Shown here in pieces: positions 1-64,000 of a DNA stretch of 64,000 nucleotides (position 1 is its first letter; each line of letters opens with the position of its first letter). This DNA is from Coriobacteriia bacterium (lineage in GTDB: Bacteria > Actinomycetota > Coriobacteriia > Coriobacteriales > Eggerthellaceae). Below the pieces are notes generated by a model. It made no database searches. It worked only from the letters and a program-made list of their open reading frames with translations, and was not told the origin of the DNA. The translations under genes and the position numbers were made by a program. The DNA lies in contig JAUNNF010000007.1 in NCBI GenBank assembly GCA_030537355.1, forward strand, positions 1 through 64,000. The letters are read 5' to 3'.

Positions 1-129
1 ATTTTTCAATGAGAATCTTTTTAAAAATTGGCCATTTTTCGCTTGACATTTGCAACATTAATCCAAGGATTATATATATGTAGGCAACTATCTAGTCGTT
101 TCATTATTTATAATATTATATAATAAGCC
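1..129. other. Gene-free edge, no feature assigned
   Basis: This AT-rich stretch follows the last gene of the minus-strand operon. TTGACA occurs at 43-48 on the plus strand, but the nearest -10-like hexamer is badly spaced. No terminator, tRNA or reading frame of note is seen. Confidence 0.6.
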
Positions 130-1074
130 TTAATAATACTTGTACAGTTTAAGCATTTTTATTAAAGCAATAAATAAAAAACTTAATTTAGTCTTATGTA
201 CAAAAATAAATATATTAGTTAATATGTTGATTGATTTTTTTTCAGAAGGTTCAAAATGAAATTTTATCTTATAATATCTAGAAATATATGAGCAATTTGA
301 TTTAAATAATTTATTAAGCTCTGATGAGCTATTGTTTTTAGATTGTAACAAAATCAAGAAAACAGCTGTTTTAATCATAAAATACATAAACATATCTTCT
401 GGGTATTTTTTTAGATTTGTTTTTAGTAGTAATTTTTCAAAAATAGTTTCTATATTGTATAGGCTGCCGCTTGGTTGAGAGTTTGTTGTTGATGTTTCGA
501 CAATTCTATATAAATAACCAGCAGAATTAATAAATTTTATATTTTTTGTATTGGACAAACATGGAATTGTTATTAATAAATCCTCCCCTATTTTGTAATT
601 ATAAAAAATTGCTTTTTCTAAAATTTCTTTTTTGTAAAATTTACTACAGATTGCAGTGTATTTTAATTCCGACCAAAGACAATCTGATGGTATGGTACAA
701 GATACGATACTGTCGTTTTTAATACGTTTAAAACCGCATATAACAACCTCAGTATTTTTATCTAGAGCTTCAACAAATTTTTCTAAATAATCTGTTTCAA
801 TTTCGTCGTCACTATCAATAAAAGTTACGTAATTTCCTTTACTGTGGTCAAGCCCATTTTTACGAGCACTATTTGCACCTTGGTTTTTTTGTTCATAAAT
901 TTTTATGTTATTGTATTTATGTTTATAATCATTAAGTATTTTAAGGCTCCCATCAACAGACCCATCATTTACTAAAATAATTTCGAAATTTTTATATGTT
1001 TGGGCTAGAATGCTATCGATACATTTAGTAATATATTTTTCAGAATTGTATACTGGAATGATTATGCTTATCAT
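130..1074 (-). CDS. Family 2 glycosyltransferase (GT-A fold)
   Basis: A 314-aa protein. It begins with the GT2 core: a first beta strand ending in PVYN, VNDGS near residues 35-39 for nucleotide-sugar binding, and the metal-binding DSDDE near residue 88. No membrane helix precedes the catalytic domain, so it should act at the cytoplasmic face. It is the last gene of a five-gene minus-strand operon. Its ATG overlaps the stop of the upstream flippase by 4 bp and has an AAGGA ribosome site. By context it adds a sugar to a surface polysaccharide or glycolipid repeat unit. Donor and acceptor cannot be read from the sequence. The family call is firm; the product is inferred. Confidence 0.88.
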   Translation of the reverse strand: MISIIIPVYNSEKYITKCIDSILAQTYKNFEIILVNDGSVDGSLKILNDYKHKYNNIKIYEQKNQGANSARKNGLDHSKGNYVTFIDSDDEIETDYLEKFVEALDKNTEVVICGFKRIKNDSIVSCTIPSDCLWSELKYTAICSKFYKKEILEKAIFYNYKIGEDLLITIPCLSNTKNIKFINSAGYLYRIVETSTTNSQPSGSLYNIETIFEKLLLKTNLKKYPEDMFMYFMIKTAVFLILLQSKNNSSSELNKLFKSNCSYISRYYKIKFHFEPSEKKSINILTNIFIFVHKTKLSFLFIALIKMLKLYKYY

Positions 1075-2291
1075 CGCAATTTCCTTGTTTCAAAAATAAA
1101 TAGGATAAAATATGCAATTACCATTAAGAAGTTTGTAATAAAGTATGCTAAAGCACCTCCATTAATTTCATAAGCGCCAACAAGACTAAATGATAAAACA
1201 AATATTAATACAGTAGATATTCCATATATTATTACTTGAGTCCAATTTTTTCTAATAGCTATCAGAGAATTTGAAAGGACCAGTACAATACCATTTAATA
1301 TTGAACCTCCTATTATTATTAGAAGTGTTATTAGATATTCTTTTAAATCGATACCATAAATTATATTCAAAACAGGAATTCCAAAGAAATAGGCTAAAAG
1401 TAAAGCAAGAATTCCTAATATCATGACATATAAAATAATTTTATAAACATATGATTTATAGAGAGAATATTTTTGTTTTTTTAATGATTCATTAATACGA
1501 TAAACAAATGACTGTATTAAAAGTTGTGAACATAATGTAATAAGCGTTGCCGGCATTAAAACAATACCAAATATGGCTTGTGCTGATTCGGTAGAAAGGT
1601 CGTCTATTGCAAATTTGGGTGCATTAACAATGAACTGAACAAGAAAGCTAAAAATAAATACACTAAAACCGCTAATTGCTAAAAACTTTATATTTTTTCT
1701 ATTGAATTTGTCTAACACTACATTATATTTTTTGAGTTTTAATATGTCGTAAAAGATAAATACGAGAATATCAATAAACAATACAGCAAAAACAGATAGA
1801 ATTAAATTGCTTGAAAATAAATCAACAACAAGAAAACCAAATACACATAATATACTGCGCAGTGTTAGCGATATACCAACTTGAAATAAATTGTCATTTT
1901 TTTGGAAAATACCATATATTGTTTCGCTATAGGCATCTATAGTACGGTATAACAATAAAATGAAGATTATTATGTTTTTATCTAAAGAATAATTTTTACA
2001 TAAGATAAAGATTGTCGTTACAATAATCATCAAGAAACAATTAATTATTCTAAAGTATAAAAAATCACAATCTTTAATTTTTTTGTTTCTTTCTGTTACT
2101 TGAAATGTTCGACCAGCATATGTTCCTATTACTTGAATTATACAAACAAAACTAAACGCAAATGTAAATATTCCAGCATTATCAACCCCGTTGATCCGTG
2201 TAACAATAATCATATAAAACAATGAAGTGAAAGCATAAATAGTGGAACCAAACATATTCCATATAAAGTTTTTTCTAGATTTGCTTTTCAT
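1071..2291 (-). CDS. Polysaccharide flippase, Wzx/MATE-like
   Basis: A 406-aa integral membrane protein, almost entirely hydrophobic segments separated by short basic loops (about 12 predicted helices). The N-terminus resembles oligosaccharide flippases of the Wzx (MviN/MATE) superfamily: a basic start, then helix one, then the TRINGVDNAGIF stretch typical of PST transporters. The role inferred is to flip lipid-linked repeat units made by the neighbouring glycosyltransferases to the outer membrane face. It overlaps the downstream glycosyltransferase by 4 bp. An upstream GAGG about 10 bases before ATG supports this start. No Wzy polymerase is visible in the window. Confidence 0.82.
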   Translation of the reverse strand: MKSKSRKNFIWNMFGSTIYAFTSLFYMIIVTRINGVDNAGIFTFAFSFVCIIQVIGTYAGRTFQVTERNKKIKDCDFLYFRIINCFLMIIVTTIFILCKNYSLDKNIIIFILLLYRTIDAYSETIYGIFQKNDNLFQVGISLTLRSILCVFGFLVVDLFSSNLILSVFAVLFIDILVFIFYDILKLKKYNVVLDKFNRKNIKFLAISGFSVFIFSFLVQFIVNAPKFAIDDLSTESAQAIFGIVLMPATLITLCSQLLIQSFVYRINESLKKQKYSLYKSYVYKIILYVMILGILALLLAYFFGIPVLNIIYGIDLKEYLITLLIIIGGSILNGIVLVLSNSLIAIRKNWTQVIIYGISTVLIFVLSFSLVGAYEINGGALAYFITNFLMVIAYFILFIFETRKLR

Positions 2292-2351
2292 AAATATAAT
2301 TTCCTCATTGAGTAATTTTATAATAAATATTGTATAAAATTACAAAAGCTT

Positions 2352-3152
2352 TTATTTGTTCTCTATCGAATTAGATTTTTCTGCCTTACGGTATAGTTTG
2401 TTTATTAAGTTAGCAATAAATTTAGGCCAAAATTTTCTATAAATAATTAAATCCTCTTTAGTTCTTATTCCAGAATTTATTATTTTTGAAGTTTCCGTAT
2501 CCTGAGATATTCTATGTCCCATAAGCTTTTTATTGATAAAAACAAATCTACCAGGTATTTTGCTTAATTTTTCCCAAGCATACCAATCAACATTTGCTTT
2601 AAAGTTGGATTCAAAAATTTTTTTAGGTGTATTGTTGTTATTAAAGGTAACTGTTGGACACCCAATGCTATTTCCAAACCGTATAGACATGCGTTTAATT
2701 AGTTTGATATTCGAAATTTTTTTTATTTTTAATGGTGTTAATAATAATTTTTTGATTTTTAGATTTGTATTTGTAGAAGTTTTTATATTGTTTCTTATTT
2801 CATAATAATCGCTAAATATTATATTAGCATCAGGATATTTATTGTAGGCTTGGACTACTTCATATGAATACATTGAATCATAAATATCATCTTGATGAGC
2901 AATTGTCACAAGAGTAGTATCTGCAGAATTTTTTGCAAAATCAAAATCATTTCCAATATTTATATGTTTGGTTTTTTTAATATCTAAATTGTATTTTTTT
3001 GCAATATGCTTAATATGATTGTTTAGTGTAGTTGTTGCTATGATGACCTTACTATTGTATTTTTGATCCAAAACTGATTGTATGCAATTCTCTAAGTATG
3101 GACTTTGTTGATATGCTAACACAATAAATGTATGTAAGGGTTTGTTGTTCAT
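2352..3152 (-). CDS. Family 2 glycosyltransferase
   Basis: A 266-aa protein with a GT2-like N-terminal half: FIVLAYQQSPYLENCIQSVL matches the first strand and helix, and HQDDIYD near residue 86 is the probable metal-binding acidic motif. The C-terminal half is basic and lacks membrane helices. It lies between the flippase and a DUF2304 gene, in the same direction, so it is probably co-transcribed. The sequence before its ATG is AT-only with no clear ribosome site. Sugar specificity is unknown. Confidence 0.8.
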   Translation of the reverse strand: MNNKPLHTFIVLAYQQSPYLENCIQSVLDQKYNSKVIIATTTLNNHIKHIAKKYNLDIKKTKHINIGNDFDFAKNSADTTLVTIAHQDDIYDSMYSYEVVQAYNKYPDANIIFSDYYEIRNNIKTSTNTNLKIKKLLLTPLKIKKISNIKLIKRMSIRFGNSIGCPTVTFNNNNTPKKIFESNFKANVDWYAWEKLSKIPGRFVFINKKLMGHRISQDTETSKIINSGIRTKEDLIIYRKFWPKFIANLINKLYRKAEKSNSIENK

Positions 3153-3165
3153 AAATAATTAAAAT

Positions 3166-3513
3166 TTAGTTTTCTAAATCCTTGATTTTTTTATTTAGTA
3201 TAGCTATTTCTTGTACGAGGTTTCTTATAGTTTTATTTTGATGTGAAATAATTGCTGTTGTTGCAATACTTATAAGTACAAGGATACTTACAATAATACA
3301 AATTATCATATTGCTACTAGTTTGAAAACCTAATAATGCTGTTAACCATTGCATTAAGCCTGGAATAATAATTGAAAGTAAAAGAATGGCAAATAATAAA
3401 ATCCAAATTATGGCATATTTAATTTTAATTCTTTTTTTAATAGTTAAAAATATTATTAACGCAATTACAAAGATGCAAAATAAAGAAGATACAATTATTA
3501 AATTAGTACTCAT
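3166..3513 (-). CDS. DUF2304 membrane protein
   Basis: A 115-aa protein with three hydrophobic segments (about residues 3-24, 33-53 and 64-86) and a short polar, coiled-coil-like C-terminal tail. This is the size and layout of DUF2304, a small family usually encoded beside dolichol-phosphate-mannose-synthase-like GT2 enzymes. Here it overlaps that partner by 11 bp. A strong AGGAGG lies before its ATG. A plausible role is as a membrane partner of the polyprenyl-phosphate glycosyltransferase. That is inferred from the pairing, not shown. Confidence 0.75.
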   Translation of the reverse strand: MSTNLIIVSSLFCIFVIALIIFLTIKKRIKIKYAIIWILLFAILLLSIIIPGLMQWLTALLGFQTSSNMIICIIVSILVLISIATTAIISHQNKTIRNLVQEIAILNKKIKDLEN

Positions 3514-4234
3514 GTTTATAGCCTCCTAGAGATTCAAATATAATAGACAATATAACGTTTATCATATAGTAAGTGCTCTTCAATGAGCTAATACTGCTCT
3601 TTCCAGATAATCTTTCTTTCATTTTGGCTGGTACTTCACATATATTGAAATTTAGTTTTAATAATCTAGTTGTTGAAACTGGTTCTGGATATTCAATTGG
3701 ATAGTTATTGCTAAGTGTTGCAATTGTTCTTTTATTCATTGCTCTATATCCACTTGTTGTGTCATAAATCTTTGTTTTGGTGAATAGTTTTATAAAAAAT
3801 GAAATTAGTTTTATTCCTGCTCTTCTTGCCTTTGAACTTTTGAAATTATCTGTTGTTTGTTCTATAAATCTAGAACCTATAACCATATCGAAGTTTTTGT
3901 TAATAATAGGGTTAATAAGCTCATTAATGCTGTTAATGTCATGTTGTCCATCGCCATCAAATTGAATTGCTATGTCATAATTATTACGATTTGCGTATTT
4001 TAGTCCTGCTTGAACAGCTGATCCAATACCTAGATTTTTATTAAGTTTAAGATGTTCAATCTTGTTTTTTTGTAAAACTTTTTCAGTATTATCAGTTGAG
4101 CCGTCATTAACAACAATTAAATCAAAATTTGATTTGTGTGTTTGGTTGTATTGATATATTGAATTACAGGTTTCAACAATACTTTTTTCTTCATTAAAAG
4201 CTGGTATTATAAAAATAATTTTATTATTTATCAT
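3503..4234 (-). CDS. Polyprenyl-phosphate glycosyltransferase, DPM-synthase-like GT2
   Basis: A 243-aa GT2 protein. Visible motifs are PAFNEE at the start, VVNDGSTDNT near residue 40, QFDGDGQHD near residue 92 (the DxD-like metal site of dolichol-phosphate mannosyltransferases) and VIGSRF after it. Members load a sugar onto a polyprenyl phosphate carrier. It is the first gene of the minus-strand surface-polysaccharide operon and is paired with DUF2304. There is no Shine-Dalgarno before the ATG. Instead TATAAT ends seven bases upstream, so the transcript is probably leaderless. Confidence 0.85.
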   Translation of the reverse strand: MINNKIIFIIPAFNEEKSIVETCNSIYQYNQTHKSNFDLIVVNDGSTDNTEKVLQKNKIEHLKLNKNLGIGSAVQAGLKYANRNNYDIAIQFDGDGQHDINSINELINPIINKNFDMVIGSRFIEQTTDNFKSSKARRAGIKLISFFIKLFTKTKIYDTTSGYRAMNKRTIATLSNNYPIEYPEPVSTTRLLKLNFNICEVPAKMKERLSGKSSISSLKSTYYMINVILSIIFESLGGYKHEY

Positions 4235-4241
4235 GTTTTTA

Positions 4242-4247
4242 ATTATA
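4242..4247 (-). promoter_or_regulatory. -10 element of the polysaccharide operon, near-leaderless
   Basis: On the minus strand a perfect TATAAT is followed by seven bases and then the ATG of the first operon gene, with no ribosome site between. Transcription should begin at or one base before the start codon. No convincing -35 is seen. The 89-bp gap to the divergent DUF2804 gene is very AT-rich and must hold both promoters. Confidence 0.5.
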
Positions 4248-4323
4248 CCTTAATAAACAATAAAGATTATATAATTATATTTGTTAGTTTTTTAAATATA
4301 ATGTATTATTATTTAATAGAAAT

Positions 4324-5355
4324 ATGAGCAAGCAACACGAAATAACAAAACCAAAAAAATTGTTAAACGAACAAGGCAACATTGTAGACCCAGGTTGGTC
4401 TCAATATCTTTTCGCCAAATACAGACGTGAGGATATAAAAGTCAGTAAATTACGTATTAAAGAGTGGGATTATTATTTAATTACAAATGGCCACATCGGT
4501 CTCGCCTTAACTATTGCTGATAATGGTTATATGGGTATGGACAGTTTTTCGTTTTTGCAATTTGACCAAGGTTGGGAAATTACAAAGTCCCCAATGCGTA
4601 TTATGCCACTAGGCAAAACTGGTCTTCCCAACACTTCTGTGAAGGGTGATTCACAAATAAAATCAAAAGATTACTTCATTTCTATTAAGAATGATGGTAA
4701 AGGTAAGCGTATTATAGATTTTCAAATGAAAAATTTTAAAAGATACAGAGACATTGAAGGTCATATTGTTTTATCAGATGAACCCGACGAGTCAATGGTC
4801 ATTGCTACTCCATTTAAAAAGAACAAGCATTTTTATTACAATCAAAAGATCAATTGTATGCGAGCTGAAGGTGAAGTTAAGCTTGGAAATAATTCTTACA
4901 GCTTTAATCCAAAAGATTCATTTGGCACTCTCGATTGGGGACGTGGTGTTTGGACTTACCATAATACTTGGTATTGGGGTAGTGCTTCTGGCGAGGTTGA
5001 AGGTGTTCCATTTGGATGGAACATTGGCTATGGCTTTGGAGATACCAGCGCTGCAACAGAGAACCTACTTTTTTATGATGGTAAGGTACATAAGCTCGAT
5101 CAAATTGAGTTTCATATCCCTGGAAACGAAAAAGATTTTATGAGTCCGTGGAAATTTACAAGTAATGATGGTAGGTTCGAGATGGATTTTGTTCCAGTGC
5201 TCGATAGGTCCGCATTAACTGATTTCAAGATTCTAAAATCTGACCAACATCAAGTTTTTGGACATTTTTCTGGTACTGCAAAGCTCGATAATGGTAAAAA
5301 TATTAAAATTTCTGACTTTTTTGGATTTGCCGAAAAAGTCGAAAATAAGTGGTAA
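4324..5355 (+). CDS. DUF2804 family protein
   Basis: A 343-aa soluble protein with no signal peptide. It matches the DUF2804 family in length and in its Trp/Gly-rich signature near residues 199-222 (FGTLDWGRGVWTYHNTWYWG), followed by a second Gly-rich stretch GWNIGYGFGDTSAATENLLF. The fold resembles lipocalin/hydroxyneurosporene-synthase-like barrels, but no reaction is established for this family. It starts without a clear ribosome site, just after AT-rich promoter sequence, so it may be leaderless. It is transcribed away from the polysaccharide operon and may be monocistronic. Confidence 0.8.
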   Translation: MSKQHEITKPKKLLNEQGNIVDPGWSQYLFAKYRREDIKVSKLRIKEWDYYLITNGHIGLALTIADNGYMGMDSFSFLQFDQGWEITKSPMRIMPLGKTGLPNTSVKGDSQIKSKDYFISIKNDGKGKRIIDFQMKNFKRYRDIEGHIVLSDEPDESMVIATPFKKNKHFYYNQKINCMRAEGEVKLGNNSYSFNPKDSFGTLDWGRGVWTYHNTWYWGSASGEVEGVPFGWNIGYGFGDTSAATENLLFYDGKVHKLDQIEFHIPGNEKDFMSPWKFTSNDGRFEMDFVPVLDRSALTDFKILKSDQHQVFGHFSGTAKLDNGKNIKISDFFGFAEKVENKW

Positions 5356-5412
5356 AAATCGCAAATTTTAAAAAGTTTTTACAAAAGCCCAGCTAGATGG
5401 GTAAGGATTTTC

Positions 5413-5441
5413 TTGCAAAAACGGCCAATTTCCTGTAGAAT
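5413..5441 (+). promoter_or_regulatory. Sigma70-type promoter of the RlpA-like gene
   Basis: TTGCAA at 5413-5418 and TAGAAT at 5436-5441 are separated by exactly 17 bp. The TTG of the -35 is in frame with the following gene and could be mistaken for its start codon. A promoter reading puts the start at ATG 5470, behind a GAGAGGGAG ribosome site. A small CCTC/GAGG palindrome sits at the predicted transcript start. Confidence 0.65.
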
Positions 5442-5469
5442 ATACCGTCCTCGCGAGAGGGAGCTTGTT

Positions 5470-6504
5470 ATGAGCATTATACGAAGAAATAAAATGCACA
5501 ATAAGCGTATTAATATTTACAGACTATTGCTTATTGGACTTTTAGTTGCTTTTGTTATGACACTTGCATCTCTTGCAATTGTTAAAAGTAATCATAATCG
5601 TAGTATAGATTCTCAAGCCTTTGCAGAGGAAAATTCTGTAACTGTTACCTCATTAGCCGATGCTGAAGCAAAGTTGAATGCTGCTCAAAATGAATATAAT
5701 GCAGCTAAAGCTCAATCGGATTCTTTGCAAGCACAAATTGAGGAGACTACTCAAAAGGCCGTGCAGGCGCAAAATGATATGTTTGAGTCTCGTAATTCAT
5801 TTAACAAGATTACATGTCTTGAGTATAAAGAAGGCCCATCACTGCCTTTCTTAACATTTATTTTGGATGCCAAAGATTTTGACTCTTTACTTAAGAGCAT
5901 CAGCTATGCTAACAAAATCTTGGAAGAAAAAAATATTGCATTGAATAAACATGCAGAAGCTAAAAGTCAATTTGATAATATTCTTATAGATTTAAATAAA
6001 AAGGCTGATGCTTATAACGAGAGTCTTTCTAAGGCAAATGCTCAGTTAGTTCAGATTCAAGCTGTTGTAGATAGTGCAAAAGCTACTTTGGCTGCTGAAG
6101 AAGCTGCGCAAATCGAACGTAAAGCCAGTGGAGGGGGTTCTACTCCAACTCCTGCTCCTGACCCAGGTCCAGATGATCCAACAGGATGGCAAGTTGGCAT
6201 GGCTTCTGCTTATGGTGGCTCTTCTGATCCAGGTTCTGGAAGCCGTACAGCCACAGGTGAAATAGTTGATGATTTCTCTATGGGAGTTGCTGTACCTATG
6301 TCTTGGCCAAATTATCGTAGTTTGTTCGGTCATAGTATACAAATTAGAATGGGTGGCACCGTTGTAATAGCTAAGATTAACGACTGTGGATACATGGGTG
6401 GCGGCTCTCGTTCTCTTGATTTACAACCTGGTGTTTTTAAGGCTTTTGGTTATGGAAGTTGCCAGGCTTGGGGCGTTCGTCAAGTCGAATACAAAATTTT
6501 GTAA
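5470..6504 (+). CDS. Membrane-anchored coiled-coil protein with RlpA-like (DPBB) domain
   Basis: A 344-aa protein. A basic N-terminus and hydrophobic helix (about residues 16-38) act as signal or anchor. A long Ala/Gln/Lys-rich coiled coil follows (about 55-205), then a Pro/Gly linker, then a C-terminal double-psi beta-barrel of the RlpA/expansin type. In the barrel, ASAYGG, the segment TATGE, IAKINDCGY and SLDL correspond to conserved RlpA positions, including the acidic residue after IN. The coiled-coil-plus-barrel layout resembles peptidoglycan-active proteins of Gram-positives (PcsB/Rpf-like). It probably acts on or near the wall. It sits just upstream of the Tad locus but has its own promoter. 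Enzymatic activity is inferred, not shown. Confidence 0.75.
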   Translation: MSIIRRNKMHNKRINIYRLLLIGLLVAFVMTLASLAIVKSNHNRSIDSQAFAEENSVTVTSLADAEAKLNAAQNEYNAAKAQSDSLQAQIEETTQKAVQAQNDMFESRNSFNKITCLEYKEGPSLPFLTFILDAKDFDSLLKSISYANKILEEKNIALNKHAEAKSQFDNILIDLNKKADAYNESLSKANAQLVQIQAVVDSAKATLAAEEAAQIERKASGGGSTPTPAPDPGPDDPTGWQVGMASAYGGSSDPGSGSRTATGEIVDDFSMGVAVPMSWPNYRSLFGHSIQIRMGGTVVIAKINDCGYMGGGSRSLDLQPGVFKAFGYGSCQAWGVRQVEYKIL

Positions 6505-6599
6505 TTTTGTTGTCGAAAATTTAATTTTCTTGAGATAAAAATCATTACTAAAACGTATATTAATGAGATAGTTTTGTAATATTTTATTTTGCATAATTT

Positions 6600-6626
6600 C
6601 TCCCACGTTGAAGATGGCGAGGGAGG
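6600..6626 (+). promoter_or_regulatory. Possible hairpin covering the cpaB ribosome binding site
   Basis: CTCCC at 6600-6604 can pair with GGGAG at 6621-6625, which is the core of the GGGAGG ribosome site four bases before the ATG at 6631. One more U-G pair is possible. The stem is only five to six pairs with a 16-base loop, so stability is modest. If real, it would hold down translation of the first Tad gene. No clear promoter was found in the 126-bp gap upstream. Confidence 0.25.
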
Positions 6627-6630
6627 AAAT

Positions 6631-7365
6631 ATGGCTTTGTCCAAAAACAAAAGAACAAACATTATTTGCATAGTTGCTGGTGTTGTATGTGCTATATGTG
6701 TGTTTCTTTATACGCAAACAGTACGTTCTAGTGCTGAAGCGTCTCGTATGGAAGCAATGTCTAGGTATGGTGGTGAACAAATTGAAGTATGTGTTGCCAA
6801 AAGAGATATAGCTGCCGGAGAAACAGTTGATTCTTCTTGTTTTGAGATAAAGATGTGGCTTGCAGATTTGCTACCTCAGAACGCAGCAAGAACAGGTAAT
6901 GAGGTTCTAGGCAAACAAGCTACAAGCTCAATTTTGTCAGGTGAAGTTATATCCACAAAAAGGTTTCAAGACCTCGCCGTCTCCTTGGAGGTACCAGCGG
7001 GGCTGTCCGCTGTTAGTGTGCCTGCCAAAGATGTTTCTGCTGTTGGTGGAGCATTAAAAGCAGGCATGCATATAGATGTTTATGCAACTGGTAACACATC
7101 CACTACTTTAATTGCACATAATGTGTTATTGCTTGCCACAAGCAGTAGCTTCAATGAAAATTCTTCATCTTCTTCTGTCACGTGGGTAACTTTAGCTGTA
7201 TCTCCAGACAAAGTTCAGGAGCTTGTGGCTGCTTCGCAAACTACAACGTTGTATTTTGTTTTACCTTCGGAAGACATGAAGCAAGATTCTAATGGTGTTA
7301 ACAGTTCAAAAGAAGGGACTAAAAGTTCCTCTGGTGCTTCAGAAAAGGAGAAAAATCATGAATAA
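6631..7365 (+). CDS. cpaB: Flp pilus assembly protein CpaB/RcpC (SAF domain)
   Basis: A 244-aa protein: one N-terminal helix (about residues 10-27), then a SAF domain (VCVAKRDIAAGETVDSSCFE) and the RcpC/CpaB C-terminal region (SAVSVPAKDVSAVGGALKAG, IDVYATG). In Gram-negatives CpaB sits beside the secretin. In Gram-positive Tad loci it is kept without one, and its role there is unclear, perhaps guiding the pilus through the wall. The ATG at 6631 is preceded by GGGAGG; a TTG farther upstream in frame is less likely. The gene end overlaps tadZ by 8 bp. The C-terminal tail is Ser/Lys-rich and low in complexity. It is the first gene of the Tad operon. Confidence 0.85.
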   Translation: MALSKNKRTNIICIVAGVVCAICVFLYTQTVRSSAEASRMEAMSRYGGEQIEVCVAKRDIAAGETVDSSCFEIKMWLADLLPQNAARTGNEVLGKQATSSILSGEVISTKRFQDLAVSLEVPAGLSAVSVPAKDVSAVGGALKAGMHIDVYATGNTSTTLIAHNVLLLATSSSFNENSSSSSVTWVTLAVSPDKVQELVAASQTTTLYFVLPSEDMKQDSNGVNSSKEGTKSSSGASEKEKNHE

Positions 7366-8530
7366 AAAAACATTATTTTGTGTAGATGATAAATGTATTA
7401 AAGATCCTAATTTAATTGGTTTAAAAAATGAAGATTTAGAGAAATTAGAAGTTTATACCAATGCCGAAGTCGTGAGAGACAAGGTTAAGGAATCTAATGG
7501 AAATATAGAAGTTTGGGTATTATCAAGCAATAATATAGAAGCGATTAATTTAGCTGCTACATTAAAAAAAGATAGACCTGATATTGTAGTTTATTTGATC
7601 TGTTTTAGTTTTTCTGGCTCTTTAAAAAGTAGGGCTAATGCTGCTAACATAGATAAGATTCTGAGTATAGAAGCATTTAAAGAACATTCTCGTAATTTGT
7701 CAAAACCAGATTTTGTTATGCCAAAAACTCAAAAAATTGATGAGTCGAAAAAAGCATTTTTGTTGTCGATACTTTCTGCTTCTGGTGGTTCTGGGAAAAG
7801 TTCAATTGCAGTTATCGCAGCAGTATTAAGTCAAATTAGTGGACATAAAACTTTACTCGTTGATGCTGATTTTCAGTTTGGGGATTCTGCTTATTTGTTA
7901 GGCATTAATAATCCTTTAACTATAGACGAGTTAATTTTAAACCGTGCGGCGGTTGCTCAATTGAAGCCTGAAAGTGGTATACCTGCCGTATTAGCACCAC
8001 CTGAAAAACCTGAATTAGCTGAAAAAGTATTGGAAGATTTTCCAGCTATTCTAGAAAATCTTAGAATGTCATTTGATGTAGTGATAGTAAATACTGGGAG
8101 CTTATGGGGTGAACAACAGGCCGTTTTACTTGAACGTAGTTCTAAATCTTTATTTGTTGTCGATCAACGACCTACATCTATTAATGCTACAAAAAAAGTT
8201 ATTGATATGTGTGGACGTTGTGGTATTCCCACAAGTTCAATTTTATATATTATTAATAAAGTTTCTAGAGATTCTCTTTTTAGCTCGGTTGATGTTTCTT
8301 GTGTACTAGATGGTGCAAATGTAGCGGAAATAATGGATGGTGGTGTTGATGTAGACGAGAGCTTGGCTAATGGAAAACCTATTGAGCTTCTTGATGCTAG
8401 AAATCCTTTTATTGTGAGTTTGTGGGGACTTTTAGATAAATTATTGCCTAAAGCAAAAAAACCCTTGCAAATACGTAAACCAAAAAAGAAAAAGAAAAAC
8501 TTCTTGTTTTTTAATAGAAAGAGTGCATAA
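7358..8530 (+). CDS. tadZ: TadZ/CpaE-like ATPase, pilus localisation
   Basis: A 390-aa protein with an atypical receiver-like N-terminal half (about residues 1-125) and a ParA/MinD-type ATPase half. The deviant Walker A is SASGGSGKSS near residues 141-150, and the switch-like LLVDADFQFGD follows near residue 165. TadZ proteins mark the cell site where the Tad machine assembles. The C-terminus ends in a highly basic Lys-rich patch that may contact membrane or nucleic acid. I placed the start at ATG 7358, eight bases inside the cpaB end, behind AAAGGAG; a longer in-frame TTG start is unlikely. Confidence 0.87.
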   Translation: MNKKTLFCVDDKCIKDPNLIGLKNEDLEKLEVYTNAEVVRDKVKESNGNIEVWVLSSNNIEAINLAATLKKDRPDIVVYLICFSFSGSLKSRANAANIDKILSIEAFKEHSRNLSKPDFVMPKTQKIDESKKAFLLSILSASGGSGKSSIAVIAAVLSQISGHKTLLVDADFQFGDSAYLLGINNPLTIDELILNRAAVAQLKPESGIPAVLAPPEKPELAEKVLEDFPAILENLRMSFDVVIVNTGSLWGEQQAVLLERSSKSLFVVDQRPTSINATKKVIDMCGRCGIPTSSILYIINKVSRDSLFSSVDVSCVLDGANVAEIMDGGVDVDESLANGKPIELLDARNPFIVSLWGLLDKLLPKAKKPLQIRKPKKKKKNFLFFNRKSA

Positions 8531-9832
8531 ATGACATTATATGATCGTGCACAGAAAATCTCAAAACCAAGGAATATTGCTAAAAAATCAGATTTAGCAG
8601 ACCTACATAAACAGATTCAAAATGTTATTCCTCCTGATAAGTTAGCTGAATATATTTCTTTTAATCCTGGAAAAGCTCGAGCAGAAATTCGTGCAAGTTT
8701 AAAATATTGTTTTTCGGATAAAAGATGGCTTGGTTACACAGATGAGCAAAAAAGTTCACTTGTTGAAGACCTTTTGGATTTCATGTTTGGTTATGGACCC
8801 ATTGAATCTTTATTAGAAGATAAAGATATAACAGAAGTTATGGTCAATGGAACTCATTCAATATTTTATGAAAAGCAAGGTAAGCTATATAAATCAAAAC
8901 ATAGTTTTTCTAGTGATGATCAAGTTCGTGCTTTAATTGACAGAATTTTGGGACCATTGGGTAGACGAATTGATGAATCCTCGCCTATGGTTAATGCAAG
9001 GCTTGAAGCAGGTCATAGAGTAAATGCAATTATTCCTCCATTGGCTCTTGATGGACCAACATTGACTATTCGTAAATTTGCTGAACATGTAATTACATTA
9101 CAAGAGATGGTTGAGATGAACTCCATGGATACAAAGATGTTGAAGTTTTTAACTTGGGCTATAAAAATGAAAAAAAATATAGCTGTATCAGGTGGTACAG
9201 GTAGCGGAAAAACAACTTTATTAAATGCTATGTCTGTGGAAATTCCTCATATAGAGCGGATAATCACAATAGAAGATTCAGCAGAGCTAAGGTTTCTAGA
9301 ACATCCGCACGTAATTAGGTTAGAAGCAAGGCCTCGTAACGCAGAAGGTACAGGTGAAGTGACCATCAGAGATTTAGTTATTAATTCATTACGTATGCGC
9401 CCAGATAGAATAGTTGTAGGTGAATGTAGGGGTGCAGAGGCTTTAGATATGTTGCAGGCTATGAATACTGGACATGATGGTTCCCTCACTACCCTACATG
9501 CGAATTCGCCTCATGAAACAATTTCAAGATTAACAACTATGGTTAGATATGCTGTAGAACTTCCTGTAGATGTAATAGAAAATTATATTGCTTCTGCTAT
9601 AGATTTAGTTGTTCAAACAACTAGAGGAATAGATGGTTCTAGATATTTAAGTGATGTAGTAAGTTTTACCTATGATAAAGATAAATCAAGGTGTGATGTC
9701 AAGCAATTATTTAGACGAGGTCCATTTGAAAAATTTGGAAAATGGTTTAGTTATCCAGATTGGATTGATCTAGTTTCTAACTATAAAATTGCAATGCGTG
9801 AGGAGGTGGACCAATGGTTGTCTTGCGCATAA
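8531..9832 (+). CDS. tadA: Tad secretion ATPase TadA/CpaF
   Basis: A 433-aa type II/IV secretion-system ATPase. The N-terminal domain leads to the Walker A SGGTGSGKTTLL near residues 219-230, an Asp box IITIEDSAEL, GECRGAEALDML near 297 (Walker B region), and the His box GSLTTLHAN. These are hallmark residues of the CpaF subfamily, which powers Flp pilus assembly, and possibly retraction, at the inner face of the membrane. It follows tadZ with no gap and overlaps tadB by 19 bp, so translation is probably coupled. Confidence 0.95.
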   Translation: MTLYDRAQKISKPRNIAKKSDLADLHKQIQNVIPPDKLAEYISFNPGKARAEIRASLKYCFSDKRWLGYTDEQKSSLVEDLLDFMFGYGPIESLLEDKDITEVMVNGTHSIFYEKQGKLYKSKHSFSSDDQVRALIDRILGPLGRRIDESSPMVNARLEAGHRVNAIIPPLALDGPTLTIRKFAEHVITLQEMVEMNSMDTKMLKFLTWAIKMKKNIAVSGGTGSGKTTLLNAMSVEIPHIERIITIEDSAELRFLEHPHVIRLEARPRNAEGTGEVTIRDLVINSLRMRPDRIVVGECRGAEALDMLQAMNTGHDGSLTTLHANSPHETISRLTTMVRYAVELPVDVIENYIASAIDLVVQTTRGIDGSRYLSDVVSFTYDKDKSRCDVKQLFRRGPFEKFGKWFSYPDWIDLVSNYKIAMREEVDQWLSCA

Positions 9833-10779
9833 TACTTGTGATATTAGCTACAATTTCATCTGGATTTTTATGTTGGTATATAGTTAAAGTTATTGGTCTA
9901 TGGTTACGAAAACGAAAATTATCTACGTTTAATATAGATAAACAATCATTGTTTGCATGGTTTATGAGAAACGGAATAGGCGTATTTAAAAAACCATGTA
10001 ATTTTGTTATCAAAAAAATTTCATTTCTTGATAATTTTTTTGAAAATATTGTTTTATTGCTTAAAGAGAGAAATTTGGTTGCAAATAAACAGTCTGTTTC
10101 ATCAACTCTTTTAGGATTGTTAATTGTTGTCGCTTTATTATTTTCGTTAGTTTTTGGGTCTCCAATTGCTGGATTAACTGTCGTTTTGTTATTAATTGTA
10201 TGTTTGTTTACAACAATTACAGCTTTAATGAATAAAAGAAGTGAAGAATTAAGAAATTCTGTTCCGGATGCTCTACGTTCTATGGGAACTTGTTTTGGAG
10301 CTGGTTATACACTACTTCAAACTTTTGAACAGGTAGCAAATGAGTCTAATGGTCGTATTAAAAGTCTTTTTAATAAATCTACGCATGTTTTACAAATTGG
10401 TGGTTCCATTAATGAATCGCTAGAATGTTTAAAAAAGGCAGCTGAAGCTCCTGAATTAGCATTTGTTGCTGTTGCATTAGATGTACAGCATCAAACAGGC
10501 GGAAGTATGAAACCTGTAATTGATTCAGCTAAAGATATGGTTGAAAGCAAACTTGAATTACTTAGGCTTTTAAACGTCCAAACATCACAAGCAAAATTAT
10601 CGGCTAGGATTGTAACTATTTTACCATTTGCGTTAATAGCTATTTTTTCGATAATTAGTCCAAATTTTTTAACTCCGTTTTTTTCTAGTTTTGTTGGAAT
10701 TTGTGTTTTTGCATTAGCCAGTGTAATGCAAATAGCTGGTGTAATTTTAGTCAGGAAAATGTTGAAAGTTGAGTTGTAA
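9814..10779 (+). CDS. tadB: Tad platform protein TadB
   Basis: A 321-aa membrane protein. An N-terminal helix is followed by a hydrophobic pair near residues 100-140, a T2SSF cytoplasmic domain (RNSVPDALRSMGTCFGAGYTLLQ; SINESLECLKKA; VALDVQHQTGG) and two C-terminal helices. This is the TadB layout. It forms the inner-membrane platform with TadC that couples TadA hydrolysis to pilin insertion. The ATG follows GAGGAGG. The stop is immediately followed by tadC. Confidence 0.9.
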   Translation: MVVLRIILVILATISSGFLCWYIVKVIGLWLRKRKLSTFNIDKQSLFAWFMRNGIGVFKKPCNFVIKKISFLDNFFENIVLLLKERNLVANKQSVSSTLLGLLIVVALLFSLVFGSPIAGLTVVLLLIVCLFTTITALMNKRSEELRNSVPDALRSMGTCFGAGYTLLQTFEQVANESNGRIKSLFNKSTHVLQIGGSINESLECLKKAAEAPELAFVAVALDVQHQTGGSMKPVIDSAKDMVESKLELLRLLNVQTSQAKLSARIVTILPFALIAIFSIISPNFLTPFFSSFVGICVFALASVMQIAGVILVRKMLKVEL

Positions 10780-11730
10780 ATGTTAATTTATTTTTACATA
10801 ATACTTATGTGTGTATCTGCGCTAATTTTAGGTTTATTTTTTTCTAAAATTATTCTTGTTCGTAAGAACAAAATAAGAGCGCACAGTATTCTAAAACAAA
10901 AAGCTGGAATAAATGGGGATATATTAGAAAAAAACTTTGCTTGTGATTCGCTTGCATTAAAAATATTAGGTTACTTAGTTAAAATTTCATATAGTCAAAC
11001 CTATGCAACTAACAAAACAAGCTTTACAGGTCGTTTTATAACAACTACTAAATTAAAAAAGAAGATTAAAGATTTGTCTTATATGGCGAATATGCCTGCA
11101 TCTTTTAACAATAAATCTTATCGTGAAAGCCAATTTAGACTATCAGCTATATTGTCTTTATGTGGTTTCGTTATTGGTTTAGTATTTTCTAATTTACTCG
11201 GGTTGATTTTATTTGTAGTAGGATTAATCATGGGTGTTTTTTTGCCTAGTTGGGCAATGAATAAAGAAAAAAATGCTAGATCTGAACAATTAGAAAAAAA
11301 CCTTCCAGAAATGTTGGAAGTTGTTTCTTTAGGTCTTAGAAGTGGTCTAACATTTGATAGGTCACTTAATATTTATACTCAACATTTTGACAATGATTTT
11401 TCTTCGTCGTGTAAATTAGCTCAACAAAAATGGGAAAGTGGAGTAAAAACTAGAGAATTAGCATTGCGTGATTTAGCAGCAAGTTATGAAAGTTTTTTAT
11501 TTAGTCGTATTGTAGATAGTATTATTCGGTCAATTAGGTTTGGTTCTTCTTTAGTTGAGAGTTTAGAAGAGTCTTGTGTAGAAGCAAGAAATATTTATAA
11601 GTCAAATCAAGAAGCAAAAGTGGCAAAGGCTCCAGTAAAAATGATGATACCAACTGGAACATTAATATTGCCAGCAATGTTGCTTCTTGTATTAGGACCA
11701 GTATTGTTAAATCTTATAGGAGGTTTTTGA
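10780..11730 (+). CDS. tadC: Tad platform protein TadC
   Basis: A 316-aa membrane protein paralogous to TadB, with a T2SSF domain: LEKNLPEMLEVVSLGLRSGL near residues 170-189, SVDSIIRSIRFGSSL-type helices, and the end PTGTLILPAMLLLVLGP typical of TadC. N-terminal, central and C-terminal hydrophobic segments bracket the domain. It is the partner of TadB in the pilus platform. The start codon touches the tadB stop, as expected for a coupled pair. Confidence 0.9.
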   Translation: MLIYFYIILMCVSALILGLFFSKIILVRKNKIRAHSILKQKAGINGDILEKNFACDSLALKILGYLVKISYSQTYATNKTSFTGRFITTTKLKKKIKDLSYMANMPASFNNKSYRESQFRLSAILSLCGFVIGLVFSNLLGLILFVVGLIMGVFLPSWAMNKEKNARSEQLEKNLPEMLEVVSLGLRSGLTFDRSLNIYTQHFDNDFSSSCKLAQQKWESGVKTRELALRDLAASYESFLFSRIVDSIIRSIRFGSSLVESLEESCVEARNIYKSNQEAKVAKAPVKMMIPTGTLILPAMLLLVLGPVLLNLIGGF

Positions 11731-11731
11731 A

Positions 11732-11929
11732 ATGAAATTGTTAGAAAAATTGAATATCATTTATTTTAGGTTTTTGTGTGCAATACGGAGAAATGATGGT
11801 CAAGGCACAACAGAGTATGCAATTTTAGTAGGAGTACTTGTTGTTATTGCGATTCTTGCAATAGTTATATTTAAACCAAAATTAGAGGAGTTATGGAATG
11901 CAATTGCGGAAGGCATTAACGGATTGTAA
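11732..11929 (+). CDS. flp: Flp-type pilin
   Basis: A 65-aa pilin precursor. A basic leader of about 23 residues ends in NDG, followed by QGTTEYAILVGVLVVIAI. Cleavage after the Gly would leave Glu at +5 and Tyr at +6, the Flp/Fap signature, with a hydrophobic helix behind it and a short C-terminal tail. It is the presumed main subunit of the Tad pilus. It lies 1 bp after tadC with an AGGAGG site. The 3' end overlaps the next pilin-like gene by 32 bp. No prepilin peptidase is encoded in the window. Confidence 0.9.
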   Translation: MKLLEKLNIIYFRFLCAIRRNDGQGTTEYAILVGVLVVIAILAIVIFKPKLEELWNAIAEGINGL

Positions 11930-12110
11930 TGGGCAAGGTACAGTTGAATTTGCAATTGTTGCTGCAGCGATACTCGCCATTATTGTAGCTCTTGGTGTGA
12001 TATGGAATTTAGGTGATGCTGGTATATTAGTCGAACATGCTCTAAGAAGCGCATCGCATAATATAGAAGAGGCAGCAGCTGGAATTATAGGAGATATATT
12101 TTGTTATTAG
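11898..12110 (+). CDS. Small pilin-like/pseudopilin protein of the Tad locus
   Basis: A 70-aa protein with a short polar leader ending in CNG, then QGTVEFAIVAAAILAIIVAL. The same Gly/Glu+5 arrangement as Flp is present, with Phe instead of Tyr at +6, so it is TadE- or Flp-related and probably processed by the same peptidase. It could be a minor pilin. It starts inside the end of flp (32-bp overlap) and ends 10 bp inside the next gene, so translational coupling is likely. Confidence 0.75.
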   Translation: MQLRKALTDCNGQGTVEFAIVAAAILAIIVALGVIWNLGDAGILVEHALRSASHNIEEAAAGIIGDIFCY

Positions 12111-12589
12111 TTAAAGAAGACGGACAAGCAACTGTTGAGGCAGCAATTATGATACCTATCATATTTTTGTTAATGTTGCTATTAATACAACCTGGCATTT
12201 TACTTTATGACTGGATCGTAATGAATGAAGCTTGTGCTGAAACATGCAGAGCTGTATCGACTATTAGCGAAAACGAAAAACAAAGCATGTGTGAAAGTTA
12301 TGCTAGGAGGCGGCTTGCGGCAATACCTCAACAAGACAATTTTCATGTTCATAGTATTGGATGTTCTTATGATATTCAAATGTCGGGAAATAATACAAGT
12401 CCTAGTGTTACGGTCGAGATTAAAAACGAGGTTAAGCCTTTGCCGCTAATTGGATTTTTGAGTCAGACATTAGGTATTTTAAATGAAAATCAAAACTTTG
12501 AAATAAAGGCATCTTCCACACAACAATGTAGGCCTTCTTGGATTCGTGAACATAATGCTGAAAAATGGGTTGGAAGTTGGTTACAATGA
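12101..12589 (+). CDS. tadE: TadE-like pseudopilin
   Basis: A 162-aa protein. A very short leader ends in EDG, followed by QATVEAAIMIPIIFLLMLLL, the TadE signature with Glu at +5. The exported part is about 125 residues with several Cys (near residues 46, 50, 64, 87 and 142), suggesting disulfide bonds. The start is TTG at 12101. It is supported by AGGAG seven bases upstream, and no in-frame ATG lies before the motif. It is probably a minor pilin that primes or caps the fibre. Confidence 0.8.
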   Translation: MLLVKEDGQATVEAAIMIPIIFLLMLLLIQPGILLYDWIVMNEACAETCRAVSTISENEKQSMCESYARRRLAAIPQQDNFHVHSIGCSYDIQMSGNNTSPSVTVEIKNEVKPLPLIGFLSQTLGILNENQNFEIKASSTQQCRPSWIREHNAEKWVGSWLQ

Positions 12590-14712
12590 AGATGTTTAGA
12601 GATGAAAATGGATTTTCTACTTTAACAATTGTAATTTCTTTGTTAATTACATTATCTTTAATTTTTACATCAGCTCAGGTTTATAGAGTGAGTTCCGCAT
12701 CAGCAGATATACAAAATGTTGCTGATGTCAGCGCACAAGCTGCAGAAAATAAAGTAGCTGAATTTATGATACTTGTAAAAATCTCAGATGCAGTAATTTT
12801 GTCATTAAGTTTAAGTGGAATAATTACAACAGGCCTAGGAGTAGTTGCTGCTTGTATTCCGCCTACTGCTGAGTTATCAACATCTTTATTAGACAGTGCG
12901 AATAATTTATTTGAAGCTAGAGATAATTTTGCTGATAAAGCTTCAAAAAACTTGAATCAAATACAAAAATCTTTACCTTTTATTGGATCAGTTTCGGCAT
13001 ACCAAGTTGCTCAAGCTAATAACGGAGGTACTATTAATGCAAATTATCTTGCTGTAGCTATAATGCTACCCGGGGAAGGCAAAGAAACAATTCCTGGAAA
13101 TATAAATGATGCAAAAAATACATTAAATGAAATTAATTCAAAATCTGATGAATTGAAAAAAGCTGCTGCAGAGGCAGAAGAAGCAGCTAAATGTGCTAAT
13201 GATGCAAGACAAAGAGCTTTTATGGCAGATTGTGGAAATAATCCAAATTATTGTATGTATGAACGAGCTTATAATAAAGCTTACATGCAAGATTTGACAA
13301 ACCCTCTATATAACAGTGCAGATACATGGTCATTTAGTGTAGCACTTAAGCGTACTCAAGCATATTATCCAAAAAGATTACAGATTGAAGCTCCTGAAGG
13401 AACTGGTGTAAATGCACAGGCAAACAGTGCACTTCGTAAAGTGTTTTATTCTTACGCATCAAAAGAAATGCAATCTGCTTATGTATCTGAAAACGAAGAT
13501 TTTTATGAGGCCAATTTTCCTCATTTACCTAGAAATACTGAGGAAATGAAACAAACAAGTATGTATTCAAATCCGATTTTTCCTATTTCTGGAAATACAA
13601 TGCATGCATATTCTGGATGTCCTAATTGTACAGACATTTCTGGGTATGGTTCTATTGAACAAATGGAAAATCAGCATATGGAAACATGTGATAAATGTAA
13701 ATTTAAGGCCTCGTCATTAGGTTCTGTAGCATCAGCTTCAACATCAATCAATAATGGATATGAATATCATTATGCAATTGTAGAGCAAGCATCAAAAGAT
13801 TATCAAAAAGCTAAAGAAGAAGCTGCTCCGCTAAATAAGAAAGTCAAGGATATGGCTGGAGGTTTTTTGCAAAAACTTAGGGATTTAATCAAAGGACTTG
13901 CAAATAAGAGAATTTATGCAAAACCTCCAGGAAGTTATGGAACTATTGCGATGGTAGTAAATACTGGTTCAACACCTGTTAATTCTGGTTTTGAATCAAG
14001 TTTTGTATCTAATAGTTCAAGTCTTGGAATAAGGGCAGCTATATCAGCATCTACTCTTGTTGAAGAAGAATCAGATGAAGGTAAGACTGTTGTAAACGAC
14101 CTATTTAACGGAATGAGTAATAATATTCCAGGAATAGCTGGTGCAGCAGGTATTGCCCTTGATGCTTGGAGTGCTCTTTTGACGGCATATTCAAATGGAC
14201 AAGGCTCAATTACTGATGCTGTAGAAAAAACCATAAATCAAATTCCTGTTATGTCTGCTAGTGGTCTTGGAAAGTGGGCGTCAAAACAGATGAAAAATTT
14301 GATGAAAGATTTAGGTTTAGAACCTGCAAATTTGAAACCTTTAAAGCCAGTATTGATTAATTCCTATTATGTAGCTGATGCAGCAAAAAATGAAGGAATT
14401 TATTTTGCTTCAAAATATTTAAGTGTACGTGAAGCTGCAACTAAAGTTCAAGATCAAACCAATCAAATATTTGGAGCTATAGCAAGCGCCGAAGAATTAT
14501 CTGCAATATTAAATCTTAAAGAAGCATTAAATGTTAATGGTGAAATCGAGATTGCAACAATTAAACCTTTAGGAGATTGGGGACCAACAATTCCTCTTAC
14601 AATTACATTACCAAAATTTACTACATCCAATATGAACAATATCCTCGATAACTTAATAATAAATATACAGAACTCATTAGGTAAAGTTTGGGGTGGTAGA
14701 GTATGGCGATAA
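12586..14712 (+). CDS. Large TadG-like exported protein with CxxC pairs
   Basis: A 708-aa protein. A short leader ends in ENG, then FSTLTIVISLLITLSLIFTSAQVY gives one N-terminal helix, a pseudopilin-like start but without Glu at +5. The rest is exported, rich in Ala, Asn and Ser, with helical stretches. Near residues 343-370 there is a CPNC pair and a CDKC pair about 22 residues apart, like a zinc knuckle or disulfide clamp. TadG-like proteins are assigned to the Tad tip or assembly, but this one lacks a recognisable von Willebrand A domain. The start overlaps the tadE stop as ATGA. Its position in the operon supports a pilus role; its biochemical function is unknown. Confidence 0.7.
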   Translation: MKMFRDENGFSTLTIVISLLITLSLIFTSAQVYRVSSASADIQNVADVSAQAAENKVAEFMILVKISDAVILSLSLSGIITTGLGVVAACIPPTAELSTSLLDSANNLFEARDNFADKASKNLNQIQKSLPFIGSVSAYQVAQANNGGTINANYLAVAIMLPGEGKETIPGNINDAKNTLNEINSKSDELKKAAAEAEEAAKCANDARQRAFMADCGNNPNYCMYERAYNKAYMQDLTNPLYNSADTWSFSVALKRTQAYYPKRLQIEAPEGTGVNAQANSALRKVFYSYASKEMQSAYVSENEDFYEANFPHLPRNTEEMKQTSMYSNPIFPISGNTMHAYSGCPNCTDISGYGSIEQMENQHMETCDKCKFKASSLGSVASASTSINNGYEYHYAIVEQASKDYQKAKEEAAPLNKKVKDMAGGFLQKLRDLIKGLANKRIYAKPPGSYGTIAMVVNTGSTPVNSGFESSFVSNSSSLGIRAAISASTLVEEESDEGKTVVNDLFNGMSNNIPGIAGAAGIALDAWSALLTAYSNGQGSITDAVEKTINQIPVMSASGLGKWASKQMKNLMKDLGLEPANLKPLKPVLINSYYVADAAKNEGIYFASKYLSVREAATKVQDQTNQIFGAIASAEELSAILNLKEALNVNGEIEIATIKPLGDWGPTIPLTITLPKFTTSNMNNILDNLIINIQNSLGKVWGGRVWR

Positions 14713-15131
14713 AAGATCAAACAGGTCAAGCAACTGTAGAGCTTGCTGTTTTGTTTCCTATTGTGATAATAATCGCTGTTATTGCAGTTAATGCATTGCT
14801 ATTTTTTGGACATTGTGCTTCTTTTGATAGAACATTTAGACAAGTTGTGAGTACTGTTGCTTCGTCGCCTGCTGCAGGTCAAAGTACTGTCAATACTAAA
14901 GCTTTGATAGAAAATGCACTACATGAAAATTTTCAAAATAATAATCTGGAATTTGAAGTGGCCGTAGGTGAAGTATCTGGTCACTTTAAAAATTTTGATG
15001 GAACCATTAAGATGTATCCAACATTATTCGGCCTAGGTTTAAAAAAAGAGATTTTTGGTGTTTCTTTGCCTACGTTAAATCATAAATGTCAAATGGCAGT
15101 CGATGTTTATAAGCCTGGAGTAATTTTGTAA
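14703..15131 (+). CDS. TadE-like pseudopilin (second copy)
   Basis: A 142-aa protein with leader MAIKDQTG, then QATVELAVLFPIVIIIAVIA, the TadE type motif with Glu at +5. An exported domain of about 110 residues follows. It overlaps the TadG-like gene by 10 bp and the next gene by 1 bp, so it is in the same operon. It is probably another minor pilin. It has fewer Cys than the first TadE copy. Confidence 0.78.
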   Translation: MAIKDQTGQATVELAVLFPIVIIIAVIAVNALLFFGHCASFDRTFRQVVSTVASSPAAGQSTVNTKALIENALHENFQNNNLEFEVAVGEVSGHFKNFDGTIKMYPTLFGLGLKKEIFGVSLPTLNHKCQMAVDVYKPGVIL

Positions 15132-15562
15132 TGTATATAAGAAAATCAAATATCCGGCTTATTATTGGCATCACAATTGTGTTGTTTATTTTTGCAAGTT
15201 TATTTATAGTGTCATTCGTTCAAAAATCAAAAAATATTACTGATTTAGTAGAGGCTGAAGCTAAATATTCAAAAAACTTAGATGATTGTTTTAAAGAAGA
15301 AGTTGTCTCTCCAGAATCTGTTGGAGCTTTAGATGTAAAGGTATCTGACGAAGGTAAAATCGTTGGTTTTAATTTACCTGTCAAAGCTAGTTTTGCATTT
15401 AAAACTTTAAAAACTAATCTTGAATCAAAATCTTGGAAATATGTGAACAGCGGGGATGATACTAAAGCGACCTTTTATAAAACAGAAGGAATTTATACAT
15501 GGTTGTTTTTAAATTGTATTGATATTAGCTCTCAAACAAGTGTGGTGATTACAGTTGATTAA
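15131..15562 (+). CDS. Small single-pass membrane protein of the Tad locus
   Basis: A 143-aa protein I do not recognise. A basic start and hydrophobic helix (about residues 9-31) anchor a polar domain of about 110 residues, predicted outside, with two Cys (near residues 54 and 134). A stretch near 62-105 has the pattern of a small alpha/beta fold. It overlaps the TadE-like gene before it by 1 bp and the DUF192 gene after it by 8 bp, so it belongs to the same transcript and probably the same process. Confidence 0.65.
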   Translation: MYIRKSNIRLIIGITIVLFIFASLFIVSFVQKSKNITDLVEAEAKYSKNLDDCFKEEVVSPESVGALDVKVSDEGKIVGFNLPVKASFAFKTLKTNLESKSWKYVNSGDDTKATFYKTEGIYTWLFLNCIDISSQTSVVITVD

Positions 15563-15863
15563 CTTTATAGCGGATACACCTTTAACTAGGCTAAGGGGTT
15601 TGTTCTTTAGAAAGGAAGAAACAATCGTTATTTCCCCATGTATGGATGTTCACACTTTTTTTATGAAAAGAGACATTGATGTTGCCTTTTTTAAAAATGA
15701 TATAGCAATACACATTATTAGAAATCTTAAACCGTGGCATAGAGTAAAAATTAATAAAGCTGAGTATGTTGTTGAGCGTTTTAGTAATTCAAAATTACCA
15801 TGGTATGAAATTGGTGATTCTGTATGGGAGGAGGTGAACGATGAAGGTCTGCCCAGAGTGTAA
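15555..15863 (+). CDS. DUF192 family protein
   Basis: A 102-aa single-domain protein matching DUF192: LRGLFFRKE near the start, then VHTFFMKRDIDVAFFKND in the place of the family's FWMKNT-LDIAF segment, then VVERFSNSK and IGDSVW near the end. Most family members carry a signal peptide or lie in the cytoplasm, and no function is established. This copy has no export signal. The start is TTG at 15555, inside the previous gene; the end overlaps the next gene by 23 bp. Its tight coupling to Tad genes suggests a pilus-related task, which is inference. Confidence 0.75.
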   Translation: MINFIADTPLTRLRGLFFRKEETIVISPCMDVHTFFMKRDIDVAFFKNDIAIHIIRNLKPWHRVKINKAEYVVERFSNSKLPWYEIGDSVWEEVNDEGLPRV

Positions 15864-16158
15864 GTCAAGATGTTTTGATGATATGGAAATATGTTATGGA
15901 TGTATGCATAAGTTTACAGACAAAGAAGCAAAAAATGATTTGAGTTCTGAGCTTCTTCCAGAGTATTTTGAACTAGATTCATGTCCAATTATTGAAGAAA
16001 TTGACGAATTTTATGAAAGAAAAGAAGCTAAAGCTGAAGTTAAAAAAGATATAGAGCGTATAAAACCAAATCATGCAAAAGAAAAAATAAATAGAAAAGA
16101 AAGTATAGTTTTAAAGATTGAGATACCTACACAAATATTAAAAGATTCACTTAAATAG
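15841..16158 (+). CDS. Small zinc-ribbon protein
   Basis: A 105-aa protein. Its first 22 residues hold two CxxC pairs (CPEC and CYGC), a rubredoxin-knuckle zinc ribbon. The remainder is charged, Glu/Lys-rich, with no membrane segment, ending in a short beta-like stretch. It sits between DUF192 (23-bp overlap) and the adhesin (11-bp gap), so it is co-transcribed. It may be a regulator or scaffold. No homologue is recognised by eye. Confidence 0.65.
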   Translation: MKVCPECKSRCFDDMEICYGCMHKFTDKEAKNDLSSELLPEYFELDSCPIIEEIDEFYERKEAKAEVKKDIERIKPNHAKEKINRKESIVLKIEIPTQILKDSLK

Positions 16159-16169
16159 GAGGTAAATAT

Positions 16170-18731
16170 ATGAAAAGTAAAACTAATGTTTTATTGATAA
16201 CTATTACTTTACTGACAACAATAGTAGCAATAATATTTTGTTGCTTATTGAGTTTTAATAAGAATGCTCATGCTGATCCAATACCATCACCTGGAGATTC
16301 TGGTCCTAGTGGAAATTGCACTATAAACGATACATGGATGGTTGGAAACATAAGTTATTTTAATGTAAGTTTTTATGATTCAGATTTACAAAAATATGCA
16401 GGACAAACAACTTGGGTATGCGATGATTATACTGCAGCTGCACCTTCATTTGTTCAAGCTAGTTTTTCTTCAAAGGTTTCTGAAGTACATGTAAAAGAAG
16501 GGTATGTCGTTTACAATGTTTATATCACACCACCAGGCGCAACTGATGGAAAAACTAGAGATCCAAGTGGAAGATTGTATGGCTATCAGCACGTCAGAGG
16601 ATATTTACGTGTTGATAAAAATTTTACAGGAAATTTGGAAGTCCATAAACAATCAGAAAATGCTGATTTGACTAATTCAAATTCATTGTATAGTTTAGGT
16701 GGTGTAAGATTTGCTATTTATAATGATGCAGCATGTACATCGTTATATGCAGAATGTACAACGGATATAAACGGTGTATTTAGATTAGATAATATTCCTG
16801 TTGCAACGTATTTTGTAAAAGAAATACAATCAAGCGATGGTTATAGAATAAATAGCAATGTTTTAATCGTCAATATTGAGGCTGGAACAACAGTTACTTA
16901 TTCTTTTATAGAGCCTCCTCGTTATGATAATAATTTCTTGGTGCTACATAAACGAGATTTAGAAACAAGCCAAGAACACAGTTACGGGGATGCAAGTTTT
17001 TCAGGTGCACAATATGCATTTGATTATTATGATGGACATTATACTACTTATAATGATATTACCAAATCTGGTAAGCAGCATAAGCGATCTTGGATTTTAA
17101 AGTCTGACGATACAGGACGTGTCGGTCCGACATTGGGTGATGCATATAAAGTTTCAGGAGATAATTTTTATAAAAATAACGGTGCTGTAGTATTACCTTT
17201 AGGTACATATCTTATATATGAACATGCTGCTCCTGAAGGATATTTGCTTTCAAACAAAAAATTTATAATAAGAGTAATTAAAAATGACGGCGCACCATAT
17301 GGAGCAAGTGCAATTGCATATAACGCTGACACTGGAGAACAAATATCGACAGGATATGATTCTACATATAAAGTGCCTTATATTGTTGATGACGAACAAA
17401 TTATTAGAGGTAGTGTTGAGATCGAAAAAAGAGATATAGAATCAAGATTACTAACTACGTTAGGTGCTGGAGTTACTGACGGTATAGAATTTAATATTAC
17501 TAATTTATCTAAAAAAAGTGTAATTGTAGCTAATAATGAATATGGAGTTAATGAAGTTTGCTCAAAACTTATTATAGATAAAGGCAAAGCTTCTCTTGAA
17601 AATAAATCTCTTCCTTACGGAACTTATCAAATACAGGAGATTAAAACAACAGATTCGTATCTATTAACTGATGGGAATCCAAGAACATTTCAGATTAGAA
17701 ATGATGAACAAGTGATTAGTTATACAGGAAATAACAGTTTTTTTAATCAAGTTAAAAGAGGAGATTATAAATTTATTAAGGTAAGTACACCAGATATGCA
17801 TCCGATGCCAAATGTTCCCTTTAAGATAACGTCGCAGACTACGGGAGAATGGCATGTGCTAGTTACTGATAAAAATGGACAGGCTTCAACAGAAAATACG
17901 TGGATTGCACATTCAGAAAACACAAATATCAATGATTTAGTATTAACACAGGAAGGGGCAATACCTGAGAGCGGAATTGATGAAACAAAATTAGATTGCA
18001 ACGCTGGAATTTGGTTTGGTAAAACTACAGAAGGAAAAATTGTACAAACAAACAATAATTTATGCACGCTACCCTACGATAATTATGTTTTAGAAGAACT
18101 TCCAGTGAGTGTTAACAAAGGACATAAGTTGATTACTCGACTGTTTAGTATTACTAGAAACAATTATTGTGTTGACGGCGGAACAATAGATGATGACCCT
18201 GAGCAACAAATAGAAATTGCGACATCTGCAGTAAATACAAATGACGAGACTAAATTTATAGAATGTAATCAAAGTGCCAGTATAACCGATAAAATTGTTT
18301 ATTCAGGATTAAAAGAAAATGCCACATATAAACTTGTTGGCGAAATTTATGATAAGGATGCTGATAAGTTAATAGATGGTTTAGTAGCCGAAAAGGTTTT
18401 TAGTACAGTCAAATCTAGTGGTTTTGAATATTTACGATTTGATTTTAACGCTTCATTATTGGAAAATCATTCACTTGTTGTTATTGAGAAACTATACGAC
18501 ATTAATGATTCTTTGATTATAGAACATAACGATTTGAATGATAATTTTCAAACTGTAAAAGTTAAAGAAAAACCAAAGGAACCAACACCTGATAATCCAA
18601 AATTTTATCCTGCTGAAATTGCACCGACTCAATCTGCAAAAACAGGTGATGTGTGGATGATAGGTGTTGTTTGTTTATGTGCTGTTGTGCTCGTATGTAT
18701 TGACTTTTTGTATGAAAGAAAAACTGATTAA
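16170..18731 (+). CDS. SpaA/VaFE-type surface adhesin with degenerate sorting signal
   Basis: An 853-aa surface protein. A signal peptide (about residues 1-36) precedes a unique N-terminal domain. Then come prealbumin-like SpaA/Cna-B domains at about 155-255, 260-405 and 415-530, a fourth related domain at about 530-675, and a VaFE-like repeat at about 685-800 (SITDKIVYSGL...YKLVGEIYD...LVVIEKLYD). Such domains often lock themselves with Lys-Asn isopeptide bonds. The C-terminus has SAKTGD, a hydrophobic helix and an RKTD tail, the layout of a sortase signal but without the Leu-Pro of LPxTG. It follows the zinc-ribbon gene by 11 bp with AGGAGG, so it is read with the Tad operon. No sortase is in the window. 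Confidence 0.82.
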   Translation: MKSKTNVLLITITLLTTIVAIIFCCLLSFNKNAHADPIPSPGDSGPSGNCTINDTWMVGNISYFNVSFYDSDLQKYAGQTTWVCDDYTAAAPSFVQASFSSKVSEVHVKEGYVVYNVYITPPGATDGKTRDPSGRLYGYQHVRGYLRVDKNFTGNLEVHKQSENADLTNSNSLYSLGGVRFAIYNDAACTSLYAECTTDINGVFRLDNIPVATYFVKEIQSSDGYRINSNVLIVNIEAGTTVTYSFIEPPRYDNNFLVLHKRDLETSQEHSYGDASFSGAQYAFDYYDGHYTTYNDITKSGKQHKRSWILKSDDTGRVGPTLGDAYKVSGDNFYKNNGAVVLPLGTYLIYEHAAPEGYLLSNKKFIIRVIKNDGAPYGASAIAYNADTGEQISTGYDSTYKVPYIVDDEQIIRGSVEIEKRDIESRLLTTLGAGVTDGIEFNITNLSKKSVIVANNEYGVNEVCSKLIIDKGKASLENKSLPYGTYQIQEIKTTDSYLLTDGNPRTFQIRNDEQVISYTGNNSFFNQVKRGDYKFIKVSTPDMHPMPNVPFKITSQTTGEWHVLVTDKNGQASTENTWIAHSENTNINDLVLTQEGAIPESGIDETKLDCNAGIWFGKTTEGKIVQTNNNLCTLPYDNYVLEELPVSVNKGHKLITRLFSITRNNYCVDGGTIDDDPEQQIEIATSAVNTNDETKFIECNQSASITDKIVYSGLKENATYKLVGEIYDKDADKLIDGLVAEKVFSTVKSSGFEYLRFDFNASLLENHSLVVIEKLYDINDSLIIEHNDLNDNFQTVKVKEKPKEPTPDNPKFYPAEIAPTQSAKTGDVWMIGVVCLCAVVLVCIDFLYERKTD

Positions 18732-18738
18732 TACATGA

Positions 18739-18770
18739 TGACCAAACAGTCAATAATGGTTGTTTGGTCA
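18739..18770 (+). terminator. Inverted repeat after the adhesin gene
   Basis: A perfect 10-bp inverted repeat (TGACCAAACA at 18739-18748 and TGTTTGGTCA at 18761-18770) with a 12-base loop lies 8 bp after the stop of the adhesin. There is no U-run after it, so it may be a weak terminator, an mRNA-stabilising hairpin or a binding site. It marks the end of the Tad-adhesin transcript. Confidence 0.4.
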
Positions 18771-18876
18771 ATCTTCTAGAGAAAGGTATTAAGGCTACGT
18801 AATAATAAAACTAGTGAAATATAGTTAGACATACTTATAGTTTGTAAGATGCGTAATGTACTAAATCTAATCTGTA

Positions 18877-18905
18877 TTGACAATTCAATGTTTTGTACGT
18901 ATAAT
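18877..18905 (+). promoter_or_regulatory. Consensus promoter of the toxin-antitoxin operon
   Basis: TTGACA at 18877-18882 and TATAAT at 18900-18905 are both perfect consensus hexamers with the ideal 17-bp spacing. Such a strong promoter needs a repressor, and the overlapping inverted repeat fits this. The transcript would start near 18912, about 19 bases before the antitoxin ATG. Confidence 0.85.
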
Positions 18906-18921
18906 AGATTACAAAACATTG
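18886..18921 (+). promoter_or_regulatory. Operator: perfect 12-bp inverted repeat spanning the -10
   Basis: CAATGTTTTGTA at 18886-18897 and TACAAAACATTG at 18910-18921 are exact reverse complements separated by 12 bp that contain the TATAAT. The two arms are centred 24 bp apart, about two helical turns, suiting a dimer-of-dimers such as a RelB/DinJ ribbon-helix-helix antitoxin. Autoregulation by the antitoxin-toxin complex is the expected mechanism. Confidence 0.75.
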
Positions 18922-18930
18922 GAGGACAAA

Positions 18931-19209
18931 ATGGCAACAATACAAGTAAGAATTGATGATAAATTAAAAAAAGAAGCTGTTGAAGTATTTGAAAATTTAG
19001 GTATGGATCTTTCAACAGCAATACGAGTTTTTTTAAAAAGAAGTGTTATTGAGAAAGGAGTACCTTTTGAGATGAAAAACGTTATTGATGAACATAAAAT
19101 GAAAAGTGCAATTGCAAGAATGAATGCTAAATCAAAAGAGTTAGGAAACGATAAACTGTCACTAGACGAGATAAATGAAATTATCTCAAATACTAGAAAA
19201 AGAAAATAA
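18931..19209 (+). CDS. RelB/DinJ family antitoxin
   Basis: A 92-aa protein. Residues 1-45 match the RelB/DinJ ribbon-helix-helix: a beta strand TIQVRIDDKLKKEA, then a helix, then GMDLSTAIRVFLKRSV. The C-terminal half is charged and should wrap the toxin. The start is ATG 18931 behind GGAGGAC. A longer in-frame start at 18877 is excluded because it lies in the -35 box. It ends 8 bp before the PIN toxin gene. Expected roles are toxin neutralisation and repression at the inverted repeat upstream. Confidence 0.88.
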   Translation: MATIQVRIDDKLKKEAVEVFENLGMDLSTAIRVFLKRSVIEKGVPFEMKNVIDEHKMKSAIARMNAKSKELGNDKLSLDEINEIISNTRKRK

Positions 19210-19217
19210 TTGTTATT

Positions 19218-19634
19218 ATGAAAAAATACAATGTTGTAATAGATACAAATGTTGTAGTTTCATCATTATTAAAAAGAAAATCTAATCCTTGGCAGATATT
19301 GCAGTACGTGGCTGAAGGTAAAATAGTTCCATTAGTTAATGGTGAAATACTGTTAGAATATAATAAGGTTTTAAATAGAAATAAATTTGATTTTAACAAA
19401 AAAGATATTGATATATGTTTATTAATAATTTTTAAACATTGCCTATGTTTAGATAGGATGACTACAGATGAATTATTTATAGATAAACAAGATATCGTTT
19501 TTTATGAAATTGCATTAGCTGCTAGAGAAAGAGGTAATTCATATCTAATAACAGGAAATAAAAAACATTTTCCTGAAAAGCCTTTTGTTGTATCTCCAAG
19601 AGAAATGGTTGACATTATTAAGAATAATAAATAA
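19218..19634 (+). CDS. PIN-domain toxin (putative RNase)
   Basis: A 138-aa PIN protein of the 'putative toxin component, PIN family' (COG1569-like) group: VVIDTNVVVSSLLKRK carries the first catalytic Asp, GEILLEYNKVL the Glu, and IALAARERGNSYLITGNKKHF the later acidic/GN region. PIN toxins cut RNA with Mg or Mn. The gene follows the antitoxin by 8 bp and lacks an obvious ribosome site, so translation may depend on coupling. RelB-type antitoxins more often pair with RelE/YafQ toxins, so this is a mixed-class module, although similar pairs are known in annotated genomes. Confidence 0.82.
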   Translation: MKKYNVVIDTNVVVSSLLKRKSNPWQILQYVAEGKIVPLVNGEILLEYNKVLNRNKFDFNKKDIDICLLIIFKHCLCLDRMTTDELFIDKQDIVFYEIALAARERGNSYLITGNKKHFPEKPFVVSPREMVDIIKNNK

Positions 19635-19637
19635 TTC

Positions 19638-19666
19638 TTGATATTTACCAGGGAAAAGTGTATTAT
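19638..19666 (+). promoter_or_regulatory. Promoter of the rplB-secY operon
   Basis: TTGATA at 19638-19643 and TATTAT at 19661-19666 with exactly 17 bp between them. It lies 4 bp after the PIN toxin stop. Transcription should start near 19673, at the 5' edge of the structured leader. This is the only promoter seen for the ribosomal-protein genes that follow. Confidence 0.75.
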
Positions 19667-19673
19667 ATCAACT

Positions 19674-19739
19674 TGCGCTCCGGGGTTTTTGAATACGCCC
19701 GGTTGCGTGGTTGATTTTAGAAGCCACGTAATAAGCGCA
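19674..19739 (+). ncRNA. Candidate three-way-junction leader RNA upstream of rplB
   Basis: The 5' leader folds on paper into a compact three-way junction. P1 pairs TGCGCT (19674-19679) with AGCGCA (19734-19739). P2 pairs CCGGG (19680-19684) with CCCGG (19698-19702) around a 13-base loop. P3 pairs CGTGG (19706-19710) with CCACG (19724-19728), also around a 13-base loop. P1 and P2 abut. The structure begins at the predicted transcript start and ends eight bases before the GGAG of rplB. It has the size of a ribosomal-protein autoregulatory leader. The ligand is unknown; L2 or another operon product is the obvious guess. Confidence 0.6.
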
Positions 19740-19756
19740 GGACAAAGGAGAGAAAA

Positions 19757-20587
19757 GTGGGTATTAAGACATACAAACCAACTTCTGCGGGTAAGAGGTT
19801 TCAAACCGTCAGTGATTTTGAAGAAATCACTACAACTACCCCTGAAAAGAGTTTAATCTCTAAGAAAAAGAACCACGCTGGTCGTAACAACTACGGTAGA
19901 GTTACAACACGTCATCAAGGTGGCGGAGTAAAACGTAAATACCGTGTTATTGACTTCAAAAGAAATAAGGATAACATTCCTGCAAAAGTTGCAAGTGTTG
20001 AGTATGATCCAAATAGATCAGCTTATATTGCATTGCTCCATTATGCAGATGGCGAGAAACGCTATATCTTACAGCCTAAAGGCTTAAAGGTTGGCGATAT
20101 TGTTATCAGTGGTGCTGGACAGGATATTAAACCTGGAAATGCAATGCCATTGGATGCAATTCCTGTTGGTTCTTTTGTTCATGCTGTTGAGATGCAACCA
20201 GGACGCGGTGCTGCAATGGCTCGTAGTGCTGGAACAAGCATTCAGTTAATGGGTAAAGAAGGAGACTATGCAATTCTTCGTATGCCATCATCAGAAATGC
20301 GTAGAGTGCTCTTAACATGCAGAGCTACAGTTGGTGAAGTTGGAAATGCTGATCATGCCAACATCAAGATTGGCAAGGCAGGACGTAAACGCTGGATGGG
20401 AGTTAGGCCTACAGTTAGAGGTACAGCAATGAATCCAGTAGATCACCCACACGGTGGTGGTGAAGGTAAGAATAAATCTGCTGGTCGCCATCCTGTTTCT
20501 CCTTGGGGCCAACCTGCCAAAGGTGCTCGCACTAGAAATACTAAGAAAGCAAGCAGTCGCTTGATAATTAGAAGAAGAAAGGCTTAA
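19757..20587 (+). CDS. rplB: 50S ribosomal protein L2
   Basis: A 276-aa protein of normal L2 length. It has [16 protein letters not shown] at the start, the conserved GGGVKRKYR region, and the peptidyl-transferase-proximal [13 protein letters not shown] loop near residues 225-237 with the essential His. It starts at GTG 19757 behind AAAGGAG. It is the first gene of this operon. In most bacteria rpsJ-rplC-rplD-rplW precede it, but here promoter, leader and toxin-antitoxin genes take their place. Confidence 0.97.
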
Positions 20588-20591
20588 AAGT

Positions 20592-20855
20592 ATGAGTAGA
20601 AGTTTGAAAAAAGGACCTTTTGTAGATCCGAAGTTACTCAAAAAAATTGATGCTATGAACCAAGAAGGTAAAAAGGACGTTATCAAAACTTGGTCTAGAT
20701 CATCAACAATTTTCCCTGATATGGTAGGACATACTATTGCTGTTCATGATGGTCGTAAGCATGTTCCTGTATATATTAGTGAGAGTATGGTTGGTCACAA
20801 ACTTGGTGAGTTTGCACAAACTCGTACATTCCGCGGACACTCTAAGAAAGAATAA
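20592..20855 (+). CDS. rpsS: 30S ribosomal protein S19
   Basis: An 87-aa protein of usual length. [12 protein letters not shown] at the start and [16 protein letters not shown] near the end are the S19 signatures. It binds the head of the small subunit next to S13. It lies 4 bp after rplB and 11 bp before rplV in the standard S10-operon order. Confidence 0.97.
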
Positions 20856-20866
20856 GGTGAGATGAG

Positions 20867-21427
20867 ATGGAAGTAAAAGCACAAGCTAAATATATTAGAA
20901 TTTCACCACGTAAAGCTCGCATTGTCGTTGATCAAATTCGTGGTAAAAAAGTTGAGGATGCAAGACTTGCTCTTCGCTTTATTACAAGATCTGCAGCTGA
21001 AATTGTTGAAACAACTTTAAACTCTGCAGTTGCAAATGCTGAGGATCAGCATCACCTACGTGCCGAATCTTTGGTTATATCTAAGGCTTATGTAGATGAA
21101 GGTCCAACAATTAAACGTTACAGACCTCGAGCAAAGGGTGCAGCAAGTCATATTAATAAACGTACTTGTCATATTACTATTATTGTTTCTAATGGTAAAG
21201 ATGATGAGAAAAAGGCAAAATCTGCTCCAAAAAAGATTGAAACAGAAAAGAAAGAAGCTCCTAAGAAGGAAACTACTGCATCTAAAAAACCAGCAGCAAA
21301 GAAATCTACAGCTGCTAAGAAGCCTGCTGCTAAGAAACCAGCTGCAAATAAGACAACAGCAGCTAAGAAAACTACTACAGCAAAAAAACCTGCTGCTAAG
21401 AAAACTACAACTAAGAAGGAGGCATAA
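20867..21427 (+). CDS. rplV: 50S ribosomal protein L22 with Lys/Ala-rich tail
   Basis: A 186-aa protein. Residues 1-115 are a normal L22, with ISPRKARIVVDQIRGK at the start and the beta-hairpin loop RPRAKGAASHINKRT that reaches into the exit tunnel. Residues of about 118-186 form an added tail of repeating Lys/Ala/Thr/Pro units, histone-H1-like and low in complexity. L22 is normally about 110-120 aa, so the tail is an extension of some 65 residues. It should stay flexible on the ribosome surface near the tunnel exit. It overlaps rpsC by 1 bp. Confidence 0.95.
   Translation: MEVKAQAKYIRISPRKARIVVDQIRGKKVEDARLALRFITRSAAEIVETTLNSAVANAEDQHHLRAESLVISKAYVDEGPTIKRYRPRAKGAASHINKRTCHITIIVSNGKDDEKKAKSAPKKIETEKKEAPKKETTASKKPAAKKSTAAKKPAAKKPAANKTTAAKKTTTAKKPAAKKTTTKKEA
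21230..21423 (+). repeat. Low-complexity repeat encoding the L22 Lys/Ala tail
   Basis: Imperfect repeats of AAGAAA-, GCTGCT- and ACTACA-type codons encode units such as KKPAAKK, KKTTAAK and KKSTAAK. The unit length varies, so this is a drifting codon repeat rather than a clean tandem array. Length variation between strains would be expected by slippage. Confidence 0.7.
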
Positions 21428-22149
21428 TGGGTCAGAAAGTAAATCCTACCGGTTTCAGATTAGGTATTACAGAAAACTGGCGTAGCCGTTGGTATGCTGG
21501 CGATAATTATGCATCACAATTGAAATGTGATCTTGAAATTAGAAAGCATCTTGAAAAAAGATTAAAGAATTGCGCTGTATCGCGTATTGAAATTGAACGT
21601 GCTGGAGAGAAAGTAAAAGTAATTATTGTTACTGCTCGCCCAGGTATTGTTATTGGTAAAAAAGGTGCTGATATTGAAAAGATCAGAAAAGATGTTGAAA
21701 AATTTGTAGGACAAAAAGTTACAGTAGACGTTTTAGAAGTTAAACGTCCTGAATTAGATGCAACATTAATTGCAAAGAGTGTTGCTGAACAATTAGAAGG
21801 TCGTATTGCTTTTAGACGTGCTATGAGAAAAGCAGTTCAGAGTGCTCAAAAGTCTGGTGCAAAGGGAATAAGAATTCAAGTTGCAGGACGTTTGGGTGGT
21901 GCTGAAATGTGCAGACGCGAATGGTACGGCGAAGGAAGAATTCCACGTCATACACTTCGTGCTCAAATAGATTATGGTTTTGCGATTGCTGCAACTCAAA
22001 TGGGTAGCATTGGTGTTCAGGTTTGGGTATATCATGGTGATGTACTTCCTGGACAAAAACCTTCTAACCCAGCGTTAGAGAGTAGTGGTCGCCCAAGCAG
22101 AAAAGCTCGTCCTCGTAAGAGACCTGCTGGTGAGAGGGGTGCTAAATAA
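21427..22149 (+). CDS. rpsC: 30S ribosomal protein S3
   Basis: A 240-aa protein. [14 protein letters not shown] opens it, the KH domain carries [13 protein letters not shown] near residues 75-90, and the C-terminal domain has [20 protein letters not shown]. The C-terminus ends in a basic Arg/Lys tail. S3 lines the mRNA entry channel. It starts at ATG 21427, overlapping the rplV stop by 1 bp, and overlaps rplP by 1 bp as TAATG. Confidence 0.97.
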
Positions 22150-22571
22150 TGTTAATGCCAAAACGTGTAAGACACCGTAAAGTACAACGCGGTTCAATGA
22201 AAGGCAAAGCTAAGGGCGGTACAAAATTAGCTCATGGCGATTATGGTATCCGTGCCCTTGAATCTGCTTGGATTACAAACCGTCAGATTGAGGCTGCTCG
22301 TGTTGCTATGACTCGTGCGATGAAACGTGGTGGTAAAGTTTGGATTACAATTTTTCCAGACAAGCCAATTACTAAAAAACCACTTGAAACTCGTATGGGT
22401 AAAGGTAAGGGTAATCCTGAAGGATGGGTTGCTGTAGTAAAAACAAACAGAATTATGTTTGAAGTTGGTGGAGTTGAAGAAGAAACTGCTAAAGAGGCTC
22501 TTAGACTCGCTATTACTAAACTTCCTATTAAATGTAAGATTGTAAGTAAAGAGACAGAGGGGGATAAATAA
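22149..22571 (+). CDS. rplP: 50S ribosomal protein L16
   Basis: A 140-aa protein, normal length. [15 protein letters not shown] at the start and the [20 protein letters not shown] segment near residues 76-96 are diagnostic. It lies near the A site and central protuberance. The start is the ATG of the TAATG overlap with rpsC; a second ATG two codons later is possible but less usual. Confidence 0.97.
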
Positions 22572-22777
22572 TGGCTGATTTAAAAAACAAAGAAATTAGA
22601 ACTCTTTCTGTTGATGATCTAAACTCAAAGTTAAAAGACGCTAGAGCTGAGTTGTTTAATTTAAGATTTCAGATGGCAACAAGCCAGTTAGATAACACTT
22701 CACGTGTTAAGATCGTTAAGAAAAACATTGCTAGAATTCAGACGGAGATGCGTGCTCGCGAGCTCGCAGTTAAATAA
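22571..22777 (+). CDS. rpmC: 50S ribosomal protein L29
   Basis: A 68-aa all-helical protein of usual size. The [20 protein letters not shown] helix and the following [14 protein letters not shown] helix are L29 signatures. It binds near the tunnel exit and contributes to the trigger-factor/SRP docking site. It overlaps rplP by 1 bp. Confidence 0.95.
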
Positions 22778-22791
22778 GGAGTAGCTAGATT

Positions 22792-23052
22792 ATGGCAGAA
22801 ACAAGAAATTTAAGAAAAGTTAGAACTGGTGTTGTAGTTAGCGATGCCAATGACAAAACTTGTGTTGTTATGATTGAAGAGCGCAAGCAACATCCTATAT
22901 ATAAGAAGATGATGACAACTAGTAAAAAACTTCATGCTCATGATGAGAAGAATGAAGCAGAAGTTGGAGATACTGTACAAGTTATGGAAACAAGGCCAAT
23001 TTCAAAACAAAAACATTGGCGTCTACTTAAAATTGTTGAAAAGGCTAAGTAA
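22792..23052 (+). CDS. rpsQ: 30S ribosomal protein S17
   Basis: An 86-aa OB-fold protein. [19 protein letters not shown] and the [17 protein letters not shown] segment are conserved S17 parts. It is a primary 16S-binding protein in the body of the small subunit. It lies 14 bp after rpmC with an AAGGAG site. Confidence 0.96.
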
Positions 23053-23067
23053 GGTAGGTATAAGCTT

Positions 23068-23436
23068 ATGATACAGATGCAATCATACTTAAGTGTTGCT
23101 GACAACTCTGGTGCTAGAAAAGTTCAATGTATCAAAGTTGTTGGAGGCAGCAAACGCCGTTATGCTGGGTTAGGCGATAAAATTGTTTGCTCAGTTAAAG
23201 AAGCAATCCCAGGTGGAGGCGTTAAAAAAGGTGACGTTGTTAAATGCGTTATTGTTAGAGTTAAAAATCAAGTTAGAAGAGACGATGGAAGCTATATCAG
23301 ATTTGACCAAAATGCTTGTGTTTTGATTAATGACGAAGGCGAACCAAGAGGAACTCGTGTTTTTGGTCCTGTGGCTCGAGAACTTAGAGATAAAAAGTTT
23401 ACTCGTATCGTATCTCTTGCACCTGAGACTCTATAA
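23068..23436 (+). CDS. rplN: 50S ribosomal protein L14
   Basis: A 122-aa protein, the usual L14 length. [19 protein letters not shown] at the start, [15 protein letters not shown] in the middle and [16 protein letters not shown] at the end are all diagnostic. It sits at the subunit interface near L19 and bridge B8. It starts at 23068, 15 bp after rpsQ. Confidence 0.97.
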
Positions 23437-23455
23437 AAGGAAGGTATAAGTTATT

Positions 23456-23770
23456 ATGGCTAAACTAAAGATCAGAAAAGATGATACAGTTGTTGTTATG
23501 AGCGGTAAGAACAAGGGTTCTGAAGGTAAAATCTTGAGAGCTTATCCTAACGAAAACAAAGTTATCGTCGAAAATGTAAATAAAGTTAAAAAGCATATGC
23601 GCCCAACTCAGGATAATCCTAATGGTGGAATTAATGAGAAAGAGGCTCCTATCAGTGCTTCTAGTGTAATGCTTGTTTGTCCTAACTGTAATGAACCAAC
23701 ACGCGTTGGATATGAACTTAGCAAGACAGGCAAAAAACGTATATGCAAGAAATGTAAGAAAACATTTTAA
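23456..23770 (+). CDS. rplX: 50S ribosomal protein L24
   Basis: A 104-aa KOW-domain protein: KIRKDDTVVVMSGKNKGSEG at the start and NKVKKHMRPTQDNPNGGI in the middle. The C-terminus carries CPNC and CKKC pairs, so this L24 can bind zinc, as many bacterial L24 proteins can. It nucleates 50S assembly near the tunnel exit. Confidence 0.96.
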   Translation: MAKLKIRKDDTVVVMSGKNKGSEGKILRAYPNENKVIVENVNKVKKHMRPTQDNPNGGINEKEAPISASSVMLVCPNCNEPTRVGYELSKTGKKRICKKCKKTF

Positions 23771-23782
23771 GCGAGGTAAATT

Positions 23783-24328
23783 ATGACAATGCCAAGATTA
23801 AAAGAAAAATATGTAAAAGAAATTGTACCTAGCCTACAAAAAGAACTTGGATATAAAAACATAAATCAGGTTCCTCGTATTGAAAAAGTTGTTGTTAATA
23901 TGGGTGTAGGTGAAGCTGCTACAGACAAAAAGCTTATGGCGGGGGCAATTAATGATTTAAGTGTTATTACTGGTCAAAAACCTTGCGAAACAAGAGCTAA
24001 AAAGTCTATTGCTGGATTTAAACTTAGAGAAGGAATGCCAATTGGTGCTAAATCTACAATTAGAGGAGACAGAATGTGGGAATTTATTGACAGATTACTC
24101 GCAACTGCCCTACCTCGTGTAAGAGACTTTAGAGGTTTAAACCCAAAAAGCTTTGATGGAAGAGGAAATTACACATTAGGTGTTACTGAGCAATTAATTT
24201 TTACAGAAGTTGATTATGACAAAATTGACAGAACACGTGGTATGGATATAACAATTGTAACTACTGCTGATGAGAATGAGCCAGCTTACAAATTACTTGA
24301 GAAGCTTGGTTTTCCGTTTGCTAAATAG
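23783..24328 (+). CDS. rplE: 50S ribosomal protein L5
   Basis: A 181-aa protein of normal length. Visible are [54 protein letters not shown] and the [10 protein letters not shown] end. L5 binds 5S rRNA in the central protuberance. A second ATG two codons after the one used is an alternative start; a GCGAGG site serves either. Confidence 0.97.
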
Positions 24329-24344
24329 GAAGGGATAATAAGTT

Positions 24345-24530
24345 ATGGCTAAAAAATCAATGATTGCAAAAGCAAAAAAAGAGCCTAAGTATTCTACTAG
24401 GCAACACAACAGATGCAGCAGATGTGGACGTCCACGTGCTTATTACAGGAAGTTTGACATGTGCCGTGTTTGTGTAAGAGAGCTTGCAAACAAAGGTGAG
24501 TTACCAGGCGTAACTAAGTCAAGTTGGTAA
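24345..24530 (+). CDS. rpsZ: 30S ribosomal protein S14, zinc type
   Basis: A 61-aa short-form S14. [20 protein letters not shown] carries two CxxC pairs that bind zinc, so this is the C+ (type Z) form used by many Gram-positives. A zinc-free paralogue elsewhere in the genome could replace it under zinc limitation; none is seen here. It lies 16 bp after rplE with AGGAAGGG upstream. Confidence 0.97.
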
Positions 24531-24549
24531 TAAAGGAGAATTGATATAA

Positions 24550-24948
24550 ATGGGAATGACAGATCCAATAGCAGATATGCTTACACGAGTTCGTAATGCA
24601 AACAATGCTGGCAAAGAAAAGGTTGCTATGCCTTCCAGCAAAAAGTTGGTAGAGATTGCTCGCGTTATGAAAGACGAGGGTTTTGTTGCAGGTTATGAAA
24701 CAATTAAATCAAAGCCTGTTGATACTCTCGAGATCACATTGAAATATGGTGATAATAAAGCAAAGACAATTAGAGGTATTAAGCGTATTTCTAAACCAGG
24801 TCTTCGTATTTATGCAGGTAAAAACGAATTACCTCGTGTACTTGGTGGACTTGGTTGCGCAGTAATATCTACAAGTAAGGGTGTTATGACAGATCACGAT
24901 GCCAGAGCAGCTGGTGTTGGTGGCGAGGTCATGGCATATATTTGGTAG
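24550..24948 (+). CDS. rpsH: 30S ribosomal protein S8
   Basis: A 132-aa protein of normal length. [14 protein letters not shown] near the start and the end [20 protein letters not shown] are diagnostic. In E. coli S8 represses the spc operon by binding mRNA at rplE; no equivalent site was checked here. It binds 16S helix 21 as a primary binder. Confidence 0.97.
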
Positions 24949-24960
24949 GAGGATGCAGTT

Positions 24961-25503
24961 ATGTCACGTATTGGTTTAATGCCTATTGAAATACCTGAGG
25001 GTGTAGAAGTTAATATTGAAGGTGCTAAAGTTACTGTAAAAGGTAAGCTTGGTGAACTTTCTCAGGAATTTAATAAAAATATGGCTATCAAAAAAGAAGA
25101 GAATGTAGTTACTGTTTCTCGTCCAAATGATGAGCGTGAAAATAGATCATTACATGGTTTAACACGTTCTCTTATTAATAATATGGTTATTGGTGTTTCA
25201 AAAGGTTTTACTAAGAAACTTGAACTTAATGGTGTTGGTTACAGAGCTAACCTTAAAGGACAAGATTTAGACTTACAATTAGGTTATTCTCATAATGTTT
25301 TGGTTAAAGCACCAGAAGGAATTAAATTTGAATGTCCTAGTCAGGAAGAAATTATTGTTAGTGGAATTGATAAACAACTTGTTGGAGAGATAGCAGCAAA
25401 TATTAGAAAGAAGCGTCCACCTGAGCCTTACAAAGGAAAAGGTATTAAATATGAAGGTGAACACATTAGAAGAAAACTTGGTAAGGCTGCTAAAACAGAA
25501 TAA
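24961..25503 (+). CDS. rplF: 50S ribosomal protein L6
   Basis: A 180-aa protein with two tandem L6 folds. [16 protein letters not shown] at the start and the strongly conserved [19 protein letters not shown] near the end identify it. It binds near the sarcin-ricin loop. It lies 12 bp after rpsH with AGGAGG. Confidence 0.97.
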
Positions 25504-25516
25504 CGAGGTGTGAGAG

Positions 25517-25876
25517 ATGAGAAAATTACAAAAAAAACAGGCAAGTTTAGCTCGTAGACACACAAGAGTTAGAGGCAAAATTACAGGTACAGCAGATTGT
25601 CCAAGACTTTGTGTAACACGTAGTAATGGAAACTTATATGCTCAATTTGTTGATGATGTAGCAGGTAAAACTTTATGTGGTATTTCAACTATTGCTAAAG
25701 ATTTTAAGAAATCTGGTGCTAACGTTGATGGTGCACAAGAATTAGGTAAGCTTGCTGCAAAGAAAGCAAAAGAAGCCAAGATAACTAAAGTTGTTTTTGA
25801 TAGAGGCGGTAATCTTTATCATGGACGTATTAAAGCATTTGCAGATGGCGCTCGCGAGGGCGGACTTAAGTTTTAA
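25517..25876 (+). CDS. rplR: 50S ribosomal protein L18
   Basis: A 119-aa protein: a basic N-terminus ([20 protein letters not shown]), then [18 protein letters not shown], ending [21 protein letters not shown]. It binds 5S rRNA together with L5. It is positioned between rplF and rpsE as usual. Confidence 0.97.
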
Positions 25877-25895
25877 TAGAAAGGTAAGGTAAGAG

Positions 25896-26441
25896 ATGGC
25901 TCGTAAACCACAAAAAAGAGAAGCTCACGTAGATGAATTAGAAGAAAGAGTAGTTCATATTAATCGTGTTGCTAAGGTAGTTAAAGGTGGTAGACGTTTT
26001 GGTTTAACTGCACTTGTTGTAGTTGGTGACAAAAACGGTCATGTAGGAATTGGGATGGGCAAAAGCCAAGAAGTTCCTATTGCAGTAAACAAAGCAGTTA
26101 CAGCTGCAAAGAAAAATATGTTTACAGTACAAATGACACCAGAGAAGACCCTACCTCATGAAATTATTGGCGAGTATGGTGCAGGTAAAGTCTTAATTAA
26201 ACCTGCTACTCCAGGTACAGGAGTTATCGCTGGATCTGCTGCACGTGCTGTTATGGAACTTGCTGGTGTTACAGATGTTTTCGCAAAATCACTCGGAACA
26301 GATAATGTTATGAACGTTGTAAAAGCAACTGCTGACGGATTACAAAAAATACAATCTCCAGCAGATGTTGCAAGACGTCGTGGCGTATCAGTTCAGCAAG
26401 TACTCGGCATTAAGAACAAAAAGAAGGAGGCAAAGAAATAA
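25896..26441 (+). CDS. rpsE: 30S ribosomal protein S5
   Basis: A 181-aa protein. The dsRNA-binding-like N-terminal domain has [19 protein letters not shown], the region where fidelity mutations map in other bacteria. The C-terminal domain has [20 protein letters not shown]. It lies at the mRNA entry with S3 and S4. It overlaps rpmD by 1 bp. Confidence 0.97.
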
Positions 26442-26629
26442 TGGCTACTTCTAAAAAGATTAAAATAACTCAGATTGCTAGTTCTATTTCAAGACCAGAA
26501 AAACAGGCTAAAACTTTAAAAGCTTTAGGTCTTGGTAAAATTGGTAGAACTGTTGAGCAACCTGACAATCCTGCAATTAGAGGACAGATTTTTCAGGTTA
26601 AACACCTCGTTAAAGTGGAGGAGAAATAA
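26441..26629 (+). CDS. rpmD: 50S ribosomal protein L30
   Basis: A 62-aa protein: [20 protein letters not shown] followed by [20 protein letters not shown], the standard L30 sequence pattern. It overlaps rpsE by 1 bp and is followed 2 bp later by rplO. Confidence 0.96.
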
Positions 26630-26631
26630 TT

Positions 26632-27081
26632 ATGGAGTTGAAGGACTTAAAACCTGCTGCAGGCTCTCGCCATGCAAAAAAACGTGTTGGTAGAGGTATA
26701 GGCAGTGGACTAGGAAAAACAAGTGGCCGTGGTATGAATGGCCAGATGTCTCGTGCTGGTGGAGGAAAACGCGCTGGCTTTGAAGGTGGACAAACACCAC
26801 TCGCAAGACGCTTACCTAAATTACCTGGGTTTAATAACATTAATAGAGTTGAATATGTACCAGTTAATGTTTCTCGTCTAGAAGAAAAATATAAAGCTGG
26901 AGAAACTGTTGATATCGATTCATTGGTTAAGTATGGTATTATTAAAAACACTAATGCAGTTGTTAAAGTTTTAGGCAATGGGGATATCAAGAAAAAGCTT
27001 ACTGTAAAAGTTGATAAAGTTTCTGCTTCTGCACAAAAAAAGATTGAAGCAGCTGGAGGAAAGGTTGAAGAGCCTTGTTAA
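26632..27081 (+). CDS. rplO: 50S ribosomal protein L15
   Basis: A 149-aa protein. LKPAAGSRHAKKRVGRGIGS and GGGKRAGFEGGQTPLARRLP are diagnostic of its Gly/Arg-rich N-terminal extension that threads into 23S rRNA. The C-terminal domain ends in KVEEPC. The stop overlaps the secY start by 7 bp. Confidence 0.97.
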   Translation: MELKDLKPAAGSRHAKKRVGRGIGSGLGKTSGRGMNGQMSRAGGGKRAGFEGGQTPLARRLPKLPGFNNINRVEYVPVNVSRLEEKYKAGETVDIDSLVKYGIIKNTNAVVKVLGNGDIKKKLTVKVDKVSASAQKKIEAAGGKVEEPC

Positions 27082-28364
27082 GTTCAATAATTGATGCATT
27101 TAAAATTAAAGAACTAAGGTTTAAAATTTTATTTACCTTAGGTATTATTGCTTTGTACAGACTTGGTGCTTACATTCCAGTGCCAGGTATTCCATTTAAA
27201 GCTTTTGCTGATCAATTTGCTGATAGTGGCGTTGCCATGAATATGCTTGATCTTTTTACTGGTGGTGCGCTATCACACTTCTCAGTGTTTTCACTTGGTA
27301 TTATGCCATACATCACAGCTAGTATTATTATGCAGTTGATGCAAGGTGTAATTCCTGCTGTTGGACGCTGGGCAAAAGAGGGTGAAGCTGGACAAAAAAA
27401 GATTACACAGACTACTCGTTATTTAACACTTGGTCTTGGTTTTATTAACGCTATTGGTTATTTGCTTTTATTCCAATCATCCAGATACGGTGTAAAATTT
27501 GATGAAGGAGCTATGGGTGTTCCATATGCGCTAACTGCTGCTGTAATTGTATTTACACTGATTGCTGGTACTGCGTTTATCATGTGGATGGGTGAACTTA
27601 TCACTCAACATGGTATTGGTAATGGTATGTCATTAATCATCTTTACGAGCATTATTAGCCGTGTACCATCTGCAATTTTCTCGTCAATTGATTTGCAACA
27701 TGATCTTGGAATGGGTATTGCTGTTACGGTTCTTATTTTGCTTGTTGTTCTTGCCTGTATACCACTTATTATATTTATCGAGAAGGCACAGAGACGTATT
27801 CCTGTAAATTATGCAAAGCGAGTACAAGGTAGAAGAATGATGGGTGGCCAGAGCACATATATTCCGCTGAAGGTTAATGCTGCTGGTGTTATTCCAATCA
27901 TCTTCGCAAGTTGTATTATTTACTTCCCAGCTCAAATTGCTGCTTTGTTTAATGTTGAATGGTTGACAAACGTTTCTAATGCAATTTCTACAGGTTGGGT
28001 AAACTGGATATTAACTGTACTTTTGATTGTTTTCTTTGCTTATTTTTATACAAGCATGGTTTTTAATCCTGAAGAGACAGCTGACAATATCCAAAAACAA
28101 GGAGGATTTGTACCTGGAGTTAGACCTGGACGTGCTACTGTTCAGTACATCAAGGACGTAATTAAGCATGTTACATTACCAGGTGCTCTATTTATTGCAG
28201 CAATTGCTGTTGTACCTTCAATTTTGTTCTTCTTTACAAACAACCAATTGATTCAAGCTTTTGGTGGAACTTCAATCTTGATCATGATTGGTGTTGCCCT
28301 TGACACTATGAGTAAGGTTGAATCTCAATTGAAGATGTATAATTACGACGGGTTCTTTAAATAA
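27075..28364 (+). CDS. secY: Protein translocase subunit SecY
   Basis: A 429-aa ten-helix membrane protein. FKIKELRFKILFTLGIIALYRLGAYIPVPG (helix 1 region) and SIIMQLMQGVIPAV near the lateral gate are characteristic, as are RIPVNYAKRVQGR (a cytoplasmic loop for ribosome/SecA contact) and FNPEETADNIQKQGGFVPG. SecY forms the translocation channel with SecE and SecG. The start is TTG 27075 within the rplO end. adk and map, which usually follow, are absent: a terminator comes directly after. Confidence 0.97.
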   Translation: MLSSIIDAFKIKELRFKILFTLGIIALYRLGAYIPVPGIPFKAFADQFADSGVAMNMLDLFTGGALSHFSVFSLGIMPYITASIIMQLMQGVIPAVGRWAKEGEAGQKKITQTTRYLTLGLGFINAIGYLLLFQSSRYGVKFDEGAMGVPYALTAAVIVFTLIAGTAFIMWMGELITQHGIGNGMSLIIFTSIISRVPSAIFSSIDLQHDLGMGIAVTVLILLVVLACIPLIIFIEKAQRRIPVNYAKRVQGRRMMGGQSTYIPLKVNAAGVIPIIFASCIIYFPAQIAALFNVEWLTNVSNAISTGWVNWILTVLLIVFFAYFYTSMVFNPEETADNIQKQGGFVPGVRPGRATVQYIKDVIKHVTLPGALFIAAIAVVPSILFFFTNNQLIQAFGGTSILIMIGVALDTMSKVESQLKMYNYDGFFK

Positions 28365-28379
28365 GGGGCGTGGTTAAAG

Positions 28380-28397
28380 GAGCCAAATGGCTCTTTT
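28380..28397 (+). terminator. First hairpin after secY
   Basis: GAGCC (28380-28384) and GGCTC (28389-28393) with the loop AAAT, followed by TTTT. This short intrinsic terminator lies 15 bp after the secY stop. It stands in tandem with a stronger hairpin 20 bp on. Confidence 0.6.
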
Positions 28398-28417
28398 GGG
28401 ACATCCTTGATTATGTA

Positions 28418-28442
28418 GGCGCTCAAATCGAGCGCCTTTTTT
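28418..28442 (+). terminator. Main intrinsic terminator of the rplB-secY operon
   Basis: GGCGCTC (28418-28424) and GAGCGCC (28430-28436) pair perfectly around the loop AAATC, followed by TTTTTT. The U-run touches the stop codon of the convergent lactate permease at 28441. In the opposite direction the hairpin lacks a U-run, so it mainly stops the ribosomal operon. Confidence 0.9.
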
Positions 28443-30129
28443 ATTCGAATAGAAAATATAGTGGCACAGCATATATAAATATAATTACGCATAATATCAA
28501 AAGTAGAATCAACGATATCTTTATAGCCTTTTTGAATATTGTTGATTCTGCAATTCGCATTGTAGCTGCAGCAATTGCTAAAGATTGTGGAGAAATCATT
28601 TTTCCAATAACTCCTCCCATTGTATTTGACGCTAAGAATAAATCAGGACTTACGTCAATAACAGCATTAGCTTTAGCAGCTTCAGCCTGTAGTTTGGCAA
28701 ATAAAGCATTTGCCGAAGTATCTGAACCAGTTATAGCTGTTCCTACCCATCCTAAAACTGGCGATAAGAAGGCAAAGGCGATACCTGTTTTTGCAATTAA
28801 GTGCCCTATTGAGGCTGTTTGACCAGAGAAGTTCATTACATAAGCCAAAGACAATACACACGCAATCGTCAATATTGTATACTTCATTCTGATTAATGTT
28901 TTTTTCATAGTTATGAAAGCGACCTTGATTGACATTTTATAACGATTCTTTTCGTTGAAAATTGAATATATAATCGTAACTAATATACCAGTTATTATTA
29001 TTAGAGATCCGCAATTAGAAAGCCAACTAAAATTAAATGTTGTTCCAGGATCATTCCCATCATAATTTAATATGAGAGATTGCATACTTCCGTCTTCGTT
29101 AACACTCGTTAAGCCTGGCCATGAAAATTTAATGTCAGTATTACTTAACACAGGGAAAGCTTGGTTTAGCCCAAAAACAATAATAAGCAGTATGTATGGA
29201 AGAATTGACATAAAAGTTCTAGATATTTTTAATTCTTCTTTCTTAGATGTTTTTGGTTTAGAAATATTATTCCGTTTATGAAATTCGTCTACTCCACGAG
29301 GTTTCCAATATTTTAGAAATATTATAGAAACAACAAACGAAATAATTGATGCATAAATATCTGTCATTTGATAACTGAAAAAATTCGATACTAAGAATTG
29401 AGTTAAAGCAAAAGAAAATCCAATAACCAATGCTGGAATAAAACAATCTTTCAATCCCTTTTTGCCGTCAATTATTACTAGTGCTATACAAGGTATAAAA
29501 GTAGCGAATAATGGCGCAATAATTCCAGTAATAGCTGCAACATGGGCTGATGTAGCTGCAGCACCTTCGGGTCCAGGGGCCATATTTCCGGCAGTAATTA
29601 TTGGAAGAGCAATTGCTCCAAACGCAACTGGTGCAGTATTTGCAACTAAAGATGTTATTCCTGCTTTGAGAGGCGATATTCCCAGAGCTAAAATCATTGC
29701 GGCAGTAATGGCAATAGGGGCACCAAATCCAGCTAATGCTTCAAGTAAAGCTCCAAAACAAAAGGCTATTAGAATAGCTTGGATTCGAATGTCGCCTTTT
29801 CCAATATTGTCAAATAGTTTGCATAAATCTACCGATCTTCCAGAAGCTACAGTAATTTCATAAAACCATACAGCAGAAAACATTATTAAAGCAATAGGTA
29901 AAATACCATATGCAAATCCTTCAGTAGCGCTAAAGAGTGTTAGATGAATAGGCATTTTAAATGCAACAACTGCGATAATTATTGAAGTAGCCAATGCTAA
30001 TAAAGCCGATACATGAGTTTTTAATTTAAAACATATTAAGCATATGAAAAAAAATACTAATGGAATACATGCAACAATTGCACTTATAAGTAAGTTTCCA
30101 CATACAGGATCAATGCTTGCTTGAAACAT
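28441..30129 (-). CDS. lctP: L-lactate permease (LctP family)
   Basis: A 562-aa integral membrane protein with about 13 helices, the usual LctP length. Family signatures are AFCFGALLEALAGFGAPIAITAAM near residues 125-148, TAPVAFGAIALPI, and the late segment GSDTSANALFAKLQAEAA followed by NTMGGVIGKMISPQSLAIA. It moves L-lactate (also D-lactate or glycolate in relatives) with protons. It is alone, convergent with secY and divergent from mraZ. Its start has a GAAAGG site. The direction (uptake or export) is not given by sequence; a fermenter might use it either way. Confidence 0.93.
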   Translation of the reverse strand: MFQASIDPVCGNLLISAIVACIPLVFFFICLICFKLKTHVSALLALATSIIIAVVAFKMPIHLTLFSATEGFAYGILPIALIMFSAVWFYEITVASGRSVDLCKLFDNIGKGDIRIQAILIAFCFGALLEALAGFGAPIAITAAMILALGISPLKAGITSLVANTAPVAFGAIALPIITAGNMAPGPEGAAATSAHVAAITGIIAPLFATFIPCIALVIIDGKKGLKDCFIPALVIGFSFALTQFLVSNFFSYQMTDIYASIISFVVSIIFLKYWKPRGVDEFHKRNNISKPKTSKKEELKISRTFMSILPYILLIIVFGLNQAFPVLSNTDIKFSWPGLTSVNEDGSMQSLILNYDGNDPGTTFNFSWLSNCGSLIIITGILVTIIYSIFNEKNRYKMSIKVAFITMKKTLIRMKYTILTIACVLSLAYVMNFSGQTASIGHLIAKTGIAFAFLSPVLGWVGTAITGSDTSANALFAKLQAEAAKANAVIDVSPDLFLASNTMGGVIGKMISPQSLAIAAATMRIAESTIFKKAIKISLILLLILCVIIFIYAVPLYFLFE

Positions 30130-30145
30130 AAAATAGCCTTTCGTT

Positions 30146-30160
30146 GTTATTTATAATAAC
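30146..30160 (-). promoter_or_regulatory. Small palindrome at the lctP promoter
   Basis: GTTATT and AATAAC form a perfect inverted repeat around TAT, 17-31 bp before the lctP start. On the minus strand it contains TTATAAA, a possible -10. It could be an operator, but such short AT-rich palindromes arise by chance here, so support is weak. Confidence 0.25.
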
Positions 30161-30183
30161 ATAAAAAATAAAAAAATTTATAA

Positions 30184-30210
30184 AAAGTGTTGCATTGTGG
30201 GGCAAAGTGT
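30184..30210 (+). promoter_or_regulatory. MraZ-box-like operator (three 10-bp-spaced repeats)
   Basis: AAAGTGT (30184-30190), ATTGTGG (30194-30200) and AAAGTGT (30204-30210) recur every 10 bp with 3-bp gaps. This is the arrangement reported for MraZ operators: AAAGTG(T/G) N3 in Mollicutes, and TGGGN N5 repeats in E. coli. The three boxes cover the -35 and the spacer of the dcw promoter, so MraZ binding there would block RNA polymerase. Autorepression by the first gene is expected. Confidence 0.75.
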
Positions 30211-30218
30211 CATATAAT
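30190..30218 (+). promoter_or_regulatory. Promoter of the dcw (mraZ) cluster
   Basis: TTGCAT at 30190-30195 and a perfect TATAAT at 30213-30218 with 17 bp between. The transcript should begin near 30225, about 258 bases before mraZ. It overlaps the MraZ-box repeats. Confidence 0.75.
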
Positions 30219-30224
30219 AGCAAA

Positions 30225-30482
30225 CAACAAAAATCGGCATTGGGTTTTGTGAGCGTTAGCTAAACTCGCTAAAAGAAATAAAAATGCAGATAAAACGTAG
30301 AATTTAACAAGGTTGCCGATCAATGTTAACGCACGAGCAGACATGCTGTTAAAAAGTATAGTCTGCTCAAAGTGTGTAATTTAGTGTGGCAAATGCGCAA
30401 AAGTACCACACAAACAAAAAATAAGAACAACAAATATAGAAAGCGCATTTGCATTCAAAAATGAAGGAGAAAAGTAGAACAA
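30225..30482 (+). promoter_or_regulatory. Long structured mraZ leader
   Basis: This gene-free stretch of about 258 bp is the predicted 5' UTR of the dcw transcript. It holds exact inverted repeats: ATCGGCA (30233-30239) with TGCCGAT (30314-30320); GAGCAGAC (30335-30342) with GTCTGCTC (30361-30368); GTGTGG (30384-30389) with CCACAC (30406-30411); AAATGCGC (30391-30398) with GCGCATTT (30443-30450). The last two cannot nest, so they form either a pseudoknot or two alternative folds. The GAAGGAG of mraZ follows. I recognise no riboswitch class. It may control dcw expression post-transcriptionally. Confidence 0.5.
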
Positions 30483-30944
30483 ATGACAGAGTTTTTTGGT
30501 ACATACAATCATCGTATTGATGCCAAAGGTCGCGTAGCACTACCAGCTAAATTTAGAAAATCATTAGATCGAGAAAATGTTACTGGTGAACTAGTTGTTA
30601 CTACTTCCCCTTCAAAATATGATGATACACATAATGAATCATTGTATGTGTTTAGTTTAGAGGACTTTAATAGTTGGATTAATTCTTTCTTTGAAGTTGT
30701 AGGTGGATACAATCCTCGTAAAAAAGAACATGAACTTTTAATGTTGGCACTACATGCAAATGTTGAAGATGTAAGCATAGATAGTGCGGGTAGAATAAAT
30801 ATTCCGCAAAAATTCCGTGATGCTGCTGGCCTAGAAGCAGATGTTTCTATAGTTGGCAACAGCGGACATTTTGAGGTATGGGACGCAAAGCGTATGGAGC
30901 AAAAACTTACTGAAATTGATCTTGAGTCTCTTTTATATGATTAG
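30483..30944 (+). CDS. mraZ: Transcriptional regulator MraZ
   Basis: A 153-aa protein with two AbrB-like SpoVT halves, each with the DxxxR signature: DAKGRVALP near residues 13-21 and DSAGRINIP near 100-108. MraZ is a DNA-binding ring that represses its own dcw operon, and RsmH counteracts it in E. coli. It is about 10 residues longer than usual because of an insert in the first half (PSKYDDTHNES). It is the first gene of the dcw cluster, downstream of its own probable operator. Confidence 0.95.
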   Translation: MTEFFGTYNHRIDAKGRVALPAKFRKSLDRENVTGELVVTTSPSKYDDTHNESLYVFSLEDFNSWINSFFEVVGGYNPRKKEHELLMLALHANVEDVSIDSAGRINIPQKFRDAAGLEADVSIVGNSGHFEVWDAKRMEQKLTEIDLESLLYD

Positions 30945-30958
30945 TTTTTGTACTGGAC

Positions 30959-31891
30959 GTGAGCAATTTGAAAACTGAATATCGGCACATTCCTGTAATG
31001 CTTGATGAAGTTACCAAAATATTTGGTGACATGCAAGGTAAATTATTTGTTGATTGTACTTTGGGTGGTGCTGGACATTCTGCAGTTTTAGAAAAAAATG
31101 GAGCACAAATTATTGGTATAGACCAAGATTTAAGAGCTCTAGAAGCAGCAGAAAAAAAGCTTAAGCATCCAATTTTAATTAACGATAATTTTGGAAATTT
31201 AGACGAAATTTTGACTAGTTTAAACATTCCAGGAATAGATGGATGTTTGATGGACTTAGGTTTATCAAGCGCACAAATTGATGTCATCTCCCGGGGTTTC
31301 TCATTCAAAGAGAATTGCCCGCTTGACATGCGAATGAACCCGGAACAACAAACTTTAAATGTAGCTAAGATTGTCAATTCTTACGGCACCGACGATCTTA
31401 TTCGGGTTCTTCGCGATTTCTCGCAAGAAAAGTTTAGCTATGAAATCGCATTAGAAATTGTTAAATATCGGGAGAAAAAAAATATAGAGACAAGTGGTGA
31501 ACTTGTCGAGATAATAAAAAAAGCAATCCCTGCACCTGCTAGACGAAAAGGTGGTCATCCTGCGAAAAGAACATTCCAGGCTCTTCGTATAGAAGTTAAT
31601 GATGAATTGAAAATGTTAAAAAAAGGTTTGGATGCATCAATTCGTTGGTTAAATTCATCAGGTAAAATAGTTGTAATTTGTTATCATTCATTAGAAGATA
31701 AAATCGTTAAAGATACATTCGCAAGTATGGTGAAAAGATGTACGTGTCCGCCAGATTTGCCAAAGTGTGTTTGCGGAATGAAGCCGGTATTAAAGTTAAT
31801 AACAAATGGAGCTTTAAAGCCTAGTTTGACAGAAATTGAAGAAAATCCGAGGTCACGTAGTGCAAAACTCCGAGGAGTAGAAAAGTTATAA
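30959..31891 (+). CDS. rsmH: 16S rRNA m4C1402 methyltransferase RsmH
   Basis: A 310-aa protein. HIPVMLDEV at the start, VDCTLGGAGHSAVL (SAM-binding motif I) and GIDQD follow. Then come LGLSSAQID, SFKENCPLDMRMNP and the end CYHSLEDKIVKDTF. It methylates N4 of C1402 in the P-site region of 16S rRNA. The start is probably GTG 30959; the ribosome site is weak. It lies 14 bp after mraZ. Confidence 0.96.
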   Translation: MSNLKTEYRHIPVMLDEVTKIFGDMQGKLFVDCTLGGAGHSAVLEKNGAQIIGIDQDLRALEAAEKKLKHPILINDNFGNLDEILTSLNIPGIDGCLMDLGLSSAQIDVISRGFSFKENCPLDMRMNPEQQTLNVAKIVNSYGTDDLIRVLRDFSQEKFSYEIALEIVKYREKKNIETSGELVEIIKKAIPAPARRKGGHPAKRTFQALRIEVNDELKMLKKGLDASIRWLNSSGKIVVICYHSLEDKIVKDTFASMVKRCTCPPDLPKCVCGMKPVLKLITNGALKPSLTEIEENPRSRSAKLRGVEKL

Positions 31892-31893
31892 AT

Positions 31894-32619
31894 ATGCCTA
31901 CAATGAGGAAAAATACAAGTCGAGGGAAGTTTAGTAATTATGGAAAATCCATATTTGTTACTAAAACTAAAAACACGGAGTATTTTGCTAATCTTAATAG
32001 AAAACAACCAACAATGCGTGGTGCAATTCCAAAAACAACTAAAGCAAATGTTCTTCAAAATACGCGTCCTAGTTTTAAAACGGCAAGTTTAGCTACTAAC
32101 GTAAAAAGAAATCAAAAAACTGAATTAAATTACAATATAGGTAAAAAACCAAAAACTAATAATGTTGTTGAAGGTAATGTTGTAAGAAAGCCAGAACCTA
32201 AAAAAGAGAGTTTTAAGGTTGTACCTGGCCAGCTTAGAACCCCAAGATTATTTCATTCAGCAGCTTTGTCACCAATGTTATTAACTGCTGCAAAATTTGC
32301 TGTAGCTGCTGTAATAGTTATTGCTGTTGCGGCATTTATCCGTGTAGGCCTTTCTTCAGCAACTGTATCAACTGGATTAAATTCTCAATATCTTACCTCA
32401 CAAATTGAGCAAGAGTTATCAAAAAAAGGTGCCCTGGAAGTACAAGATAGTACATTAGGAAATACTAGCAAGATTAGATCAGAAGCTGCTAAATTAAATT
32501 TAGTTGCACCTGCAGTTATTGAGCAGATTAATTTGGGTGAAGACGTTCTTGCTTATGACAAAAATGGAAATATTTCCTTGGTGGAAAGCTTGAACAGGGT
32601 GGCCCACAATGGAAGATAA
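31894..32619 (+). CDS. ftsL: FtsL-like division protein with long basic N-terminus
   Basis: A 241-aa bitopic protein in the ftsL position. Residues 1-125 are a basic, low-complexity cytoplasmic extension. A membrane helix follows at about 130-150. The external part, about 90 residues, has a short coiled-coil-like helix (LTSQIEQELSKKG) and an end rich in polar residues. FtsL links FtsQ and FtsB/DivIC with FtsW-FtsI. The family is too divergent for sequence alone, so the call rests on position, topology and size. The N-terminal extension is much longer than in typical FtsL (about 100-120 aa in total). The stop overlaps ftsI by 11 bp. Confidence 0.75.
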   Translation: MPTMRKNTSRGKFSNYGKSIFVTKTKNTEYFANLNRKQPTMRGAIPKTTKANVLQNTRPSFKTASLATNVKRNQKTELNYNIGKKPKTNNVVEGNVVRKPEPKKESFKVVPGQLRTPRLFHSAALSPMLLTAAKFAVAAVIVIAVAAFIRVGLSSATVSTGLNSQYLTSQIEQELSKKGALEVQDSTLGNTSKIRSEAAKLNLVAPAVIEQINLGEDVLAYDKNGNISLVESLNRVAHNGR

Positions 32620-34282
32620 GATTCATTTTCCTACCGACAATAGAATAAAAATTGTTATAGGTGTATTTTTAGTTGTTGTAATTATTGTTTTCTTTCGGTT
32701 AATTTGGCTTCAAATTATAGATGCTGAACCTAACAAAAAAGCTGCAATTGAATCTCGTACTGTTACTTATACTACAAACCCAAAACGAGGAACAATTTAT
32801 GACAGGAATGGTAATGTTTTAGCATTTAGTAAAGAAGCAAAAACAATTTATGCTAATCCTTCTGAGATAGAAAACGTTGATTCTGTAGCAAAAGATTTAA
32901 GTAGTGAATTAGGTGGCAAAATAGACGACTATAAAGACTTAATAAATGATAAAAATAAAAAATTTGTTTATATTAAAAGACGTTTGGATATTGATAAGAT
33001 AGACGGTTTAGAATCAAAAAAAATCAAAGGAATTTATTTAATAGACGATACAAAACGAGAGTATCCCTACGGAGAAATTGCAGGTCAAATTGTGGGGACT
33101 TGTAACATAGATGGTGATGGTTTATGTGGATTAGAATTGCAATACGATGACATATTACGAGGTTCAAAAGGAACAACCGTAGTACAGCAAGGACAAGCAG
33201 GAATGCCTATTCCTGGAGGAAAAGTACAAGAAACCGAATCTGTTGACGGGCAAGATTTAATGATATCGATTGATATAGAACTTCAGCAAAAAATGCAAGA
33301 ATACGTAGCAGCTTATGATCAAAAAATAAGTGCAGAAAGTACTCATGCGCTTGTCATGGATCCTACAAACGGAGAAATTTATGCAGCATGTTCTACTCCG
33401 TATTTGAATCCTAAAGATACTAATAATATTAAACAAGGTGCTACAGAACTGCGTCCCATAAGCTCAACATTCGAACCTGGCTCAACATTTAAAACTGTTT
33501 CTGCAAGTGCACTTCTTGAAAACAATGCTGTAAAACCTGAAGAAGAGTTTAACTGTCCTTCTGATTTATTTGCTGATGGATATTATGTATCTGATGCCCA
33601 TAAACGAGGTGCTCAAACATTTACATTTAAGCAAATCATTGAAAGGTCATCTAATGTAGGTATTTCTCTTGCAACAGAACGTATGGGTTTTGTTAAGTTT
33701 TACGATAAAATAATAAAGTACCAATTTGACGAGGCTCCTGGTACTGATTTTCCAGGTGATACAAAAGGTTATATTTCTCCACAAGAACAATGGTCAAAAA
33801 TTCAATCATATAATGTAACTTTCGGTCAAGGTATAACAGTGACTCCTATGCAGATGACCCGTTTTTATTCTGCATTAGCAAATAATGGCTATGAAGTAAC
33901 GCCTCATTTTTTGATGCGTTATTTGCAGACTAGCAATGACGTTGAATATGAAAGTAAAGACGTTATAGAAAATAAAAATTCAATTCCGATTACAGTAGAT
34001 TTGCTGAAGTCAGTTGTAGATAACGGAACAGGAGAATATGCACGTATAGATGGCTACGGCGTTGCTGGTAAAACAGGTACCGGTGAAATTGCAGACAGTA
34101 ATGGTAAATATTTAAGCGGAATTTATTACAACTCTTTTATCGGTTTTTTATCTCAAGCTACTCAACCATTGATATGTTATGTTGGCGGACAACATGTGCC
34201 TTCAGAAATTGCCATGACTCCTTTGTTTAAAGATATAATGAAGTTTGCGATAGAACGTTTTAAGATTTCACCTAAAGGCTAA
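32609..34282 (+). CDS. ftsI: Division transpeptidase FtsI (class B PBP)
   Basis: A 557-aa class B penicillin-binding protein. An N-terminal helix (about 12-32) is followed by the pedestal with RGTIYDRNG near 66-74. The transpeptidase domain has SxxK in STFEPGSTFKTVSA near 293, SxN in ERSSNVGISLA and KTGT in VAGKTGTGEI. There are no PASTA repeats at the C-terminus, unlike Bacillus PbpB/SpoVD. It cross-links septal peptidoglycan with FtsW. It ends 3 bp before murE. Confidence 0.95.
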   Translation: MEDKIHFPTDNRIKIVIGVFLVVVIIVFFRLIWLQIIDAEPNKKAAIESRTVTYTTNPKRGTIYDRNGNVLAFSKEAKTIYANPSEIENVDSVAKDLSSELGGKIDDYKDLINDKNKKFVYIKRRLDIDKIDGLESKKIKGIYLIDDTKREYPYGEIAGQIVGTCNIDGDGLCGLELQYDDILRGSKGTTVVQQGQAGMPIPGGKVQETESVDGQDLMISIDIELQQKMQEYVAAYDQKISAESTHALVMDPTNGEIYAACSTPYLNPKDTNNIKQGATELRPISSTFEPGSTFKTVSASALLENNAVKPEEEFNCPSDLFADGYYVSDAHKRGAQTFTFKQIIERSSNVGISLATERMGFVKFYDKIIKYQFDEAPGTDFPGDTKGYISPQEQWSKIQSYNVTFGQGITVTPMQMTRFYSALANNGYEVTPHFLMRYLQTSNDVEYESKDVIENKNSIPITVDLLKSVVDNGTGEYARIDGYGVAGKTGTGEIADSNGKYLSGIYYNSFIGFLSQATQPLICYVGGQHVPSEIAMTPLFKDIMKFAIERFKISPKG

Positions 34283-34285
34283 GAT

Positions 34286-35599
34286 ATGTTAGTTTCTAAG
34301 TTATGTGAAAATATAGATGCAAAGATTATAGGTCTTGATGTAAATATTACAGGTCTTAATAACGATAATAGAAAAATCAATTCAGGTGATGCGTTTTTCT
34401 GCATTGTTGGCTATGTAACTGATGGTCATAAGTTCGCAAAAGAAGCAGTCGATAATGGGGCAAGTTGTATTTTTGTTGAACATAAGTTGGACATCGATAT
34501 TACACAAGTTGTTGTTAAAAATACACGACGTGCTATGGCTTATGTTTCAGCAACTTTTTACAACCAACCATCAGCTAAGAAAAAAGTAATTGGTATAACA
34601 GGAACTAATGGTAAAACGACTATAGCTCATATTGTTGGTCATGTTTTGGATAATGTTGCAATTATTGGAACAAATGGTATTGAAGTTAATGGTAAAAGTC
34701 TAGAGTATAGTGGCCGTACAACACCTGAATCTTTTCAATTACAAAAATTATACAATGATTTAGATGTCGAATATATAGTTATGGAAGTAAGTGCTCATGC
34801 ATTATCTCTTGATAGAGTATTAGGAACAAAGTTCGAGGTTACTGCTTTCACAAATTTAAGTCAAGATCACCTCGATTATTATAAAGACATGAATGAATAT
34901 TTTGAGGCTAAAGCTAAATTGTTTAGCAATGAATTCCCCGCAAAACAAATAATTTGTGTTGATGATGAATGGGGACAAAAACTCATACAAAGATGCAATG
35001 ACGCAATACCAGTAAGCATTAACGATAAGGTTAATGTTGATTTTCCATTAAAAGGAAAATTTAATCAACAAAACATGAAAATTGCTTATGCAATATGTAA
35101 GGCACTTAATATTAAAAATATAGAAGAGAAGTTAATAACCATGCCAAATGTTGAAGGTAGAATGCAAGAAGTTGTAAGGAACGTTTTTGTTGATTATGCT
35201 CATACGCCTGAGGCTTTGGAAAATGCTATAACATCAATTAAGGAAATTGCTGACGGTAAAGTAATAACAGTATTCGGTTGTGGTGGCGATAGAGACAAAG
35301 ATAAAAGAGCCAAAATGGGCAGAGCTGCTCAAGAATATTCAGATTATACGATTGTTACAAGTGACAATCCAAGAAGCGAAAATCCACAAGATATAATAAA
35401 AGACATTAAAGTAGGCATGAAAAATAATTATGAAGTTATTGTGGATAGAAAAGAAGCAATAATTAAAGCATTAAACATTAAGAACGATAATGATGTTGTT
35501 ATTATTGCTGGTAAAGGTCATGAAAAAACTCAAGAGGTTAATGGTGAGTTTATGCATTTTGATGATGTAGAGGTTGTGAAAAATGAAATTAAATGCTAA
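34286..35599 (+). CDS. murE: UDP-MurNAc-tripeptide synthetase MurE
   Basis: A 437-aa Mur ligase. The P-loop ITGTNGKTT is near residues 108-117, the AMP/UDP-MurNAc parts are EVSAHAL and TNLSQDHLDYY, and the C-terminal domain has VDYAHTPEAL. The specificity loop reads TSDNPRSENP: the DNPR form is associated with meso-diaminopimelate addition rather than lysine. It is somewhat shorter than the usual 480-500 aa because the central domain is compact. It overlaps murF by 17 bp. Confidence 0.94.
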   Translation: MLVSKLCENIDAKIIGLDVNITGLNNDNRKINSGDAFFCIVGYVTDGHKFAKEAVDNGASCIFVEHKLDIDITQVVVKNTRRAMAYVSATFYNQPSAKKKVIGITGTNGKTTIAHIVGHVLDNVAIIGTNGIEVNGKSLEYSGRTTPESFQLQKLYNDLDVEYIVMEVSAHALSLDRVLGTKFEVTAFTNLSQDHLDYYKDMNEYFEAKAKLFSNEFPAKQIICVDDEWGQKLIQRCNDAIPVSINDKVNVDFPLKGKFNQQNMKIAYAICKALNIKNIEEKLITMPNVEGRMQEVVRNVFVDYAHTPEALENAITSIKEIADGKVITVFGCGGDRDKDKRAKMGRAAQEYSDYTIVTSDNPRSENPQDIIKDIKVGMKNNYEVIVDRKEAIIKALNIKNDNDVVIIAGKGHEKTQEVNGEFMHFDDVEVVKNEIKC

Positions 35600-36992
35600 A
35601 CAAATTCAACTTGCATGTGGTGGAGAATTTTTAGTCAAAGGATCAGATGCTTTTGCGATTAAAGCTCAAATTGATTCTCGCAATATTGAAAAAGGAGACT
35701 TATTTATTGCCTTTTCTGGAGAGAAAACAGATGGTCATAAATATATAGATAATGCAATTAGAGGCGGTGCAACCGTTATTTGTTGTGAAAAAACAATTAG
35801 TGAAAACACAAAAACCCTCGCTAAAGAAATGGGTACAAGTATTATTCTTGTGGATGATTCGCTTATGGCAATAAATAATATTGCTAAATACTGGAGAGAT
35901 AAAATAAATGCAAAAGTCATCGGTATTACAGGTTCTTCAGGTAAAACCACAACAAAAAATCTTATATATGATGTTTTGTCATCTGAGTTTAATGTATGCG
36001 CTACTAAAGGAAACCACAATAATAATATTGGCTTACCAATTACAATTACAGAGTCTGAACCCAACGACGATATACTAATTACAGAAATGGGCATGAATAA
36101 TTTAGGCGAGATTCAAAAACTTTGTCAAACAGCAAAACCTGAATGGGGCTTAATAACTAATGTAGGTGAAAGCCATATAGAAAATTTAGGCTCAAGGCAA
36201 AATATAGCTAATGCAAAAGCAGAACTTGCAGAAGCCATACCAACTGGTACAGGTAAAATGTTTTTATATAAAGAAGATGATTATAGGGATTATATTATCG
36301 AGCGTGCAAAACTAAAAGAAAGAAACATTGAGGTTGTTTTGTTTGGCGGTAGAGAATATGATCCAAGCCTTGATTACGCTCAAGTTTGGGCAGAAGATGT
36401 CGTAATTAACAATCAAGGTCAGCCAAATTTTTCTATACATACAAAAGATCAAGTTGCAACATGTAGGCTAAATCTTAGAGGGGAACATAACATAATTAAT
36501 GTATGTGCAGCCGCCGCTGTTGGTCTTGCATGTAATATTAGTTTATATGATAGTGTGTCTGTTTTAAATAAGAGCTTGCCTGAAGTAGGACGTCAAGAAA
36601 TTATCGAATGTCCAGGCGGATATACAATTATCAATGATGCATATAATGCAAATCCAGAAAGCATGAAAGTTTCATTAAAAACATTTAGTACTATGAAATG
36701 CGATGGTAAAAAAATTGCTGTTTTAGGTGATATGTTAGAATTAGGCGAGTATACAAAAGCATGTCACGAAGCGGTAGGAAAGCAAATACAAAATATTGAT
36801 AAATTAATTTGCGTGGGAGAGCAATCAAAATATATTGCTAGTGCTTCACAAATTGAAGATATGATATTATGCAAAGATAATCGTGAGGCATTAACAGAAC
36901 TAGAAAAAATTATTATGCCAAAGGATTTAGTTTTGATAAAAGCTTCAAATGGTATGAAGCTAGATTATGTAGTACGTGGAATAAGGAGCTAA
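35583..36992 (+). CDS. murF: UDP-MurNAc-pentapeptide synthetase MurF
   Basis: A 469-aa Mur ligase that adds D-Ala-D-Ala. The N-terminal domain has DSRNIEKGDLFIAFSGEKTDG, the P-loop is ITGSSGKTTTKN near residues 117-128, and GNHNNNIGLP, ITEMGMNNLGEI and INDAYNANPESM are further signatures. It ends 1 bp before mraY. Confidence 0.95.
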   Translation: MKLNAKQIQLACGGEFLVKGSDAFAIKAQIDSRNIEKGDLFIAFSGEKTDGHKYIDNAIRGGATVICCEKTISENTKTLAKEMGTSIILVDDSLMAINNIAKYWRDKINAKVIGITGSSGKTTTKNLIYDVLSSEFNVCATKGNHNNNIGLPITITESEPNDDILITEMGMNNLGEIQKLCQTAKPEWGLITNVGESHIENLGSRQNIANAKAELAEAIPTGTGKMFLYKEDDYRDYIIERAKLKERNIEVVLFGGREYDPSLDYAQVWAEDVVINNQGQPNFSIHTKDQVATCRLNLRGEHNIINVCAAAAVGLACNISLYDSVSVLNKSLPEVGRQEIIECPGGYTIINDAYNANPESMKVSLKTFSTMKCDGKKIAVLGDMLELGEYTKACHEAVGKQIQNIDKLICVGEQSKYIASASQIEDMILCKDNREALTELEKIIMPKDLVLIKASNGMKLDYVVRGIRS

Positions 36993-36993
36993 T

Positions 36994-38025
36994 ATGTTTG
37001 ATAGTATTTCATCATATCCAACATTTGTAGTATTTTTAACATGCGGTATGGCTACTGTTATATGTATGGTTTTGATGCCAATTTGGAAGAGGATTTTAAA
37101 GGCGAGCCATATTGGACAACAAGTTCGTGCAGACGGTCCTGAAACACATTTAATCAAACAAGGAACTCCTACTATGGGTGGAGTTATGATGCTAATTGCA
37201 ATGCTAGTTACGCTTCTTATTATTGGTATTTGGAGGCCTGAAGAAATCGCACTTGTTATTGCAGTGTTTGCTGCAGGGCTTTTAGGTTTTATTGATGATA
37301 GTGCTAAGGTTTTATTTCATAGGTCTTTAGGACTTGGTGCGATTTCTAAATTAGTATGTCAGTTTGCTATTTCTACTGCTTTTGTTCTATATGCCGTAAA
37401 CATGATAAATATTTCTCCTGTTGTTACGATACCTTTTATTATAGATATTGATTTAGGTGTGCTAACTAGTACTATAGCTGGTGTATCAGTTCCGTGGCTA
37501 TATGTTATTTTAATAGATTTGCTGATTGTTGGGATGTGTAACGCAGTTAATTTAACAGACGGACTTGATGGGCTGGCCACTGGTTCTAGCATGATTGTAA
37601 TGTTGGTTATGGCAGCAATTGCATTTAGATGTAACTCTCTTGGTTCTTCTATAGTTGCAGCTGCGTTAGCCGGAGCTTGTCTCGGTTTTCTTTGGCACAA
37701 TTGTCATCCAGCTGATATATTTATGGGTGATACGGGTTCACTTGCGCTTGGTATGGCTTTGGGATGCCTCGCTGTTTTAACTAAAACTGAATTTATTTCA
37801 ATAATTATTGGTGGGCTTTATGTTATTGAAGCGCTGTCTGTACTGATTCAAGTTGGCTATTATAAAAAGACAAAAAAACGTATATTTCTTATGTCCCCAC
37901 TTCATCATCATTTTGAAAAGAAAGGATGGAGCGAGACAAAAGTTGTTATTAGATTCTGGATGATATCAGGAGCTTTTGCTGCTGCTGGATTTGTACTATT
38001 TTTTGCAACGACAATATTTAATTAA
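36994..38025 (+). CDS. mraY: Phospho-MurNAc-pentapeptide transferase MraY
   Basis: A 343-aa protein with ten membrane helices. Catalytic and binding motifs are seen: GFIDDSAKV (Asp pair near residue 92), NLTDGLDGLATG, FMGDTGSLALG, and the HHHFEKKGWSE loop near residue 304. It forms lipid I at the inner face of the membrane. The order murF-mraY-murD is standard. Confidence 0.97.
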   Translation: MFDSISSYPTFVVFLTCGMATVICMVLMPIWKRILKASHIGQQVRADGPETHLIKQGTPTMGGVMMLIAMLVTLLIIGIWRPEEIALVIAVFAAGLLGFIDDSAKVLFHRSLGLGAISKLVCQFAISTAFVLYAVNMINISPVVTIPFIIDIDLGVLTSTIAGVSVPWLYVILIDLLIVGMCNAVNLTDGLDGLATGSSMIVMLVMAAIAFRCNSLGSSIVAAALAGACLGFLWHNCHPADIFMGDTGSLALGMALGCLAVLTKTEFISIIIGGLYVIEALSVLIQVGYYKKTKKRIFLMSPLHHHFEKKGWSETKVVIRFWMISGAFAAAGFVLFFATTIFN

Positions 38026-38036
38026 AGGAAGTTAAA

Positions 38037-39440
38037 ATGAAGAATGAATTTATTGAAGGAAAAAATTACGCACCTACAAATCTTGGACAAGTTTGCGTAT
38101 TAGGCCTCGGCAAAACTGGCGAGGTTGCTGCAAATTATTTTTGCCAAATGTTAGGTAACAGAGTTGAGTCGGTTCATGTTTATGCGGGCGAGAAAAAAGA
38201 ATTTGCAATGCGTGCTGCAGACAAATTATTAGAAGCTGGTGCTACAGTTTCATTTGATGACGATGAAGTTAATACTCATTATGAACTATGTATTTGTAGT
38301 CCTGGAATTTCTGTTCAATCTGATTTGTATGTTACAGCTAAGAAGAATTGTGATGAGGTTATTAGTGAAATTGAATTTGCATGGCGCGAGAGTAACAATA
38401 CTGCAAAATGGGTTGCAATTACTGGCACTAATGGAAAAACTACAACAACATCATTGTTGTCTGATATGTTAAAACATGCTGGAAAACATGTAGCTTGTGT
38501 TGGCAATATTGGTAATGTTGCACTTGAGGCAGTAGCTGGTGATTTTCGCAAATCAATTTATAATAGGACACATATTTATGTTGTTGAAGTTTCTTCATAC
38601 CAGCTGGAACTAACAAAAATGTTTGCTCCAGATATTGCGATACTTCTAAATATTACTCCAGATCATATAGACTGGCATGGAAGTTTTAAGGCATATTCTG
38701 ATGCTAAATTAAAGATTTTTGAAAAAGCAAAAACAGCTGTTGTAAATGTTGATGATCCAACTACAAAAAGTGCAATTCCGCACATTAAATCAAAAGTTAA
38801 AGATTTAATTGAGAATAAGCGCGATAGAGAAAATATTATTGTTGAATATGGTGGCGAGAAGCATGTAATCCTACCAATAGAAGAAATGAAACTTGTAGGA
38901 GAACATAATTGCGTAAATGCAAGAGCTGCAGCAAGCGCTAGTGTTGTACTTGGTTTGTCAGATAGACAAATTGCTGAAACATTAAAGAACTTCAAATCGC
39001 TTGAGCATCGCTTGGAAGAATGTGGAATTATTGCTGGTGTTAAGATATATAACGATTCAAAAGCCACAAATGTTGAAGCGGTAATCGTAGCAATAGATTC
39101 TTTTGAAGAAAAACACGCAATTTTCCTACTAGGTGGCAGAGATAAAAATACAGATTTAGATAAACTTGTCAAATACAGTAACGATAAACTTAAAGGTGTA
39201 GTTTGTTATGGCGAGTCTGCTGATAGATTTTTTGATGCTTTTTATAATTATAGTAATAAGCGAGATGAATTCATTGTTAAAAAAGCAAAGGACATGAAAT
39301 CAGCATTTTATATGGCTATGGAAGCCGCTTATCCTGGTGACTATATTGTTTTATCTCCTGCATGTTCATCTTTTGATGAATTTGAGAACTTTGAAGATCG
39401 AGGCAACGTATTTAAATCTGTTGTAAATTCTATAAAATAA
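38037..39440 (+). CDS. murD: UDP-MurNAc-L-Ala:D-Glu ligase MurD
   Basis: A 467-aa Mur ligase. The N-terminal Rossmann-like domain opens with VCVLGLGKTGEVAA, the P-loop is ITGTNGKTTTTSLL near residues 131-144, and EVSSYQLE, NITPDHIDWHGS, EHRLEECG and NDSKATNVEA are all present. It adds D-Glu to UDP-MurNAc-L-Ala. It lies 11 bp after mraY with an AAAGGAAG site. Confidence 0.95.
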   Translation: MKNEFIEGKNYAPTNLGQVCVLGLGKTGEVAANYFCQMLGNRVESVHVYAGEKKEFAMRAADKLLEAGATVSFDDDEVNTHYELCICSPGISVQSDLYVTAKKNCDEVISEIEFAWRESNNTAKWVAITGTNGKTTTTSLLSDMLKHAGKHVACVGNIGNVALEAVAGDFRKSIYNRTHIYVVEVSSYQLELTKMFAPDIAILLNITPDHIDWHGSFKAYSDAKLKIFEKAKTAVVNVDDPTTKSAIPHIKSKVKDLIENKRDRENIIVEYGGEKHVILPIEEMKLVGEHNCVNARAAASASVVLGLSDRQIAETLKNFKSLEHRLEECGIIAGVKIYNDSKATNVEAVIVAIDSFEEKHAIFLLGGRDKNTDLDKLVKYSNDKLKGVVCYGESADRFFDAFYNYSNKRDEFIVKKAKDMKSAFYMAMEAAYPGDYIVLSPACSSFDEFENFEDRGNVFKSVVNSIK

Positions 39441-39444
39441 GAAT

Positions 39445-40650
39445 ATGGCAAAACAAGCAAAAAGCACAAATGCAGATATATTAGCTCCAAGGTTAGTTTT
39501 AATAATTACAACCTTAGCACTAGTTCTTTTTGGCCTAGTTATGGTTTTTTCGGCATCTTCTGTAGAAGCAATTAACAACAACGAAAGTCCTTTCAGCTAC
39601 TTAATTAAACAAACAGGTTTTTGTATTATTGGTTTAGTAGGTGCAATATTAATATGGAGAAAACTTCCAATCAGTTTTTGGAGAAGTAAATACGTTTGGG
39701 TTGTTGCCTTCATATTGTTTGGCTTGATGTTGTTGACGCTTATCATGGGGGCAGATATTTTAGGTGCAAGAAGATGGATTTATATTGGAGGTATGAGTTT
39801 GCAACCTTCAGAATTCGCAAAAATAATACTTGTTTTGCTTGTTGGGAAATTATATTTTGATAAGATTGATGGTTATCTTGATACAAAACAATTTATTTAT
39901 AGGTTAGCTCCTGTTCTTATGGTGTCAGGAGCTTTAATTTTATTAGCACAGTCAGATTTAGGTACAACAATTATATGTAGTATTGGAATCTTGTCGGTAT
40001 TCTGGTTAGCGGGAGCACCAAAAAAAGTGTTAATTGCAGCTTTAATTTTAATGTGCTGTTTAGGTATTGTTTTTATTTTTGGAACCGGTTATAGAACAAA
40101 CAGGTTGGTTTTCTTGGATCCGTATAATGATGGAGCAGATGGTTATGGTGCTGGATACCAGACAATACGTTCTAGATACGCATTTGCAGAAGGTGGTCTT
40201 TTTGGAGTAGGCTTAGGTAACTCATACGAAAAATTTCAGTATTTGCCAGAAGCTGAAACAGATTTTATCTTCGCTGTTATTGGTGAGGAATTAGGATTAA
40301 TTGGCTCACTGGTTGTTGTGGCCTTGTTTGTTGTATTTTTAATTTCTGGCCTCAAAGTAGCTAAGAATTGTGCAAGTGGTTTTGGAGCAAGTATTTCTGG
40401 TGCATTTGTTATTATGATTGTGTTTCAAGCATTTTTAAATATATTATGTGTAATAGGTTTTGCTCCAACAACAGGAAAACCTCTACCCTTTATTTCATCA
40501 GGAGGCTCTTCGTTAATTGCAACATTATTAATGGTAGGCTTTATATTAGCAGCTTCTGAAGAGTTACCTAAATTTGAAAGAAAGAGAAGTAAAATTAAAG
40601 CTGTACAGCCAAAGCCAAAAATTGCTCAACCAAAGTTTAGAAGGTCATAA
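39445..40650 (+). CDS. ftsW: Septal glycosyltransferase FtsW (SEDS family)
   Basis: A 401-aa protein with about ten helices. SEDS hallmarks are VMVFSASS near the start, ADILGARRWIYIGGMSLQPSE, LLAQSDLGTT, LPEAETDFIFAVIGEELG (with the catalytic-region Asp) and GKPLPFISSGGSS. It polymerises glycan chains with FtsI. The C-terminal tail is short and basic. It overlaps murG by 1 bp. Confidence 0.95.
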   Translation: MAKQAKSTNADILAPRLVLIITTLALVLFGLVMVFSASSVEAINNNESPFSYLIKQTGFCIIGLVGAILIWRKLPISFWRSKYVWVVAFILFGLMLLTLIMGADILGARRWIYIGGMSLQPSEFAKIILVLLVGKLYFDKIDGYLDTKQFIYRLAPVLMVSGALILLAQSDLGTTIICSIGILSVFWLAGAPKKVLIAALILMCCLGIVFIFGTGYRTNRLVFLDPYNDGADGYGAGYQTIRSRYAFAEGGLFGVGLGNSYEKFQYLPEAETDFIFAVIGEELGLIGSLVVVALFVVFLISGLKVAKNCASGFGASISGAFVIMIVFQAFLNILCVIGFAPTTGKPLPFISSGGSSLIATLLMVGFILAASEELPKFERKRSKIKAVQPKPKIAQPKFRRS

Positions 40651-41693
40651 TGAAATTTGTTTTAACAACAGGTGGTACTGCAGGTCATATTAATCCTGCC
40701 ATTGCTCTTGCTGAAGAATTATGCGATAGAGGACATAATGTTTTATTTGCTGGCACACCTAATAGACTCGAATCAAAATTAATCCCAAACGAAGGCTACG
40801 CATTTAGAGGATTTAAGGCTGTTGGATTTAATAGGCGTCACCCTCTAACACTTATTAAAGCTATCAATAGTATTATCAAGTCTACAAAGGAAGCAAAAAA
40901 ATGGCTGGAAGATGAAAAACCTGATGCAGTTGTAGGTTTTGGTTGTTATGTTTCGCTTGCTATTTGTAGAGCTGCTATGAAATTAAATATTCCTGTTGTG
41001 ATACATGAGCAAAATTCTGTAATGGGTATGGCAAATAAGTATCTTTCAAAAAGAGTTAATGCTACTTGTTTGACTTATGAACATGCTGATACTGGAAAAT
41101 GCAGAGAAGTTATACTTACTGGTAATCCTGTCAGAAAGAAATTTTTTAAAACTACTAAAGAAGAGGGTAGAAAGCTTCTAAATATTCCTCTAGATGCAAA
41201 AATGCTTCTTGTCTTTGGGGGTAGTTTAGGTGCTAAACACATTAACGAAGCAATATATAAAATGAAAGATAAGATTCTTGAAGACAAGAATTTTTATATA
41301 GTTCATATTACTGGTAAGGATACATATGATTCTGAAGATAGATATCAAGTACTTGAATATCAAGATAGGATGGCTGAAACAATGGCAGCCGCTGACAAGT
41401 GTATATCACGTGCGGGAGCCTCGTCATTAGCTGAAATTACTGCAATGAAATTACCTTCGCTTTTGATACCTTATCCTCTAGCTACGGAAAATCATCAATT
41501 TTATAATGCTCAAAGTTTAATTGATTCTGGATGCGCAATGTATATGTCAGATGAAAATATAGGAAAGCCTGAGTTTGAAAATGCTGTTTTTAAGCTTTTA
41601 GAAGATGAAGATATGGCAATAGCGTTTAAAGATATAGATGCAAGAGAATCTGTTAAAAAACTTGCTGATGTTGTGTGTGGTATTGTAGTTTAA
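40650..41693 (+). CDS. murG: Lipid II synthase MurG (GlcNAc transferase)
   Basis: A 347-aa GT28 enzyme. TTGGTAGHINPAIALAEEL at the start (G loop 1), then GFGCYVSLA, VIHEQNSVMGMAN, LLVFGGSLGAKHIN, and SRAGASSLAEITAMKLPSLL for UDP-GlcNAc binding. It converts lipid I to lipid II on the cytoplasmic side. Its stop lies within 20 bp of the murC start. Confidence 0.96.
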   Translation: MKFVLTTGGTAGHINPAIALAEELCDRGHNVLFAGTPNRLESKLIPNEGYAFRGFKAVGFNRRHPLTLIKAINSIIKSTKEAKKWLEDEKPDAVVGFGCYVSLAICRAAMKLNIPVVIHEQNSVMGMANKYLSKRVNATCLTYEHADTGKCREVILTGNPVRKKFFKTTKEEGRKLLNIPLDAKMLLVFGGSLGAKHINEAIYKMKDKILEDKNFYIVHITGKDTYDSEDRYQVLEYQDRMAETMAAADKCISRAGASSLAEITAMKLPSLLIPYPLATENHQFYNAQSLIDSGCAMYMSDENIGKPEFENAVFKLLEDEDMAIAFKDIDARESVKKLADVVCGIVV

Positions 41694-41695
41694 AA

Positions 41696-41704
41696 TGCTA
41701 CAAT
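41696..41704 (+). promoter_or_regulatory. Extended -10 for a leaderless murC transcript
   Basis: TGC followed by TACAAT (41699-41704) is an extended -10. Six bases later the murC ATG begins at 41711, the position where transcription should start. There is no ribosome site before murC. So an internal leaderless promoter probably feeds murC-murB-ftsQ in addition to read-through. Confidence 0.5.
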
Positions 41705-41710
41705 ATAAAC

Positions 41711-43099
41711 ATGGCAAAATTTAAGAAAATTCATTTCATAGGTATTGGTGGAGTTGGCATGAGCGGCATTGCTCTTGTTGCTAATGCTCAAGGTTTAAAA
41801 GTTTCTGGTTCTGACATTCGCAGAAGCTATATGACAGATTTACTTGAACAAGCTGGTATTGATGTTATGATAGGGCAAGTTGCCGAAAACATTAAAGATC
41901 CTGATGTTGTAGTCGTATCTACTGCAATCCTAGACAATAATCCTGAGTATATTGCTGCTAAAAAATCAGGTGCTGCTATTTGGCATAGAGCACAGATGCT
42001 TGCATATTTAGGACGCAATTTAAAGACTTTGGCTGTTGCCGGTACTCACGGTAAAACCTCAACTTCATCTATGCTTGCAAGTGTTATGGATTTACTTGGC
42101 GAAGATCCAACATTTTTGATTGGTGGTGTTGTACGTCAGTATGGAACAAATGCTAGGTGTGGCACGGGCTCGTATTATGTAGTAGAAGCTGATGAGAGTG
42201 ATAAATCATTTAAGTATATTGATCCTTATGCTGCGATTATTACAAACATTGAGGCTGACCATTTAGATCACTATTCTGACTTAGATGAAATTTATGAAAA
42301 GTTCGAAAATTTTATTAAGTCTGTTAAAAAAATAGCAATTGTATGTGGTGACGATAAGAAACTTGTTGAACTCGCTAAAAAAACTGGTGTTAAATTTGCA
42401 ACCTATGGCTTCGATAAAAGTAGTGATTGTGTAATTTCTAATTATAAATCTAAGGGAGTTGGGTGTGAATTTAATATTACTTTAGATAATAAAGTTTATG
42501 ATTGTTCATTAAAACAAAATCCAGGCAAACATTATGCAAGTAATGCGACTGCTGTCCTTTTATTATTGAATAAATTAGGTTTTGATTTAGAAAAAGCCGT
42601 TGAGTCTATGAGCTTTTTTGCTGGAATTAAAAGGCGTTTTGATTTAATTGGCGAGGAATCTGGTATTACAGTAGTTGACGATTATGCGCATCATTCTACA
42701 GAAATTGCTGCAACTGTAAAGGCAGCTAATAGTCTTGATTTTAAACGAGTTCATGTAATTTGGCAGCCACATAGGTATTCTCGAGCAAAATTATTAACTG
42801 AAATTTATCGCGACGAATTTGCTCATGCATTTGACGGTTGTAAAAGTGTAACCATAACAAGTGTTTATGCAGCTGGCGAGACACCTGTACCAGGAGTGAC
42901 TGGCGAGACATTTTTAAATGTTGTTAGAGAAGATGGTGATCCTAAGCTTGATAAATATTTTATTGAGCATCGAAATGATATTGTTGACCATATGGTAAAA
43001 ATAAGTAAACCAGGAGATTTGATTATTACGATGGGCGCTGGAGATATTACATCTAAAGCTCAACAAATTCTTAACAAGATTAAGGAAAATAATGCCTGA
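41711..43099 (+). CDS. murC: UDP-MurNAc:L-Ala ligase MurC
   Basis: A 462-aa Mur ligase. HFIGIGGVGMSGIALVA at the start, the P-loop AVAGTHGKTSTSSML near residues 109-123, YYVVEADESDKSF, and VVDDYAHHSTEI. It adds the first residue, L-Ala, to UDP-MurNAc. I chose ATG 41711 because the alignment to the family begins there; a GTG 12 codons upstream in frame lies inside murG and has no support. It overlaps murB by 8 bp. Confidence 0.95.
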   Translation: MAKFKKIHFIGIGGVGMSGIALVANAQGLKVSGSDIRRSYMTDLLEQAGIDVMIGQVAENIKDPDVVVVSTAILDNNPEYIAAKKSGAAIWHRAQMLAYLGRNLKTLAVAGTHGKTSTSSMLASVMDLLGEDPTFLIGGVVRQYGTNARCGTGSYYVVEADESDKSFKYIDPYAAIITNIEADHLDHYSDLDEIYEKFENFIKSVKKIAIVCGDDKKLVELAKKTGVKFATYGFDKSSDCVISNYKSKGVGCEFNITLDNKVYDCSLKQNPGKHYASNATAVLLLLNKLGFDLEKAVESMSFFAGIKRRFDLIGEESGITVVDDYAHHSTEIAATVKAANSLDFKRVHVIWQPHRYSRAKLLTEIYRDEFAHAFDGCKSVTITSVYAAGETPVPGVTGETFLNVVREDGDPKLDKYFIEHRNDIVDHMVKISKPGDLIITMGAGDITSKAQQILNKIKENNA

Positions 43100-44039
43100 G
43101 AATTTAGATAAGTTGACTTCTATTTTGGAGGATTCAAACTTTGACGGTGACGTTTTTGAAATGGAGCCAATGTCTGTGCATACAACTTATAAAATTGGTG
43201 GACCAGCATCATTTTATATTTATGTTAACAGCATTGAGTATTTGAAAAAGATATTAGCTGCATGTAAAGTTGCCAATATTAATTGGACAATTATTGGTAG
43301 AGGTTCAAACCTTTTAGTTTCAGATCATGGCTATAAAGGAATTGTAATTATGCTTGGTCGTGATTTTAAAAAATTCGAATATTCAGATTCAGTATATACA
43401 GTTGGTGCTGCTGTTGGTTTGTCTCGCATTGTTAATGATGCTTTTAGACATACTTACAGTGGCTTTGAGTTTGCTGTAGGCACTCCAGGTACTATTGGTG
43501 GTGCAATAAAAATGAACGCTGGAACCAAAACAGATTGGATTGGTTCACGTGTTTTATCTGTTACTTTAGTTGACAGTAACGGAGAAGTTGTAACAAAGAA
43601 TGGAAATGATATTGATTGGGATTATCGCAAAAGTTCGATTAAGGATGATGAGATAGTTCTTTTTGTTGATTTTAACGTAACAGCTTTATCTGAAGATAAA
43701 GAAAAATATGAACTTAAGGCTAGGATGGATGGTATATTGGAAAGACGTAGAAAGTCTCAACCTTTAAATAAACCATGTTGTGGTAGCGTATTTAAAAATC
43801 CATCGTCTCATTCTGCTGGTATGTTAATAGAAGAAGCTGGATTAAAAGGTTGCAAGTGTGGCGATGCAGAAGTTTCTCGAAAGCATGCTAATTTTATCAT
43901 CAATAGAGGCAGAGCAACAGCTACTGATGTTGTTACTTTGCTTCGCCATGTACAATCTGAAGTTTATGATATTTTTGATATAAAATTATATCCTGAAGTT
44001 AAATTTTTAGGATTTGACGAGGAATGTAGTTTATGGTAG
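43092..44039 (+). CDS. murB: UDP-GlcNAc-enolpyruvate reductase MurB
   Basis: A 315-aa FAD enzyme. HTTYKIGGPASFY, IGRGSNLLVSDHGY, GTPGTIGGAIKMNAG (FAD binding), CCGSVFKNP with the catalytic Ser, and VSRKHANFIIN are visible. It reduces the enolpyruvyl group to lactyl, giving UDP-MurNAc. It overlaps murC by 8 bp and ftsQ by 7 bp. Confidence 0.95.
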   Translation: MPENLDKLTSILEDSNFDGDVFEMEPMSVHTTYKIGGPASFYIYVNSIEYLKKILAACKVANINWTIIGRGSNLLVSDHGYKGIVIMLGRDFKKFEYSDSVYTVGAAVGLSRIVNDAFRHTYSGFEFAVGTPGTIGGAIKMNAGTKTDWIGSRVLSVTLVDSNGEVVTKNGNDIDWDYRKSSIKDDEIVLFVDFNVTALSEDKEKYELKARMDGILERRRKSQPLNKPCCGSVFKNPSSHSAGMLIEEAGLKGCKCGDAEVSRKHANFIINRGRATATDVVTLLRHVQSEVYDIFDIKLYPEVKFLGFDEECSLW

Positions 44040-45139
44040 CTAAAAACAAAAGACCAACTGTACGCAAAAAAAAGACAAAGCGTCAGATTAAGAAGGAGAT
44101 AAAGCAAGAGCAGCAGAAGCAAAAGATGCTTGCTCAAGAAATTCCTGTCATAGAGGAACCTCAGTATAAACCTACTGTTAAGTCAGAGTTTGATGAAGTT
44201 AGTAAACTTTTAGACGAAAAACAAGAGACTCAAGCGATTCCAGTTGTTGAAGAAAAACCAAAAGAAGGAAATGTAGATTTAGATAAAAAAATCAACACAA
44301 AAGAACGAAAGAAGAAAAAAAGAAAGATAAAAGCTTTAAGAGTTTTTATTATCACCCTTATTATTCTTATTCTTTTAAGCGCTGGAGCAGGCTATTTTTA
44401 TTTATGTTATACAGATGCTTTTCCAATAACACGTGTTCAGATTAATGGTGCTGATCATTTAACAGAAGATGAAATGTTGAAATTGGCTAATGTTTCAGAT
44501 GAAGATACTTTGTTAAAAGTTGATACAGAAATAATTAAAACAAGGTTAAAACTTGATGCATGGATTGAAGATGTTGAAATAGTAAGAGCATTCCCAAATA
44601 CATTGGTATTAAATGTTAAGGAGCGTACTATTACAGCGATCGTTGAGGTACCAACATCAATACAAAATTCTAAAACTACCACACAAGGCTCAACAATGAC
44701 TACAGGTACAGTACGTAATTGGGCAATTTCTAAAGATCACATGTGGTTAATGCCAGTTCCTGATAAAAATTCTGAAGCTGGCAAAAAGATTAATCAACAA
44801 ATTTATGATGATGTAGAAGGTGTTATGCATATTGTTGATGTTTCTCCTTCCCTAAAGCCTGAAATTGGTAAGTATTGTACTGACGAGAGTGTAAATTGTG
44901 CCATTGATGTTGTTGCATCTATGACAACAGAATTAAAGGATCAAGTTAAAAATGTTAAAGCAGCTGATCCTGGTTCTACTACTTTAGAACTTAAAAATGG
45001 TGTAGAGGTTTCCTTAGGTACTTCTGAAGATATTCGCGATAAAGAGCGAGTATGCTTAGAGCTTCTGCAAAAATATGACGGTAAAATTTCCTATATCAAT
45101 GTTAGAAATCCGAACAATCCTACATGGCGTACGATTTAG
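44033..45139 (+). CDS. ftsQ: Division protein FtsQ/DivIB
   Basis: A 368-aa bitopic protein. A long basic cytoplasmic region (residues 1-100, very Lys-rich) precedes one helix (about 103-126). A POTRA domain follows (FPITRVQINGADHLTEDEML, with DAWIEDVEIVRAFPNTLVLN and VKERT), then the FtsQ beta domain ending in QKYDGKISYINVRNPNNPT. It scaffolds FtsL/FtsB and recruits FtsW-FtsI. It is the last gene of the dcw cluster here. It overlaps hypE by 16 bp. Confidence 0.92.
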   Translation: MVAKNKRPTVRKKKTKRQIKKEIKQEQQKQKMLAQEIPVIEEPQYKPTVKSEFDEVSKLLDEKQETQAIPVVEEKPKEGNVDLDKKINTKERKKKKRKIKALRVFIITLIILILLSAGAGYFYLCYTDAFPITRVQINGADHLTEDEMLKLANVSDEDTLLKVDTEIIKTRLKLDAWIEDVEIVRAFPNTLVLNVKERTITAIVEVPTSIQNSKTTTQGSTMTTGTVRNWAISKDHMWLMPVPDKNSEAGKKINQQIYDDVEGVMHIVDVSPSLKPEIGKYCTDESVNCAIDVVASMTTELKDQVKNVKAADPGSTTLELKNGVEVSLGTSEDIRDKERVCLELLQKYDGKISYINVRNPNNPTWRTI

Positions 45140-46101
45140 ATAAAATAGAATTAGGTCATGGTTCTGGAGGCTTGATGATGCAAGACCTCCTCGAAAATTT
45201 ATTTTTTAAAGCTTATGGTAGATGTGAAGATGACGCTGCTGTTTGTGATGGTATCGCTTTTTCGACTGATTCTTATGTTGTGAGTCCAAAGTTTTTTCCG
45301 GGTGGAGATATCGGAAAACTTGCCGTTTGTGGAACAGTTAATGATGTGTCAACTAGGGGCTGCCCCCAATTTTTATCAATTTCAATTATTTTGGAACAAG
45401 GATATGAAATTTCTAAGTTAAAAACTATCACAAAATCAATAAACGATGCAGCAATTGAAGCCGGAGTTAAAATTGTAACTGGAGACACTAAAGTTGTTGA
45501 GAAGGGTTGTGTTGATGGAATATTTATTAACACTGCTGGCATTGGAAAAGGGAATCCAAATCTTTCAGGCAAAAATTGTATACCAGGTGACAAAATTTTA
45601 GTTTCTGGCACACTTGGTGATCATGGTATGGCTATTATGGCAAATAGGATGAACATTGAAACTAGCTTAAAGTCTGATGTTGCACCTCTTAACAATTTAG
45701 TTCAAGATGTTTTGAAAGCAGCACCGCATACTCGTACATTTAGAGACCCAACTCGTGGTGGCTTGGCTAGTACTTTAAACGAATTCGCCCAACAATCAAA
45801 TGTCGATATTAAAATCGATGAAAATAAAATACCTGTAAAAAAAGAAGTTCAGTCTGTATGTGATATTTTAGGTTTTGATGTTTTGCAGGTTGCTAACGAG
45901 GGAAAGATGGTTGCGATAGTTCCCGACAATGAAGCTGAAGCTGCTCTCGTTGCTATGAAGAAGAATAAGTACGGTATAGATGCTGCAATAATTGGTGAGT
46001 GTTTAGAGCCAACAACTAACAAAGTTGTTGTTGAAACACAATATAAAACTAAACGTATACTCGATATGTTAGCTGGCAGTCAATTACCCCGTATATGTTA
46101 G
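45124..46101 (+). CDS. hypE: Hydrogenase maturation protein HypE
   Basis: A 325-aa PurM/AIR-synthase-like protein. HGSGGLMMQDLL near the start, DDAAV and the STDSYVVSP metal/ATP region, GTVNDVSTRGC, and GDTKVV are visible, and the last five residues are LPRIC. In HypE the C-terminal Cys takes a carbamoyl group from HypF and is dehydrated to a thiocyanate, the source of CN ligands in [NiFe] hydrogenases. None of hypA-D or hypF is in the window. It overlaps ftsQ by 16 bp and the next gene is 8 bp away, so it may be co-transcribed with the cell-wall genes by accident of position. Confidence 0.88.
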   Translation: MAYDLDKIELGHGSGGLMMQDLLENLFFKAYGRCEDDAAVCDGIAFSTDSYVVSPKFFPGGDIGKLAVCGTVNDVSTRGCPQFLSISIILEQGYEISKLKTITKSINDAAIEAGVKIVTGDTKVVEKGCVDGIFINTAGIGKGNPNLSGKNCIPGDKILVSGTLGDHGMAIMANRMNIETSLKSDVAPLNNLVQDVLKAAPHTRTFRDPTRGGLASTLNEFAQQSNVDIKIDENKIPVKKEVQSVCDILGFDVLQVANEGKMVAIVPDNEAEAALVAMKKNKYGIDAAIIGECLEPTTNKVVVETQYKTKRILDMLAGSQLPRIC

Positions 46102-46109
46102 GAGAAAAT

Positions 46110-47105
46110 ATGAAACTTTTAGAAACATTATCCAATGCTGATGCTATTTCAGGCTGCGAACAAGAAGTTAGAGACATTATGAAAAAACATATGAAGGCAG
46201 ATAATATGTTTTTTGACAATCTTGGTGGCATTGTTTTTGAAAAGAAAGGGCGTGGTCCTAAAATATTGATTGCAGCACATATGGACGAAGTTGGTTTTAT
46301 AGTTAAAAAGATAAAGAAAAATGGTCGTGTTATTGCAAAAGCCATGGGTGGTGTTATGGCTGATTCAAAGAAGATGAGAGAAGTTAGGATAACAACAGAA
46401 GACGGTAAGAAAATCGCAGGAATTCTTAATACAAACGATAAAGAAAAAACATATATCGATCTAGGTCTTGACTCTAAACAAGAAGTCGAAAAGTTAGGTA
46501 TAGAACCAGGTAATATGGTTACTTTTACAACAAGTTTTCAGCATATGAATAATAATGTTTATTGTGGTAAAGCTTTTGATAATAGAATAGGTGTTTATAT
46601 TCTTGCAAAAGTACTTGAAAATGTTAAAAATCTAAAACTTAAAAATACTACTTATTTTGCAGGTACGGTTGCTGAAGAAGTTGGCACTCGTGGTGCTCAA
46701 ACAATAGCACATAAAGTTAAACCAGATGTAGCTTTTGTTGTAGATACAATAAGTAAACTTGAAGAAGATGACACAGAACGTGAATTACGCAAGGGAATGT
46801 GTTTAACTCTTACAGATAAAAGAACAGAACCTAATAGATATTTAGTTAAACTTATTAAAAAAACAGCAAAAAAGCTAAATAAGAATATTCAATTAGATAT
46901 TGTTGAAAAAGGTGCAACAGACGCTAGTCAAATTCATAGAAGTGGAGATGGTGTGCCCTCTGTATCTTGTTCTGTTCCTCTTAGGTTTGTGCATCATGCT
47001 TATTCAATTGTAGATAAGCAAGACATAGATGACACAATTGAAATATTTACTGAAATTATTAGTAATTTCGACAAAAAAACATATAACAAGTGTGTTGAGT
47101 TTTAA
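46110..47105 (+). CDS. M42 family metallopeptidase (aminopeptidase)
   Basis: A 331-aa cytoplasmic peptidase. AAHMDEVGF near residue 55 (first metal His and Asp), AFDNRIGVY near 155, AEEVGTRGAQT near 190 (catalytic Glu pair), VVDT and a final VHHAYS give the di-metal centre of the M42 glutamyl/deblocking aminopeptidase family, whose members form dodecameric cages. Substrate specificity is not predictable. The start is ATG 46110 behind AGGAGA, not the ATG five codons earlier, which lies before that site. Confidence 0.92.
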   Translation: MKLLETLSNADAISGCEQEVRDIMKKHMKADNMFFDNLGGIVFEKKGRGPKILIAAHMDEVGFIVKKIKKNGRVIAKAMGGVMADSKKMREVRITTEDGKKIAGILNTNDKEKTYIDLGLDSKQEVEKLGIEPGNMVTFTTSFQHMNNNVYCGKAFDNRIGVYILAKVLENVKNLKLKNTTYFAGTVAEEVGTRGAQTIAHKVKPDVAFVVDTISKLEEDDTERELRKGMCLTLTDKRTEPNRYLVKLIKKTAKKLNKNIQLDIVEKGATDASQIHRSGDGVPSVSCSVPLRFVHHAYSIVDKQDIDDTIEIFTEIISNFDKKTYNKCVEF

Positions 47106-47114
47106 GGAGAGAAT

Positions 47115-48230
47115 ATGTTGTTTGACAAAATTGTAGATAAAAGCAAGACTAGAAAATGGAATGTAGATGAAGGAGTTCTAGCAATGCATATTGCAGATAT
47201 GGATTTTGCTTGTCCTCCAGCAATTGAACATGCTATTCAAGAGCGTGCTAAGACACCTGATTTTGGTTATGGATATGTTCCTGATGAATATTACGATGCA
47301 GTAATTAATTGGAATGAACGCAGGCATAATCTACATTTAGAAAAAGACTGGATTAAATTAATGTTTGGCACTAATGGAGTACTACGTTATGCTGTTCAAT
47401 GTTTTTGCAATCCAGGCGATAGTGTTATGATCAATACTCCAGTTTATGGTCCTTTCAATGAGGCTATTGAAGACGGTAATTGCAATCCTGTTTATAATCG
47501 ATTAGTTATCAAGGATAATCGTTATTACCTAGACTTCGATTTAATGGAAAAACAGATTATCGAAAACAAAGTTAAAGTTTACATTTTTTGCAATCCTCAT
47601 AATCCCGGAGGACGTATTTGGGAAAAAGAGGAACTTTACAAGCTTGCAGATATTTGTATAAAACACGATGTGTTGCTCATTTCAGATGAGGTTCATAGAG
47701 AAATGGCATTTAAGCCTTTTGTTACTATGTGGAATTCTCATCCGGAAATTGCTGATCATTCCATTTTTGCTTGTTCACTAAACAAAGCTTTCAATCTTGG
47801 TGGTCTTAAGTCGTCATACATCGCTATAAAAAATAAAAAAATTCGCGAGAAATATCTTGCATATGTATCACGTATGTATGTAACTAGCCCTCATGCTTTT
47901 GTAGTACCGGCAACACTTGCAGGTTATAATGAAAGCGAAGAATGGTTAGATGAGCTTGTTGAATATATCAAAGGAAACTTTGAGTTTGTTTATAAATTCT
48001 TTGAAGAAAAGTTTCCTGAATATGATGTCATGAAGGCAGACTCAAGTTATCTTGTTTGGATCCATATGGGCGAAGGTTACGAAGATCTGTTTAAAAAAGC
48101 AAAGATTAAACCAAGTCCAGGATGGGAATTTGTTGATAACTATGATGGTTGGGTACGTCTTAATTTAGGAACACCTCGCTATATTATTGAAGAAGCATTA
48201 AATCGTTTGTATAAACAAAAAATGTGTTAG
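47115..48230 (+). CDS. PLP-dependent C-S lyase, PatB/MalY type
   Basis: A 371-aa fold-type I aminotransferase-like enzyme. MHIADMDFACPPAIEHAI near the start, GFGYVPDEY-like segment, FCNPHNPGGRIW (PLP-site Asn), LISDEVHRE (Asp/His) and SLNKAFNLGGLKSSY with the PLP Lys are PatB/MalY hallmarks. Members cleave cystathionine or other S-conjugates, releasing H2S or thiols. It lies 9 bp after the peptidase with AAGGAGAG, suggesting joint transcription. It could supply sulfur or degrade Cys. A strict MalY regulatory role is not supported, as no maltose genes are seen. Confidence 0.9.
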   Translation: MLFDKIVDKSKTRKWNVDEGVLAMHIADMDFACPPAIEHAIQERAKTPDFGYGYVPDEYYDAVINWNERRHNLHLEKDWIKLMFGTNGVLRYAVQCFCNPGDSVMINTPVYGPFNEAIEDGNCNPVYNRLVIKDNRYYLDFDLMEKQIIENKVKVYIFCNPHNPGGRIWEKEELYKLADICIKHDVLLISDEVHREMAFKPFVTMWNSHPEIADHSIFACSLNKAFNLGGLKSSYIAIKNKKIREKYLAYVSRMYVTSPHAFVVPATLAGYNESEEWLDELVEYIKGNFEFVYKFFEEKFPEYDVMKADSSYLVWIHMGEGYEDLFKKAKIKPSPGWEFVDNYDGWVRLNLGTPRYIIEEALNRLYKQKMC

Positions 48231-48256
48231 AAAAAACATGCAAAACAGGAGGATAT

Positions 48257-48573
48257 ATGGTCTGGGAACAACTCAAGGAAGATTTAATCGTAACAAATTT
48301 AGATGCTAAGTCTCAAGCTGATGTTTTGTGCGAGAGGCATTGTTCCAACTTTCTGAAATGGAAGACCAGCTTGTTGATGATCCATCACATTTAACCCACG
48401 TTGTTGAAGAGATAATGCTTGCTGACCCAAGTAATTGGCAAAAACATTACCATGGTAATGATCACGAACTTAAGCTCGTGGTTGACAAGAAGCTATCTCC
48501 TGATCCAAAAGAGCTTGTACTTCAAGGTATTTATGAGTATATGAGTGATTACGAGTATGCTACTTTTTGTTAA
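48257..48573 (+). pseudogene. Remnant: PTS IIA start fused out of frame to a GatZ/KbaZ tail
   Basis: A good GGAGG site and ATG at 48257 begin an N-terminus like PTS IIA domains (LIVTNLDAKSQADVL). That frame runs off into nonsense and stops at 48391-48393. From about 48328, in another frame, the sequence matches the C-terminal part of the non-catalytic subunit of tagatose-bisphosphate aldolase (GatZ/KbaZ): REALFQLSEMEDQLV, EEIMLADPSNWQKHYHG, then directly LVLQGIYEYMSDYEYATFC. About 50 residues normally found between those last two segments are missing. So an internal deletion joined pieces of a galactitol/tagatose-type operon. The family match is by eye. Confidence 0.6.
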
Positions 48574-49789
48574 TTTTTAATAGAATTGTACAAAGAATAA
48601 CAATAACTATACAAATTGCAATAAGTAAACAAAAAATTATTAAATACCCCATATCTGGGGTATTTTTATCGAGTATAGTTCCAAGAATATTATCAAAATA
48701 AATGTCTGGCGAAAAAACAATCATACTAGCTAGCCCTGAGGTTGTGCCTAGTACACCTTTTGGTAATTTAAGTTCGCTTAATGTAGAGAATTGAATTGCA
48801 TATATCATAGTAGAGAATATTGCGGGTAATATTGACACTATAGCTACTACAATAGGGCTTGTATTAAAACCTGTAATGATAAAAAGTATGGTAGAGGCTA
48901 TCATGCAAAGGCCAGCTACTCTGAACCATTTAAGCGTTGAGTGAAAAACTTTATCCGCGATGATTCCAGAAAAGATTGCTGCAAATATCATTATAAAATA
49001 AGTTCTAAATACACCCAGTGCTCCACTTACCTCATTGTTGAGTCCACATACTGTTGTCATAAAAGGAGTAAAGTAAGTGGTACAAGTAAACATCATATAA
49101 ATTAGCATCATAATAATTCCAGCAATCCATACTTTTTTATTTGTTAGAACTTGTTTTAGCTCAGCACGAGTAAATGATGTTTTTGAAACTTCTTTTAAAT
49201 TTCTTTCTTTAAACAAGAATAAAATAGCGAGTATAGCTATCAATACAAATCCTGCGACAGAAAATGTAACGCCTTTAAATCCAACTTGAGTAAAAGCAAA
49301 CATATTAGTGCTTGAAATTATTGTCCCAAATATTGCATTCGCAGCAAAATAAATTCCAAAACATCGGCCTTGCTCATTGTCCTCGCCTGCCATACCAATA
49401 GCTTTTACTAATGAATTCCAAAATACAAATGTTGTAGCAAAAGGCATTAATGCCCAAACTATTATGGCTATCCAATAAGGTACTGGGGTAACAAGTGTTA
49501 GAACTAGTGCAAATCCAAATATCAATACAAAAGCCCACAACATAGAAAGTAAAAGTGGTTTTTTTGCTCTAATTCTATCTGTAAGTATTCCTCCAGGAAT
49601 ATATAAGAACAACGAAACAATTCCATAAATTGTAAGTAGTAGGCCTACTTCTTGATTGTTAATATGGAGAGCTTCCATTAAAGGAATGTGAAAGACATAT
49701 CTAATATAAGGATATACATACATTACACCGCCAGCTAGCCCAAGGGCTATAAGTGTTATGTATTTTTTGAGATTTTGCACGCGCTGCAT
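48560..49789 (-). CDS. Major facilitator superfamily transporter
   Basis: A 409-aa protein with 12 predicted helices. The loop 2-3 motif GGILTDRIRAKKPLL matches MFS motif A, and the second half has GIIADKVFHSTLKW as its counterpart. Overall it resembles the oxalate/formate or sugar-phosphate antiporter-like MFS families, but the substrate cannot be named. Its 3' end overlaps the GatZ remnant by 14 bp. It has no ribosome site: TATTAT lies exactly six bases before ATG on the minus strand, so it is likely leaderless and shares its -10 with nadD. Confidence 0.85.
   Translation of the reverse strand: MQRVQNLKKYITLIALGLAGGVMYVYPYIRYVFHIPLMEALHINNQEVGLLLTIYGIVSLFLYIPGGILTDRIRAKKPLLLSMLWAFVLIFGFALVLTLVTPVPYWIAIIVWALMPFATTFVFWNSLVKAIGMAGEDNEQGRCFGIYFAANAIFGTIISSTNMFAFTQVGFKGVTFSVAGFVLIAILAILFLFKERNLKEVSKTSFTRAELKQVLTNKKVWIAGIIMMLIYMMFTCTTYFTPFMTTVCGLNNEVSGALGVFRTYFIMIFAAIFSGIIADKVFHSTLKWFRVAGLCMIASTILFIITGFNTSPIVVAIVSILPAIFSTMIYAIQFSTLSELKLPKGVLGTTSGLASMIVFSPDIYFDNILGTILDKNTPDMGYLIIFCLLIAICIVIVILCTILLKINKK
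48642..48667 (+). terminator. Terminator hairpin lying inside the MFS gene
   Basis: AAATACCCC (48642-48650) and GGGGTATTT (48657-48665) are a perfect 9-bp inverted repeat around ATATCT, ending in TTTTT on the plus strand. It would stop transcripts coming from the hypE-patB direction. It lies antisense to the last part of the MFS coding region, over codons for residues near TPDMGY. On the minus strand it is followed by TTTAATAATTTTTT, so it might also act there. Confidence 0.6.
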
Positions 49790-49794
49790 TATAC

Positions 49795-49801
49795 TATAAT
49801 A
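49795..49801. promoter_or_regulatory. Symmetric divergent -10 shared by the MFS gene and nadD
   Basis: TATAATA reads TATAAT on the plus strand (49795-49800) and TATTAT on the minus strand (49801-49796). Each -10 is exactly six bases from a start codon: ATG of nadD at 49807 and ATG of the MFS gene at 49789. Both transcripts should begin at their ATG, 18 bp apart. No -35 of quality is visible on either side. This is a compact bidirectional leaderless promoter. Confidence 0.6.
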
Positions 49802-49806
49802 GAGTT

Positions 49807-50373
49807 ATGAAAAGGAAGAAACTAGGAATTATGGGTGGTACTTTTGATCCCATTCATTTGGGTCATCTTCAATGTGCTGATGTTGTTCAAAAAAAATTCA
49901 ATTTAGAAAAAGTGTTGTTTATTCCGGCAGGTATTCCTAACTTCAAGCAAGATAAAAAATTAGCTTCGTCAAAAAATAGATTGGAAATGTGCAAATTGGC
50001 TATAGCGGATTTTGGAAATCCTACTTTCGATGTATCTGATACAGAGATTAATAGAAAAGGCGTTACTTATACTGTTGATACATTAAAAGAGTTTAGTGAG
50101 TACGACATTTATTTTATTACAGGCACAGATAGTGCTGCAACACTGGAGCAATGGCATAATTATGAAGAGATCTTAAAGCTTTGTACAGTAGTTGCTGTTA
50201 CTCGTAAAGGTGATGTTAAACATAAGTTGAATCCAAAAATTTTGTTGATAAAAGCAGATGTTATAGAAGTTTCTTCTACACAAATACGTAGCTTGTCAAA
50301 CATTAAAAATTATGTTACGCCTTCTGTCTATGAATACATAAAAGAGCATGAACTTTATAGTATAATTACCTAG
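49807..50373 (+). CDS. nadD: Nicotinate-nucleotide adenylyltransferase NadD
   Basis: A 188-aa nucleotidyltransferase. LGIMGGTFDPIHLGHLQCA gives the GxFxPxHxGH ATP-binding site near residues 10-20, FIPAGIPNFK follows, FITGTDSAATLEQWHNYEEI matches the NadD substrate region, and the end has VSSTQIRS (the ISSTxIR motif). It converts nicotinate mononucleotide to deamido-NAD. It is leaderless by position, directly divergent from the MFS gene. The usual rsfS/yqeK neighbours are absent here. Confidence 0.94.
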   Translation: MKRKKLGIMGGTFDPIHLGHLQCADVVQKKFNLEKVLFIPAGIPNFKQDKKLASSKNRLEMCKLAIADFGNPTFDVSDTEINRKGVTYTVDTLKEFSEYDIYFITGTDSAATLEQWHNYEEILKLCTVVAVTRKGDVKHKLNPKILLIKADVIEVSSTQIRSLSNIKNYVTPSVYEYIKEHELYSIIT

Positions 50374-50394
50374 GTTAATCAGAAAGGATATCTT

Positions 50395-51645
50395 ATGGAA
50401 GGTATTATTACTACCACTATTAAAGCTACAAATGAACTTGGCCCTACACCAATCACGGGAGATATAATCCTTCCATTTATTTTAGGAATAATTGTTGTTG
50501 CTGCATTAATTTTTTTAATTGTTAAAAAGCGAAAAATTGCTGCTGGTACTCTATCTGTATTTATATTAACTTTTAGTTGTTTTGGTGTGGCTCATGCTAT
50601 GAATAATTTATTTAATTGTACTGACGTAATTGAAATTCAGGACATTAATGCTATCCCAGATGGAGAAATTGTAAATATAAGCACTGTCTCCACAGGTAAT
50701 GTTTCAAACATTCAGCTTGCAAGTAATGAGGATTTAGGCAATGCTGTTTGGACAGTAAAATCTAATGATATTGTCTTGTATGAGGGTAAGGCTGGAGAAT
50801 CAAAAACTATCGATTTAGCATTTGATAAAAACGAAAAAAAGATAATAAATTTTTCTGTTAAAAATTGCAATATAGAACAGTTTAGGGGAAAAGAACTTGT
50901 TAAAGTTAATTATGCATTTAAATTAACTAATCCTGATATTAAAGCATATAGTTCTACTGATTTAAAGACAGCCGCCAATGACATACGTGAAAAGGGTTCA
51001 GCTTCTAAGTATTATGATGAGTTTGTTTATTATATGAATAATGACATCATTTGGAATTCAGCTGAGCAACCTAATAAGGAACAATATAAATGTAATTTCG
51101 ATGGCAAGGAAGAAAATAATTACTTACAACTCAGAGTTGCAAATGTAGAAAATGGAATTACATTCCAATCGGTTCATGCACTTCCTATCGCAGTTCCCTA
51201 TGGAAGCTGGGATGTTAGTTCCAAATTAGCTCAAGTATACCAAGATAATATAGTACCTACTATAATAAAAACAGAAAGAACCCATCAATGGGGAAGCAAA
51301 ACTGACGATATTCAAGTTGAGGAGGTAAAAGTTTATCCTCTATCTTATACTGAAATGATAACTCCAGGAACTGAATATTTTAAAGCTGAGTATCCATGGT
51401 ACTTTAACTCGGCAGAAGGAACACAATTAGGATGGTATAAGACTCGCAATATTAGTGGGAAAACATCAAATGAAGTTATAAAGTCTCAAACTACATTAAA
51501 CGATGGAACTCCTGTTTTGGTATGGCTTAGAACTCCATATCATAAAACAGAAACTAATTATCTGTTTATAGACAGTGATGGATCGCTGTATAAAGACAAC
51601 CATCAGGAAAATAAATTTAACATTGCACCAGCATTTAAGTTTTAG
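50395..51645 (+). CDS. Exported membrane protein with DUF6273-like C-terminal domain
   Basis: A 416-aa protein. Two hydrophobic segments (about residues 24-43 and 49-66) frame a short basic loop, and the rest is outside. The middle is beta-rich with no known motif. The C-terminal 120 residues resemble DUF6273: YPLSYTEM, WYKTRN, PVLVWLRTPYHKTE, then IAPAFKF at the very end, corresponding to the family's WLRSP and RPAF parts. DUF6273 domains occur on surface proteins of gut bacteria; their role is unknown. It ends 9 bp before the GH78-like gene, whose ribosome site AGGAGG follows directly, so they are probably one operon. Confidence 0.65.
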   Translation: MEGIITTTIKATNELGPTPITGDIILPFILGIIVVAALIFLIVKKRKIAAGTLSVFILTFSCFGVAHAMNNLFNCTDVIEIQDINAIPDGEIVNISTVSTGNVSNIQLASNEDLGNAVWTVKSNDIVLYEGKAGESKTIDLAFDKNEKKIINFSVKNCNIEQFRGKELVKVNYAFKLTNPDIKAYSSTDLKTAANDIREKGSASKYYDEFVYYMNNDIIWNSAEQPNKEQYKCNFDGKEENNYLQLRVANVENGITFQSVHALPIAVPYGSWDVSSKLAQVYQDNIVPTIIKTERTHQWGSKTDDIQVEEVKVYPLSYTEMITPGTEYFKAEYPWYFNSAEGTQLGWYKTRNISGKTSNEVIKSQTTLNDGTPVLVWLRTPYHKTETNYLFIDSDGSLYKDNHQENKFNIAPAFKF

Positions 51646-51654
51646 GAGGCTGTA

Positions 51655-53739
51655 ATGCAGGATATTAGTAGAAGATCATTTATAATAGGAGCTGGAGCAA
51701 CCGCACTTAGCCTTGGTGCTGTTGGCGCACTTATTAGAAAAGGTGTTGCTGTTGCCGATATTAAAAATTTTGATGCAAAGTGGATTTGGCCAGAAGGTGC
51801 TGAAGTAAATGGCGTTAATGATTATGCTGAATTCGTAGATTCTTTTACTCCTACAAATACAAATGATTTAAAAATTGAAATTGCTTGCGAGTCTATGTAT
51901 GCTCTTTATATAGATGATGAATTAAGATATTTTGCGCAAAGTTCAGATTTTCCACAAAAAGCTCAATATAAAAGTAACGAGTATAAGTTATATGATAAAT
52001 TAGATATTTCAAAATTTTGTACTCCTGGTAAAAAACACAATTTGCGAATTTTAATCTGGCATAATCCAGGAAAAGAAGGTTGCCAAGCATTTTTGTCAGG
52101 TGAAGCAGGTTTAATTTATCAAATCCTTCAAGGAAATACTAAACTGACATCTTCAGGAAAAACCACTCAATCGAGGACTCTTGAGAATTATTGGCACGGT
52201 GAAACAATGAGGCTTATTACAGGACAGATGGGTTTTAGTTTTAGATATGATAAAAATGGAACAATTACTGAGTTCCATGATAGTGCTGTAAACGAATCAA
52301 AAAGTAATAATTTTAATTTACGTGAAATTTTGCCTTTACAATTAGATCCACGTGTTGATGGTAAAATTGTTAAGCGTTATGAAGACAGTGTTCTTTATGA
52401 TTTAGGGAAAGAATACGTAGGCTTTTTAGATATAAAATTTAAGAATCCAAAAGCGCAAACAATAGTAGTTTCCTATGGAGAACATATATGTGCAGACGAA
52501 CAAGGTCATGGTGAAGGTCATGTTAGAAGACAAGTTGGTGGCCGTGATTTCAGTGTTGATATTAAATCGAATGCAGGTGAAACAGTTGAATATTTAAATC
52601 CTTTTAGAAGATTAGGTTGTAGATATTTGGAAATTTCTGCTTTAAAAATAGATGAAAAATCAAAAGGCGATTTACCAACAGAAATAGATTATATTGGTAT
52701 AAGGCCAGTTATGTATCCGCTTGAAGACAAACCGTATAATTTTAAAAATGCTACTATGAATAAGATCTACGAAGCTTGCATTTGGACACTTAAGTGTTGT
52801 ATGCACGAGCATTATGAAGATTGTCCTTGGCGAGAGCAATGTTTGTATGGCATGGATTCTCGCAATCAAATGCTTTGTGGATATTATGCGTTCGAAGGTC
52901 ACGAGTATCAGCGTCATAATTTAATTTTGCTTGCACAAAGCTTAAGAGAAGACAATATGATAGAAATTTGTGCTCCATGTAATAATAATTATCCTATTCC
53001 TATGTTTTCTTATGCCTTTATTATTGGAGCTGCAGAATACATTAAATATACAAAAGATAAAAGTATTTTAGATCATATTAAACCAGCGATTGACGCAATT
53101 TTTACTAAGAGTAAGGCGATGATGGGCGCAAATCATTATATACCTAAATTTCCTCATCCATTTTGGAATTTTATTGAATGGTGGAATGGTAGTGATTCAG
53201 ACTCTGGTATTTTAAACTTAAACAATATATTTATTATTGCTCACGAAAAATTCAAGTCTGCTACTGGTATTTCTTATTTAACAGAAGAAGAATTAAACAA
53301 TATGCGTAAAACTCTTGATGACAAGTTGTATGTTTCTAGTAAAGGAGAATATTGTTTAGATCTTGAAGATAGACTCAAAGATTTATCTTCTCAGCTTGGT
53401 AATGCAACAGCAATTCTCGCTAAATTACCTAATGCAAATGAAAATCTTGCTAATAAGATTTTGAAAGATATGCAAGGTGAATCTACAGGTATGGTAACAG
53501 CTTCACTTTCCATGAGAGGATTTTTATACGATGCTTTGTTAGAATTTAATGATCCTAAATATAAAAAAGCTGTATATGACGATATTTTAAAGAATTACAC
53601 TACAATGATGGATTCTGGTTATTTTACTGGAACATTTTGGGAGGACGAGCGTGGGCAACATGCATTTAGTGATGCTGGAAGCTTATGTCATGGTTGGAGT
53701 GCAATTCCTATTTATTATTTTAATGAATATTATTCATAA
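51655..53739 (+). CDS. Tat-exported GH78-like (alpha-L-rhamnosidase family) protein
   Basis: A 694-aa protein. The N-terminus SRRSFIIGAGATALSLGAVG is a twin-arginine signal. An N-terminal beta domain follows (WIWPEG near 40). The catalytic (alpha/alpha)6 barrel starts near residue 365, with MNKIYEACIWTLKCCMHEHY and DCPWREQCLYGMDSRNQ near 387-403, the segment that carries the general acid in GH78 enzymes. Further on are FWNFIEWWNG and the end GSLCHGWSAIPIYYFNEY, also GH78-like. It probably trims rhamnose or a related sugar from plant or bacterial glycans outside the cell; the exact substrate is unknown. Confidence 0.8.
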   Translation: MQDISRRSFIIGAGATALSLGAVGALIRKGVAVADIKNFDAKWIWPEGAEVNGVNDYAEFVDSFTPTNTNDLKIEIACESMYALYIDDELRYFAQSSDFPQKAQYKSNEYKLYDKLDISKFCTPGKKHNLRILIWHNPGKEGCQAFLSGEAGLIYQILQGNTKLTSSGKTTQSRTLENYWHGETMRLITGQMGFSFRYDKNGTITEFHDSAVNESKSNNFNLREILPLQLDPRVDGKIVKRYEDSVLYDLGKEYVGFLDIKFKNPKAQTIVVSYGEHICADEQGHGEGHVRRQVGGRDFSVDIKSNAGETVEYLNPFRRLGCRYLEISALKIDEKSKGDLPTEIDYIGIRPVMYPLEDKPYNFKNATMNKIYEACIWTLKCCMHEHYEDCPWREQCLYGMDSRNQMLCGYYAFEGHEYQRHNLILLAQSLREDNMIEICAPCNNNYPIPMFSYAFIIGAAEYIKYTKDKSILDHIKPAIDAIFTKSKAMMGANHYIPKFPHPFWNFIEWWNGSDSDSGILNLNNIFIIAHEKFKSATGISYLTEEELNNMRKTLDDKLYVSSKGEYCLDLEDRLKDLSSQLGNATAILAKLPNANENLANKILKDMQGESTGMVTASLSMRGFLYDALLEFNDPKYKKAVYDDILKNYTTMMDSGYFTGTFWEDERGQHAFSDAGSLCHGWSAIPIYYFNEYYS

Positions 53740-53755
53740 TTATGGAGGTTAGATT

Positions 53756-55138
53756 ATGGCAAAAAAAGTTTATGTAGTTGGACATAAGAATCCAGACAAT
53801 GATTCAATTTGTTCTGCAGTTGCTTATGCTTACCTAAAAAATGAGAGTTCAAAAAACGCTTTAAAAGAGGGTAAGGAAATTGAATATTTTTATGAACCTG
53901 TTAGATTAGGTCCTCTTCCTCCAGAGACAAAATGGTTGTTTAAAAAATATGATGTACCTACTCCTCGTGCTATTAGACATGTATATGGGCGTGTTCGTGA
54001 CGTTATGACCAGAAATCCTATTACAATTAAAGAATATGAAAGTGTTGTTGAGGCTGGTCGTATTATGAGACAAACTCGTAAAAAATCTTTGATTGTTGTA
54101 GATAAAAAGGATAACTATAAAGGATTAATTACTACTCGTATGATTGCTGAGAGATATATTTCAGCAACAGACAAGATGGATAAGTCTACAAATAATATAA
54201 TAGCGGTTGCTGCTGACTTAATTAAATCACTGGATGAAAAAGCAAAAGACATGATGGAAACTGATGTACTTTTGTTAAGCGACGAGACTTTGCTTAAGGA
54301 TGCAATTCACGAGTTGTTAGAAAGTAAGTTGCGCGAGGCAGTTATTTTAGATAAAGAGAAGAAGCGCTGTGTTGGTATTTTGACAAGATCAGATGTTGCT
54401 AATCCTCTTCATAAAAATGTAATTCTTGTAGATCATAATGAGGCTAGTCAGGCAGCAAATGGTATTGACGAAGCAAAAATATTAGAGATTATTGACCATC
54501 ATCGTATTGCTGATATTTCAACGCTAAATCCTATTAAATTTATGAACCTACCAGTTGGATCTACAGCTTCTATCGTTGCTAGTGAATTTGAAAATTATAA
54601 ACATAGTAAAATACCAATTCCAAAACCACTAGCTGCCGCATTGTTAAGTGCAATTATTACTGATACTGTAATTTTGAATTCGCCTACAACTACAGCTTTC
54701 GATAGACGTATGGCAAAAGATTTGGCTGCAATTGTAGGAGTTGATATCGATAGCTTTGGTCATGATATTTTTGATAATAAGAGCGATGAGGAATCTTTGC
54801 CAATTAGTGAACTTGTTGGTTCTGACAGTAAAGTTTTCCAACTTGGTGATCAAAAAGTTTTGATTGCGCAGCATGAAACAATTCATGTTAAAAATGTCAT
54901 GAAACGTGAAAAAGAAATTAGGCAGTACATGAGTAAGATAAAAAGACAGTACGATTATGAATTTGTGTTGTTTATGATTACTGATATTATTGAGCAAGGT
55001 TCTTTGTTTTTGGTATCTGGAAACATCGATATATTGAACAGGGTTTTTCATGTCAGTTGTACAGGACATGGTGGTACTTGGATGCCTGGTATTGTAAGCA
55101 GGAAATTGCAAGTAGCACCTCGTATTTTAGGAGCGTAA
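53756..55138 (+). CDS. ppaC: Manganese-dependent inorganic pyrophosphatase with CBS domains
   Basis: A 460-aa family II pyrophosphatase. The DHH part has GHKNPDNDSICSA at residues 9-21, DHNEASQA near 226 and DHHRIADI near 247; the C-terminal DHHA2 part ends with VSRKLQVAP. Two CBS domains are inserted at about 75-220 (RDVMTRNPITIKEYESV and METDVLLLSDETLLKDA), which bind adenine nucleotides and regulate activity in relatives. No DRTGG domain separates them, unlike the longer clostridial form. It removes PPi from biosynthesis. It lies 16 bp after the GH78-like gene with GGAGG. Confidence 0.94.
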   Translation: MAKKVYVVGHKNPDNDSICSAVAYAYLKNESSKNALKEGKEIEYFYEPVRLGPLPPETKWLFKKYDVPTPRAIRHVYGRVRDVMTRNPITIKEYESVVEAGRIMRQTRKKSLIVVDKKDNYKGLITTRMIAERYISATDKMDKSTNNIIAVAADLIKSLDEKAKDMMETDVLLLSDETLLKDAIHELLESKLREAVILDKEKKRCVGILTRSDVANPLHKNVILVDHNEASQAANGIDEAKILEIIDHHRIADISTLNPIKFMNLPVGSTASIVASEFENYKHSKIPIPKPLAAALLSAIITDTVILNSPTTTAFDRRMAKDLAAIVGVDIDSFGHDIFDNKSDEESLPISELVGSDSKVFQLGDQKVLIAQHETIHVKNVMKREKEIRQYMSKIKRQYDYEFVLFMITDIIEQGSLFLVSGNIDILNRVFHVSCTGHGGTWMPGIVSRKLQVAPRILGA

Positions 55139-55139
55139 A

Positions 55140-57173
55140 ATGAAATTATTTTATTACAAACACCGTATTCTAAGTATTTGCTTAGTAAGTTTTATTATAG
55201 CTTTAATAACTTGTTTAATATCAAGTCCAGCTTTTGCTTGCTCTGGGGTCTATGTTGGATGCAATGCAAGCAGTGATGGTACATCCATGATTGCAAGATC
55301 AAGTGATACCAGTGTGTCTAATCAACCATGTTACTTTAAAGTTTTTGGTGGAAAAGATGGCGAGAAGCTTGTACGTATTGAGTCTGATAATGGATTTGTT
55401 TATGACCTTCCAGAAAATATATTTCGTTTTACAGTACTATCTACTTGTGATGTTGTAGATTCTGATTCGTACTTTACAACAGCAACGAACGAGTATGGCG
55501 TATCCATTTCTGCTACGTTAACTGCCTATGTATGTAAAGAAGCACTAGAAGCTGATCCTTTTGTTGATGGAGGAATTGTTGAAGACAAAATGCCTGCAGT
55601 AGTTGGAGCATGTTGTAAAACTGCTCGTGAAGGTATTGAGTTATTAGCCAAAATTATTGATGAAAAAGGATCTGGTGGAAACGAGATCGTTATGATTTCA
55701 GACAATCAAGAATGTTGGTATATGGAAATGTACGCTGGACATCAATATTGTGCCGTAAAAGCTCCAGATGATTGTGTATGTGCAATGGGAAATGAATTTA
55801 TGCTAGAAACAATTGACGGATTTGCAAGCTCAGATGTTATTTGTTCTAAAGACTTATTTTCACTACCTCAACAAAAAGGTTATGCCAAATATAATTCTAA
55901 TGGTTCATTAAATCTATTTAATACTTACTCTGGAGAGAACCGATTTACAGATTATTGTCATTTACGAACTTGGAGAGCTCATAGCATTTTATCGCCAAGC
56001 ACAATTGGCAATTATGAACCAAAAACTAAATATCCAATATTTTTTAAACCAGATAAAAAAGTTAGTTTAAACGATGTTATGAGCATACTGCGAGACAGGT
56101 ATGAAGGTACTCAATATTGCCCTGACACAACAAACAGAGATGATATACGTCCAATAGGTGATGATACTCAGTTGCATGCTCATATCTTACAAACTTATAA
56201 AAATTTACCTCAAGATATGTCAGTAGTATTATGGCAATGTTTGTCTCCTGCAGAATTTTCTACATTTGTACCTATGTCCTCGATAGAATCAAAATTTGAT
56301 CCTTCATATACTTATAATATTCCTAGTTTTCAAAATGATGAAAATAACGCTTCTTTGTGTTTTAAAAAGTTAAATACAATTGTGCAACAAAATAAATCAT
56401 TGTTAGGAGACGGAGTAAAATCTTATTGGAATTATCTTGAAAAATATTACCAAGCTATTTTTCCTGCAATATTAGAACAAGCCTCAAATGACAAATCTAA
56501 GGCACAAAATTTAATAGATAATTTTTGTTGCAATGTACAAAATCAATCATATTACGACGCAAAACGATTAATAAATGAATGTGAATGGTGCTTAATGAAT
56601 AATCAACATACTTATAAACATAAAATGAATTTATCTACATTTGCGGTTAAAGAATTAGTTATAGAAAATTATTCACCATTGGTTGATGCTGTTTTATTTG
56701 CAAAAATTAACGGCTGGAATATTATTGAAAATAAATTGCAGGATCATCCAGGTGTTTATAATAATAATATGACAGGAAATGAATCTCAAGCTGATAATGG
56801 TGGTAAAGAAGGCTATCTAAAAATCGAAAAAGATGGTACTACGGTAGAAATTCATAGTAATAATGGACATGCATTGTCTATAGGTAAATTATTAATTAAT
56901 GGTTCCGAATCAGAAATAGCTGCCCAGGTTAAAGACGGTAAAACATATGTTGATTTTACATTTTTAGACAAAATAAGCAGCAATAATTTTTCAATAATTA
57001 ATAATGAAGATTTAAGCAGTAATAGAAATTTTGAGCAAAATTTTTCTTTGTTTGGCAGCTTAGGTAATATTCCATTATGGATACAAATTATTATAATTGT
57101 ATTTACTTTTATAGTATGTATTGTGATTGGTTTTTGTATTTCTAGAGCTGTATCAAAGAGAAAAAATATTTGA
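55140..57173 (+). CDS. Exported C69 family dipeptidase
   Basis: A 677-aa Ntn-hydrolase. The signal peptide (about residues 1-33) ends in AFA, and Cys34 follows in ACSGVYVG. Cleavage at this site would expose the nucleophilic Cys as the new N-terminus, as C69 peptidases require. GTSMIARSSDT, the EYGVSISAT segment and GNEIVMISDNQECWYMEMY further on match the family. A C-terminal helix (about 648-668) and a basic tail RAVSKRKNI anchor it on the outer membrane face. It begins 1 bp after the pyrophosphatase stop. It likely trims dipeptides outside the cell. Confidence 0.9.
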   Translation: MKLFYYKHRILSICLVSFIIALITCLISSPAFACSGVYVGCNASSDGTSMIARSSDTSVSNQPCYFKVFGGKDGEKLVRIESDNGFVYDLPENIFRFTVLSTCDVVDSDSYFTTATNEYGVSISATLTAYVCKEALEADPFVDGGIVEDKMPAVVGACCKTAREGIELLAKIIDEKGSGGNEIVMISDNQECWYMEMYAGHQYCAVKAPDDCVCAMGNEFMLETIDGFASSDVICSKDLFSLPQQKGYAKYNSNGSLNLFNTYSGENRFTDYCHLRTWRAHSILSPSTIGNYEPKTKYPIFFKPDKKVSLNDVMSILRDRYEGTQYCPDTTNRDDIRPIGDDTQLHAHILQTYKNLPQDMSVVLWQCLSPAEFSTFVPMSSIESKFDPSYTYNIPSFQNDENNASLCFKKLNTIVQQNKSLLGDGVKSYWNYLEKYYQAIFPAILEQASNDKSKAQNLIDNFCCNVQNQSYYDAKRLINECEWCLMNNQHTYKHKMNLSTFAVKELVIENYSPLVDAVLFAKINGWNIIENKLQDHPGVYNNNMTGNESQADNGGKEGYLKIEKDGTTVEIHSNNGHALSIGKLLINGSESEIAAQVKDGKTYVDFTFLDKISSNNFSIINNEDLSSNRNFEQNFSLFGSLGNIPLWIQIIIIVFTFIVCIVIGFCISRAVSKRKNI

Positions 57174-57192
57174 GTCTAAATAACTTAATATG

Positions 57193-57201
57193 TGGTAAAA
57201 T
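57193..57201 (+). promoter_or_regulatory. Extended -10 promoter upstream of rimP
   Basis: TGG followed by TAAAAT (57196-57201) is an extended -10 (TGnTAAAAT). TTGAGT at 57170 could be a poor -35, with a 20-bp gap. The transcript would begin near 57208 and run through the terminator-like hairpin before rimP. Confidence 0.45.
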
Positions 57202-57227
57202 ACAAAATGAAAAAAGAAGTTGAATTG

Positions 57228-57258
57228 AAGAAGTGAGCCATACGGCTCGCTTCTTTTT
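57228..57258 (+). terminator. Strong terminator/attenuator hairpin before rimP
   Basis: A 12-bp stem (57228-57239 with 57244-57255, one G-U pair) closed by the four-base loop ATAC is followed by a U-run ending at 57258. It is a good intrinsic terminator. It stops the dipeptidase transcript, and because a promoter lies 20-30 bp upstream, it may also attenuate the rimP-nusA-infB operon. The ribosome site GGGAGG begins only six bases after the U-run. Confidence 0.8.
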
Positions 57259-57272
57259 ATGATGGGAGGTTG

Positions 57273-57734
57273 ATGCCAAACAAAAAGGAATATAGTTTGA
57301 TTGAGGCAATTGAGACAATCGGGGCCGAAGTTGATCCTGATGTTGATATAGTCACAGTCAAAATGGTTGGTTCTGCAAAAGCACCCGTTGTTAGGGTTTA
57401 TATTGATTATCCTGGCGGCGTTACTTTTGACGTTTTGGCTGAAACCCAAAAATGGATTAGTGAAATTTTAGATGAAATTGATCCATTTACAGGCTCTTAT
57501 ACTTTGGAGGTGTCGAGTCCTGGTCCTGATAGACCATTGAGGACTCCTAAACATTTTGAGGGAGCTAAAGGAGAGACTGTAAAGATTAAGACAAGTGAAG
57601 CTGTCGAAGGAAGAAAAAACTTTACAGGTGAATTGTTAAATGTTAGTGAAAAACAAGTGGTTCTTGCGCTAGAGGAAGGAAATTGCGAGATTCCATTTGA
57701 GTATATTGCAAAAGCAAACATAAGGGATAAATAG
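57273..57734 (+). CDS. rimP: Ribosome maturation factor RimP
   Basis: A protein of about 153 aa. VVRVYIDYPGGVTFDVLAE matches the RimP N-terminal domain, LEVSSPGPDRPLRTPKHFEG is the diagnostic central motif, and the Sm-like C-terminal domain ends IPFEYIAKANI. It helps assemble the 30S head. The start is uncertain: ATG 57273 lies only three bases from GGGAGG, and TTG 57270 touches it, so a later TTG may be used instead. It is the first gene of the nusA operon. Confidence 0.92.
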   Translation: MPNKKEYSLIEAIETIGAEVDPDVDIVTVKMVGSAKAPVVRVYIDYPGGVTFDVLAETQKWISEILDEIDPFTGSYTLEVSSPGPDRPLRTPKHFEGAKGETVKIKTSEAVEGRKNFTGELLNVSEKQVVLALEEGNCEIPFEYIAKANIRDK

Positions 57735-57745
57735 AAGGAGAATTT

Positions 57746-58939
57746 ATGGCAACGTCACAATTATTTGAAGCACTACAAGCACTCGCTCATGAAAAACGTA
57801 TCGATGAGTTTTACCTAATCGATAGGTTAGAGACGGCTCTAGCTTCTACTTACAAGCGTACTTTAAAGCTTGATTATGAAGCAAGTGTTGTAATCAACAG
57901 AGAAACGGGCGAGATTTATGTTTTTGAGATGGTTCCTGTTGGGGATCCTGATCCGGAAACTGGCGAGTATGAAAGTTACGAGGAACATGATGTAACTCCT
58001 CCAGATGTAAGTAGAATTGCTGCACAAAAAGCAAAAGCTGTTATTAAATCAATTGTTAGAGATGCTGGTAAACAAGCAATCTATGATGAGTTTCATGACA
58101 GAGTTGGAGAAATTGTACAAGGTACAGTGCTGCAGTCTACTCGCGATTTTACGATTATTAATATTAGAGATGGAGTTGAAGCTGAGCTTCCTCATTTTAA
58201 TACTGAGAGATATCCAAATGAGCGTAACGAGGTTCCATACAATGAGCGTTATGGACATAATCAACGCTTAAAGGTTTTAATTATCGATGTACGTGACCCA
58301 TTGGATGAGTCTAATAAACGCTTTGAGCAGTCACGTCCTTCAATTGTTGTTTCACGTTCGCATCCAGGTTTAATCCGTGGACTTTTTGAGATGGAAGTAC
58401 CTGAGATTTATGATGGCTTGGTAGAAATTAAGTCTGTTGCTCGTGATCCAGGATCACGTTCTAAAATTTCAGTTGCTTCAAATGAGTATAACCTAGATCC
58501 TGTTGGTGCTTGTGTTGGACCTAAGGGTTCACGTGTAAGAATGGTTGTAGAAGAACTTCACAATGAGCGCGTTGATGTAATTCAATATGACGAGAATCCT
58601 GTTAAGTTCATAGAAAATGCCTTGTCTCCTGCAAAAATCCAGAGTGTTGATTTGGATGAGGAAACAAAGACCGCAACTGTATTTGTAAGCGACGATCAAT
58701 TATCGCTCGCTATTGGTAGAGAAGGTCAAAATGTAAGGCTCGCGGCTACTTTAACAGGTTGGAGAATTGATATTAAGAGTACTTCATTTACTGGCGAAGA
58801 AGAAGCTGGTGTTGATGGCGAGGAAATTATCGAAGATGTTGATGAGACATGTGCTTATGTAAATGAACAAGGTGTAAGATGTAGAAATCATGCTCGCCCT
58901 GGTTCGAAATACTGCGGCATTCATGCTGATTCAGAATAG
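57746..58939 (+). CDS. nusA: Transcription factor NusA with Cys/His tail
   Basis: A 397-aa protein. The N-terminal RNA-polymerase-binding domain (residues 1-125), an S1 domain (VGEIVQGTVLQSTRDFTIIN), and KH1/KH2 (DPVGACVGPKGSRVRMVVEEL; LSLAIGREGQNVRLAATLTGW) are in order. After KH2 comes an acidic stretch, then a C-terminal Cys/His cluster at about residues 369-393: CAYVNEQGVRC, ending YCGIH. Four residues placed this way could bind zinc. E. coli-type acidic repeats are absent. It regulates pausing and termination. Confidence 0.95.
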   Translation: MATSQLFEALQALAHEKRIDEFYLIDRLETALASTYKRTLKLDYEASVVINRETGEIYVFEMVPVGDPDPETGEYESYEEHDVTPPDVSRIAAQKAKAVIKSIVRDAGKQAIYDEFHDRVGEIVQGTVLQSTRDFTIINIRDGVEAELPHFNTERYPNERNEVPYNERYGHNQRLKVLIIDVRDPLDESNKRFEQSRPSIVVSRSHPGLIRGLFEMEVPEIYDGLVEIKSVARDPGSRSKISVASNEYNLDPVGACVGPKGSRVRMVVEELHNERVDVIQYDENPVKFIENALSPAKIQSVDLDEETKTATVFVSDDQLSLAIGREGQNVRLAATLTGWRIDIKSTSFTGEEEAGVDGEEIIEDVDETCAYVNEQGVRCRNHARPGSKYCGIHADSE

Positions 58940-58958
58940 ATAGGAGGGTTTTAGATTT

Positions 58959-61661
58959 ATGGCAATACGTGTAATGCAATTGGCAAAAGAGCTGGGCTAT
59001 TCAACGGCTGAGATGCTGGAAAAATTACAGTCTATTGACATTGCTGTAAAGTCTGGCCCTATGCCATTAAATGCGGAACAAGAAAAGCTTGCTAGAGAAA
59101 AGTTTGGTAAGCCAGAGAAAGAAGAAAAGAAAAAAGAGGAAAAGAAACAACCTGAAAAAAAAGCTTCATCTAGAGCTACTGCAGCACTTGCTGAAAAACA
59201 AAAAAGAGCAAAAGAGCGTGCTGTACGTGGAGATTATGATGGTTTGTTAGGTGCTGATGTAAAAGTTGCTCCTCCAGAAAAGAAAGAGGAGAAAAAACCA
59301 GAACCTAAAAAAGTTACAGTCAAGCATGTTAAAGCAATTGTAGAGAAATCTGATGAATTATCTCAACTATTAGAAAAAGTTGAAGATGAAAAAGAACGTC
59401 TAGATATTGAAAAGAAAATTGCTGCAAACAAAAAGAAATTAGAGGCTGCAGCTAAGGCTGTTGCGAAACAGCAAAAGGTTGAAGAGGCTCTTAAAGGTAA
59501 AAAAGCATCAAAGAAGGAAGAAGACAAACCTAAGAAGGTAATATCTGCAAAAACTAAGAAGAGTGAAAAATTAGGTTTACTTCTTGATCAAATTAGTCAT
59601 GAAGAAGAGCGTATGAAGGACGAGGGTGTTACATATATTCCTTCTAAAAAACGCAAAAAGCAAAAAGGTAAATTTGAACCTAACGTCCCTGAGTTAGAGA
59701 CTGTAAGTGAAGAAGATAGATATGCTCAAATGGCAGCTGCCGCAGAGAAACTTCAACGCGATAAAGTCTTAGAAGAAGCTAGAGCTGCAGTGGCCGCGGC
59801 TAGCCAGGAAGGCAGTGGACGCAGAAAGAAGCGTAAAGAAAAGCGCGAGGCTGAAGCTAGAGAAAAGGCTGAACTCGAAGCTATTGAGAAGGGTTTGGAT
59901 CCTGATCTTGTATTTGATGAGACTGTAGCTGAAATTCCAGAAGGTGCTACCGTTGGAGAATTTGCTGAAGCATTAAATGTTCCTCCAAATGACGTCATAA
60001 AAAGACTTTTCATGTTAGGTCAGGCTTTAACTTTAACTCAAACAATGAGTTCAGACTTAATTGAGCTTATCGCTGACGACATGGAAAGAAAGATTAGAAT
60101 CGTTAACCCAGAAGAAGACTTTAATGTTGTTTACAATGACACAGAGAAAGATCTTAAAGATAGGCCACCAGTAGTTACTGTTATGGGTCATGTTGACCAT
60201 GGTAAAACATCACTGCTCGATGCAATTAGAGATACAGCAGTTATTGAGAGTGAGAGTGGAGGTATTACACAGCATATTGGTGCTAGTGTTGTATTTAAAA
60301 ATGACAGACAGATTACATTTATCGATACACCAGGCCATGAAGCATTTACTGCAATGCGTGCTAGAGGTGCTGAAATTACGGATGTTATTGTACTTGTTGT
60401 TGCTGCTGATGATGGTGTTATGCCTCAAACAAAAGAAGCAATCAATCATGCAAAGGCAGCTGGTGTACCAGTAGTTGTTGCAGTTAACAAGATTGATAAG
60501 GATGGAGCTACACCTGAGCGTGTTCGTCAAGAATTAACAGAATATGAAATTGTTCCTGAAGAATGGGGCGGTAAAAATATGTTCGTCGATATTTCTGCAA
60601 AGAAAAATTTGCATATTGACGATTTACTTGAAACCATTCTTTTACAGTCAGACGTGCTTGAACTTAAAGCTAACCCTGATGCACTTGCTTCAGGTTTTGT
60701 TATTGAGGCAAACCTAGATAAAGGACGAGGTCCAGTTGCTACAGTTTTAGTTAATCGTGGTACGCTACATCCAGGCGATATGGTTGTTGCAGGAACAAGT
60801 TATGGTAAAGTTCGTGCTTTAGTTGGGCCTGATGGTAAACAATATAAGGGTGTTGAGCCAGGTGAGCCTGCTGAAATTTTAGGCCTTGATAGCGTTCCTA
60901 CTGCTGGTGACGACTTCCGTGTTTTTGAAGATGAACGTGAGGCACGTAAGCTTGTAGAATCTAGAAGATTGCGTGAGCGTGTTGCAGAACAGAGTGAGTC
61001 TCACATGAGCCTCGACGATTTGTTCGACAGAATTGAAGAAGGTAAGCAAACTGATCTTAACTTGATTATTAAAGCTGATGTACAAGGTTCTATTGAAGCT
61101 TTAAGAGATGCTCTAATGAAGATGGATCAAAGTGAGGTTAAAATTAATATTGTTCACTCAGCTGTTGGTGGAATTACCGAGACTGATGTAACACTTGCTA
61201 CTGCATCTGATGCAATTATTATTGGATTTAATGTACGTCCTACAGGTAAAAGTCGTGTCTTGGCCGAGCGTGAAAAAGTTGATATCAGAACTTACAAAGT
61301 CATTTATCAGGCTATTGAAGATATCAATGCTGCTCGTGTTGGTCTCTTAAGCCCAGATATTGTTGAAAAAGATACTGGCATAATAGAAGTTAGAGAAACA
61401 TTTAAAGTTCCTAAGATTGGTGTTATTGCTGGTGCTTATGTTGTTGAAGGTGAGATCAATAGAGATGACTCTGTGAGAGTTGTCCGCGATGGAACAGTTG
61501 TTCATGATGGCAAGATTGCATCTCTCAAACGCTTTAAAGATGATGTCAAGAGTGTTAAAGAAGGATACGAGTGTGGTATTGGTATTGATGGTTTCCAAGA
61601 TATTAAAGTTGGAGATACCATTGAAGGTTACAGGGTAGAAGAAGTTGAGCGAACCGAATAA
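58959..61661 (+). CDS. infB: Translation initiation factor IF-2
   Basis: A 900-aa protein. The N-terminus is an IF2-N domain ([20 protein letters not shown]). A long charged, Lys/Glu/Ala-rich linker follows (about residues 50-310), then a second IF2-N-like segment ([20 protein letters not shown]). The GTPase domain has G1 [10 protein letters not shown] near 411, G3 DTPGHEAF and G4 NKID, followed by domains II-IV. It brings fMet-tRNA to the 30S. No separate ylxR-like gene lies between nusA and infB, unlike many Gram-positives. Confidence 0.97.
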
Positions 61662-61983
61662 CAGACGTTCAAATGAGCAGGTCAGAGAGGTTGTCGCAAA
61701 TATTTTGCTTATGGATGTTTCTGACCCAAGGTTGCGTATGGTAACAATTACTGGTGCCGATGTGAGCCCCGACAAACGTAACGCTAAGATTTATTACACT
61801 GCAAATAAAGATCATTATGATGAGATTGAGGAAAGTTTTAACAGTGCAAAAGGCTATATCAGGAAGCTATTAGGCGATAGGCTTCAGTGGAGAGTTGTAC
61901 CAGCTATTAATTTTTATCTAGATCCTAGTGTTGACATGGGAGAGACAATTGCAGCTGCATTCGATAGAGAAAATAAAAGATAA
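61645..61983 (+). CDS. rbfA: Ribosome-binding factor A
   Basis: A 112-aa KH-like protein. [26 protein letters not shown] at the start and AKGYIRKLLGDRLQWRVVPAINFYLD near the end are RbfA signatures. It helps mature the 16S 5' end, mainly in the cold. It starts at TTG 61645, overlapping infB by 17 bp, and overlaps the next gene by about 35 bp. Confidence 0.95.
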   Translation: MSEPNNRRSNEQVREVVANILLMDVSDPRLRMVTITGADVSPDKRNAKIYYTANKDHYDEIEESFNSAKGYIRKLLGDRLQWRVVPAINFYLDPSVDMGETIAAAFDRENKR

Positions 61984-62911
61984 ACTACAGGATTATGACA
62001 ATTATGTAATCTGTGGACATGTTAATCCTGATGCTGATTGTATTGGCTCTCAGATTGCACTAAATTTATTATTGAAGAGCATAAGCAAAAAAACGACTAT
62101 GTTGCTTAATGGTAATCTTGAAGAATGTTTTAAGTTTCTGCCTGATAGTGATAAGTTTACTGAAAAGATTCCAGAAGATGATTACGCTTTTATATATGTT
62201 GATGTTGCAGAAGATAAACGTTTAAATATCAAAGGAGCTAGTAATAAGGCCACTGTAAAATTTGTTTTTGATCATCATCAGGTAAACAATGCTGACGTAG
62301 ATTATGCATACATTGATTCTGATATTGCTTCTACTTCAATGTTGATTTGGCAATTAGCGAAGAGCTTAAATATTACCAATAAAGATATAGCTACAGCTTG
62401 TTTATGTGGGCTTATGGGTGATACAGGTTCGTTTAGATATCAAAATGCAGATGCAGATGCATATTCCTCGGCACTTGAAATGGTTAAAGCTGGTGCTAGC
62501 TCATCTGAAATCGCTTTAAACTTATATCAAAAGCGTTCTATAGAATCTTTCAAAATAGAAGAACAAGTTTTAAATAATCTATATATAGATAGCGAGCATA
62601 AGTTTGCTTTAAGCTGTATAGATGCAGATACTTTTGAGAAATATAATGCAACTAAAGCTGATACAGAAGGTATGGTTGATCTGATTAGGTCACTTGGTTG
62701 TGTAGACGTTGCATGTTTGCTTCGTCAAACTGAAAAGAAAAAAAAGGTACATGGCAGCATTCGTTCTAAAACAGATATTGATGTCAGTGTGCTTGCCACA
62801 AAACACAATGGTGGTGGACATAAGGCTGCAGCTGGTTTTACAATGAATGAAACCAATCTCGAAACCGCTTTTAAAACAATAAAAAATGATATGGTTAAAT
62901 TAATGTCATGA
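61949..62911 (+). CDS. nrnA: DHH/DHHA1 phosphoesterase, NrnA-like (oligoribonuclease/pAp phosphatase)
   Basis: A protein of about 320 aa. The DHH domain has GHVNPDADCIGSQIAL near residue 20, YVDVAED, FDHHQVN near 104 and MGDTGSFRYQNAD. The DHHA1 end has GGGHKAAAGFTM. NrnA degrades short RNAs and dephosphorylates pAp. I prefer TTG 61949, behind GGGAGA, as the start; an earlier GTG at 61928 is in frame but adds residues that do not match the family. It is placed between rbfA and truB, as is usual in Gram-positives. Confidence 0.9.
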   Translation: MQLHSIEKIKDKLQDYDNYVICGHVNPDADCIGSQIALNLLLKSISKKTTMLLNGNLEECFKFLPDSDKFTEKIPEDDYAFIYVDVAEDKRLNIKGASNKATVKFVFDHHQVNNADVDYAYIDSDIASTSMLIWQLAKSLNITNKDIATACLCGLMGDTGSFRYQNADADAYSSALEMVKAGASSSEIALNLYQKRSIESFKIEEQVLNNLYIDSEHKFALSCIDADTFEKYNATKADTEGMVDLIRSLGCVDVACLLRQTEKKKKVHGSIRSKTDIDVSVLATKHNGGGHKAAAGFTMNETNLETAFKTIKNDMVKLMS

Positions 62912-63723
62912 AACGTGGTATCACGGAACATAATTTTTTATTAACGGTTGATAAGCCAGTTGGTGTTACATCTCATGATGTCGTTAATCAATTAAGGGCA
63001 GAATACGGCGAAGGACGTATTGGACATATGGGAACATTAGACCCTATGGCTTCTGGTTTGCTTATGGTTGGTGTTGGTCAAGCTGCTCGTCTGAATAAAT
63101 TTCTTACAGGGCATGATAAAACTTATGTTGTAACTGCATCTTTCGGAAAAGCAACAAACACTTATGATTCAGAAGGAACAGTTACAGAAGAGGTGGAAGT
63201 TCCTGAAAATTTTAATATTGATGTTGATAAATTGAAAGGAAAACATAAACAGAAACCACCAGCATTTTCTGCTGTTAAAGTTAACGGTAAGCCTGCTTAT
63301 GTTGATGCACGTAAAGGAAAGAATCCAGATCTACCTGAAAGAGATATTGAAGTTTATGATTCTAACTTACGTAGTCGCAAAGATAATGATTTTTGTATAG
63401 AAGTAAGTGTTTCTAGTGGGACCTACATTAGAAGTTTAATTCACGATTTAGGACAGAAATTAGGTGTACCTGCTTATGTAAAAACTTTACATAGAAGTAA
63501 AATAGGCGATGTATCAAAATGCGGTAAATTAAATCCTGTTGAAGTTCTAGGATATAAAACAATTGAAGCAGATACTGATATGTATAAAAGAGTTTTGTGT
63601 GGTCAAGAAATAAATTCTGATATTAAAGATGAATATTTTTCAATTGTTTACGATAATAAACTTATTGCAATATACAAGAACAATAAACCAGTTAGTGTTT
63701 TTGATAAGGGAATAGATTTATAA
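62908..63723 (+). CDS. truB: tRNA pseudouridine-55 synthase TruB
   Basis: A 271-aa protein. LLTVDKPVGVTSHDVVN opens the family core, IGHMGTLDPMASGLL near residues 44-58 contains the catalytic Asp, and SGTYIRSLIHDLGQKLG follows. It makes Psi55 in the T loop of tRNA. The C-terminal part is shorter than in E. coli. It overlaps nrnA by 4 bp and ribF by 1 bp. Confidence 0.96.
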   Translation: MKRGITEHNFLLTVDKPVGVTSHDVVNQLRAEYGEGRIGHMGTLDPMASGLLMVGVGQAARLNKFLTGHDKTYVVTASFGKATNTYDSEGTVTEEVEVPENFNIDVDKLKGKHKQKPPAFSAVKVNGKPAYVDARKGKNPDLPERDIEVYDSNLRSRKDNDFCIEVSVSSGTYIRSLIHDLGQKLGVPAYVKTLHRSKIGDVSKCGKLNPVEVLGYKTIEADTDMYKRVLCGQEINSDIKDEYFSIVYDNKLIAIYKNNKPVSVFDKGIDL

Positions 63724-64000
63724 TGGCAGTTGTAGAGTTAGATATATACAATAATCCTCCTGAAATCTTAAAACATTCAAGTGTTTGTTTTGGTGTTTTT
63801 GATGGTCTGCATGAGGGACATCGTTATGAAATTGAACAATCAATTGCCGATAAATGTACATCTATTGCTGTGACATTTGATGTCGATCCTGATGAAATTT
63901 ATAATCCTGGTTTTAAAAAAATTATGACAAACCAGGAGCGTATTGAAGCACTAAATAAATCTGGCCTAGATTACGTTATTGTTTTAAAATTTAATGAAAT
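63723..64000 (+). CDS. ribF: Riboflavin kinase/FAD synthetase RibF (partial)
   Basis: The first 92 residues of a protein cut off by the window end. CFGVFDGLHEGHRYEIE near residues 22-38 is the nucleotidyltransferase motif (GxFDGxHxGH) of the FMN adenylyltransferase domain. TFDVDPDEIYNP and LTNQERIEAL-like text follow, both typical of RibF. The ATG overlaps the truB stop as TAATG. truB-ribF is a common pair. Confidence 0.9.
   Translation, partial: MAVVELDIYNNPPEILKHSSVCFGVFDGLHEGHRYEIEQSIADKCTSIAVTFDVDPDEIYNPGFKKIMTNQERIEALNKSGLDYVIVLKFNE

Follow-up and report, generated by a model that had tools for sequence, protein, structure and literature searches.

Can a single -10 box serve two divergent protein-coding genes if neither of them has a 5' untranslated region? 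The question is raised by a 17-bp gap in the window, the whole stretch of 64,000 nucleotides analysed here, between nadD and a gene for an MFS transporter (Table 1). Read directly from the window letters, positions 49787-49809 are CAT TATAC TATAATA GAGTT ATG, in which the MFS ATG (minus strand, 49789) and the nadD ATG (plus strand, 49807) flank TATACTATAATAGAGTT. It had been predicted that TATAATA (49795-49801) reads as a -10 on both strands, that it lies six bases from each ATG, that the two start codons are 18 bp apart and that neither gene has a Shine-Dalgarno (SD) sequence. The motif agrees letter for letter (TATAAT on the plus strand, TATTAT on the minus strand), both distances are confirmed, and no SD was found within 20 nt 5' of either start. 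The original prediction did not mention three further elements, namely a perfect TATAAT on the minus strand, a second possible start of the MFS gene (GTG 49780) and a TTGAGA-17-TATACT promoter on the plus strand. The explanation favoured here, with a probability of about 0.6, is that the gap is a minimal bidirectional promoter from which nadD and the MFS gene would be expressed as leaderless or nearly leaderless mRNAs.

Table 1. Features of the nadD/MFS locus and of other divergent pairs with close starts; PWM scores in brackets were obtained with the two local genes left out
Feature	Position	Strand	Remarks
nadD, nicotinate-nucleotide adenylyltransferase	49807..50373	+	188 aa; NF000840, 195.7 bits against a cut-off of 150; Pfam PF01467
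MFS transporter, substrate unassigned	48560..49789	-	409 aa; PF07690, E 2e-27
Candidate -10 TATAAT of nadD	49795..49800	+	ends 6 bases 5' of ATG; PWM 10.8 (10.3)
Candidate -10 TATTAT of the MFS gene	49796..49801	-	6 bases 5' of ATG; overlaps the nadD -10; PWM 6.5 (5.7)
Alternative -10 TATAAT	49788..49793	-	7 bases 5' of GTG 49780; PWM 10.1 (9.9)
Alternative promoter TTGAGA-17-TATACT	49767..49795	+	predicted start ~49802, leader ~5 nt; 10/12 consensus
GatZ/KbaZ-like ORF	48328..48573	+	81 aa; overlaps the 3' end of the MFS gene
tgt (-)/queH (+)	G000 C12 96046-96066 (L084 ~16046-16066)	-/+	starts 20 bp apart
Ser/Thr kinase-like (-)/small HTH-like (+)	G000 C7 23782-23805 (L067 ~3782-3805)	-/+	starts 23 bp apart
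RNA methyltransferase-like/sodium/glutamate symporter-like	G000 C18 75492-75506 (L050 ~11492-11506)		starts 14 bp apart; start sites doubtful

The flanking genes and the gap

Inspection of the nadD reading frame revealed ATG 49807 as its sole possible start, with no in-frame alternative upstream. The MFS frame can begin at ATG 49789, the first start of the ORF, or at GTG 49780; its matches in NCBIfam all fall far under the cut-off. The short ORF that overlaps its 3' end matches only positions 289-340 of GatZ/KbaZ (420) and looks like a gene remnant. When the 17 gap bases were shuffled, an exact TATAAT on the plus strand together with at least a 5/6 match on the minus strand, both at 6-7 bases from the start, occurred in 0.2% of cases. 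The two boxes are not independent, because any TATAATA carries TATTAT on the opposite strand.

Leaderless genes in the genome

Leaderless (TA-led) genes, in which a TANNNT precedes the start codon by about 12 bp, are common in Actinobacteria (PMC3160421). Their frequency in this genome was estimated from a sample of 1.17 of its 1.51 Mb, taken as stretches, in which 1,004 genes were called by a simple ORF and hexamer method. SD signals peak 5-7 bases before the ATG, and SD translation is therefore the main mode. A TA-led class is also present: a good -10 at 6-8 bases precedes 70 of the 367 SD-less ATG genes, against a mean of ~17 (13-22) at seven control offsets, and exact TATAAT is found 16, 10 and 6 times at 6, 7 and 8 bases before such ATGs, against ~0.7 per position elsewhere. 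The excess of ~50 genes, roughly 5% of all, look leaderless, and leaderless expression appears common enough to make a leaderless reading of the nadD/MFS gap credible. No clear excess of such -10s was seen before GTG (8/134 against ~5) or TTG starts (17/272 against ~12). Two short genes ~10 kb apart (G000 C4 55238 and 65214) have the same leaderless -10 and at least 45 identical upstream bases, which suggests a duplication.

Promoter strength and alternative starts

The local boxes were scored with a -10 profile (PWM) built from the genome's own leaderless set, the members of which have leave-one-out quartiles of 6.3, 8.4 and 10.1. The MFS TATTAT lies near the lower quartile of this set. The extended TGn motif, present in 27 of the 70 leaderless genes, is absent from both local -10s, and neither has a -35 at normal spacing. 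The idea that -35 elements drive leaderless promoters here was abandoned, as the genome's leaderless -10s show no excess of -35 matches on their upstream side.

Because its upstream neighbour is divergent, nadD must have a promoter at this place, and in the 300 bp upstream of it no further plus-strand site scores above 6.5, which leaves the shared box as the single strong -10 on that strand. One may nevertheless suppose that TTGAGA-17-TATACT drives nadD, giving it a ~5-nt leader that has no SD, and that the TATAAT box is secondary. The ideal spacing and the consensus match of this promoter speak for it, but TATACT obtains 1.8 with the genome's own profile, compared to 10.8 for TATAAT, one promoter of this kind was found where shuffles of the region give 1.6 by chance, and the lack of -35 enrichment mentioned above also weighs against it. 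We consider this arrangement unlikely.

On the minus strand, the -10 candidates are confined to the gap or its edge, and they fit different start codons of the MFS gene. If translation began at GTG 49780, transcription could be driven by the minus-strand TATAAT, the starts would lie 27 bp apart, and the two -10s would be adjacent instead of symmetric. This box, which overlaps the start codon ATG 49789, scores clearly higher than TATTAT, and the kinase/HTH pair of the same genome, described below, presents the same choice (TATAATGCAAAACATG). However, ATG 49789 comes first in the ORF and leaderless genes with GTG starts are not clearly enriched, so the GTG start is regarded as somewhat improbable. 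The N-termini of MFS homologues do not decide between the two codons.

A third possibility is that the gap expresses nadD only and that the MFS gene is transcribed from it weakly or not at all. TATTAT would then be an automatic by-product of TATAATA, which agrees with its low score. Against this, the MFS frame is intact and coding-like in composition, and the DNA upstream of the gene consists of the gap and nadD coding sequence, in the first 290 bp of which every minus-strand -10 score stays below 5; expression of nadD alone from the gap is held to be quite unlikely. All three alternatives place the promoter within or beside the 17-bp gap. That overlapping leaderless promoters operate here in some register is judged rather probable, and for the exact symmetric 18-bp version the chances appear about even.

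Conservation among relatives

The genus consists of this single genome, and the relatives found by rpoB at 72-74% identity belong to the Eggerthellaceae (Gordonibacter, Enteroscipio, Slackia and others). The genome has 1.5 Mb and a GC content of 34-35%, clearly below the 41-72% of the loci sampled from the relatives. Conservation of the 17-bp gap had been put forward as a check, and it was not borne out: across 35 nadD loci of relatives, this MFS gene never lies beside nadD, and neither the pair nor the gap is kept. At 34 of the 35 loci a large neighbour lies upstream on the same strand, mostly proA-like and in a few cases obg-like (identities as ProA, from the C-terminus, and ObgE are our reading), and the remaining locus has no large ORF there. 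The MFS relatives within the family are at most ~30% identical and are distant from nadD in the cases in which both genes were located. The contrary case, the same pair with a long gap, was not found among the relatives examined either. The arrangement and the gap are, judging from these loci, lineage-specific, and conservation neither supports nor refutes the promoter. Searches of the relatives for 18- and 20-bp double-leaderless patterns gave scattered matches, overall not clearly above a reversed-pattern control. Among the matches fetched, about one per genome, two convincing coding genes were present only at the site in the window; a match in G089, at first sight a relative, has by our reading only one side with a plausible gene (a kinase).

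Other divergent pairs with close starts

The sample contains 99 divergent gene pairs, and start distances below 30 bp include 14, 18, 20 and 29. A scan that allowed alternative starts and required both genes to be called returned, besides nadD/MFS, the queuosine genes tgt and queH, which start on either side of a TATTATA (CATCGTGGTATTATACACATTTATG), and a kinase/HTH pair (CATGTTTTGCATTATAATAGTTTATATG), the starts of which flank a perfect palindrome, ATTATAAT; these gene names are our reading of the translations. The occurrence of both pairs in this genome speaks for the explanation favoured for nadD/MFS. In relatives that have both tgt and queH in the locus, a further gene mostly separates the two, at a distance of 0.8-1.3 kb, and queH often has an SD (both among the matches listed). 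The pair was thus discarded as an example of a conserved short gap, which is probably derived here. At the methyltransferase-like/symporter-like pair, a palindrome, CAACATATGTTG, is found at one start codon.

Might zero-UTR bidirectional promoters be a recurring device of this genome, with nadD/MFS, tgt/queH and kinase/HTH as candidates? In such a device, the A-T pair of each start codon would double as the -18T of the opposite promoter, and occlusion of polymerase would be the only coupling between the paired genes. The proposal is possible, though we hold it to be doubtful. Leaderless starts are close to forced in pairs so near to each other because there is little room for two leadered promoters, and short gaps would be expected to recur in a compact, AT-rich genome.

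A proposed minimal promoter

In the favoured explanation, the 17-bp gap would be a minimal bidirectional promoter of the sigma-70/A type. RNA polymerase is proposed to recognise TATAATA in both orientations but to occupy only one of them at any moment, so that transcription in the two directions would be mutually exclusive. RNA would begin on, or a few bases from, the A of each ATG, and the nadD and MFS mRNAs would be translated leaderless or nearly so. As far as the original prediction of a symmetric leaderless pair is concerned, the genome-wide signal and the published register discussed below render it credible, and conservation adds nothing in its favour. Should the two starts prove to lie at the ATGs, the gap, with its 17 bp and without any UTR, would come close to the lower size limit of a promoter that serves two protein genes. 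No base of the box could then change without consequences for both of them, start codons and promoter elements would in part occupy identical base pairs, and compact genomes would be shown able to merge the signals of transcription and translation.

Comparison with known systems

Bidirectional sigma-70 promoters were described by Warman, Grainger and colleagues (PMC12825309, PMC10268837, citing Nat Microbiol 2021). The commonest type has starts 18 bp apart with reciprocal -7T/-11A, -18T and +1A (PMC10268837; PMC12825309), and both 18 and 23 bp are among the preferred start distances (PMC12825309). The nadD/MFS gap resembles this class in its pseudo-symmetric common -10 and, provided that both genes begin at their ATGs, in the spacing of its starts. 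With the ATGs taken as +1, the reciprocal -7T/-11A are present on both strands at 49796 (A) and 49800 (T), and +1A with -18T at 49789 (T) and 49807 (A). The latter match is partly automatic, because two ATGs 18 bp apart supply each other's -18T. With starts placed from sequence, the register matches that of the published 18-bp promoter. Unlike in that class, the putative +1 bases are here the A of each ATG, leaving no 5' UTR on either side.

The TA-led genes (PMC3160421) share with this locus the TANNNT about 12 bp upstream, the lack of an SD and a genome-wide signal; what differs is that two such genes are here divergent, with one TA signal between them. Divergent core promoters that overlap are also known from EcoRV CR/M (PMC5333194) and from M. 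tuberculosis lysG/lysE (PMC5648196), where the gap is 108 bp and one lysE transcript is leaderless (PMC5648196). Unlike the present pair, both of these systems carry regulators, and neither is reported with both transcripts leaderless from one box. No paper on two leaderless genes sharing one -10 was found in the literature searched, the coverage of which was incomplete. The nadD/MFS gap is best regarded as a probable zero-UTR member of an established class of promoters, in a genome that uses leaderless genes and whose compactness and AT-richness favour such an arrangement. Its ingredients, a bidirectional -10 and a leaderless start, are both known, and the combination proposed here is unusually compact.
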